Origin: a virus
Length of the DNA stretch: 29,332 nt
Virus record (IMG/VR): IMGVR_UViG_3300029319_000336
Span: 1-29,332 of that record
Reading direction: 5' to 3' (one strand)
Of this stretch, positions 1-29,332 are shown one piece after another. A program made the position numbers and the translations under genes. The number at the start of each line of letters is the position of its first letter. Position 1 is the first letter of the stretch. Below the pieces are notes generated by a model that did no database searches, was not told where the DNA came from, and worked only from the letters and a program-made list of their open reading frames with translations.

Positions 1-92
1 TTATATCAAAACCTTTGAAGGAAAGATTAAAGTGGGATGCAATTCGTCTTAACTTTATGAAAAAGACTTCGAGGGCAAAACTACCCTTATAA
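1..92 (+). CDS. C-terminal end of an upstream gene (partial)
   Basis: The reading frame beginning at base 3 is open from the window edge and ends with TAA at 90-92. About 29 residues are visible, basic in character (Lys/Arg rich, ending in RAKLPL). The stop overlaps the next start as TAATG, the same junction style used by many genes in this window, which supports a real gene end. Too little is present to name it. The other two forward frames stop at 16-18 and 50-52. Confidence 0.45.
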   Translation, partial: ISKPLKERLKWDAIRLNFMKKTSRAKLPL

Positions 93-295
93 TGAAAAAA
101 TCAGAGTTAATTCATTGGAGATTGCAAGCAATGCTTCGTGAACATTCTTTTAGTGATTTAAAATACTTAGGTGTCAAACCCGATAGTATTGGTATGCCAC
201 AACATTGGTATATGATAGGTGACAATGAAGTTTCATGTGACTCAATTACAGAATTAGACAGTGAGGAAGTTGAAGAGGAAAGTGACACCGTTTGA
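92..295 (+). CDS. Small hypothetical protein upstream of gp59
   Basis: A 67-aa ORF starting with ATG directly on the stop of the preceding gene (TAATG) and running into the start region of gp59. The N-terminal half is mixed and Trp/His containing (IHWRLQAMLREH). The last 20 residues are strongly acidic (ELDSEEVEEESDTV). It has no membrane segment and no motif I recognise. Its place in a tightly overlapped replication cluster suggests an accessory DNA-metabolism role, but that is inference from position alone. I do not recognise the family. Confidence 0.6.
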   Translation: MKKSELIHWRLQAMLREHSFSDLKYLGVKPDSIGMPQHWYMIGDNEVSCDSITELDSEEVEEESDTV

Positions 296-878
296 AACTT
301 ATCAAACTTATCTTTCTATGAAAAGTCATTTTACAAATCGTAAGTATGACTTCTTTAAATATGGTGGTAAATCCCGTGCCACAGTAACTGCTTTCAATCG
401 AAGAAAAGACAAATACTGGTTTGAGAAAACTTCTCGTAAGTATTCTGATGGTCAGATTGTTGATTTTCTTCTTGCCAACTTTGTAACATCAACAAACCCA
501 GAAAACTTATGGATTGGAGAAATTATCAATTCTGGCGAAAGAAATTACTCAGAGTGGATGAAAACTCAACAGAGTTTAAAGTACTTGTTCAAAGAACAAT
601 CAAAGAGATTACTATCCGAGAACGACTTAGAAGAAGTATTCAACTGCTCCAAGGGACACCCAATAATATTAAAGAAACACTTGGGTGGAGAACTAAACTT
701 AGAAATCTTAGTAATCTACGAAAAGATCTTTTCTTTCGTAAAAAACTTTGATAAGAAACTTGACGATCCTGTATGGGAAACCGTAAAGATGAAAATTAAT
801 AAGTATAGTCCTTTCATAAATATTAATGTGTTTCATTACAAAAAATTAATTATGGAGGTTATTCGTAATGGCTCTTAA
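282..878 (+). CDS. 59: gp59-like loader of the gp41 replicative helicase
   Basis: In T4, gp59 binds fork DNA and gp32 and loads the gp41 helicase onto lagging-strand template. The protein here shares the T4 gp59 layout: an N-terminal segment TYQTYLSMKSHFTNRKYDFFKY resembling the T4 KLYLMIKQHMNGKYDVIKY region, then RRKDKYWFEK matching RRDKYFFQK of T4, and an all-helical remainder. From the GTG at 282 the product is 198 aa, against 217 in T4. A longer frame opens at GTG 261, but I prefer 282 because AGAGGA lies just upstream and the protein then starts MTPFETYQ. Its neighbour gp32, two genes on, is its known partner, and the order 59 to 32 is typical of T4-like phages. The end overlaps the next gene by 11 nt. 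Confidence 0.85.
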   Translation: MTPFETYQTYLSMKSHFTNRKYDFFKYGGKSRATVTAFNRRKDKYWFEKTSRKYSDGQIVDFLLANFVTSTNPENLWIGEIINSGERNYSEWMKTQQSLKYLFKEQSKRLLSENDLEEVFNCSKGHPIILKKHLGGELNLEILVIYEKIFSFVKNFDKKLDDPVWETVKMKINKYSPFININVFHYKKLIMEVIRNGS

Positions 879-1053
879 TAATGATGAAGTGCTTGGAAAT
901 CTTAAATCTCAACTCAAAGAAGTATCGAGTCAATTAAATCAATTAACTGAAACTCGTCTTAAACTTCTAGGAGCAATTGATGTCCTCGAACAAATCGAGG
1001 AAAGTAAAACGGAACCAGTACAACCCGAAGTTGTGGAGACTAAGAAGAAATGA
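868..1053 (+). CDS. Small coiled-coil protein between gp59 and gp32
   Basis: A 61-aa ORF with a clear ribosome site (TGGAGG about ten bases upstream of the ATG), overlapping the gp59 stop. Residues 5-45 form a likely amphipathic coiled coil with regular Leu spacing (LGNLKSQLKEVSSQLNQLTE). The tail is charged and Pro/Lys rich, ending in KKK. It occupies the interval where T4 carries gene 33 (late-transcription co-activator), but it lacks the hydrophobic-acidic C-terminal clamp-binding tail of T4 gp33. I therefore do not assign that function. It overlaps the following start (ATGA). Confidence 0.65.
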   Translation: MALNNDEVLGNLKSQLKEVSSQLNQLTETRLKLLGAIDVLEQIEESKTEPVQPEVVETKKK

Positions 1054-1376
1054 GATTTTTTGATTCGGAAATAGTCCGAGAAGAATTATCTGAAATCAAT
1101 CGACTACAAACTAGCATCTATGGTAAGATGTTTGGTTTTGGTTTTCTAAGTCCTACTGACCGAAAGGAACACGTTGAGAAATTAGAAACTCTTTTAGAGA
1201 AACAAAAAACGATGTGGACTCGGTTGTCTTTATCAGATGACCCAGAAGCAAAAGATATGAAAAATCAATTGCGTAAGTCCTTACAGGGTATGGGTTTCCC
1301 AGAAGGAACCGATATGCCTTCGATTTTTAGTGCAATGGATGACACCATTGGCAAACTCAAAGAGAGTGTTGACTAA
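1050..1376 (+). CDS. DUF1825-like protein in the gp33 position
   Basis: A 108-aa protein beginning MRFFDSEIVREE, close to the opening of the cyanobacterial DUF1825 family (M-x-FFDSEIVQ-E). The family's helical middle follows: RKEHVEKLETLLEKQKTMWTRLSLSDDPEAK. DUF1825 proteins are small helical proteins of unknown function found in cyanobacteria and in cyanomyoviruses. The gene lies between gp59 and gp32 where T4 has gp33, so a transcription-related role is possible but unproven. It starts on the stop of the upstream gene (ATGA). The gp32 promoter -35 element sits over its last codons. The family assignment is from memory of motifs, not from a search. Confidence 0.65.
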   Translation: MRFFDSEIVREELSEINRLQTSIYGKMFGFGFLSPTDRKEHVEKLETLLEKQKTMWTRLSLSDDPEAKDMKNQLRKSLQGMGFPEGTDMPSIFSAMDDTIGKLKESVD

Positions 1377-1397
1377 TTAATCTATCTTTGTTATAAT
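1369..1397 (+). promoter_or_regulatory. Sigma70-like promoter for gp32
   Basis: TTGACT at 1369-1374, a 17-nt spacer and a perfect TATAAT at 1392-1397 lie upstream of the gp32 start at 1436. The -35 overlaps the stop codon of the upstream gene. A ribosome site GAGG (1425-1428) sits 7 nt before the ATG. This suggests that gp32 is transcribed independently by host-type RNA polymerase. Confidence 0.8.
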
Positions 1398-1435
1398 ACA
1401 AACAATCCCCCGATCAAATTATCCGAGGTAATCCT

Positions 1436-2332
1436 ATGTCTTTTAAAGACCTAAAAAAACAATCTAAGCTTGGCTCTTTGACTGCAAAGTTAGTTAAAGA
1501 AGTTGAGAAAATGAATAATAACGGTGCGTCTGGTGACGAACGCACATGGAAGTTAGATGTAGATAAAAGTGGCAATGGATATGCTGTTATCCGTTTCCTA
1601 CCTGCACCAGAAGGTGAGGATCTACCATTTGTAAAACTATACTCCCATGCCTTTCAAGGTCCTGGTGGTTGGTATATTGAAAACTCTCTGACTACATTAG
1701 GTCAGAAAGATCCTGTTTCTGAGTATAACACCCAACTCTGGAACAATGGCACAGATGCAGGAAAAGAAACAGCACGGAAACAAAAACGTAAACTTACTTA
1801 CATGAGTAATATTTACGTTGTGAAAGATCCAGCAAATCCTGAGAACGAAGGTAAAGTATTCTTATTCAAGTATGGTAAGAAGATCTTTGATAAACTAACT
1901 GCAGCAATGCAACCTGAGTTTGAAGATGAGGAAGCAATCGATCCATTCGATTTCTGGCAAGGTGCAAACTTCAAGTTGAAGGCAAAGAATGTAGCAGGAT
2001 ACAGAAACTATGATAGTTCTGAGTTCGCTGCTGTAAGTCCATTACTTGATGATGACGATGCTCTTGAATCATTATGGAAGAAACAATTCTCACTCGCAGA
2101 GATTGTATCTACCGATCAGTTCAAAACATATGAAGATCTTAAAAAGAGATTAGAATATGTTCTTGGAAGTAAGAGACCTGCACAAGACCCAGATGTCTTT
2201 GATGAAGATAATGATCGTGGTGAAGCAGAAGAATTAGTAACTGCTGCTGTATCCGCACCTCCAACTACCTCAACGGTAGACAAAGACGAGGATGATGCAT
2301 TATCGTACTTTGCGAAACTCGCAGAAGAATAA
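1436..2332 (+). CDS. 32: gp32 single-stranded DNA-binding protein (zinc ligands lost)
   Basis: Coats single-stranded DNA during phage replication, recombination and repair and coordinates gp59, gp41 and polymerase. At 298 aa it matches T4 gp32 (301). An N-terminal basic helix for cooperativity (KDLKKQSKLGSLTAKL) is followed by the OB-fold core: GGWYIEN aligns with T4 GKWYIET, and VVKDPANPENEGKVFLFKYGKKIFDK is almost identical to T4. The acidic C-terminal tail (DKDEDDALSYFAKLAEE) is the protein-interaction arm. T4 gp32 binds zinc through His64 and three Cys. Here the His is kept (H71) but the whole protein contains no cysteine, so the zinc subdomain must be stabilised differently. It has its own promoter and terminator. 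Confidence 0.95.
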   Translation: MSFKDLKKQSKLGSLTAKLVKEVEKMNNNGASGDERTWKLDVDKSGNGYAVIRFLPAPEGEDLPFVKLYSHAFQGPGGWYIENSLTTLGQKDPVSEYNTQLWNNGTDAGKETARKQKRKLTYMSNIYVVKDPANPENEGKVFLFKYGKKIFDKLTAAMQPEFEDEEAIDPFDFWQGANFKLKAKNVAGYRNYDSSEFAAVSPLLDDDDALESLWKKQFSLAEIVSTDQFKTYEDLKKRLEYVLGSKRPAQDPDVFDEDNDRGEAEELVTAAVSAPPTTSTVDKDEDDALSYFAKLAEE

Positions 2333-2338
2333 TCATAC

Positions 2339-2364
2339 AGGAGGTCAAACGACCTCCTTTTTTT
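2339..2364 (+). terminator. Rho-independent terminator of gp32
   Basis: An 8-bp stem AGGAGGTC / GACCTCCT (2339-2346 with 2351-2358), loop AAAC, then a T run to 2364. It lies 6 nt after the gp32 stop and insulates the convergent minus-strand baseplate genes. There is no T tract on the minus-strand side, so it acts mainly in the plus direction. Confidence 0.92.
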
Positions 2365-3010
2365 ATGGTAGTGTTATGTAACTATTTTCTGTCTGTGATG
2401 TTCTTCCATCAATATATTCTGATGATTTAGCGTATGTCATGATTTCCCTTATATCATTTAAGAACTGTTGAACATACTCTTCCCTTAAGATATAGATACT
2501 TCTCTTTTCATCATTTAATCGAGTTTCATATTCATAATTACTAATTCCTACTACTGGATTTAAATTTGTAGAGGGATTACTTGGATTTGGTATTGTAAAG
2601 TCACTATCAACTATTTTACCTTTTGGTAGAATTAATTTACCATCTGAATTTTTTACTTCCTTTGTTTCAAAAAACCTTACTGAATTTAAAGATTCACCAT
2701 ATTTTTGTTCTGCATAATTATATAAATCACGATTATTTAATGGCCATTCGTTCCTTACATTTAAAATACCTGCCACTGTTAATACAATCCAATCAAATTC
2801 TGGATTACCATACAACTGTTCTGCAAGTGTGTCTGGTCTTACACCATCCTCAATTTCATACTTTTCAAACACAGTAAAATTATTCTGCAAATCATCTCTT
2901 AATTTTACTCTACGAAAAACATTCTTTACCTCTACATAGTCGAGAGATGACATCTTATTAGAAAGAAAAGATGGATATCTTAAATTTGGTAATTCTCTAA
3001 AGTATCCCAT
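2363..3010 (-). CDS. 53: gp53 baseplate wedge subunit
   Basis: A 215-aa protein similar to T4 gp53 (196 aa), which joins wedge units together in the baseplate. Characteristic features are the opening GYFRELPNLRYPSF, the central VRPDTLAEQLYGNPEFDWIVL (an AE-x-YG-x-P-x-x-DW motif usual for gp53 and related LysM-like wedge domains) and NNRDLYNYAEQKYG. It is the last gene of a minus-strand operon. Its ATG overlaps the gp48 stop (TAATG), suggesting translational coupling. It converges on gp32 and its stop lies inside the T run of the gp32 terminator. Confidence 0.88.
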   Translation of the reverse strand: MGYFRELPNLRYPSFLSNKMSSLDYVEVKNVFRRVKLRDDLQNNFTVFEKYEIEDGVRPDTLAEQLYGNPEFDWIVLTVAGILNVRNEWPLNNRDLYNYAEQKYGESLNSVRFFETKEVKNSDGKLILPKGKIVDSDFTIPNPSNPSTNLNPVVGISNYEYETRLNDEKRSIYILREEYVQQFLNDIREIMTYAKSSEYIDGRTSQTENSYITLP

Positions 3011-4344
3011 TAGTAACCTACCGCTGCTGTGCCTGGACTTGAATCATAATCAATATCGTAAATTGGTTGTAATTCTTTGAATGATAAATCTAACTGCATT
3101 GAAACAGGTGTACCATCATCATAAGTTGAATATACCCCATCAGCTGTATATGTTGTTTGCATATCTGTCAAGAAACACTGCTTAAATTTATTTAAGAAGG
3201 GATGATCTTTATTTCCAGTACGATATCTTAATTTAAATATGTTTGGTGTTCTTAAAAAGAAGTTTGCTCCATCTGATACACCACCTTGTGCTTGAGGTGC
3301 CATGTTTCTTTTAAATGCACGAATAATTAATTTTACTTGTTCTGCTTCTTTTTTATTACGAGGTGTTAGTTTAAATGAAAATCTAAAGTTTCTAATTGTG
3401 ACATCACTGAATAGAAGTTCCATGTTTGGATTTAATATCTCACCATTACCTCTTGCCAGTAGTTGATTAGGAGTTACGTTTGCACCAAAGATATTAACTG
3501 CCTCTGCAGCTAATTTTTTGGTAAGAACATCTGCTGCTGTAGCTAAAGAAGTGCTTCTATCACCACCAAGTCCTTTTGTCAAACCCTCCTGCACTCCCTT
3601 GTTAAACCCAGTTAAATCAAATGATTCTTGCTGTGCAAGTGCAGTTCCCATCCCTTTCATTGCCTCTTCAACTTTTGATACACCTAAAGCAGCAAGACCA
3701 TTCATCTTAGAGTCACCATAGACAACATTGTTAGTGTCTTGTAATTGTGATGGTATTGGTAATAATATTGTACCTGCATTTATCAGTGGTTTGCGAGACA
3801 ACTTATTAGTACGAGTTGCACCAGCACGATTTGTTATAAAATTACCAGTCACATAACGATTACTTCCACCAGTTGGTGATACATACTTATCACCAATCGC
3901 TTCATATCTTTCAATGTCTATTTGTAAGTAATCAGCATGTTCTGTTAATAATTCTGCTGGATATCTTAATACACCACCCTGTATCTTTCTACCATATTTT
4001 TGTAATCTTTTTTTCTTTAAATCTCTATTCTCATTTTTTATTTTTTCTACTTCGTCAAGATTTTCTTTACTTGTATTTGCTAAATTAAGTCTCTCCTGAT
4101 AAGTATCATTATTACCGTTTTCATTACCGTTTCCATTACCGTTTCCATTAACTTCTACTAAAATATTATTTTTCTTTAGATCAGCATTATCATTATTCTC
4201 TATTTTATCACTATTATTAGTGGTTTCAGTGATTGGAATTATTTCTGTTCCATTAAATCTATCAAATATTTTACCATCTTTCTCTATGTAAAATCCTGTT
4301 CGTAAATATGCATCTACTACACTTTTTTTCTGTTTAACTGCCAT
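3010..4344 (-). CDS. 48: gp48 baseplate tail-tube cap protein
   Basis: T4 gp48 tops the baseplate hub and seeds polymerisation of the tail tube. This 444-aa product is longer than T4 gp48 (364). The C-terminal half carries the tube-fold pattern (FRFSFKLTPRNKKEAEQVKLIIRAFKRNM, then LRTPNIFKLRYRTG, then a final beta region YDDGTPVSMQLDLSFKELQPI). The N-terminal part holds a Gly-Asn low-complexity run (residues about 67-78) coded by a tandem 12-bp repeat, followed by a charged helix. A late-type promoter (CATAAATA, minus strand 4363-4370) lies 18 nt before the start. The neighbours gp53 and gp4 are also T4 morphogenesis genes. The residue-level match to gp48 is moderate; position and fold pattern support it. 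Confidence 0.82.
   Translation of the reverse strand: MAVKQKKSVVDAYLRTGFYIEKDGKIFDRFNGTEIIPITETTNNSDKIENNDNADLKKNNILVEVNGNGNGNGNENGNNDTYQERLNLANTSKENLDEVEKIKNENRDLKKKRLQKYGRKIQGGVLRYPAELLTEHADYLQIDIERYEAIGDKYVSPTGGSNRYVTGNFITNRAGATRTNKLSRKPLINAGTILLPIPSQLQDTNNVVYGDSKMNGLAALGVSKVEEAMKGMGTALAQQESFDLTGFNKGVQEGLTKGLGGDRSTSLATAADVLTKKLAAEAVNIFGANVTPNQLLARGNGEILNPNMELLFSDVTIRNFRFSFKLTPRNKKEAEQVKLIIRAFKRNMAPQAQGGVSDGANFFLRTPNIFKLRYRTGNKDHPFLNKFKQCFLTDMQTTYTADGVYSTYDDGTPVSMQLDLSFKELQPIYDIDYDSSPGTAAVGY
4111..4146. repeat. Tandem 12-bp repeat within gp48
   Basis: Three consecutive copies of a 12-mer (ATTACCGTTTCC on the plus strand; the first copy differs at one base), followed by a partial copy. It encodes a Gly-Asn run in gp48. 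In-frame copy number could change by slippage without breaking the gene. Confidence 0.85.
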
Positions 4345-4357
4345 ATCGACCCTATTT

Positions 4358-4705
4358 TTAGTTATTTATGCGAAATTTTGCAAATGGTATTGTATTTAGG
4401 TCTTGTAACTCCTCATTTGTGACTTGATAGAGTTGACCCACCACTTCTTGAAAGGTATATGAACGGGATTGACCCCAATGAAAGTTTATTCCTTTGAAAC
4501 CCCATTCAAAAATATTAGTGACTGCCACTAATGGATTCTGATCATATCGACCAGGTGTTTTTGGTTGATATACAAATACATATATCTTGCCAACTTCGGG
4601 ACTTGATGCTATGCTGTCACCTAAGACATCCATGATTTCAATCATGAGATCATCAGCATCTTCTGTTCCGATAATATCATCTACTAGTGGGGCGATGCGA
4701 CTCAT
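4358..4705 (-). CDS. Hypothetical protein in the gp48-gp4 interval
   Basis: A 115-aa protein between gp4 and gp48 whose function I do not recognise. The N-terminal third is acidic and helical (VDDIIGTEDADDLMIEIMDVLGD). The rest looks beta-rich and carries GKIYVFVYQPKTPGRYDQNPLVAV, then WGFKGINFHW. This Y-x-PK...YD-x-x-PLV...GF-x-GIN-x-H pattern recurs in small proteins of T4-like marine phages as I recall it, which suggests a conserved virion or assembly domain, but no function is claimed. The start overlaps the gp4 stop by 4 nt (ATGA), so it is co-translated with a head-completion protein and precedes a baseplate gene. Confidence 0.7.
   Translation of the reverse strand: MSRIAPLVDDIIGTEDADDLMIEIMDVLGDSIASSPEVGKIYVFVYQPKTPGRYDQNPLVAVTNIFEWGFKGINFHWGQSRSYTFQEVVGQLYQVTNEELQDLNTIPFAKFRINN
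4363..4370 (-). promoter_or_regulatory. Late-type promoter octamer upstream of gp48
   Basis: The minus strand reads CATAAATA, one base from the T4 late consensus TATAAATA, 18 nt before the gp48 start at 4344. It lies inside the 3' end of the upstream minus-strand gene. Confidence 0.6.
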
Positions 4706-5139
4706 TTGATTCCTAGTTCGTTTTCGGTCATCACTTTAAATTCCCATAAACGATCTTCACAGAACTCTGTTGCTGCTTTCCATTTTGCTTGGTTCTTAGC
4801 GTATTCATAGACTTCTCTTAAATAATTCTTGGTCTGTCTCTTGGGTTTTTTTGGTTTTTGTGTTTGTTTATGTGGTTTTACTTCTATTAAATATGTCTTG
4901 ATACGACCAGTGTTTTCTTGAACTTTGATATAAAAGTCGGGAAAGTATCTATGAACTTTATTATCAACAGGAGAACGATAGGGTAGTGCAATTTCTTCAC
5001 TTCCCCATTCAAGTATTTTATCATTCTTATCACAATATACCATGAATTTTCTCTCCCAAAGTGACCTGTATATGATGTTTGTGGGATCACCTTTATACTT
5101 TCTGGGATAGGAAGGATAATATTTTCCTTTATATGACAT
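4702..5139 (-). CDS. 4: gp4 head completion protein (nuclease fold)
   Basis: T4 gp4 (also called gp50/65) is needed to complete DNA-filled heads before tail joining. The protein matches it well: KGKYYPSYPRKYKGDPTNIIYRSLWERK at the start (T4 has KGKYTPKNPKKYKGNPNKITYRSSWE) and VHRYFPDFY in the middle. Visible residues fit a PD-(D/E)XK nuclease core: E30, D68 (in FPDFY) and E86-x-K88 (in LIEVKP). An upstream in-frame ATG at 5154 would add five hydrophobic residues, but 5139 gives the T4-like start MSYKGKYY and 145 aa. The first gene of the minus operon, it is preceded 22 nt upstream by a late-like octamer TCTAAATA and is divergent from the tube gene. Confidence 0.88.
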   Translation of the reverse strand: MSYKGKYYPSYPRKYKGDPTNIIYRSLWERKFMVYCDKNDKILEWGSEEIALPYRSPVDNKVHRYFPDFYIKVQENTGRIKTYLIEVKPHKQTQKPKKPKRQTKNYLREVYEYAKNQAKWKAATEFCEDRLWEFKVMTENELGIK

Positions 5140-5144
5140 AAATA
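5137..5144 (+). promoter_or_regulatory. Late-type promoter octamer for the tube-fold gene
   Basis: CATAAATA on the plus strand, 25 nt before the GTG at 5170. It overlaps the start codon of the divergent gp4 gene (complement of 5137-5139). Confidence 0.5.
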
Positions 5145-5161
5145 GAAATAACAATCATACT

Positions 5162-5169
5162 TATTTAGA
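5162..5169 (-). promoter_or_regulatory. Late-type promoter octamer for gp4
   Basis: The minus strand reads TCTAAATA, 22 nt before the gp4 ATG, and directly abuts the GTG start of the divergent tube gene. It shares the TAAATA core with the other octamers in the window but has two mismatches to T4 TATAAATA. Confidence 0.4.
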
Positions 5170-5784
5170 GTGGCAGAGACACTAGTTAAACCGTTTAATA
5201 TGGCAATTGCCAATCGTCTGATGGGACCTTTGGCGCAAACAAATCATTTTTTAGTGACAATATCATCGTTGACACCAGAGGTTGAGAGTTATATTCAGCA
5301 ATATAGTAATGCCTCTGATTTTAGAAGATTTCTTGCGGAAAGGGGAGGAATACTTTGTAGTGATGCTAGTTTACCAACAACATCATACGCAACAGCAGAG
5401 GTGAGAGATAATTTTATGGGTATACCTCAACAGTATGCACATACTAGAATCTACACAGATATTGATTTTACTTTTTACGTTGATGAAAATTACACACTTT
5501 TAAAGATATTTGAAGGTTGGATGGAATATATTTCAAGTGGTGCTAATCCTTTGATGCAACAAGCAACAAAATCTTATTATCGCAGAATGAGATATCCTGA
5601 TTCATATAAGTGTAATACATTGTATATTAACAAATTTGAGAAAGACTTTAAAAGAACAATGAGATATCAATTTGTGAATGCTTTCCCTAAGAGCATGTCA
5701 TCCGTTCCAGTTTCCTACGGACCTGCTGATATATTAAAAGTTACTGTATCTTTCAATTATGACCGCTATATAGTAAGAGGTTAA
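5170..5784 (+). CDS. Tail tube-fold protein (gp19-like, possibly in the gp54 role)
   Basis: A 204-aa protein with the features of the T4 gp19 tube family: an opening LVKPFNMAIANRLMGPLAQTNHFLVTI, the mid-domain pattern GILCSDASLPTTSYATAEVRDNFMGIPQQYAHTRIYTDIDFTFYVDENY, and a closing beta segment ILKVTVSFNYDRYIV. gp19 forms the inner tube; gp54, with the same fold, starts it on top of gp48. Because this gene sits next to gp48/gp4 and before the hub genes, away from any sheath gene in the window, it could be the initiator or a second tube paralogue. The start is GTG at 5170; an in-frame ATG at 5200 is the alternative. Neither has a strong ribosome site, but the extra residues fit the family N-terminus. 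Confidence 0.82.
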   Translation: MAETLVKPFNMAIANRLMGPLAQTNHFLVTISSLTPEVESYIQQYSNASDFRRFLAERGGILCSDASLPTTSYATAEVRDNFMGIPQQYAHTRIYTDIDFTFYVDENYTLLKIFEGWMEYISSGANPLMQQATKSYYRRMRYPDSYKCNTLYINKFEKDFKRTMRYQFVNAFPKSMSSVPVSYGPADILKVTVSFNYDRYIVRG

Positions 5785-5791
5785 ATACCCA

Positions 5792-5799
5792 CATAAATA
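5792..5799 (+). promoter_or_regulatory. Late-type promoter octamer for gp26
   Basis: CATAAATA, 21 nt before the gp26 ATG at 5821, in a short intergenic gap with no other visible signal. Confidence 0.6.
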
Positions 5800-5820
5800 A
5801 TTTTAATGAATTGAAACATT

Positions 5821-6537
5821 ATGCCATTACCTAAGATTAATACTCCGACGTATGATTTGACCTTACCATCGAATGGAAAGAAAATAAAATACAGACCATT
5901 TTTGGTGCGTGAGGAAAAAATTCTCATCATGGCACTCGAAACTGAGGATCAGAAACAAATCACATCGGCAGTAATTCAGATATTGACTGCATGTATCATG
6001 ACAAGGGGTGTCAAACTAAATGAATTAGCAACCTTTGATATTGAATATCTATTTTTAAATGTAAGATCAAAATCAGTTGGTGAAACAATTACCTTGAATT
6101 TAATTTGTCCTGATGATGAAAAGACGAGCGTTGAAGTTACGATTGATCTAGATGCAATTAAAGTTAAAAAAGACAAGTCTCATACAAATATTGTCAAACT
6201 TGATAATAATTTGTCTATGAAACTTAAATATCCATCTATGAAGCAATTTATAGAGAGTAATTTTGAAGCAGGTGTTGAGACTGTTAGTAATACAATGGAT
6301 GTAGTCATATCATCTATTGATATGATTTACAATGAAGAGGAAAGTTGGAGTGCATCTGAATCAACTAAAAAAGAACTTGAAGAATTTATTGATCAATTGA
6401 ATACTAAACAGTTTAAATTGATAGAAAATTTCTTCGATACAATGCCCAAATTAACACATAAGGTGAAGGTGTTGAATCCAAAAACAAACGTAGAGTCAAC
6501 TGTTTTATTGGAGGGACTGGCAGCTTTTTTCAATTAG
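5821..6537 (+). CDS. 26: gp26-like baseplate hub assembly protein
   Basis: A 238-aa protein of the T4 gp26 type (T4: 208 aa), which is required to assemble the central baseplate hub and is thought to act as an assembly factor. Visible signature: LPSNGKKIKYRPFLVREEKILIMALE at residues about 15-40, then DIEYLFLNVRSKSVGE and a central NLICPDDE. The C-terminal half is helical and acidic. The last sense codons GCT TTT TTC contain a T_TTT_TTC slippery heptamer just before the TAG, with a stem-loop downstream. A fraction of ribosomes may therefore shift into the -1 frame and extend the protein into the next ORF, giving about 298 aa. A late-type promoter lies upstream. Confidence 0.85.
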   Translation: MPLPKINTPTYDLTLPSNGKKIKYRPFLVREEKILIMALETEDQKQITSAVIQILTACIMTRGVKLNELATFDIEYLFLNVRSKSVGETITLNLICPDDEKTSVEVTIDLDAIKVKKDKSHTNIVKLDNNLSMKLKYPSMKQFIESNFEAGVETVSNTMDVVISSIDMIYNEEESWSASESTKKELEEFIDQLNTKQFKLIENFFDTMPKLTHKVKVLNPKTNVESTVLLEGLAAFFN

Positions 6538-6567
6538 GTATGGCTCACACGAATCTAGAGTCATACT
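6525..6567 (+). promoter_or_regulatory. Predicted -1 ribosomal frameshift signal (slippery site plus stem-loop)
   Basis: The slippery heptamer T_TTT_TTC at 6525-6531 is in the gp26 reading phase (X_XXY_YYZ). It is followed 5-6 nt later by a stem of 9-10 pairs: 6537-6546 (GGTATGGCTC) with 6558-6567 (GAGTCATACT), including two G-U pairs, and an 11-nt loop. After the shift the frame reads CAA TTA GGT ATG and continues without a stop into the ORF ending at 6716. The stem also covers the ATG of that ORF, which would hinder independent initiation. Confidence 0.7.
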
Positions 6568-6716
6568 ACAAGACAAATTTTGCCTTGATTCAGCATCATA
6601 AATACTCTTTGACTGAGATTGAAAACTTGATCCCTTGGGAAAGAGAGATCTATATATCATTGTTGCAACAACATATTGAAGAGGAAAACTTAAAAGCACA
6701 ACAAAGAAATGGATAA
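6540..6716 (+). CDS. gp51-position small ORF, probably expressed as a gp26 -1 frameshift extension
   Basis: From the ATG at 6540 the ORF gives 58 aa, rich in aromatic and charged residues (YYKTNFALIQHHKYSLTEIENLIPWERE) and ending in a Gln/Glu helix. It is in the -1 frame relative to gp26 and begins 2 nt after the gp26 stop. No well-spaced ribosome site precedes the ATG, which is buried in the predicted stem-loop, so frameshifting from gp26 is the more likely route. The pattern W-E-R-x-x-Y-x-x-L is typical of short C-terminal extensions in tail assembly chaperones. In T4-like phages the gene next to gp26 is gp51, another hub assembly factor, but similarity to T4 gp51 (249 aa) is not evident. 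Its end overlaps the next gene by 8 nt. Confidence 0.7.
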   Translation: MAHTNLESYYKTNFALIQHHKYSLTEIENLIPWEREIYISLLQQHIEEENLKAQQRNG

Positions 6717-8082
6717 ATCATCTCCCGTCTTTGAAAATTTTGAGAATAAAATGGCTGCTATGAGTGGCAGACCAAAGATTAATAGGAACACCTTTAAAAT
6801 AGGAGCAGGTGGTCTTGAGGGGAGAGTCGCCAATAATGAAAAGAAGATTACTACATTAAAAAATATATTCAAGGCACAAAGAGTTGAGATTGGAGAGAGG
6901 ATCACTCCGAAGGTAAATATATTAGAAGAGTCATTAATTAATACAAATTTAATTCTATCAGACGTTGCTAGGCAATTAGAAAAGGATTTTAGTAATCGAA
7001 TAAAAACTGAGAAACTTTTACTCTCAAAGGAAAGGCAAGATAAATTAGATCAAAAACGTGACAGTAAAGAAAATAGAATAGAAACTAAAAAAATAGGTAA
7101 GATAGCAACCTCGATAGGAAATACAGTAGTCAAACCATTCCAGAATATATTTGATAAGTTGCTACAATTTGGACAATTATTCTTGGCAGGTGTTGGTGTT
7201 AATGCAGCATTATCGTGGTTGTCTGATCCTAAGAACTTTGAAAGATTTGAAAGCATTCTTAAATCAATACAAGAAAAACCTCTCATTGCATTGGGTGCTT
7301 TAGGTGGTGCAATATTTATTATGAATCGAGCACTATCAGGAACATTTAAAGCATTAAAAACGTTTGCAGGAACAATAATTAATTTTTTTAAAAATCCTAA
7401 AAAATTTCTAAAAACTTTTCTACCTAAACTTAGTAGGACAATACAAAAAAAAGCAATTCAAACACCCACAAAGTTTTTCTTAAATAAAGTCACTAAAAAA
7501 ATTGCTCAAAAAACTGGTCTCAAAGCATTGGGTCTTATTCCTGGTATTGGTGATTTAGTTGACGTTGGTGTTGCGATTTATAGATTCAGTCAAGGAGATA
7601 TAGCAGGTGGTTTCTTATCATTAGGTAGTGCGATTCCATTTGTTGGTTGGGGTTTTGCAGCTCTTGATATTGCAAGAGAATTTAATGCACCATTCTTGAA
7701 AGATTCACTATTAGATAAGAAGAGATATGATGATAAGAAGGAAAATACGAAAAAAAGAGCAATAGGTGGTCCATTCTCAGCTCAGGAGACTGTTGTATTT
7801 AATGAGGATACTCCACTTCCAATAGAATTTACTGCGTTGACTGGAGGTAAAGTCATGACTGCAGCTCAGATGGATAGGATAAAAGGTTTAAGAGCTGAAA
7901 ATGGTGGATCAAATATAGCAATCATGGATTTACCAGTGAAAGATTTAAGAACTAAACAAATAAAACAAGTAGAACCAGGCGGAGATTCGACTGTTGGTGA
8001 ACCCGAATCATATTCGTCAACTGACAATAATCCATATCTATCTGAGTTTAATATAATGGCTGACTTAGGAGAGAAAGTATAA
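6709..8082 (+). CDS. Putative tape-measure or hub-core protein (gp29 position)
   Basis: A 457-aa protein following the gp26 assembly genes and preceding gp27, where T4-like phages place hub and tape-measure functions. Residues 40-125 are predicted coiled coil with many Lys/Glu. Residues 139-170 hold a hydrophobic helix (KPFQNIFDKLLQFGQLFLAG) that recurs in the next protein. Residues 190-235 and 273-325 are strongly hydrophobic, the latter with LIPGIGDLVDVGVAIY and a GD-x-x-GG-x-LSLGSAIPFVG-x-G segment, suited to membrane insertion during DNA delivery. The tail is polar. Phage tape measures typically combine long helices with hydrophobic patches, so that role is likely but not proven; T4 gp29 is 590 aa. 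It is translationally coupled to the next gene by TAATG. Confidence 0.6.
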   Translation: MDKSSPVFENFENKMAAMSGRPKINRNTFKIGAGGLEGRVANNEKKITTLKNIFKAQRVEIGERITPKVNILEESLINTNLILSDVARQLEKDFSNRIKTEKLLLSKERQDKLDQKRDSKENRIETKKIGKIATSIGNTVVKPFQNIFDKLLQFGQLFLAGVGVNAALSWLSDPKNFERFESILKSIQEKPLIALGALGGAIFIMNRALSGTFKALKTFAGTIINFFKNPKKFLKTFLPKLSRTIQKKAIQTPTKFFLNKVTKKIAQKTGLKALGLIPGIGDLVDVGVAIYRFSQGDIAGGFLSLGSAIPFVGWGFAALDIAREFNAPFLKDSLLDKKRYDDKKENTKKRAIGGPFSAQETVVFNEDTPLPIEFTALTGGKVMTAAQMDRIKGLRAENGGSNIAIMDLPVKDLRTKQIKQVEPGGDSTVGEPESYSSTDNNPYLSEFNIMADLGEKV

Positions 8083-8951
8083 TGGCAGTTGAAGATCGAG
8101 CAAAGGAATTAAACTCTCTTGCGGAAAAAATAAGAGGTTCATTTAATAGATTTAATTCACAATTAAAATCTATTTCTGATAAAAGAAAAAGAATATCAAG
8201 AAACGTGGCAGAGAGAAAAGAGAGGAGATCAAAATTAAAAGCTTCTGCATCTTCTTTTGGAAGATCAGTCGGTTCTATAACTTCTAATGTATTAAAAACA
8301 CCTGGTGATATTTTTGGAAAGATCATATCATTCGCATCTTTATTTTTACTTGGAGCATTAGTCAATTCAATACCTAAAGCACAACAACAAGTAGATGGAG
8401 ACTTAGAAAAAACAAAACAAAAATCTACAAAAGTTGGTAATTTCTTTACAGGAATGGTGAGTGCATTTAAAGGATTTTTTGGTGCATTTAAAAAAACAGA
8501 TGATATATCTGGCAAAACAATAACAGGTGTAAATGAATCATCCATTGAAGCGGAGAAAGGATTAATTGAATTAGAGAATACTTTTGGTCAAGTAGAGGAG
8601 GGATTTGATCCAAGTAGTTTAACCACTAAAGATGATGAAAAGGAGGATGATAATACTGATGATGTTCCTAAAGAATTTAAAAAACCTACTGTAAATCCAA
8701 ATAATCCATATAAGAATAAAAATATAAAGAAAAATTATGAGGATGTTTCCAAAAAGTTAATTGATACAGATTCTTACTTATTAAGAGATGACAAGTTTGA
8801 ACTTACAGATGGTGAAATAGTTAAATTTGATAAAAAATTAATATTAAAAGAAATTAAAGAAAGATTTGGCACTAAAGATTTAGAATTTAGTGATCAAGTT
8901 ATTGATGGTCAAGATGTTCTTATCATTAGAGAAACAGTAATAACAAATTAA
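8082..8951 (+). CDS. Second tape-measure-like protein, paralogous to its upstream neighbour
   Basis: A 289-aa protein with the same opening plan as the preceding one. A charged coiled coil (residues 5-55, with SDKRKRISRNVAERKERRSK) is followed at 69-95 by VLKTPGDIFGKIISFASLFL and GALVN. That aligns with V-K-P-x-x-x-IF-x-K-x-x-x-F-x-x-LFL-x-G-x-x-VN in the neighbour. Residues 118-137 form a short hydrophobic Phe/Gly-rich segment, then comes an acidic linker (EKEDDNTDD). The C-terminal 80 residues look like a small alpha/beta domain (LTDGEIVKFDKKLILKEIKERFG). It is probably a component of the tail core together with the 457-aa protein, but no function is known to me. The start overlaps the upstream stop. 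Confidence 0.6.
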   Translation: MAVEDRAKELNSLAEKIRGSFNRFNSQLKSISDKRKRISRNVAERKERRSKLKASASSFGRSVGSITSNVLKTPGDIFGKIISFASLFLLGALVNSIPKAQQQVDGDLEKTKQKSTKVGNFFTGMVSAFKGFFGAFKKTDDISGKTITGVNESSIEAEKGLIELENTFGQVEEGFDPSSLTTKDDEKEDDNTDDVPKEFKKPTVNPNNPYKNKNIKKNYEDVSKKLIDTDSYLLRDDKFELTDGEIVKFDKKLILKEIKERFGTKDLEFSDQVIDGQDVLIIRETVITN

Positions 8952-8952
8952 T

Positions 8953-10320
8953 ATGTCATTAGCAGGTCCTTCAAACTATAAAACTCTACGCATCGATAAG
9001 TCTGATGCGTCAACAGGACTTTTCGCTCAATCAGTTGAAGGATTGGATAGAGATTCATATGATGTAAAGACTGCACAACTTGAAGGAAAAACAATAAGAT
9101 TTGATTATTTTGAAAGTGTCTATTCTCCAATGATTACTGCAAGCACTACAATAGTTGATACTGGTGACTCAGCAACAGATGATAGAGATAATTTAGCTAC
9201 AATTAGAGATGGTTTCCCATTAGTCGGTGATGGAACAGAATTTATAACATTTGAAATTGCAACTGGGAACGGAACATTGACAACAAATGAACCAATGGTG
9301 GTGACTGGTGCACCAATTACATTAGATCAAAACCAAAGACAAGTTCTTACATTACCTTTAGTATCAAAATATTCAGTAGATACTGTAAGTAAACCGAGAC
9401 TTGGCTTCTATGGAGTTGGGACTATCGATCAAGCAGTCAAAAAAATATTAAGAGAAAATAATTTACCATTTCGTGAAGAGAACATAGAAAAATCTTCCAC
9501 AGTAGATAAGATAGAGGGTAAAAATGAAACTCCTATCGATTTAATATTTCATTTATCAAAGAAAACAAAACCAGTTTCAGGTGCACCTGGCTTCTTCTTT
9601 TATGAAACTCAAGAGGGATTTAACTTTAGATCAATAGAAGGTCTAATAGAACAAGGTATAAAAGAATATAAAGAAAATGCGGACTTACGCAATGTTAGAA
9701 CGTATCGTTATTTTAACAATCAGCAACAAGATCCTTCAAATGATGTAGAGGATTATAATTTAGTTAAGATGCCTGTTATTAGAAGAGATCAAAACTTGAT
9801 TACTGCCCTTAAAACTGGTGTTTATAACGTTCGTATACAAACTAAAAATTTATTAACTGGAGAGTTTACTGATAATGTAGTCAATCTTCTTGATAAAAAC
9901 TCCACTTATCTTGGAGGTGAACCCTCTATAAAACCAAATCAAAATGAAACGACTGTAGCTAATTATTCTAGAACTTACAGTTATGTTTTGACACCAGGCA
10001 GTTTGGATGAGGGTGTGAGTAAAACAGTAACAAATAACCCTGCTTCATACGAACCACAAGCAAATATGAGATATGCGATGTTACATTCACAGGTGGTTGA
10101 CATACAAGTGCCATGTAATACTGAATTGATGGCAGGTCATGTCATTAAAGTTTTGATAGAAAATGTTACGACTGGAAACAAAACAAATCAAGTTGAAAAT
10201 CCACATCGAAGTGGTTTTTATCTGATTCTTCATCTTAGACATCATTTTGATCCTAAACATTCATATACATCATTAACACTTGCCCGTGATACATACGGAT
10301 TATATACTAGTAACAAATGA
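8953..10320 (+). CDS. 27: gp27-like baseplate central hub protein
   Basis: gp27 is a trimeric torus that caps the end of the tail tube and holds the gp5 spike. The 455-aa product (T4: 391) starts with an early beta domain (YDVKTAQLEGKTIRFDYFESVYSPMITASTTIVDTG), which is the usual beginning of gp27 and gpD/VgrG-type hub proteins. It continues with a central domain IDQAVKKILRENNLPF and LIFHLSKKTKPVSGAPGFFFYETQEGFNFRSIEGL, the typical hub pattern in which a Phe-Tyr-rich beta strand leads into F-x-F-x-S. The C-terminal half ends with SGFYLILHLRHHFDPKHSYTSLTLARDTYG. Its end overlaps gp5 by 4 nt (ATGA), fitting a fixed hub stoichiometry. Confidence 0.85.
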   Translation: MSLAGPSNYKTLRIDKSDASTGLFAQSVEGLDRDSYDVKTAQLEGKTIRFDYFESVYSPMITASTTIVDTGDSATDDRDNLATIRDGFPLVGDGTEFITFEIATGNGTLTTNEPMVVTGAPITLDQNQRQVLTLPLVSKYSVDTVSKPRLGFYGVGTIDQAVKKILRENNLPFREENIEKSSTVDKIEGKNETPIDLIFHLSKKTKPVSGAPGFFFYETQEGFNFRSIEGLIEQGIKEYKENADLRNVRTYRYFNNQQQDPSNDVEDYNLVKMPVIRRDQNLITALKTGVYNVRIQTKNLLTGEFTDNVVNLLDKNSTYLGGEPSIKPNQNETTVANYSRTYSYVLTPGSLDEGVSKTVTNNPASYEPQANMRYAMLHSQVVDIQVPCNTELMAGHVIKVLIENVTTGNKTNQVENPHRSGFYLILHLRHHFDPKHSYTSLTLARDTYGLYTSNK

Positions 10321-11186
10321 GTTCACCAAGAGATACACCATTTACTAAAACTAATAGTAAATCAATATACGGAAAAACCCCATTACAATCTTGGGTAGGA
10401 ACTGTTGTGTCTTATGATTCCCAGAAAGATCAAATAGAAGGTGGTTGGGGATGGAGATATAAAGTTAGAATCATGGGTGATAATACAAACACTGATCAGA
10501 TTAGTGATGAACAATTATCATATGCCTATGTTTTACTACCTACCACTGCTGGTTCTGGTGGTGCGTTTAAAATGAGATCAGTCAGAGTCAGTCAAGGTGA
10601 TTTTGTTTATGGTGTTCGTGGTGGTGGTGCAGGTGCACCTACTATGATACTAGGTGTATTTCCAAGAACAGCAAGTCAGGATGCTGGATCTGGTAATTTT
10701 TCAAATACTTCAGGGTTTACTGGAGAACTTAAAAAAACTAAAACTTTAAGTGGTGAATTTAATGAACAGACAGGACCAGCAACACCTGGTGTTACTCCAT
10801 TAGATCCTAAAGAACAAAATTTATCTAATCGACCTGATCCATCTGTCAACTTAGAAACAATTGGATATGATAGAAATGATGATGCAATTATTGATAATGT
10901 GGAAGAAAAATTGACACCACCAACTACAGACCCGTCAACTCCGTGGGAGGTAGGAAATCCGATTACAAAAGGACAACTTGAATATATTTTAAATGGTGTA
11001 ACAAATCCACCTGATCCTAATTACAATTATACTGATACTCAAATAGTCGCTGCGATTAGTCAAGCACAAACTCAAAATTTAATAGATGAAACAAGTGCAG
11101 AAACGGCTACTAACAAATTGAATGAGGGTGATGGTGCTTCTATAAATTCAATCTTGTTCAAACCAGAGATTCCTACCACTGAATAA
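10317..11186 (+). CDS. 5: gp5-like baseplate spike protein: OB-fold domain only
   Basis: T4 gp5 consists of an N-terminal OB fold, a lysozyme domain and a C-terminal triple beta-helix needle. This 289-aa product shows the OB part (residues 25-120): WVGTVVSYDSQKDQ, WGWRYKVRIMGDN, YAYVLLPTT, a Gly-rich turn and GDFVYGVRGGG with TMILGVFPR, directly after gp27 as expected. After residue 125 it is Pro/Thr/Asp rich, with a linker reminiscent of the T4 gp5 interdomain region (NRPDPSVNLETIGYDRNDD). I see no lysozyme catalytic E-D-T pattern and no beta-helix repeat. The needle function may be supplied by the separate protein at 13775-14362. No alternative lysin is visible in the window. Confidence 0.8.
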   Translation: MSSPRDTPFTKTNSKSIYGKTPLQSWVGTVVSYDSQKDQIEGGWGWRYKVRIMGDNTNTDQISDEQLSYAYVLLPTTAGSGGAFKMRSVRVSQGDFVYGVRGGGAGAPTMILGVFPRTASQDAGSGNFSNTSGFTGELKKTKTLSGEFNEQTGPATPGVTPLDPKEQNLSNRPDPSVNLETIGYDRNDDAIIDNVEEKLTPPTTDPSTPWEVGNPITKGQLEYILNGVTNPPDPNYNYTDTQIVAAISQAQTQNLIDETSAETATNKLNEGDGASINSILFKPEIPTTE

Positions 11187-11189
11187 ATA
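11182..11189 (+). promoter_or_regulatory. Late-type promoter octamer for the 855-aa gene
   Basis: AATAAATA, one mismatch to T4 TATAAATA, 18 nt before the ATG at 11208. It overlaps the stop codon of the gp5-like gene. Confidence 0.5.
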
Positions 11190-11207
11190 ATACAATAATA
11201 ATATTAT

Positions 11208-13775
11208 ATGTCAACTTTAACCCTAGCAAATTCACTTAAATGCACCTCTTTCGATGGTGATACTGAAACAACTAGTTCATTGAACAAGTTTTTCAATAAA
11301 ATCTCTGAGGGGTTGGGTGACGCTTTTGAATTTATTGATGATATTGAGGAAGTTGCAAGTGACATCTCCGATAGTATGGAGGGTCTTACTACAGTTATGA
11401 GTGACTTTTTAGAGGAAAGTGTAACTGGTTTTGTTACAGAGGGAATGCAGGCTGCTAAAAATTTCCTTCTTAGCAAGTTTAGTTTGAATCCTTTTGCTGG
11501 TCTAGCTCAGAACAGTGCCTTTGAAAATGCAATGTTCAAACCTCTTGATGGTCTCTTTAAAGCTTTTGGTTGCCTTGGCTCTACAATTAAGAAGGCAATG
11601 AAAAATACTATAAAGAACATGTTGGCGAACATGGTTAAGGGTGCTTTTACCAATCCTGTTGCATGTGCTGTTCAAGATTTTATTGGTGCTCTTACTGGTA
11701 AAATTACTAACATGATGAGTGGAATTATTGAACCTTTGATGGCACCAATCAATAATATGCTTAAAATTGTTGGAAAAGGGTTTGGATCAGTCAAGAGTTT
11801 TCTTCTTGGTGGTTTAAATATTCTTAGCAAAATTCAAGGATTGATTAATTGTGCTGATGATGAGAGTAGTGCAGAGTGTCATGTTGTTGAATCATATGAT
11901 TTATTTACAGGTCCTTTGAGTAAAAAAGACGATCCAGAAAAACAAAATCGTTTCTCAAAAGCAATTGACAACTTATCAAAAAAGATCACAAACGAAGAGG
12001 GCACTGGAATTGGTGATAGACTTGATAATTTGACAGGAGACATTGGAAATTGGGGTATATTTGGTGGTAAAAGAGAAACTACAAGAGAAGATAGATTAAA
12101 AGAAATTGACAAAGAACTGGAAGAACTACGTGGTGATTATCCTAGTATTGCTGATGTAGATGTTGAATTAAGGAAAACAGAGGCTGAAGTTGATAGATTA
12201 ATAAAAGAGATAGAACGAATTAATATTGATCTTAATAAAACAGCTTATGTATCTGGTGATACAAGTTTTGCTGCTTCAAGGGGTCTTATATCAAATAGAG
12301 AACAATTAAGGGATGAATTAAAAGCAGCAATCAATAAATCTAAAAAATTAGAAGAAATTCTTGCTAAACATAAAGGACTTAATGAACAAAGAGCAGAAGT
12401 GTTTAAAATGGAACCAGGTGCAATTATAAAAGAAGATCTTGGTGGAACCGCAGCAAGAAGAGGTGATATAGATCCAGTAGAGCTTGATTGTAATTCAGGA
12501 AACGTATTTAAATGTGGACTTCCAAAGGTAAGTATCTTTGGTGGAAATGGAGAAGGTGCTGTTGGTGATGTTATATTAGGTAATTTTATTCAAGAATTAG
12601 ATCAAACTATATCACAGACAGAATATAAAATGGTTACAGGAACTAAAACACATGTAAGAATAGGTGATTATTATGTAAGGACATTTAAAAAAGGAGCTCG
12701 AGTTTCTAAACGAATTCATGTATTGTTAGAGAATGGAGATTATCCAAGTAAAGATAAAGGTTATAAACCCGAAGCGGGAGCCAGACAATTTACAAAAGCG
12801 GAGATTGTTGCAACATCTAAATTAATTAAACAAAAGAAATATGATCCTGCATCAAGAGTAGATCAAATTACTTACAAAAAAACAAAAATAGGTGGAAGTA
12901 TAACTGAGGATGTAAAGCAGACTGCAAGCATCATTGGTGTAGACATAAAATATCCTGGTGAAGGTTATACACAAGAACCACTGATTAAATTTGAAGATAA
13001 TTGTAAACAAGGATATGGTGCTTATGGTAAAGCAATTATAGATAAAGATCCAAATTCACCAACATTTGGGCAATTAACAGATGTTTTAATCATATCAGAG
13101 GGCATAAATTATCCTGCAGATACTCCAGAAGATGCATTTGTAGATAAGATTGTTGTTGAAGACGGTGGTATCGGATACACTGAAGAAGATACTATAGAAG
13201 ATTTTGAAATTTGTGGTCTAGATGAGAATGGAACAATTACAAAAGTATGTACAAATGCTAAACCATATCGTTCTTTACCAAAATTGACAGTAAATAGTCG
13301 GACTGGTAGTGGTGCTATATTGACTCCTATTATGACTCGTAAACCTAAACAGATGGAAGTCATCACTGTTATTGATTGTATTACTCCAAGAAATAACATC
13401 GTAGGATATGTAAATGGTAAAGAATATAATGGACCTTTCCATGTTCATCCAGAAACAGGTCAAAAAATGGTTGGATTAGCACATACGACCAGAGCTCATG
13501 CTACAATATATAATACTCCACAGGAAAGTTTAAGATCGGGTGGTTCTCCTACATCTAATGTTGGTTCAACAAAAATTCAATTACGTTCAATACAGACATT
13601 AATAACTGAAAGTGAAACATCACAAACTCCTACGGAAACCTACACTGATCCAATGGATGAAGCAGGTGGTACAACACCACCCCCAAGTACACCCCCAAGT
13701 ACACCACCACCAAGTTCACCACCACCAAGTTCACCACCAAGTAGTGGTGGAGGTGGATACGGAGGAGGATACTAA
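11208..13775 (+). CDS. Large virion structural protein with Pro-rich and Gly-Tyr tail
   Basis: An 855-aa protein inside the hub/needle block. Residues 1-220 are helical with several hydrophobic stretches and a few Cys. Residues 290-400 form a long charged coiled coil (RLKEIDKELEELRG). Residues about 575-700 hold repeated beta units of the form V-x-I-x-x-PG-x-GYT-x-x-P-x-I-x-F (IKYPGEGYTQEP, VVEDGGIGYTEED), a module also seen in the 1795-aa fibre. Near the end is GPFHVHPETGQKMVGLAHT, a His-rich segment that could bind metal. The terminal 30 residues are Pro/Ser/Thr repeats ending in a run of Gly and Tyr. It has its own late-type promoter. I do not recognise a T4 counterpart; a baseplate or fibre-attachment role is inferred from context. 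Confidence 0.7.
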   Translation: MSTLTLANSLKCTSFDGDTETTSSLNKFFNKISEGLGDAFEFIDDIEEVASDISDSMEGLTTVMSDFLEESVTGFVTEGMQAAKNFLLSKFSLNPFAGLAQNSAFENAMFKPLDGLFKAFGCLGSTIKKAMKNTIKNMLANMVKGAFTNPVACAVQDFIGALTGKITNMMSGIIEPLMAPINNMLKIVGKGFGSVKSFLLGGLNILSKIQGLINCADDESSAECHVVESYDLFTGPLSKKDDPEKQNRFSKAIDNLSKKITNEEGTGIGDRLDNLTGDIGNWGIFGGKRETTREDRLKEIDKELEELRGDYPSIADVDVELRKTEAEVDRLIKEIERINIDLNKTAYVSGDTSFAASRGLISNREQLRDELKAAINKSKKLEEILAKHKGLNEQRAEVFKMEPGAIIKEDLGGTAARRGDIDPVELDCNSGNVFKCGLPKVSIFGGNGEGAVGDVILGNFIQELDQTISQTEYKMVTGTKTHVRIGDYYVRTFKKGARVSKRIHVLLENGDYPSKDKGYKPEAGARQFTKAEIVATSKLIKQKKYDPASRVDQITYKKTKIGGSITEDVKQTASIIGVDIKYPGEGYTQEPLIKFEDNCKQGYGAYGKAIIDKDPNSPTFGQLTDVLIISEGINYPADTPEDAFVDKIVVEDGGIGYTEEDTIEDFEICGLDENGTITKVCTNAKPYRSLPKLTVNSRTGSGAILTPIMTRKPKQMEVITVIDCITPRNNIVGYVNGKEYNGPFHVHPETGQKMVGLAHTTRAHATIYNTPQESLRSGGSPTSNVGSTKIQLRSIQTLITESETSQTPTETYTDPMDEAGGTTPPPSTPPSTPPPSSPPPSSPPSSGGGGYGGGY
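13677..13745 (+). repeat. Proline-codon tandem repeat
   Basis: Imperfect repeats of CCACCACCAAGTTCA and shorter CCA/CCC-AGT units encode the Pro-Ser-Thr end of the 855-aa structural protein, followed by GGT/GGA codons for a Gly-Tyr tail. Such units are prone to in-frame length change. Confidence 0.8.
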
Positions 13776-14362
13776 TGGCAAATGAATCTAGAGTTTTAGA
13801 CTCCTTTGGTCCTAATCTTGTTATAGAAACTAATGGTCCTGTTGGTGTTGCAGGTCCTCTTGCATATCAACTTTACTCAACCACTGAAAAAGGTGCCACA
13901 TGGCAACAAGCGTTGCATGGCAGTGGATTAGCGACGATGGAAGCAAGTGATCGTCTTGAAATTCAAACAGGAAGAAAGAACAAAAAGGGTAGTATAAGTT
14001 TCATTGCTATGGCACATCATGGTGATGTTTGTTTAAATGCTAATTCAGGTTGGGTGCGAATAAAGGGTAAAAATATAGTTATAGATGCGACTAATCAGTT
14101 ACTTTTACAAGGTAAACACATAACAGTCGGAAATGCAGATAAATCAACCTCAGACACACAAATTATTGGAAGAAGAATTGATCTGAATGGTTCAAAAGAA
14201 GTTAAAATTACAGGTTCATCAAAGATTACAAAACAAAGTGGAAATATTTTCCTTAAAGCTTCTAATCAAAAAGTGACATCTGGATTAGTCAAAGCTGCAT
14301 TTATTCCTGGTCAATTTAAAGTAGGACCAGGATTACGTAATTTAACATTAGGAGATGTGTAA
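13775..14362 (+). CDS. Putative spike needle protein (beta-helix, gp5 C-terminal-like)
   Basis: A 195-aa protein whose residues 85-165 alternate hydrophobic and polar positions as in triple-stranded beta-helix needles: DVCLNANSGWVRIKGKNIVI, then NQLLLQGKHITVG, RIDLNGSKEVKITGSSKI. T4 gp5C has VxG octads and VgrG-type spikes are similar. The N-terminal 80 residues (VAGPLAYQLYSTTEKGATWQQALHG) look like a small globular or attachment domain. It follows two hub-related genes and precedes a collar fibre. A good ribosome site (GGAGGAGG) lies inside the end of the upstream gene, and the start overlaps the stop (TAATG). The most likely role is the membrane-puncturing tip made as a separate chain; a baseplate wedge role remains possible. 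Confidence 0.6.
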   Translation: MANESRVLDSFGPNLVIETNGPVGVAGPLAYQLYSTTEKGATWQQALHGSGLATMEASDRLEIQTGRKNKKGSISFIAMAHHGDVCLNANSGWVRIKGKNIVIDATNQLLLQGKHITVGNADKSTSDTQIIGRRIDLNGSKEVKITGSSKITKQSGNIFLKASNQKVTSGLVKAAFIPGQFKVGPGLRNLTLGDV

Positions 14363-15297
14363 TGACACAATTTCCAAATCAATCTGATCTCGGCACTCAA
14401 ACCACAACTGGTGATTCAGTTTTTGAGAATGTCTGGGTTTTTGGTAAATTAAATTATCCTTTTGAGGGTGATGATTTAAAAATAAGATCCATAGATGTTA
14501 AAGAACCATCATTTTTTCAAAAAAGTGTAAGTCTTTCGGGTGATTTAAATCTTACAGGAAATGCAGCGATTGTTGGTGATGTTAGTCTTGATGAGTTAAA
14601 CGCACGTAACGCAAACTTTACTGGTATTACTACAACTAAAGGAGATTTAAATATACAAGGTTCTCTTAAAGATGAAAATGGAGCAGCTGGCAGTGCTGGA
14701 ACAATACTTTCATCCACAGGAAGCGGAGTTGAATGGATTGCTGCAAATACCACGAGTGTTAATAATTCAATTAACGTAGGTGTGAATTTAGATTCAACAA
14801 ACGCAGACCAATTCATATCATTCTTTGGTGCAAACAGTGGTAATCAACCAAATCGTGTAGATAGTGATTTTACTTATAATCCAAACACTAATTTAATAAA
14901 ATTAGATGGGACAGCTGGTGGCATTATTCCCACTGGTGGTATTATTATGTGGTCTGGTGCTGCAAATGCAATTCCTACTGGTTTTGTTCTATGTAATGGT
15001 TCAAATGGAACTCCCGATTTAAGAAATCGTTTTATTGTTGGTGCAGGTAGTGGATCTAATTATAATGTGAATGATACTGGTGGTGCTGATTCTGTAACTC
15101 TTACAGTTGATCAAATACCACCACATACTCATACTTACATAGATCAATATGTTCAGATTGATGCTGGTTACAGACCTTGGCCAGCAAATAATAATGACTG
15201 TAATGATCGAAATAGAGATTCTGGAAGTACTGGAGGTGGACAGGCACACGAGAACCGACCACCATATTATGCCCTTTGCTTTATTATGAAAACGTGA
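14362..15297 (+). CDS. Tail collar-domain fibre protein (short tail fibre-like)
   Basis: A 311-aa virion fibre. The N-terminal 180 residues are beta-rich fibre shaft with SLSGDLNLTGNAAIVGDVSL-type repeats and TGSGVEWIA, common in marine phage fibres. Residues 190-311 are a phage tail collar domain: PTGGIIMWSGAANAIPTGFVLCNG, TPDLRNRFIVGAG, QIPPHTHTY and the final ENRPPYYALCFIMK. The HTH pair in QIPPHTHTY matches the metal-binding His-x-His in T4 gp12-like receptor-binding fibres. It probably forms a trimer that contacts the cell surface. It is coupled to the needle gene by TAATG, so it may be attached at the baseplate. Confidence 0.85.
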   Translation: MTQFPNQSDLGTQTTTGDSVFENVWVFGKLNYPFEGDDLKIRSIDVKEPSFFQKSVSLSGDLNLTGNAAIVGDVSLDELNARNANFTGITTTKGDLNIQGSLKDENGAAGSAGTILSSTGSGVEWIAANTTSVNNSINVGVNLDSTNADQFISFFGANSGNQPNRVDSDFTYNPNTNLIKLDGTAGGIIPTGGIIMWSGAANAIPTGFVLCNGSNGTPDLRNRFIVGAGSGSNYNVNDTGGADSVTLTVDQIPPHTHTYIDQYVQIDAGYRPWPANNNDCNDRNRDSGSTGGGQAHENRPPYYALCFIMKT

Positions 15298-15303
15298 TAT
15301 AAT
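15276..15303 (+). promoter_or_regulatory. Sigma70-like extended -10 promoter for the 2OG oxygenase
   Basis: TTGCTT at 15276-15281, 16-nt spacer, then TGATATAAT (extended -10 TGnTATAAT, 15295-15303). It overlaps the end of the collar gene. The -10 lies in the left arm of an AT-only inverted repeat, 18 nt before the oxygenase ATG. Confidence 0.6.
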
Positions 15304-15319
15304 ATAAAAAATATTATAT
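15297..15319. repeat. AT-only inverted repeat before the oxygenase start
   Basis: ATATAATAT (15297-15305) and ATATTATAT (15311-15319) are perfect 9-bp arms around an AAAAA loop, ending one base before the ATG at 15321. It includes the -10 element, so it could be an operator or an mRNA hairpin, or simply AT-rich promoter DNA. Confidence 0.6.
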
Positions 15320-15320
15320 T

Positions 15321-15884
15321 ATGAACTTAAAAGAATATATTCACATATATCCAAATACGATTCCATTTAAATTTTGTGATCAAATTATTGAAGAGTATGA
15401 AAATTCAGATGATTGGGTGCCAGGTACAGTAAATAATTATAATATCGCACAAAGTAGAAAATGTGAAGCAATTTATCTTTCTACTAATGAAGTAATACAA
15501 AAAAAATTTAATGTTAGAAAGAATATAGATGATGACATTTTTAAAATAGTAAATGCATCACTAGAAAAATATATGAAAAAGTGTAATGCTTTGGGTTACA
15601 TTAATGTTAAGGGGGATACAGGATATATTCTTTTAAAATATCATACAGGAGATTATGTTCGTGAGCATGTTGATACTTGGTCAGGTGAGAATAGAACTTT
15701 AAGTTGTTCTATGATTTTAAATGATGATTATGAAGGTGGTGAGTTGACATTTTTCAATGGTGAATATAAACTAAATCCAAAGAAAGGTGATATTGTAATA
15801 TTTCCCTCAAGTTTTACATATCCACATCAAGTCCTACCAGTTACATCTGGAACTAGGTACGCAATCATTACATGGATAAGATAG
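15321..15884 (+). CDS. 2-oxoglutarate/Fe(II)-dependent oxygenase (prolyl 4-hydroxylase-like)
   Basis: A 187-aa cytosolic enzyme of the 2OG-Fe(II) superfamily, which couples oxidation of 2-oxoglutarate to hydroxylation of a substrate. The catalytic set is visible: H116-x-D118 in YVREHVDTW, the distal H169 in TYPHQVLPV, and R179 in GTRYAIITW for 2OG binding. The middle strand pattern GGELTFFNGEYKLNPKKGDIVIFPS is typical of the P4H family. Such genes are frequent in cyanomyoviruses; the substrate is unknown. Placed between fibre genes and with its own promoter, it may act on a virion protein or on host components; this is inference. The next promoter starts directly after its stop. Confidence 0.88.
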   Translation: MNLKEYIHIYPNTIPFKFCDQIIEEYENSDDWVPGTVNNYNIAQSRKCEAIYLSTNEVIQKKFNVRKNIDDDIFKIVNASLEKYMKKCNALGYINVKGDTGYILLKYHTGDYVREHVDTWSGENRTLSCSMILNDDYEGGELTFFNGEYKLNPKKGDIVIFPSSFTYPHQVLPVTSGTRYAIITWIR

Positions 15885-15913
15885 TTGACATAAATGAGTG
15901 GTCATATTAAAAT
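15885..15913 (+). promoter_or_regulatory. Sigma70-like promoter after the oxygenase gene
   Basis: Perfect TTGACA at 15885-15890, 17-nt spacer, TAAAAT at 15908-15913. It begins immediately after the oxygenase stop and is followed by an exact T4 late octamer. Confidence 0.65.
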
Positions 15914-15920
15914 ATAAATA
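15913..15920 (+). promoter_or_regulatory. Exact T4-type late promoter octamer TATAAATA
   Basis: TATAAATA, identical to the T4 late consensus, 20 nt before the ATG at 15941. The sigma70-like -10 of the preceding promoter ends on its first base. Confidence 0.7.
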
Positions 15921-15940
15921 TTATGGTTTAAATGATAAAA

Positions 15941-16066
15941 ATGGAAAAGGAGAAGACTCCTGTAGAAAGATTGCATGATGATATTCGTCGTGCTGTAGAT
16001 AAAATTGAAGATAATGTGGATGAAATAGTACGTATACATTGTCACGAGAATGATGATGCAGGCTAA
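15941..16066 (+). CDS. Small charged hypothetical protein (41 aa)
   Basis: A 41-aa ORF, mostly one amphipathic helix with many charged residues (TPVERLHDDIRRAVDKIEDN) and a C-terminal HCHENDD with a possible metal site. An in-frame ATG at 15932 would add three residues. I prefer 15941 because the gap to the TATAAATA octamer (20 nt) then matches the other late genes. No good ribosome site is seen for either start. Two stacked promoters and the helix regularity support it as a real gene. Function unknown. Confidence 0.5.
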   Translation: MEKEKTPVERLHDDIRRAVDKIEDNVDEIVRIHCHENDDAG

Positions 16067-16069
16067 ATA
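16062..16069 (+). promoter_or_regulatory. Late-like octamer for the 99-aa gene
   Basis: GCTAAATA, a weaker late-type match with the TAAATA core, 19 nt before the GTG at 16089. It overlaps the stop of the preceding small gene. Confidence 0.35.
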
Positions 16070-16088
16070 GTTTACCTGCTTACAATCT

Positions 16089-16388
16089 GTGTACAAACTC
16101 TCTACCAAATTTTGCTGGTATGACGACAGTAAAATGATCGTCAAAATGTTTTTCATCAATGGAATCCCATTTACTTTTGATGAATTACCTTTTGGACATA
16201 CATGGGATGAGGATCTATGTCAGGTGGCAGATGAAAATCCTTGTTATGACCCTGAGTACATGTATAAAGCATATGGGTATTTGATGTTAGAAGAGTTACA
16301 CCCATTATATTTTCCAGTAGAACTAGAAAATCCAGAACTTCTCCCTGATGATTTGGAATATCTCTACGAACAGGAAGAATCTGCCTAA
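16089..16388 (+). CDS. Hypothetical acidic protein (99 aa)
   Basis: An ORF of 99 aa from a GTG start at 16089, or 84 aa from the ATG at 16134. The GTG start is at the usual distance from a late-like octamer. From residue 16 on it is rich in aromatic and acidic residues: FFINGIPFTFDELPFGHTWDEDL, then NPCYDPEYMYKAYGYLMLEELHPLYFP and an acidic end (DDLEYLYEQEES). No membrane segment or known motif. It lies just before the giant fibre gene, so a fibre assembly role is possible but speculative. Family not recognised. Confidence 0.6.
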   Translation: MYKLSTKFCWYDDSKMIVKMFFINGIPFTFDELPFGHTWDEDLCQVADENPCYDPEYMYKAYGYLMLEELHPLYFPVELENPELLPDDLEYLYEQEESA

Positions 16389-16394
16389 CTAAAT
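16387..16394 (+). promoter_or_regulatory. Weak late-like octamer upstream of the giant fibre
   Basis: ACTAAATA, with the TAAATA core, 33 nt before the ATG at 16428, farther than for other late genes. A purine-rich AAGAAG directly precedes the ATG. Confidence 0.3.
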
Positions 16395-16427
16395 ACATTA
16401 TAGCAATATTTTGGCGAATATAAGAAG

Positions 16428-19400
16428 ATGCCTCTTAATAAACTAGAGAATTTTATCAAGAATACTGAAGGTCGTATTCTTTATGTGAATCCAAATGACA
16501 TTGATTCTACTGATGCGGTTACGAATCAAGGTAATTCACTGGCGCAACCATTTAAAACTATACAGAGAGCTCTATTAGAATCTGCTAGATTTTCATATCT
16601 ACGAGGAGCAAATAACGATTTAATAGAAAGAACAACAATATTAGTATATCCAGGCGAGCATGAGATAGATAACAGACCAGGTTTTGCAGTCAAAGATGTT
16701 AGTGGAACTGCAACAGCAGTGTCACCTTCTGGTGCAGAGACAACAGCACAAACAACTCTTGCATTAGATCTAACATCAAATTTTGATATAACACAAGAAG
16801 ATAATATTTTATATAAGTTTAATAGTATTAATGGTGGTGTAATTGTACCTCGTGGTACTTCTATTGTTGGACTAGATTTAAGAAAGACAAAGATAAAACC
16901 AAAATATGTTCCTAATCCGACTGACACTACAGTCGCTTCAACTGCAATATTCAGAGTAACTGGTACTTGTTACTTCTGGCAGTTCTCTATATTTGATGGA
17001 GATGAAGCAGGTTTAGTATATACAGACCCCATTGATTTCTCTGCAAACAATCAATCAACACCAAGTTTCTCACACCATAAACTAACTTGTTTTGAATACG
17101 CTGATGGTGTAAATGTAGATAATCGTTTCAGTCTGACTGATCTTGAAATCTATTATGCAAAATTATCAAACGCATTTAACATATCATCTACAAGAGATAT
17201 TGATCAAAAATATCCAGCATCATCTGAGGGATTTGCTCCTCAAAGACCTGAATTTGAAATCGTTGGTGCATTTGCAACAGATCCATTAAATATATCATCA
17301 CTCATTTGTGGTGATGGTGCAACACCAGGTAATGTTGTTACAGTCACAACTTCAACTCCACATGGATTAAGTAGTGGAACACCAATTAAAATTAAAGGTG
17401 TTTCTGTTCCTGATTACAATATATCAGCAAAAGTTGCAAGTGTTCTCACAAGCACACAATTCACTTACTTACTACCATTTGTAAGACCAAACTTACTAGC
17501 AACACCACAGTCAGTTGCATCTGCAACAATTACAATTGAGACCGATACAGTAACAGGTGCATCTCCATATATCTTTAACGTATCATTACGTTCTGTATTT
17601 GGAATGAATGGTATTCTCGCTGATGGTGCAAAAGCAACTGGATTTAGAAGTATTGTTGTTGCACAGTTCACTGGTATATCTCTACAAAAAGACGACAGAT
17701 CATTCGTTAAATATAATCCAACCTCAAGAGCATTTGAAGGTATTAGTATACAATTGTCCAAAGGTGCTTCATTATCAAAAGAGTCATCATCACTAGACCC
17801 ATCTACAGTTTATCATTTAGATAGTGATGCTGTTTATAGAAGAGAATGGCAGACAACTCATATTGCAATGAAGAATGATGCAATCATGCAGATTGTGTCA
17901 GTGTTTGCGATTGGATTTAATAAACATTTCTCTGCAGAAACTGGTAGTGACGCATCAGTTACTAACTCTAACTCTAACTTTGGACAGATTGCACTCACCT
18001 CTGACGGATTTAAAAAGACTGCATTTACAAAAGATGATACAGCATATATCAGTAATATTATTACTCCAAGAGCAATTGTAGAAGAGCCAGTGACTGTTGA
18101 TTGGCAGTCACTAGACGTTGGACTTACCACATCTGTTGGTATATCAAGTCACTTATACTTATTTGGATTCAAAGATTTTGACGATAAACCACCTGTAATT
18201 ATTCAAGGTTATCGTGTTGGTGCAAAAACAAATGATGCTCTAACATTAAATGTTGGTGGTAATTTAAAAACTGCTGAGATCAACATGACTGATAGTGTTG
18301 TAAGCACAGGATCATCAGTTATAAGTGGTACAAGTAATAGTTCAAAAATATTCAGAGTTCAGTCAGGACCTTCATTTATACAGAATGATGCGTCAAATTC
18401 TAATATATTCACCATTGGAACACACACTTTATCAACTGGTGAGAAAATTCGTGTATTTAGTGATGATGGTGATTTACCAGAAAACATTGAACCAAATACA
18501 GTTTACTTTGTTATAAGAATATCGTCAACAGAAATTAAATTAGCATCATCTGTAACTAACGCACAGAATAATGTTCCTATCACAGTGTTTGGTGGAACAA
18601 AATTATTTGTAGAGAGTCGTGTATCAGATAAGTCATCAGGTGACATAGGTTCACCTGTACAGTTTGACCCAATCAACAAGAGTTGGTTCATTCATGTTGA
18701 TACTGACAATACAATCTATCCAGAGTTATTGTCTCAGGGTGTAACTGGTCTTACTGAGAAGAGTGTTGTTACTACAATTTCAAGAACTGTTGATCCAAGA
18801 TCACTAGATGAAAGATTATACACAGTTCGTGTAGTTGTACCAAAAGAAGCTGCAAGCGCAAAAGATCCTGATGATGGATTTGTCATTCAAGAATCTAGCA
18901 CAACAGGTGTGAGAGCCAGTACTGATTTTTCAATAAGAACTATAGATGCGAGTGATGTGTTCTTTGATCGCAATCCAAGATTTATCAGTACTTGTTCTGC
19001 ATCTGCATCAACTGTATCTGTAAGAACTGAATTACCACATAATTTAAATGTTAATGACAAAATTAATATTATAGATGTCAAGAGTTCTACAAACACAACA
19101 GGTGTTGCTAATTCAGCTTTTAATGGAACATTTGAAGTTACTGCAATTACAAATGATAAAGAATTTCAATATTCAACAACTGACACTAATGGTAAGACAC
19201 ATAATACAGGTAATTTCACAAGTGACACCTCTAACAGAACAGTCGGTTTACCAAGATTCCAAAGAAATGATTTACAATCAAACTTATACATTTATCGTAG
19301 TGAAGTAATCAGTCAATATATCAAAGATGTGCAAGATGGTATTTACCACTTATATGTCTTAAAAGCAGATAATTCTATTACAAGTGAATTTACAGGTCAG

Positions 19401-21815
19401 AAATATAGTCAGAATGTCACCGATTTATACCCACAACAAGATAAGGATAATGATAATGACAATCCACCAGCAGCAGTTTCGTTTGCAAAACGAAATCCAA
19501 TTGGTGATGTTGTAACTGATAGTCTTAAAAATAGTATCACCAGAGAAGCAACAGATAAATTATTACAAGATTTTGGACAAGGTTTAAAAATTACAGGTGT
19601 TGAATCTACATCAGGTGTTTCTACGATTACATTTGATAGAGAACATGGTTTGAGTGGTATTGTTACTTATTCTGACTTCACTGGAGGAACAGGATATAAA
19701 GATGGTACATATCACAATATCAAATTATTCAATAGTGGAACATCAACTTGGGATGGTGCAACTGGTAAAGTAACTATATCAGGTGGATCAATAATTAAAT
19801 TTGATGTTACGGATGGTGGTTCTGGATATATCGGACCAGAAAAGGTAGAATTTGACCCAACATTTATAGGTTCACCATCCATCGGTGCAGCTGCAACATT
19901 TACAACTGCTGGTATTAGTACAAATGTTGGTGATGTTTTACAAATTACTGGTATTGGTACACTGACAGATGGATACTTCAGAATATCATCAGTCCCCTCA
20001 ACTAAATCAGTTGCAATTGCGAAAACAGCAGGTGACACATCATTCTTAGCAGGTCAATATGCACTTAATTTAGGACCAGCAGTATCAATCGTATCTGATG
20101 ACTTTGAATCTGTAAGTGGTGTATCTACATTTACTTGTAGTTCTGCTCATGGATTAGTAATTGGAAGTCCATTCAGAATTATTGATAGTTCCAATAATAA
20201 GTTGGGTGACTTCACCGTTAAAGAAAGAGTTGGTATTAAGACATTCTCTGCGAAGACAGATGCAAATCTAAATGGTGCATTTGTATTACCTCATGGTATG
20301 AGCGCTGCTGATGCAACATCTGGTGTTGACGGAGAAAACTTAGGAACAAGAGGTCTATCATTCTTTGCTAATGAAACTCTTACTCTTACAGAAGACTTAA
20401 CAACTGGTTCTCAGATGAAGGTTGTAGTGCCAAATGCAGGTATTGGAACCGCACTAAGATTCCCACTTGGTTCTTATGTGCAGATTGATAATGAAATAAT
20501 GAGAGTCACTACATCAGAATTATCTGGCAGTGGACTTGATGTAATTGGTGTTGTTCGTGGTGCATTAGGAAGTTCAAAAGAAGATCATTTATCTGGATCA
20601 CTAATTAAAAAGATTACACCAATACCAATAGAATTTAGAAGACCATCAATTATTCGTGCTTCTGGACATACATTTGAATATATTGGTTATGGTCCTGGTA
20701 ACTATTCAACTGGACTACCACAAGTACAAGTAAGATCACTCACTGAGAGAGAAGAGTTCTTAGTTCAGTCACAAGAGAGATCATGTGGACAGGTTGTATA
20801 CACTGGTATGAACAATGAAGGTGATTTCTTCATTGGTAATAAGAGAGTTAGTTCTTCAACTGGACAGGAAAAAACATTTGATGCTCCCGTTCCAACTGTA
20901 ACAGGTGAAGATCCATCAAGATTGAGTGTTGTATTTGATGAAGTTGTCATTAAAGAAAGACTTAAAGTTGAAGGTGGAACATCAAGAACTATTTTATCTA
21001 ATTTTGACGGTCCTGTTAATTTCAGTAAGGATGTTAGATTTGATGCTATAACAAACTTCTCTAAGACATTAACAATATCACAATCAGAACAATCTTTCTC
21101 AGTAAGTTCAGGAGACTTGGTTGTTTCAGGTGGTGTTGGTATTGGTAAGAGTGTATACATCGGTGGTGACTTAAATGTTACAGGTACTGTTCTTGGAGGT
21201 AATCTTCAGTTTGGTAATATCTTGATTGCACAAACCGATGATAATACAATTGACACGACCCTTGGTCCTTTGATGTTAAACTCTGCATCTGGTATTACAT
21301 CAGTCAGAGATAATCTAACTGTTGATAATCATTTAGAGGTAGATGGCAATACATCTCTTAATGGTATTACAACTATCACTCCCACAAGTGGAACTACTTT
21401 TGTTGTATCATCAGTTGATGATTCTAGTAGTAAAACAACTGGTGCAGTTGTTGTAAGTGGTGGTGTTGGAATTGGTAAGGAACTTCACGTTGGTGGAGAC
21501 ATTACTGCATTTGCTTCTTCTGATATTAACCTCAAAGAAAATATTAATGTTATTTCAAATGCACTAGATAAAGTTAATGCGATTGCTGGTTATACGTTCA
21601 AATGGAAAGAACCAAAAGATTGTAACAATCAAACATCCTCAATGGCTGGGGAACTTGACACTGGTGTGATCGCACAAGAGATTGAAGCACTTGGACTACC
21701 AGGAATTACAACAACCAGAGAAGATGGTGTAAAAGCAGTTCGTTATGAAAAATTAATTCCTATATTAATACAGGCAATTAAAGAACTATCTGCGAAAGTA
21801 GATGGACTATCCTAA
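16428..21815 (+). CDS. Giant fibre/tailspike-like structural protein with S74 chaperone domain
   Basis: A 1795-aa virion protein. Residues 15-85 carry a segment I recall from cyanomyovirus giant structural proteins: ILYVNPNDIDSTDAVTNQGNSL, then PFKTIQRALLESARFSY and ERTTILVYPGEHEIDNRPG, the opening of a pectin-lyase-like beta-helix. The middle is a long series of beta units, several as TTSTPHGLSSGTPIKIKGV or TELPHNLNVNDKINI (H-x-L-x-x-x-x-x-I modules) and GGTGYKDGTY/GGSGYIGPE turns. The end (about 1695-1795) is a Peptidase_S74 intramolecular chaperone: SSDINLKENI, LDKVNAIAGYTFKW, TGVIAQEIEALG, VRYEKLIPILIQAIKEL. This domain trimerises, helps folding and cuts itself off. It is probably a lateral tail fibre or spike binding the host surface. 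Confidence 0.85.
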   Translation: MPLNKLENFIKNTEGRILYVNPNDIDSTDAVTNQGNSLAQPFKTIQRALLESARFSYLRGANNDLIERTTILVYPGEHEIDNRPGFAVKDVSGTATAVSPSGAETTAQTTLALDLTSNFDITQEDNILYKFNSINGGVIVPRGTSIVGLDLRKTKIKPKYVPNPTDTTVASTAIFRVTGTCYFWQFSIFDGDEAGLVYTDPIDFSANNQSTPSFSHHKLTCFEYADGVNVDNRFSLTDLEIYYAKLSNAFNISSTRDIDQKYPASSEGFAPQRPEFEIVGAFATDPLNISSLICGDGATPGNVVTVTTSTPHGLSSGTPIKIKGVSVPDYNISAKVASVLTSTQFTYLLPFVRPNLLATPQSVASATITIETDTVTGASPYIFNVSLRSVFGMNGILADGAKATGFRSIVVAQFTGISLQKDDRSFVKYNPTSRAFEGISIQLSKGASLSKESSSLDPSTVYHLDSDAVYRREWQTTHIAMKNDAIMQIVSVFAIGFNKHFSAETGSDASVTNSNSNFGQIALTSDGFKKTAFTKDDTAYISNIITPRAIVEEPVTVDWQSLDVGLTTSVGISSHLYLFGFKDFDDKPPVIIQGYRVGAKTNDALTLNVGGNLKTAEINMTDSVVSTGSSVISGTSNSSKIFRVQSGPSFIQNDASNSNIFTIGTHTLSTGEKIRVFSDDGDLPENIEPNTVYFVIRISSTEIKLASSVTNAQNNVPITVFGGTKLFVESRVSDKSSGDIGSPVQFDPINKSWFIHVDTDNTIYPELLSQGVTGLTEKSVVTTISRTVDPRSLDERLYTVRVVVPKEAASAKDPDDGFVIQESSTTGVRASTDFSIRTIDASDVFFDRNPRFISTCSASASTVSVRTELPHNLNVNDKINIIDVKSSTNTTGVANSAFNGTFEVTAITNDKEFQYSTTDTNGKTHNTGNFTSDTSNRTVGLPRFQRNDLQSNLYIYRSEVISQYIKDVQDGIYHLYVLKADNSITSEFTGQKYSQNVTDLYPQQDKDNDNDNPPAAVSFAKRNPIGDVVTDSLKNSITREATDKLLQDFGQGLKITGVESTSGVSTITFDREHGLSGIVTYSDFTGGTGYKDGTYHNIKLFNSGTSTWDGATGKVTISGGSIIKFDVTDGGSGYIGPEKVEFDPTFIGSPSIGAAATFTTAGISTNVGDVLQITGIGTLTDGYFRISSVPSTKSVAIAKTAGDTSFLAGQYALNLGPAVSIVSDDFESVSGVSTFTCSSAHGLVIGSPFRIIDSSNNKLGDFTVKERVGIKTFSAKTDANLNGAFVLPHGMSAADATSGVDGENLGTRGLSFFANETLTLTEDLTTGSQMKVVVPNAGIGTALRFPLGSYVQIDNEIMRVTTSELSGSGLDVIGVVRGALGSSKEDHLSGSLIKKITPIPIEFRRPSIIRASGHTFEYIGYGPGNYSTGLPQVQVRSLTEREEFLVQSQERSCGQVVYTGMNNEGDFFIGNKRVSSSTGQEKTFDAPVPTVTGEDPSRLSVVFDEVVIKERLKVEGGTSRTILSNFDGPVNFSKDVRFDAITNFSKTLTISQSEQSFSVSSGDLVVSGGVGIGKSVYIGGDLNVTGTVLGGNLQFGNILIAQTDDNTIDTTLGPLMLNSASGITSVRDNLTVDNHLEVDGNTSLNGITTITPTSGTTFVVSSVDDSSSKTTGAVVVSGGVGIGKELHVGGDITAFASSDINLKENINVISNALDKVNAIAGYTFKWKEPKDCNNQTSSMAGELDTGVIAQEIEALGLPGITTTREDGVKAVRYEKLIPILIQAIKELSAKVDGLS

Positions 21816-21821
21816 TAAATA
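21814..21821 (+). promoter_or_regulatory. Late-type promoter octamer for the 645-aa fibre
   Basis: AATAAATA, 17 nt before the ATG at 21839, overlapping the end of the giant fibre gene. Confidence 0.5.
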
Positions 21822-21838
21822 ACTAAAAATACCACGAA

Positions 21839-23776
21839 ATGGCGAGTATAAGAAAAACCTTTAGTTTCCGTAATGGAGTCCAAGTAGATGAAGATAACTT
21901 CATCGTTAATGCCCTTGGCTTAGTTGGTATTGGAACTTCCATACCAAATGAAGCTCTAGATGTTCGTGGTACAGCAAAAGTTGTTGGATTAACAACAACT
22001 AACGATCTTTTTGTTTCAGGTGTTGCAACCGCAATTGACCTTAAAGTTGGAACTGCAATATCAATTACAGATGGAGGTGTAACTGCGTCTAGATTTTTTG
22101 GTGATGGTGCAACTTTATCAAACTTACCTACATCACAGTGGGAAGATGTTAATTTAGGATTAGGTTTTACTTCAATATATGCTATAGGTAATGTGGGTAT
22201 TGCAACCACTGACCCTAGACAAAGTTTCCAAGTTGGTGGATCACCTGATATTACAGGAAAATCTGGAGTAGGTATAAATTCGATAGGTAATATTAAAGCA
22301 ACTGGTATTGTAACTGCTACGAGTTTTGTTGGAGCATTGACTGGTAATGTTGTTGGTAATGTTACAGGAGCAATCACAGGAAATGTAACGGGTAATGTAA
22401 CTGGTAATATAGATGGAGATGTAAATTCAACGGGTGTTTCTACATTCACAACATTAGATGTTAATGGAAATGTTGACATTGACGGACATACTGAATTAGA
22501 TGACCTTAATGTTTCAGGTGTTGCAACTGCTACAAGTTTTGTTGGAGCATTGACTGGTAATGTAAGTGGTAATTTAACTGGAAATGTCACAGGAAATCTC
22601 ACAGGTGATGTTACAGGTGATATAAATTCTGGCATTACCACAGCATCAACAGAATTAAATGTTGGTACAGGTGGTACTGCTTTCACTTCATTAAACTTAG
22701 GTAGAGTCGGAATTGGATCTGCGATCCCTAAATCAGATTTAACTATTAGAAAAGAAAATAGTGCATCACTAGAAATTATTGGAGAATCTGGCACTACTAA
22801 AATAAGTATTGGTCAATCGGAAACAGATGGAAATGAATCTGCACTTATAAGATATGGTAATCCCGATGCATCATTAAATATTATCAACTATAACGCTGGT
22901 TCTGTTAATTCATTCATTCATGCAGGTAGTGGAACAGGTATTCAAACAGGTAGATTTTCATGGATATATGGACAAAGTAATCAAGAAATTTTATCTCTCA
23001 CCTATGATGGCTCATTAGGTCTTGGCAAAACAAATCCAGACCATACGTTACATGTTGTTGGTACATCTACTGTCACAAGTGATGCTTATGTTGGTAATGA
23101 TCTTTTTGTTGCAGATGATGTGGTAATAAAAGGTGGATTGACTGTTAGTGGTGTTGTTGATTTACCACCTGTCTTAGATGGCACGAATATTAATACTCTC
23201 AGTGGTATTACAACAGTCAATAATGTTAGTATAGGTGGAAGTATTACATTTCTACCTGGTGATTATAATATTAACGCATTTGCCACAGACAGAAACTCAG
23301 ATGTTAGTATAGGTTCTTTAGGAATTGGAGTTTCAGTCGCTGGCATCACAACAACTGCTGATAGTATTAAATTAAAAGTACTTGGTCAGTCAGAATTTAG
23401 TTATATTGGAATTGGAACTACAGCTTCTCCTGCTTCATTCCCCTTTCCAGGATTTGTAAAGTCTAATGGATTTCACATTTTCAATAGTTCGATTGGAATC
23501 AACTCTTGCACTACTTATTTTGATAGTAGTGATGTAAGTGCATCTACAAACGCAAGTGTTGGTATAGGTTCAACAGTACCAAGAGCTGTTGTTGACTTCT
23601 CAAATGCAGCAAATGATGTCCGTGCTGATAGACAACAACTTAGATTTATGTTGCCACCAACAGTCACAACAACTGCAAAGGTTGGTCTTACAACAGTAGC
23701 AGGTGCGATAGTCTACGATTTAACATTGAATAAGTTACAATGTTTTAACGGAACTGATTGGAATAATTTATTCTAA
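21839..23776 (+). CDS. Repeat-rich tail fibre protein
   Basis: A 645-aa fibre. The start MASIRKTFSFRNGVQVDEDNF and the phrase LGLVGIGTSIPNEALDVRGTAKV are typical of marine phage fibres. Repeats follow, alternating ATSFVGALTGNV units with TGN(V/L)TG(N/D) hexapeptide-like ladders (residues about 160-195 and 231-262), which suggest a left-handed beta-helical or triple-helix shaft. Later IGIGTTASPASF and VGIGSTVP repeats the GIG-x-x-x-P module. The end VGLTTVAGAIVYDLTLNKLQCFNGTDWNNLF looks like a small tip domain (Y-D-x-T-x-x-K-x-x-x-F-N-G-x-x-W), common at the end of fibre proteins. No S74 chaperone is present. The halogenase gene starts 4 nt after its stop. Confidence 0.8.
   Translation: MASIRKTFSFRNGVQVDEDNFIVNALGLVGIGTSIPNEALDVRGTAKVVGLTTTNDLFVSGVATAIDLKVGTAISITDGGVTASRFFGDGATLSNLPTSQWEDVNLGLGFTSIYAIGNVGIATTDPRQSFQVGGSPDITGKSGVGINSIGNIKATGIVTATSFVGALTGNVVGNVTGAITGNVTGNVTGNIDGDVNSTGVSTFTTLDVNGNVDIDGHTELDDLNVSGVATATSFVGALTGNVSGNLTGNVTGNLTGDVTGDINSGITTASTELNVGTGGTAFTSLNLGRVGIGSAIPKSDLTIRKENSASLEIIGESGTTKISIGQSETDGNESALIRYGNPDASLNIINYNAGSVNSFIHAGSGTGIQTGRFSWIYGQSNQEILSLTYDGSLGLGKTNPDHTLHVVGTSTVTSDAYVGNDLFVADDVVIKGGLTVSGVVDLPPVLDGTNINTLSGITTVNNVSIGGSITFLPGDYNINAFATDRNSDVSIGSLGIGVSVAGITTTADSIKLKVLGQSEFSYIGIGTTASPASFPFPGFVKSNGFHIFNSSIGINSCTTYFDSSDVSASTNASVGIGSTVPRAVVDFSNAANDVRADRQQLRFMLPPTVTTTAKVGLTTVAGAIVYDLTLNKLQCFNGTDWNNLF
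22312..22563 (+). repeat. Direct repeat pair within the 645-aa fibre gene
   Basis: A 39-nt sequence at 22312-22350 recurs at 22525-22563 with a single mismatch, 213 nt apart and in frame. It encodes the ATSFVGALTGNV unit that opens each Gly-Asn-Val-Thr ladder. Recombination between the copies would remove or add one fibre module. Confidence 0.8.
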
Positions 23777-23779
23777 ATT

Positions 23780-25270
23780 ATGAAAAAATTTGTTATTGTT
23801 GGGTCTGGTTCAGCTGGACTCATTGCTGCTAGTATGATAAAGACTTATTGGAAAGATAAGGTAGATGTAACAGTTATACATGATAAAAGTCAAGGGAGCA
23901 TTGCAGTTGGAGAAAGCACTACTCCTTTAATTCATGGTTTTTTGCATTTTTTTGGATTATCGGAGAGAGATTTAATACGAGATTTAGATGTAACTATAAA
24001 ACTTGGAATAAATTTTAAAAACTGGATTCCCAGTACTGAGTATTTTCATGGATTTACTCAAGTTGTAAAAAAAGAAAAAGATAATGATCCAAGTTCAGTT
24101 TATAGTATTCTTAATAATGTTTATGATGGTGGATCTCTTTTTAATAAACCACTAAATGAAGTTCCAAAAAATATTTTTGATAATTATGCATACTCACTTC
24201 ACATTGATACAAAACAATTTACTGATTATATTCATGATAAATTAAAGAATATGGTTAATTTTGTAGATGATATTGTTACGAGAGTAAGAGTCAATACTGA
24301 ATGTACTAATATAGAAAGTATTGAGTGTAAGTATAATGGAATATTCAATGCTGACTATTTTATAGACGCATCTGGTTTTAATACCATATTATTCAAACAT
24401 CTCAATCCTAGATGGAATGATATATCTAAATATCTGCCGATTGATAGAGCAATTCCGCAACAAGTTCCTTATAATTTTAAAAATGAACTTCCATCTTATA
24501 CATTAGCAGAAGCAACAGATAATGGTTGGATATGGAGAATACCAATTGGGAATAGATATGGAACTGGTTATCTATATTCCTCTAAGTTTACGTCTGATGA
24601 AGAGGCACGAGAAAAATATAATGATTGGTTAGTCAAGAATTTTGACACTAAACTTACGAGTGATCGAATTATAAGATATAAACCTGGATACTACGAGGAT
24701 TATTGGATGGGTAATTGTCTAGCAATTGGTTTATCAAGTGGTTTTGTTGAACCACTAGAATCAACTGGACTTCATATTGTTATTACACAGGTATTAAATT
24801 TTATCAGATATAATTCAAGTTTAAAAAGTTTAGAGTTTGACAAAAAATCTGTTAATAAAATTAGTAGAGATTTTTACGTTGATACTATAAATTTCGTATG
24901 TTTACATTACAATACAAATCGAACTGACTCTGAATTTTGGAAATATATTACAGAGAATAAACTTGATTGGGTAAAAGATGTTGAACAAAAATGTAAGGAA
25001 GATTTTTTGGATATAACTTTCTTCAGAAATAATCCAACTCATAACATTTGGCCTTTAGAAAGTTATATATCAGTTGCACAAGGTTTGAATATGTTTAGTA
25101 AAGATGGAATACAAAATTATCTTAATTCAAAATCTGATGGAAGGGGAATAATTAAAGATGGTAATGAAATATTAGAATTTGCCAAAAATAAATATAAAAA
25201 TCAAATACATCAAAAAAATATTCAAGAATTTGTATCACATAAGGGAATAATAGACTCAATTCATAAATAA
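23780..25270 (+). CDS. Flavin-dependent tryptophan-halogenase-like enzyme (VirX1/PrnA family)
   Basis: A 496-aa FAD enzyme. The FAD-binding GxGxxG (G8-G13 in VGSGSAGL) opens the protein. GEST at 44-47 and the probable catalytic Lys (K74 in TIKLGINF, position of PrnA K79) follow. The halogenase hallmark W-x-W-x-I-P is exact (W250-I-W-R-I-P255). FVEPLESTG at 322-330 includes the Glu equivalent to PrnA E346. All residues needed for halide activation therefore appear present, so the gene is likely active. A cyanophage homologue, VirX1 from phage Syn10, is known to halogenate, preferring iodide. A flavin reductase partner would have to come from the host; none is seen here. The gene lies between two fibre genes, with no separate promoter visible, so it is probably expressed late. 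Confidence 0.88.
   Translation: MKKFVIVGSGSAGLIAASMIKTYWKDKVDVTVIHDKSQGSIAVGESTTPLIHGFLHFFGLSERDLIRDLDVTIKLGINFKNWIPSTEYFHGFTQVVKKEKDNDPSSVYSILNNVYDGGSLFNKPLNEVPKNIFDNYAYSLHIDTKQFTDYIHDKLKNMVNFVDDIVTRVRVNTECTNIESIECKYNGIFNADYFIDASGFNTILFKHLNPRWNDISKYLPIDRAIPQQVPYNFKNELPSYTLAEATDNGWIWRIPIGNRYGTGYLYSSKFTSDEEAREKYNDWLVKNFDTKLTSDRIIRYKPGYYEDYWMGNCLAIGLSSGFVEPLESTGLHIVITQVLNFIRYNSSLKSLEFDKKSVNKISRDFYVDTINFVCLHYNTNRTDSEFWKYITENKLDWVKDVEQKCKEDFLDITFFRNNPTHNIWPLESYISVAQGLNMFSKDGIQNYLNSKSDGRGIIKDGNEILEFAKNKYKNQIHQKNIQEFVSHKGIIDSIHK
25262..25269 (+). promoter_or_regulatory. Late-type promoter octamer for the Gly-rich adhesin
   Basis: CATAAATA, 19 nt before the ATG at 25289, overlapping the end of the halogenase gene. 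Confidence 0.55.
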
Positions 25271-25288
25271 TAAAAAGTACGAGTTTTT

Positions 25289-26494
25289 ATGGGATTAACT
25301 GTAACCAAAACTGGACCTTATTTTAACGGTAGTGGACAACCTACACCAAATAATCAAACTCAGGTAAAATTTAGTCAATTACGAGATACTTTTAGATTAA
25401 ATAATCCAACTGGTTCGATAAGTGCAAGTGAATTACTACGAGATATTGATACAAATAGTTCAGACCCAATAGTTCCTGATGCTACAGAAAATAGTAATAT
25501 AGCATCAAATACTTTATCTGCAATAGCATCTGGCACGATTGCTTCTAATCTTGATTGGGAAGTGTCACAATTTTTTGGTGCGATTAAATTTTTTGATGTA
25601 GAGCAAGATGCGTCTGATGTCAATACTAATTTTAATATCAGTGCTTTGACAGAGTTTAATAATAATTTAGGAAAAACTATCAAGAAAAAGTTTACCCTAC
25701 GAGGAGAACATAGATCAACAAATACAAGTATCGCAGCGGCACAAATATTATCCGATGCATGGAATCTGACTATGGAAATACATGGTAATTTCTATGGTGC
25801 AGGTGGAGTCGGTGGAGTAGAAAATGATGTAAGTGGAAAACCTGGTGGACATGCTATTAGTATAAGTAGTGGTCGAGTTTATGTTGATATTCAACCTAAT
25901 GCTAAAATCTGGGGAGGTGGAGGTGGTGGAGAATTTGGTGGTGATGGAACTGCAGGTACTGCTGGAACTTGTGAAAAAGAAATAACTGTATCAGCGTGTC
26001 CAGCTGACGATGAATCACTTATTTGTCCAGATGGATTTACTTTGATTGATGACTGGACCTCAGACACAACGTGTAAACGAGATCAATTCTGTGCTGGTCC
26101 ATGGGAATCATTCTGTCATAATTATACAGTAGACACATATGACTATGGTATATGTAGAGCAACTGAAGCATCACTTCCACCACCGACAGTTAAAGGAGGT
26201 AATGGTGCAGCAGGTCGAGGATATAATAATCTTACAGGATCATTAACTGGTTCAGATGGTCAAACAGGAATTTGCCCAACTTGTCCCGACTCAACTTTTA
26301 CATTTATACCTGGAACAGGGCAATGTAGTGGTGATGGTGAAGATGGTGGTAATGGTGGTGATTGGGGTCAAAATGGAGGTAATACAGGAGCATCTGGTAA
26401 TGGTGGACAGGGTGGAAGTGCAATTGAAGCACCAAATGCAACCGTCATAGTTACAGGTAATAATACGAACACAGTAAAGGGTTCTATACCCTAA
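25289..26494 (+). CDS. Gly-rich adhesin-like fibre tip protein
   Basis: A 401-aa protein. Residues 1-160 form an attachment-like region (QVKFSQLRDTFR, then LGKTIKKKFTLRGEHRST). From about 165 on it consists of polyglycine segments: FYGAGGVGGVENDVSGKPGG, WGGGGGGEFGGDG, GGNGAAGRGYN and a long Gly/Asp/Asn run near the end. These resemble the polyglycine sandwich of gp38-type receptor-binding adhesins of T2/S16-like phages. A Cys-rich insertion (residues about 230-285, including CPADDESLICPDG and CKRDQFCAGPWESFC) breaks the glycine core and may be a disulfide-bonded or variable loop. It is placed after the fibre genes, with its own late-type promoter. The receptor-binding tip role is inferred; sequence similarity to gp38 is compositional. 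Confidence 0.65.
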   Translation: MGLTVTKTGPYFNGSGQPTPNNQTQVKFSQLRDTFRLNNPTGSISASELLRDIDTNSSDPIVPDATENSNIASNTLSAIASGTIASNLDWEVSQFFGAIKFFDVEQDASDVNTNFNISALTEFNNNLGKTIKKKFTLRGEHRSTNTSIAAAQILSDAWNLTMEIHGNFYGAGGVGGVENDVSGKPGGHAISISSGRVYVDIQPNAKIWGGGGGGEFGGDGTAGTAGTCEKEITVSACPADDESLICPDGFTLIDDWTSDTTCKRDQFCAGPWESFCHNYTVDTYDYGICRATEASLPPPTVKGGNGAAGRGYNNLTGSLTGSDGQTGICPTCPDSTFTFIPGTGQCSGDGEDGGNGGDWGQNGGNTGASGNGGQGGSAIEAPNATVIVTGNNTNTVKGSIP

Positions 26495-26520
26495 CTATAT
26501 AATACAAATAAAAGTATATT

Positions 26521-26844
26521 ATGTCTGACGATAAATCTCCTAACTTTGTTGAAAAAGGAAAAAATCTTGCAAAGTTCTCGTGGGAGTTAATTAATTATAT
26601 ACAAAGAAACCACGAGAAAGTTCTATTTGTAAGTGAAGAGGAATATAAAGAGAGAATTATGACATGTCGAGACTGTGATAAGTTTCGAGAGGTTCAAAAT
26701 GAATGTGCAGTTTGTGGATGTTATTTACCTGCAAAAGCAAGAATAGTACTAGATTCTTGCCCATTAGGAAAATGGACAAGTAAAAATGAAGAGTGGTTTA
26801 CAAAAGAAAAATTCAATAATATAATTGAAGACATGGACAAATGA
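26521..26844 (+). CDS. Small zinc-ribbon-like protein
   Basis: A 107-aa cytosolic protein with a Cys-rich centre: CRDCDKFREVQNECAVCGC, followed by a Cys in LDSCPLGKW. The C-x2-C...C-x2-C-x-C...C arrangement can hold one or two zinc ions. This type of small Cys-rich protein is recurrent in cyanomyoviruses next to fibre genes (DUF6171-like, from memory). The N-terminal part is a helix with FSWELINYIQRNHEK. An octamer TACAAATA and a TATAAT lie within 25 nt upstream but have poor spacing or no -35. The stop overlaps the next start (ATGA). Function unknown. Confidence 0.7.
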   Translation: MSDDKSPNFVEKGKNLAKFSWELINYIQRNHEKVLFVSEEEYKERIMTCRDCDKFREVQNECAVCGCYLPAKARIVLDSCPLGKWTSKNEEWFTKEKFNNIIEDMDK

Positions 26845-27104
26845 TTATCTTTTCTTTCATACTATCATTATTTGCAAATCATCTACCTGTAATGTACGTT
26901 CAAGTACCACAATGGGCAGATGATTGGGCGGTTTGTGCAGTAGATATACCTGACGCAAAGTGTCATTGGTATGTTATGGCTCCTGACAATACATTTGGAG
27001 AGGGTTTTAGTTGGGAAGATGCACCTTGGTTTGATGCAAATGGACTTAGTGACATTGCACCGATGCAAGAAAAAACAGTACTAGAAAAGTTACAAGATAA
27101 ATAA
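26841..27104 (+). CDS. Small Trp-rich hypothetical protein
   Basis: An 87-aa ORF coupled to the upstream gene by ATGA. The first 18 residues are hydrophobic (MIIFSFILSLFANHL) and could be a membrane anchor or signal. An internal Met before YVQVPQWADDW is an alternative start at 26892. The rest is rich in Trp, Asp and Pro, with two Cys (WAVCAVDIPDAKCHWYVM), and ends in a short helix. No family assigned. Confidence 0.6.
   Translation: MIIFSFILSLFANHLPVMYVQVPQWADDWAVCAVDIPDAKCHWYVMAPDNTFGEGFSWEDAPWFDANGLSDIAPMQEKTVLEKLQDK
27096..27103 (+). promoter_or_regulatory. Late-like octamer for the 61-aa gene
   Basis: GATAAATA, 16 nt before the ATG at 27120, overlapping the stop of the upstream gene. 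Confidence 0.4.
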
Positions 27105-27119
27105 AAGAAAAAAAGTCAA

Positions 27120-27305
27120 ATGGGTTATTACATAAAAAAGACAGGTCTATCTGGCAAGACAGTATATTGGACAGGTGGTGTTCATTGGTCTGATGATGTG
27201 TCAAAGAAAAAGGTATATGCCAATAAAGGAACAGCAGATGCAAAGATTGTCAACACCGATGGTAAAAATGGTGGTTGGACAGGTGCAACTGTTGTTAGTG
27301 AGTAG
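27120..27305 (+). CDS. Small hypothetical beta-rich protein
   Basis: A 61-aa basic protein starting MGYYIKKTGLSGKTVYWTGG and ending in GGWTGATVVSE, rich in Gly, Thr, Trp and Lys, with a likely small beta-sheet fold. No Cys, no membrane segment. It is the last gene before the terminator and has a late-like octamer in front. The family is not recognised. The 150 nt that follow contain no gene, only a weak CATAC/GTATG hairpin, a TATAAT without a -35, then the terminator and promoter described separately. Confidence 0.6.
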   Translation: MGYYIKKTGLSGKTVYWTGGVHWSDDVSKKKVYANKGTADAKIVNTDGKNGGWTGATVVSE

Positions 27306-27393
27306 TTAGAAATCTAAAATTTCATACATACTCTGTATGGTTTGTTCGAGAGATTATAATATTTTTTAAAGAGATCAGTTGGGAAACTGTCAC

Positions 27394-27419
27394 AGACCCC
27401 TTTACAGGGGTCTTTTTTT
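27394..27419 (+). terminator. Rho-independent terminator closing the late fibre block
   Basis: A 7-bp GC-rich stem AGACCCC / GGGGTCT (27394-27400 with 27407-27413), loop TTTACA, followed by a T run to 27419. It separates the late fibre-side genes from the nuclease operon. Confidence 0.92.
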
Positions 27420-27429
27420 GTACTATAAT
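27401..27429 (+). promoter_or_regulatory. Sigma70-like promoter inside the terminator, for the nuclease operon
   Basis: TTTACA (27401-27406) is the terminator loop and matches TTGACA at five of six bases. After exactly 17 nt comes a perfect TATAAT (27424-27429), 29 nt before the ATG at 27459. A strong ribosome site AAAGGAGA precedes that ATG. Confidence 0.75.
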
Positions 27430-27458
27430 AAGAATAATTAAACTAAAGGAGACCACCA

Positions 27459-27998
27459 ATGAAAGTGACAAAACTTTCTGAAATTGTTGCTCTCGGTTTT
27501 GAAGAACTCATTACTGAAGGCGATACGAGAGAAATAGGTAAATTTCTTGCCTTTCCAACTGAAAGAATTATTGCACCACAATGGTTAAGAGAAGAATGTG
27601 GTATTGAAACAGATCAATCCCCTGACGATAATGAAGGTCAACAAGAGAAGTATGATAGATTGTCTAGTAATGGTCTAAGAATACAAGTTAAGTTTCGTGG
27701 TGGAAATACACTACATATGGAACAGACTAGAAGAACAACTGGTAAAAATGCGAGTGCAGGTGCTAAGAATGGACAGGTAAGATATGCGATTGGTTCATTT
27801 GATGTAATTCTGTTTATCATTCCTAAGAGTCACGATAGTATAGACGATTGGGAATATCTTGCAATTCCAAATTCAGAACTAGAGGACAGTAGAATGACAG
27901 GATATTGTGTTGGTCAAGTGCCATCTAGATTAAGAAAAAAATATACTGGTAGAGCGAAAGAAATTATGACTCAAATGGAAGATGCTAAACGAATATAG
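27459..27998 (+). CDS. PD-(D/E)XK-like nuclease, putative restriction endonuclease
   Basis: A 179-aa protein. The core GLRIQVKFRGG (Q76-x-K78), preceded by D66 in EKYDRL, has the D-x(9)-(E/Q)-x-K spacing of PD-(D/E)XK nucleases. The strand FDVILFIIP (114-122) and the HMEQTRRTTGKN basic stretch are usual in restriction-type members for DNA contact. The gene overlaps a DNA methyltransferase by 17 nt, a typical R-M arrangement, and starts the operon behind its own promoter with the best ribosome site in the region. It may cleave host or rival DNA lacking the phage methylation. Alternatives are a repair or host-DNA-degrading nuclease. The fold call is from motif reading only; no family name is assigned. 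Confidence 0.65.
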   Translation: MKVTKLSEIVALGFEELITEGDTREIGKFLAFPTERIIAPQWLREECGIETDQSPDDNEGQQEKYDRLSSNGLRIQVKFRGGNTLHMEQTRRTTGKNASAGAKNGQVRYAIGSFDVILFIIPKSHDSIDDWEYLAIPNSELEDSRMTGYCVGQVPSRLRKKYTGRAKEIMTQMEDAKRI

Positions 27999-28962
27999 TA
28001 TAGGAGATAGTAGAGAACTTCTGAAAGAAGTTGAGTCCAGTTCGGTGGATTTAATTTATATTGACCCACCTTACTGTACTGGTCGAGACTTTTATCATTT
28101 TAATGATAAGTTTAAATCTAGTCAAGATTATAGAGAACAATTAATTAAACCTATGATTATTGAGTGTCATCGAATACTAAGTGATGTTGGAAATATTGTT
28201 GTTCATGTAGAACCTAAAATATCTCATCATATCAGAATTGTATTAGATGAAATATTTGGAGAAAAAAGATTTAAGAATGAAATTGTTTGGATTTCGGGAG
28301 GTAATCACAAATCACTAAAACAATTACAACGACATCACGATACGATTATTGTTTATCAAAAAGGAACAACATCAATCTATAATCCAGAGCATAAAGATTA
28401 TGATGCTGATACTTACAGTAAGGCAAAGATGTGTAAGTTTCGTAAACAAAAGTATAATACATCAGCGTTAGTTAATCGACAACCAAATGTTGTGTCAAGA
28501 CCTAACTTGAGATATGAATGGAATGGTAATTTTTTACAATGGCATATCTCAAAGGAAAGGATGCAAATGTTACATGATGACAATAGACTAGAGTATTCCC
28601 CGAATACTGGAATACCTAGAGTTAAAAAATATCTTAATGAAATGGATGGTATTCCAATTAAAGATGTATGGTCTGACATCAAACAAATACAGGGTGTAGA
28701 GAAGTTAGATTATGCTACACAAAAACCAGTTGCATTATTAAATCGTATTGTTAGAATGTTTAGTAATGAAAATTCTATTGTATTAGACCCCTGCTCTGGA
28801 AGTGGAACTTTAGGTAGGAGTGCCATTATTACAGGAAGAGATTACATTCTATTTGATATTAATGATGATGGTAAAAAATTATTTGAACAATCTTTAGATA
28901 ATATGCCAGTTGAAGAAGTGACACAAGAAGTAACGACACCTCTCACAAAATTGCTACAATGA
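27982..28962 (+). CDS. Beta-class DNA methyltransferase (N6-adenine or N4-cytosine)
   Basis: A 326-aa SAM-dependent methyltransferase. The catalytic DPPY motif is near the N-terminus (D28-P-P-Y31 in YIDPPYCTGRDFYHF), and the SAM-binding motif is at the C-terminus (VLDPCSGSGTLG), preceded by YATQKPVALLNRIVRMF. This circular order (motif IV, target recognition region, motif X/I) defines the beta class, which includes type III Mod and many type II enzymes. The central part (about 100-230) is the likely recognition domain. The length suits a stand-alone type II-like enzyme; Mod subunits are usually much longer. It overlaps the nuclease before it and the helicase after it (ATGA), so all three are translated together. 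It may protect phage DNA from the neighbouring nuclease. Confidence 0.92.
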   Translation: MLNEYSIGDSRELLKEVESSSVDLIYIDPPYCTGRDFYHFNDKFKSSQDYREQLIKPMIIECHRILSDVGNIVVHVEPKISHHIRIVLDEIFGEKRFKNEIVWISGGNHKSLKQLQRHHDTIIVYQKGTTSIYNPEHKDYDADTYSKAKMCKFRKQKYNTSALVNRQPNVVSRPNLRYEWNGNFLQWHISKERMQMLHDDNRLEYSPNTGIPRVKKYLNEMDGIPIKDVWSDIKQIQGVEKLDYATQKPVALLNRIVRMFSNENSIVLDPCSGSGTLGRSAIITGRDYILFDINDDGKKLFEQSLDNMPVEEVTQEVTTPLTKLLQ

Positions 28963-29332
28963 ATATATCAAACGAAAACACTATGCAACTAAGACCACAT
29001 CAGTTACAAGCACTTTGGGAAATGCAACAATCCGATAAAGGACAAGTGATTGTTCCTACTGGTGGTGGTAAGACGATGTGTATGATAGAGGATGCCAAGA
29101 CAAGATTTGCACAGAATAGTTTACCAAAGACTATTGTTGTAGTTGCACCTCGTATCCTACTTGCAAATCAGTTGTCAGCAGAGTTCTTAGAGTTCATCAC
29201 AGATGTAGAGGTCATTCACGTTCATAGTGGAGAGACACATCATAAGAGTACAACTAAGACAGATGAGTTAGAATACTGGTATCACAATAGCACAGAGAAC
29301 TTACTTATATTCACTACATATCATTCACTACA
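28959..29332 (+). CDS. SF2 helicase, N-terminal part (cut by window end)
   Basis: The first 124 residues of a DEAD/DEAH-type superfamily 2 helicase are present and the frame is open at the edge. A Q-motif-like LRPHQLQAL (11-19) is followed by Walker A VPTGGGKT (32-39), and motif Ia is in IVVVAPRILLANQLSAEF. Such domains occur in type I and III restriction subunits, in UvsW-like repair helicases and in many marine phages. The Walker A lies within 40 residues of the start, so there is no N-terminal DNA-binding domain as in T4 UvsW. The start overlaps the methyltransferase stop (ATGA). Whether motif II (DEAH/DECH) and a C-terminal nuclease follow cannot be seen. Confidence 0.85.
   Translation, partial: MNISNENTMQLRPHQLQALWEMQQSDKGQVIVPTGGGKTMCMIEDAKTRFAQNSLPKTIVVVAPRILLANQLSAEFLEFITDVEVIHVHSGETHHKSTTKTDELEYWYHNSTENLLIFTTYHSL

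Follow-up and report, generated by a model that had tools for sequence, protein, structure and literature searches.

A gene 26 homologue and the small open reading frame (ORF) behind it, located in a 29,332-nt viral DNA (IMG/VR record IMGVR_UViG_3300029319_000336, here called the window), very probably encode the tail assembly chaperone (TAC) of a T4-like cyanophage. From this locus a short protein, TAC-N, and a longer one, TAC-NC, would be made by a programmed -1 frameshift at U_UUU_UUC. The phage belongs to the P-SSM2-like Kyanoviridae, and its nearest named phages by DNA were P-SSM2-like cyanophages and marine single-cell viruses. The features of the locus are as follows.

5170 to 5784, plus strand: tail tube protein gene, directly 5' of gene 26 (PF23849, E 1.6e-20; phrog_45 tail tube, E 5.1e-38)
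5821 to 6537, plus strand: gene 26 homologue encoding the putative TAC-N, the short tail assembly chaperone, 238 aa (PF12322 T4_baseplate, E 2.8e-67; phrog_150, E 5.7e-74)
6510 to 6515, plus strand: internal Shine-Dalgarno (SD)-like GGAGGG, 9 nt 5' of the heptamer (conserved SD-like 5-mer at a fixed gap, GAG bias)
6525 to 6531, plus strand: putative slippery heptamer T_TTT_TTC (sequence; T_TTT_TTN conserved in 262/264 loci)
6531 to 6716, plus strand: -1 frame extension, the putative TAC-C domain, 61 aa after the shift, annotated gp51 in cyanophages (phrog_634, phrog_150 C-terminus and T4 gp51 homology)
6535 to 6537, plus strand: zero-frame stop TAG of gene 26 (sequence)
6537 to 6567, plus strand: predicted stimulatory hairpin of 10 bp, arms 6537-6546 and 6558-6567 (fold z-score; folding energy against controls; synonymous fixation in the 3' arm)
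6709 to 8082, plus strand: candidate tape measure gene, 457 aa, mostly helical, its start overlapping the end of the -1 ORF (mainly position)

The 3' end of gene 26 reads GCT TTT TTC AAT TAG, so that the heptamer sits exactly in the X_XXY_YYZ phase that simultaneous -1 slippage requires, as the original prediction had stated from the window alone. The -1 frame is open to a stop at 6714-6716 and reads FFQLGMAHTNLESYY...QQRNG. A shift product would contain 237 + 61 = 298 aa, joined between AFF and QLGMAH, against 238 aa for gp26; the predicted extent of the fusion and its coordinates thus held. The gene 26 product covered positions 5-233 of the 282 in phrog_150 (baseplate hub). The -1 ORF matched phrog_634 (baseplate hub assembly catalyst, E 4.1e-29) and also the C-terminus of phrog_150 (237-280). 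The first part of phrog_150 is gp26 itself and its last part corresponds to the -1 ORF.

In-phase X_XXY_YYZ heptamers occurred 66 times in the 9238 codons of the window genes, so a lone heptamer near one gene end is weak evidence. Conservation was analyzed in 264 gp26 loci from IMG/VR and named phages, which took in KVP40, Aeromonas AS-zj, Stenotrophomonas YB07, Caulobacter Cr30, Methylophilales Melnitz and Ochrobactrum ORM_20. T_TTT_TTN ended gene 26 in 262 of them and was kept even in phages whose gp26 was only about 27-40% identical. The last base was free, being C in 208 loci, T in 25, and A or G in the remaining ones. Dereplication at 80% gp26 identity left 75 loci, 73 of them with the slippery site, and at 60% the site was present in 23/25. 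IMG/VR scans with the gp26 of ORM_20, Cr30 and KVP40 returned few or no further relatives. The number of independent loci also ruled out an artefact or sequencing error as the source of the signal. As judged from these alignments, the heptamer is conserved far beyond chance, and it is this conservation rather than the single occurrence that decides the case.

The selection was visible at the codon level. Among the 73 dereplicated loci, the codon before the Phe pair was GCT, TCT, AGT, GAT, AAT or GGT, ending in T throughout, with the encoded residue varying over five amino acids (A, S, D, N, G). The second Phe was replaced by Leu in some relatives, only as TTA or TTG, and the slippery run was kept. 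Since the preceding residue varied with a T-ending codon and Leu appeared only in these two forms, the pattern points to a constraint on the DNA rather than on the protein at this site. The first Phe codon was TTT in 73/73 loci, compared with 65% of Phe codons overall, and the wobble conservation of the heptamer gave a nominal log10 P of about -33, uncorrected for kinship among loci. It could be supposed that no recoding takes place and that the conservation merely follows from AT-rich codon usage and a conserved C-terminal EGL-x-FF in gp26, given that Phe-Phe is conserved and TTT is the preferred codon. However, the frequency of TTT among Phe codons and T-ending usage together cannot yield 73/73, and this explanation is contradicted by the codon identity among sequences with the same residue, which was 1.00 at the first Phe and 0.2-0.7 at other upstream positions of the gene. 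We give it virtually no probability.

An upstream element absent from the original prediction was found here. GGAGG, GAGGG, AGGAG or AGAGG was separated from the heptamer by 9 or 10 nt in 52/73 dereplicated loci, compared with 2.7% of control windows. The Glu codon at this element was GAG in 51 of 65 cases against 30% expected (p 1.4e-15). In the window, GGAGGG is 24 nt from the small-ORF ATG, too distant for a role in initiation. Given its fixed gap and codon bias, the element is likely to be an upstream frameshift stimulator.

Downstream of the heptamer, a stem of 9-10 bp starting 5-6 nt on had been predicted, and the window indeed has a predicted 10-bp stem after a 5-nt spacer. Folding of a 79-nt window segment gave -15.5 kcal/mol, with z = -2.9. 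Across the loci, hairpins starting 2-16 nt past the heptamer had a mean of -8.4 kcal/mol against -4.1 kcal/mol in control windows of the same genes (p 1.6e-11), and 3' structure at about 5-9 nt was found both overall and in the window. The hairpin sequences were unrelated between clades, with similar positions. The arms were GACGGCA...TGCCGTC in ORM_20 and AATGATGCAC...GTGCATCATT in the relatives of MC09. In the clade of the window, Glu in the 3' arm was encoded by GAG in 81/81 distinct sequences, compared with 34% elsewhere in the ORF; the clade filter behind this count required GTATG and CATAC, and only the GAG fixation is independent of that selection. An unfiltered alignment showed the same stem. 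Within this clade no covariation was seen, because the stem is nearly invariant there. Taken together, the folding energies and the codon fixation argue that the downstream hairpin is under selection. Of the features that the original prediction expected gp26 3' ends of relatives to share, the heptamer and the -1 ORF were thus recovered, and a hairpin at a similar position in different clades; in the Melnitz-like clade, however, the hairpin was weak or absent.

These elements also bear on whether the fusion could arise from an altered mRNA, through slippage of RNA polymerase on the poly-T, instead of from ribosome slippage. Some polymerases can slip on six consecutive T, and the heptamer contains such a run. 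Yet the codon-frame phase was kept while the Z base was free to be C, T, A or G, and an internal SD at a fixed gap together with a hairpin 5 nt on are stimulators of ribosomes. Transcriptional slippage is therefore very improbable.

The manner in which the -1 ORF is translated was the next point on which explanations differ. The -1 frame was open through the site in 75/75 dereplicated loci, and it extended beyond the site in every complete one except S-SCSM1, in which it closed 8 nt on. In the window, the sole ATG near the ORF start (6540-6542) lies inside the stem and lacks a properly spaced SD, consistent with the predicted lack of a usable ribosome site. No ATG occurred in the first seven -1-frame codons in 27 of the 73 dereplicated loci, and only 3/73 had an SD-like 4-mer ahead of an ATG. 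Independent initiation therefore cannot be general, and a separate ORF with its own ribosome site, which had been named as evidence against the frameshift, was not a general feature.

A separate gp51 might still be made by termination-reinitiation, that is, by translational coupling at an ATG just past the gene 26 stop, the poly-T being incidental. The window ATG is 2 nt past the TAG, and the sequence at this point is TAATG in KVP40 and TGATG in YB07 and Cr30. Moreover, the two relatives without the heptamer, the Ackermannviridae Salmonella phage CRW-SP2 and Vibrio phage K483, both have a TAATG overlap and a -1 ORF. A disrupted heptamer in relatives had been put forward as a potential refutation; it occurred in these two phages, against 262/264 loci that keep T_TTT_TTN. 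Reinitiation has no early ATG to use in the 27 loci mentioned above, and it leaves unexplained the selection on the wobble bases of the heptamer and the in-frame T4 gp51 described below. As the sole route to gp51 we regard it as unlikely, although reinitiation and frameshifting could operate together. S-SCSM1 (locus L092, about 3200-3245) kept the heptamer, but its C domain lies in the +1 frame owing to an insertion of ~11 nt past the stop; a sequencing error, a loss or a change to reinitiation may account for this. How the C domain adjoins the next gene differed between relatives: in L007 no stop intervened and the -1 frame continued for 507 codons into the downstream gene, and in relatives such as L006, L018 and L021 that gene began at a GTG lying a few bases 5' of the -1 stop.

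Comparison with T4 supported the frameshift reading. T4 gp26 and T4 gp51 both belong to PF12322, and the homology of the short product to T4 gp26 was also seen by hmmsearch (E 7e-25). T4 gp51 aligned over almost the whole profile of the fusion; the C-domain profile matched T4 gp51 (E 3e-9) but not T4 gp26. T4 gene 26 ends with GAG TTC TTT GAG TTA CTA TAA, without the heptamer. Since T4 gp51 matches the fusion and T4 gene 26 has no heptamer, T4 has a separate gene for each of the two forms, short and long, whereas in cyanophages and several further groups a single gene appears to supply both. The cyanophage gp51 is almost certainly the C-terminal domain of the gp26 frameshift product and not a free protein. 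This would explain why some 200 N-terminal residues of T4 gp51 are missing from cyanophage gp51 (Sullivan et al. 2010).

From the sequence evidence we infer that frameshifting occurs and that its efficiency is partial. Most ribosomes would stop at the gene 26 UAG and release TAC-N of 238 aa. Some would pause on U_UUU_UUC, held by the hairpin ahead, and internal SD pairing behind the ribosome probably adds to the pause. The tRNAs would then re-pair one base back, and the ribosomes would read 61 further codons to yield TAC-NC of 298 aa. If the system works as lambda G/GT does, coating of the tape measure protein would fall to the N domain, and the rare C domain would bring in tail tube subunits.

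The chaperone role is suggested by homology and gene order. The 457-aa downstream protein was almost all-helical in a predicted structure of low confidence (pLDDT 52); a PHROG search gave no tape measure call for it, and it had no homology to T4 gp29. It is a candidate tape measure protein mainly by position, together with its helical content. A comparison of the gp26 model with solved structures gave no significant match to a solved TAC; the HK97 TAC (2ob9) ranked 5th and 8th with weak scores (E 1.1-1.7, query TM 0.20-0.22). Elsewhere among the tail genes, a 496-aa protein at 23780-25270, starting MKKFVIVGSGSAGLIAASMIK, resembles a tryptophan halogenase or similar FAD enzyme in its motif.

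With this reading, very common marine phages need a corrected annotation, as their 'gp51' would be the frameshift domain of gp26. It also backs, with a large environmental sequence set, the 2022 assignment of gp26/gp51 to the tail assembly chaperones. The locus also offers a compact natural signal whose upstream and downstream elements have separately measurable contributions.

The abstract of the 2022 study of Vladimirov et al. reportedly covers the poly-T frameshift as well as the arrangement with a short plus a fused gene, in agreement with papers that cite it. As those papers relate (PMC12846349, PMC10885494), T4-like TACs were identified by Vladimirov, Gautam and Davidson 2022 (Virology 566:9-15). 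Citing that study, PMC12846349 describes poly-T -1 frameshift signals in T4-like TAC-N genes, and PMC10885494 describes a short gene accompanied by a long, fused one in certain T4-like phages. These are the same genes as in the window, with a poly-T -1 signal and the two-gene alternative. The suggestion in the original prediction that a gp26/gp51 frameshift was perhaps undescribed thus did not survive: by these citing accounts, the genes were named TACs and the kind of frameshift was reported for T4-like phages in 2022. In Vandenendeviridae/Andersonviridae, another phage family, the TAC locus likewise carries a conserved poly-T -1 frameshift signal, GTTTTT, ahead of its tape measure gene (PMC12846349). 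The three-part signal may be a new detail, the 2022 study being judged here through the papers that cite it. On the same basis we only tentatively propose that marine T4-like phages use a complete dnaX-type cassette (SD at 9-10 nt, T_TTT_TTN, hairpin at ~5 nt) to drive their TAC frameshift, an architecture undescribed for phage tail chaperones. The resemblance to lambda G/GT, which the original prediction had drawn, was supported by the 262/264 heptamers, the selected hairpin and T4 gp51 as an in-frame homologue of the fusion. In both systems a short protein has a -1 extension, and the pair lies between the tail tube and putative tape measure genes. The lambda slippery site is G_GGA_AAG, whereas a poly-T heptamer with a hairpin and an internal SD is found here. 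E. coli dnaX shares the upstream internal Shine-Dalgarno, slippery heptamer and downstream hairpin; it slips on A_AAA_AAG and the shift shortens its product, whereas in the window the shift would lengthen it.

Follow-up and report, generated by a model that had tools for sequence, protein, structure and literature searches.

A putative Type II-like restriction-modification gene pair in a fragment of a T4-like marine cyanophage and its viral relatives

Complete restriction-modification (R-M) pairs encoded by viruses are known from giant viruses, among which chloroviruses are thought to degrade host DNA by R-M and marseilleviruses have been proposed to exclude competitors (PMC7019647, PMC7253447). 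The cyanomyoviruses are without denA, denB and ndd, and the breakdown of host DNA may proceed in them by an undescribed method, according to a 2010 review (PMC2984593). In the open-access literature searched, no complete R-M pair was described for T4-like phages, and the cases encountered were restricted to giant viruses. The stretch of DNA analysed here (the window) is a linear virus fragment of 29,332 bases, and it exhibits PHROGs matches to a gp59-type helicase loader, a single-strand binding protein, and T4-type baseplate and tail genes, with the single-strand binding protein showing identities of 83% to Marine virus AG-345-L05 and 78% to P-SSM2. These matches and identities place the window among the T4-like cyanomyoviruses, and its source is, judged from the sequence, a T4-like ocean virus infecting cyanobacteria. 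T4-type major capsid genes were observed in two of the 12 records carrying the genes described below, and a terminase-nuclease family search over the carrier records gave no match. No integrase was detected in any of these 12 records, in line with the lytic-type phage setting described in an earlier note on this DNA, although most of the records are fragments and the absence is weak evidence. Other genes were also observed in the window, such as a tryptophan halogenase-like gene (23780-25270; PF04820, E 8e-84) directly 3' of the tail-type genes, a 2OG-Fe(II) oxygenase-like gene (15321-15884) inside the tail gene region, and a gene whose small DUF6171-like product contains several CxxC motifs (26521-26844).

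The three overlapping open reading frames (ORFs) to which the earlier note had drawn attention are present in the window on the strand and at the positions shown in Table 1, with 17 bases shared between the nuclease and methyltransferase ORFs and 4 bases between the methyltransferase and helicase ORFs, and the single sigma70-like promoter that it had placed ahead of the nuclease was likewise found. The promoter score was reached by 1.5% of shuffles of the 150-bp region upstream of the nuclease. Sigma70-like elements located 50-68 bp 5' of the nuclease start were observed in the window and in most subfamily-a relatives and were rarely equalled in shuffles, while the T4 late-promoter motif was detected upstream of the nuclease in only one contig (L193) among the window and its relatives. 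The sigma70-like elements suggest early transcription by the host polymerase.

Table 1. Positions of the features of the locus in the window.
Feature	Position	Strand	Remark
Terminator-like hairpin of the preceding gene	27394..27413	+	Overlaps the -35 box of the sigma70-like promoter
Sigma70-like promoter, TTTACA-17-TATAAT, 11/12 matches (putatively early-type)	27401..27429	+	
PD-(D/E)XK nuclease (predicted), 179 aa; candidate active site E35, D66, Q76, K78; TRR motif 90-92	27459..27998	+	
Beta-class N6/N4 DNA methyltransferase, 326 aa	27982..28962	+	Overlaps the nuclease gene
N-terminal part of an SF2 helicase common in cyanomyoviruses, truncated at the contig end	28959..29332 (ORF 28959-29330)	+	Neighbour, outside the unit

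Scans of viral contigs detected the nuclease in 47 other contigs, several of which are near-duplicates. The methyltransferase lies directly 3' on the same strand in every nuclease contig long enough to check, and every methyltransferase with at least 48% identity has the nuclease directly upstream, except for that of L038, which is cut by the contig end; methyltransferases below about 36% identity represent different genes without the nuclease. The two genes are thus adjacent, as in Type II organisation, and the unit is the nuclease and methyltransferase pair, with the helicase as a neighbour. The genes surrounding the pair vary by lineage and include cyanomyovirus genes, gp46/gp47-like genes (L039), dUTPase and IMP-dehydrogenase-like genes (L161, L189) and a DnaE-like polymerase gene (L163), these neighbours having been identified by eye. 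One of the carrier phages contains a second nuclease and methyltransferase pair, in which a PDDEXK_11 protein precedes a Dam-type methyltransferase (L024:10435-11366), and a phage contig of 169 kb has an ORF with an NPPY methyltransferase-like motif just 5' of the pair studied here (L163:4820-5737).

The nuclease showed no significant match in Pfam, PHROGs, NCBIfam, PADLOC, the PDB sequences or 50,697 phage genomes, no convincing family matches were obtained for its distant relatives, and PDB sequence searches with the single protein or a profile returned chance matches only. No match was detected in the plasmids searched, no bacterial homologue was found by a pattern scan of bacterial genome contigs, and none lay near 80 bacterial relatives of the methyltransferase. 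The nuclease profile, which recovered seven of seven carrier phage records as a check, matched none of 398 genomes from the phylum of Neptuniibacter and none of 395 from the phylum of Acidiluteibacter, cyanobacterial genomes being outside this sample. The putative nuclease family is new to the libraries searched. In L039 (7075-8004) the nuclease has about 118 extra N-terminal residues, and no convincing family match was obtained for this extension.

The AlphaFold model of the nuclease reached a pLDDT of 86.1 and a pTM of 0.83 when distant relatives were included in the alignment, compared with a pLDDT of 42 for 18 close relatives alone. In the Foldseek search against the PDB, NhoI and Eco15I, both restriction enzymes, filled the top eight rows (best E 6.7e-4), ahead of an Hjc resolvase and I-Ssp6803I. 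Structural realignment placed I-Ssp6803I at the top (Z 12.3 over 126 residues at 2.7 A), Hjc second (Z 8-9.4) and NhoI at 7.5; according to the guidance for the alignment tool, values of Z below 8 possibly reflect just a common arrangement. Nearly all top structural matches are PD-(D/E)XK proteins sharing the alpha-beta core fold, and the predicted model adopts the PD-(D/E)XK fold that the earlier note had proposed. Residues E35, D66, Q76, K78, R80, T90-R91-R92 and N97 are invariant in 15 diverse nucleases, a comparison reaching down to 28% identity with the window protein, so that the D66/Q76/K78 site proposed beforehand is preserved along with E35. D66 and Q76-K78 sit at modelled strands 67-69 and 74-79, and the invariant pattern represents a candidate active site of the PD-(D/E)XK type in which glutamine occupies the second acidic position.

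Within subfamilies, a crude pairwise count gave dN/dS values of about 0.06-0.18 for both genes, indicating that both are under purifying selection and that the nuclease is maintained as functional. Different histories were observed for the two genes in contigs L058-L062, which carry a subfamily-b nuclease (78-79% identity to that of L037 and about 38% to the window type), while their methyltransferase shows 83-85% identity to that of L002/L004 and merely 73-75% to that of L037/L057. The methyltransferase tree groups L058-L062 with L002/L004 (98/95), and a tree constrained to unite subfamily b is worse by 28.9 log-likelihood units (AU p 0.024), in a post hoc test whose groups were picked after the identities were known. 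Between L059 and L002 or L004, the DNA identity is 63-82% upstream, about 46-65% in the nuclease gene and 78-92% in the methyltransferase gene. In this one lineage the nuclease gene alone appears to have been swapped between phages with the methyltransferase kept, which would be expected if a single methyl mark governs both nuclease types; if the methyltransferase protects, both types should share a target.

The pair itself, the predicted fold, the invariant residues, the linkage, the purifying selection and the nuclease-only exchange support the reading that we consider likely, namely a compact phage-encoded Type II-like R-M module, probably early-expressed, acting against host or competitor DNA. 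The module would be transcribed early in infection from the sigma70-like promoter, the methyltransferase would mark one short site in the phage DNA, and the nuclease would cut that same site when unmarked, in the chromosome of the host or the genome of a second phage infecting the same cell; we infer the cleavage activity, the shared site, the timing and the target, whether host or competitor. Against this reading, the closest structural alignment is to a homing endonuclease and not to a restriction enzyme, the structure is a predicted one with a best Foldseek E-value of only 7e-4, and the nuclease is absent from the isolate phage records searched. The cyanophages Syn9 and P-HM2, which are without the pair, still degrade host DNA (PMC7852597), so the pair represents at most an accessory route, and competitor exclusion is as likely a role for it as host-DNA degradation.

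That same structural alignment, to the PD-(D/E)XK homing endonuclease I-Ssp6803I, points to a free-standing, self-spreading homing endonuclease with the methyltransferase as a passenger or a protector of the occupied allele, an explanation that we regard as unlikely. In its favour, the place of the pair relative to the helicase varies in cyanophages and the nuclease gene appears to have moved alone once; T4-like phages commonly carry free-standing homing endonucleases, and examples are known from cyanophages as well (PMC6083498, PMC3037559). A methyltransferase would nevertheless be superfluous to a homing enzyme, yet the linkage is complete down to 28% nuclease identity among quite different neighbours, and the active site is intact in all members, in contrast to the mostly decayed copies in one cyanophage homing endonuclease family (PMC3037559).

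The methyltransferase matches PF01555 (E 9.7e-39, 134 bits), with the DPPY motif (28-31) first and the SAM-binding GSG (273-275) near the C-terminus, a motif order that bears out the beta-class assignment of the earlier note. A DPPY motif favours N6-adenine methylation. Its PDB relatives include EcoP15I Mod (E 2.3e-12) and RsrI, and the best bacterial relatives in a bacterial genome scan reach about 33% identity; with no close bacterial homologue, the hosts are unlikely to bear the same mark. Some kb 5' of the pair, an extra methyltransferase-like ORF with an SPPY motif was observed in three contigs (L002:476-1441, L004:1-948, L005:179-1138). The methyltransferase might shield phage DNA from host restriction, with the nuclease a recombination or junction-processing enzyme co-transcribed by chance; the Hjc resolvases among the structural matches fit such an enzyme, and protection against host restriction is a known function of phage methyltransferases (PMC4190342). 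This account is quite unlikely, given that no solitary methyltransferase of the subfamily was found among the viral contigs scanned and that conservation inside the subfamilies is about equally strong for the nuclease and the methyltransferase.

The third ORF is an SF2 helicase, as had been supposed, matching ResIII (PF04851, E 1.6e-13). The fragment in the window shows 50-55% identity to cyanophage helicases and 34% to the second helicase of phage Bellamy, and searching with a full-length relative (L007) gave matches in 418 phage records, nearly all from cyanophages, at identities of up to 84%. A 2010 survey reported a helicase, possibly the same gene, in 14 of 16 cyanophages (PMC3037559), and in isolates the helicase is surrounded by small genes without a named function. 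That the helicase is the third component of a restriction or DNA-processing system is very improbable. It does follow the pair directly and in the same direction in the window and 11 other contigs, but it lies directly upstream in 2 and is kb away or unseen within the flanks in the rest, and none of the 418 helicase-bearing phage records contains a match to the nuclease. Of the operon put forward in the earlier note, the nuclease and methyltransferase stand as an R-M-like unit on the fold, invariant residues, linkage and purifying selection, and this pair recurs in other genomes; the helicase is not supported as a third component, and the triplet recurs in a subset only. A filing of the locus as Type III Mod-Res was rejected, as the nuclease is a separate protein of 179 aa and the helicase, occurring without it, is independent of the pair.

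If the R-M module is active as proposed, the phage may cut the DNA of its host or of rival viruses with its own DNA marked safe, and the pair is a testable candidate for host-DNA degradation in the phages bearing it. We tentatively propose, as a possibility, that a new family of restriction enzymes, housed in an offensive R-M module, occurs in uncultured cyanomyoviruses of the sea and in other aquatic phages, the nuclease being swapped as a cassette and the module supplying one undescribed route of host- or rival-DNA breakdown in cyanomyoviruses. The nuclease family could include new cutting specificities. The putative R-M pair is of a kind known from giant algal viruses, while the nuclease family and the cyanophage setting appear new.

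Among known systems, Type III Mod-Res resembles the locus in that the methyltransferase is similar to Mod catalytic domains such as that of EcoP15I Mod and a ResIII-domain helicase adjoins, whereas the nuclease here is small and separate, the helicase gene is a cyanophage gene in its own right, and the two enzymes are not combined in one Res protein. I-Ssp6803I, a homing endonuclease of a cyanobacterial group I intron, gives the closest structural alignment (Z 12.3) but has 14% identity, and the nuclease here is strictly tied to a methyltransferase. Type II R-M systems share the adjacent genes, the PD-(D/E)XK nuclease fold (predicted here) and the beta-class methyltransferase, and the fold neighbours of the nuclease model include NhoI, Eco15I, HinP1I, HhaI and PvuII; the differences are that the pair here resides in a lytic-type phage and that the nuclease has no convincing sequence match to restriction enzyme families in the libraries searched. 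The R-M systems of chloroviruses and marseilleviruses (CviAI and relatives) differ in belonging to giant viruses of eukaryotes, and the likeness to them lies in organisation and proposed role: a complete, virus-encoded and always adjacent pair, with host or competing viral DNA as the object of attack (PMC7019647, PMC7253447).
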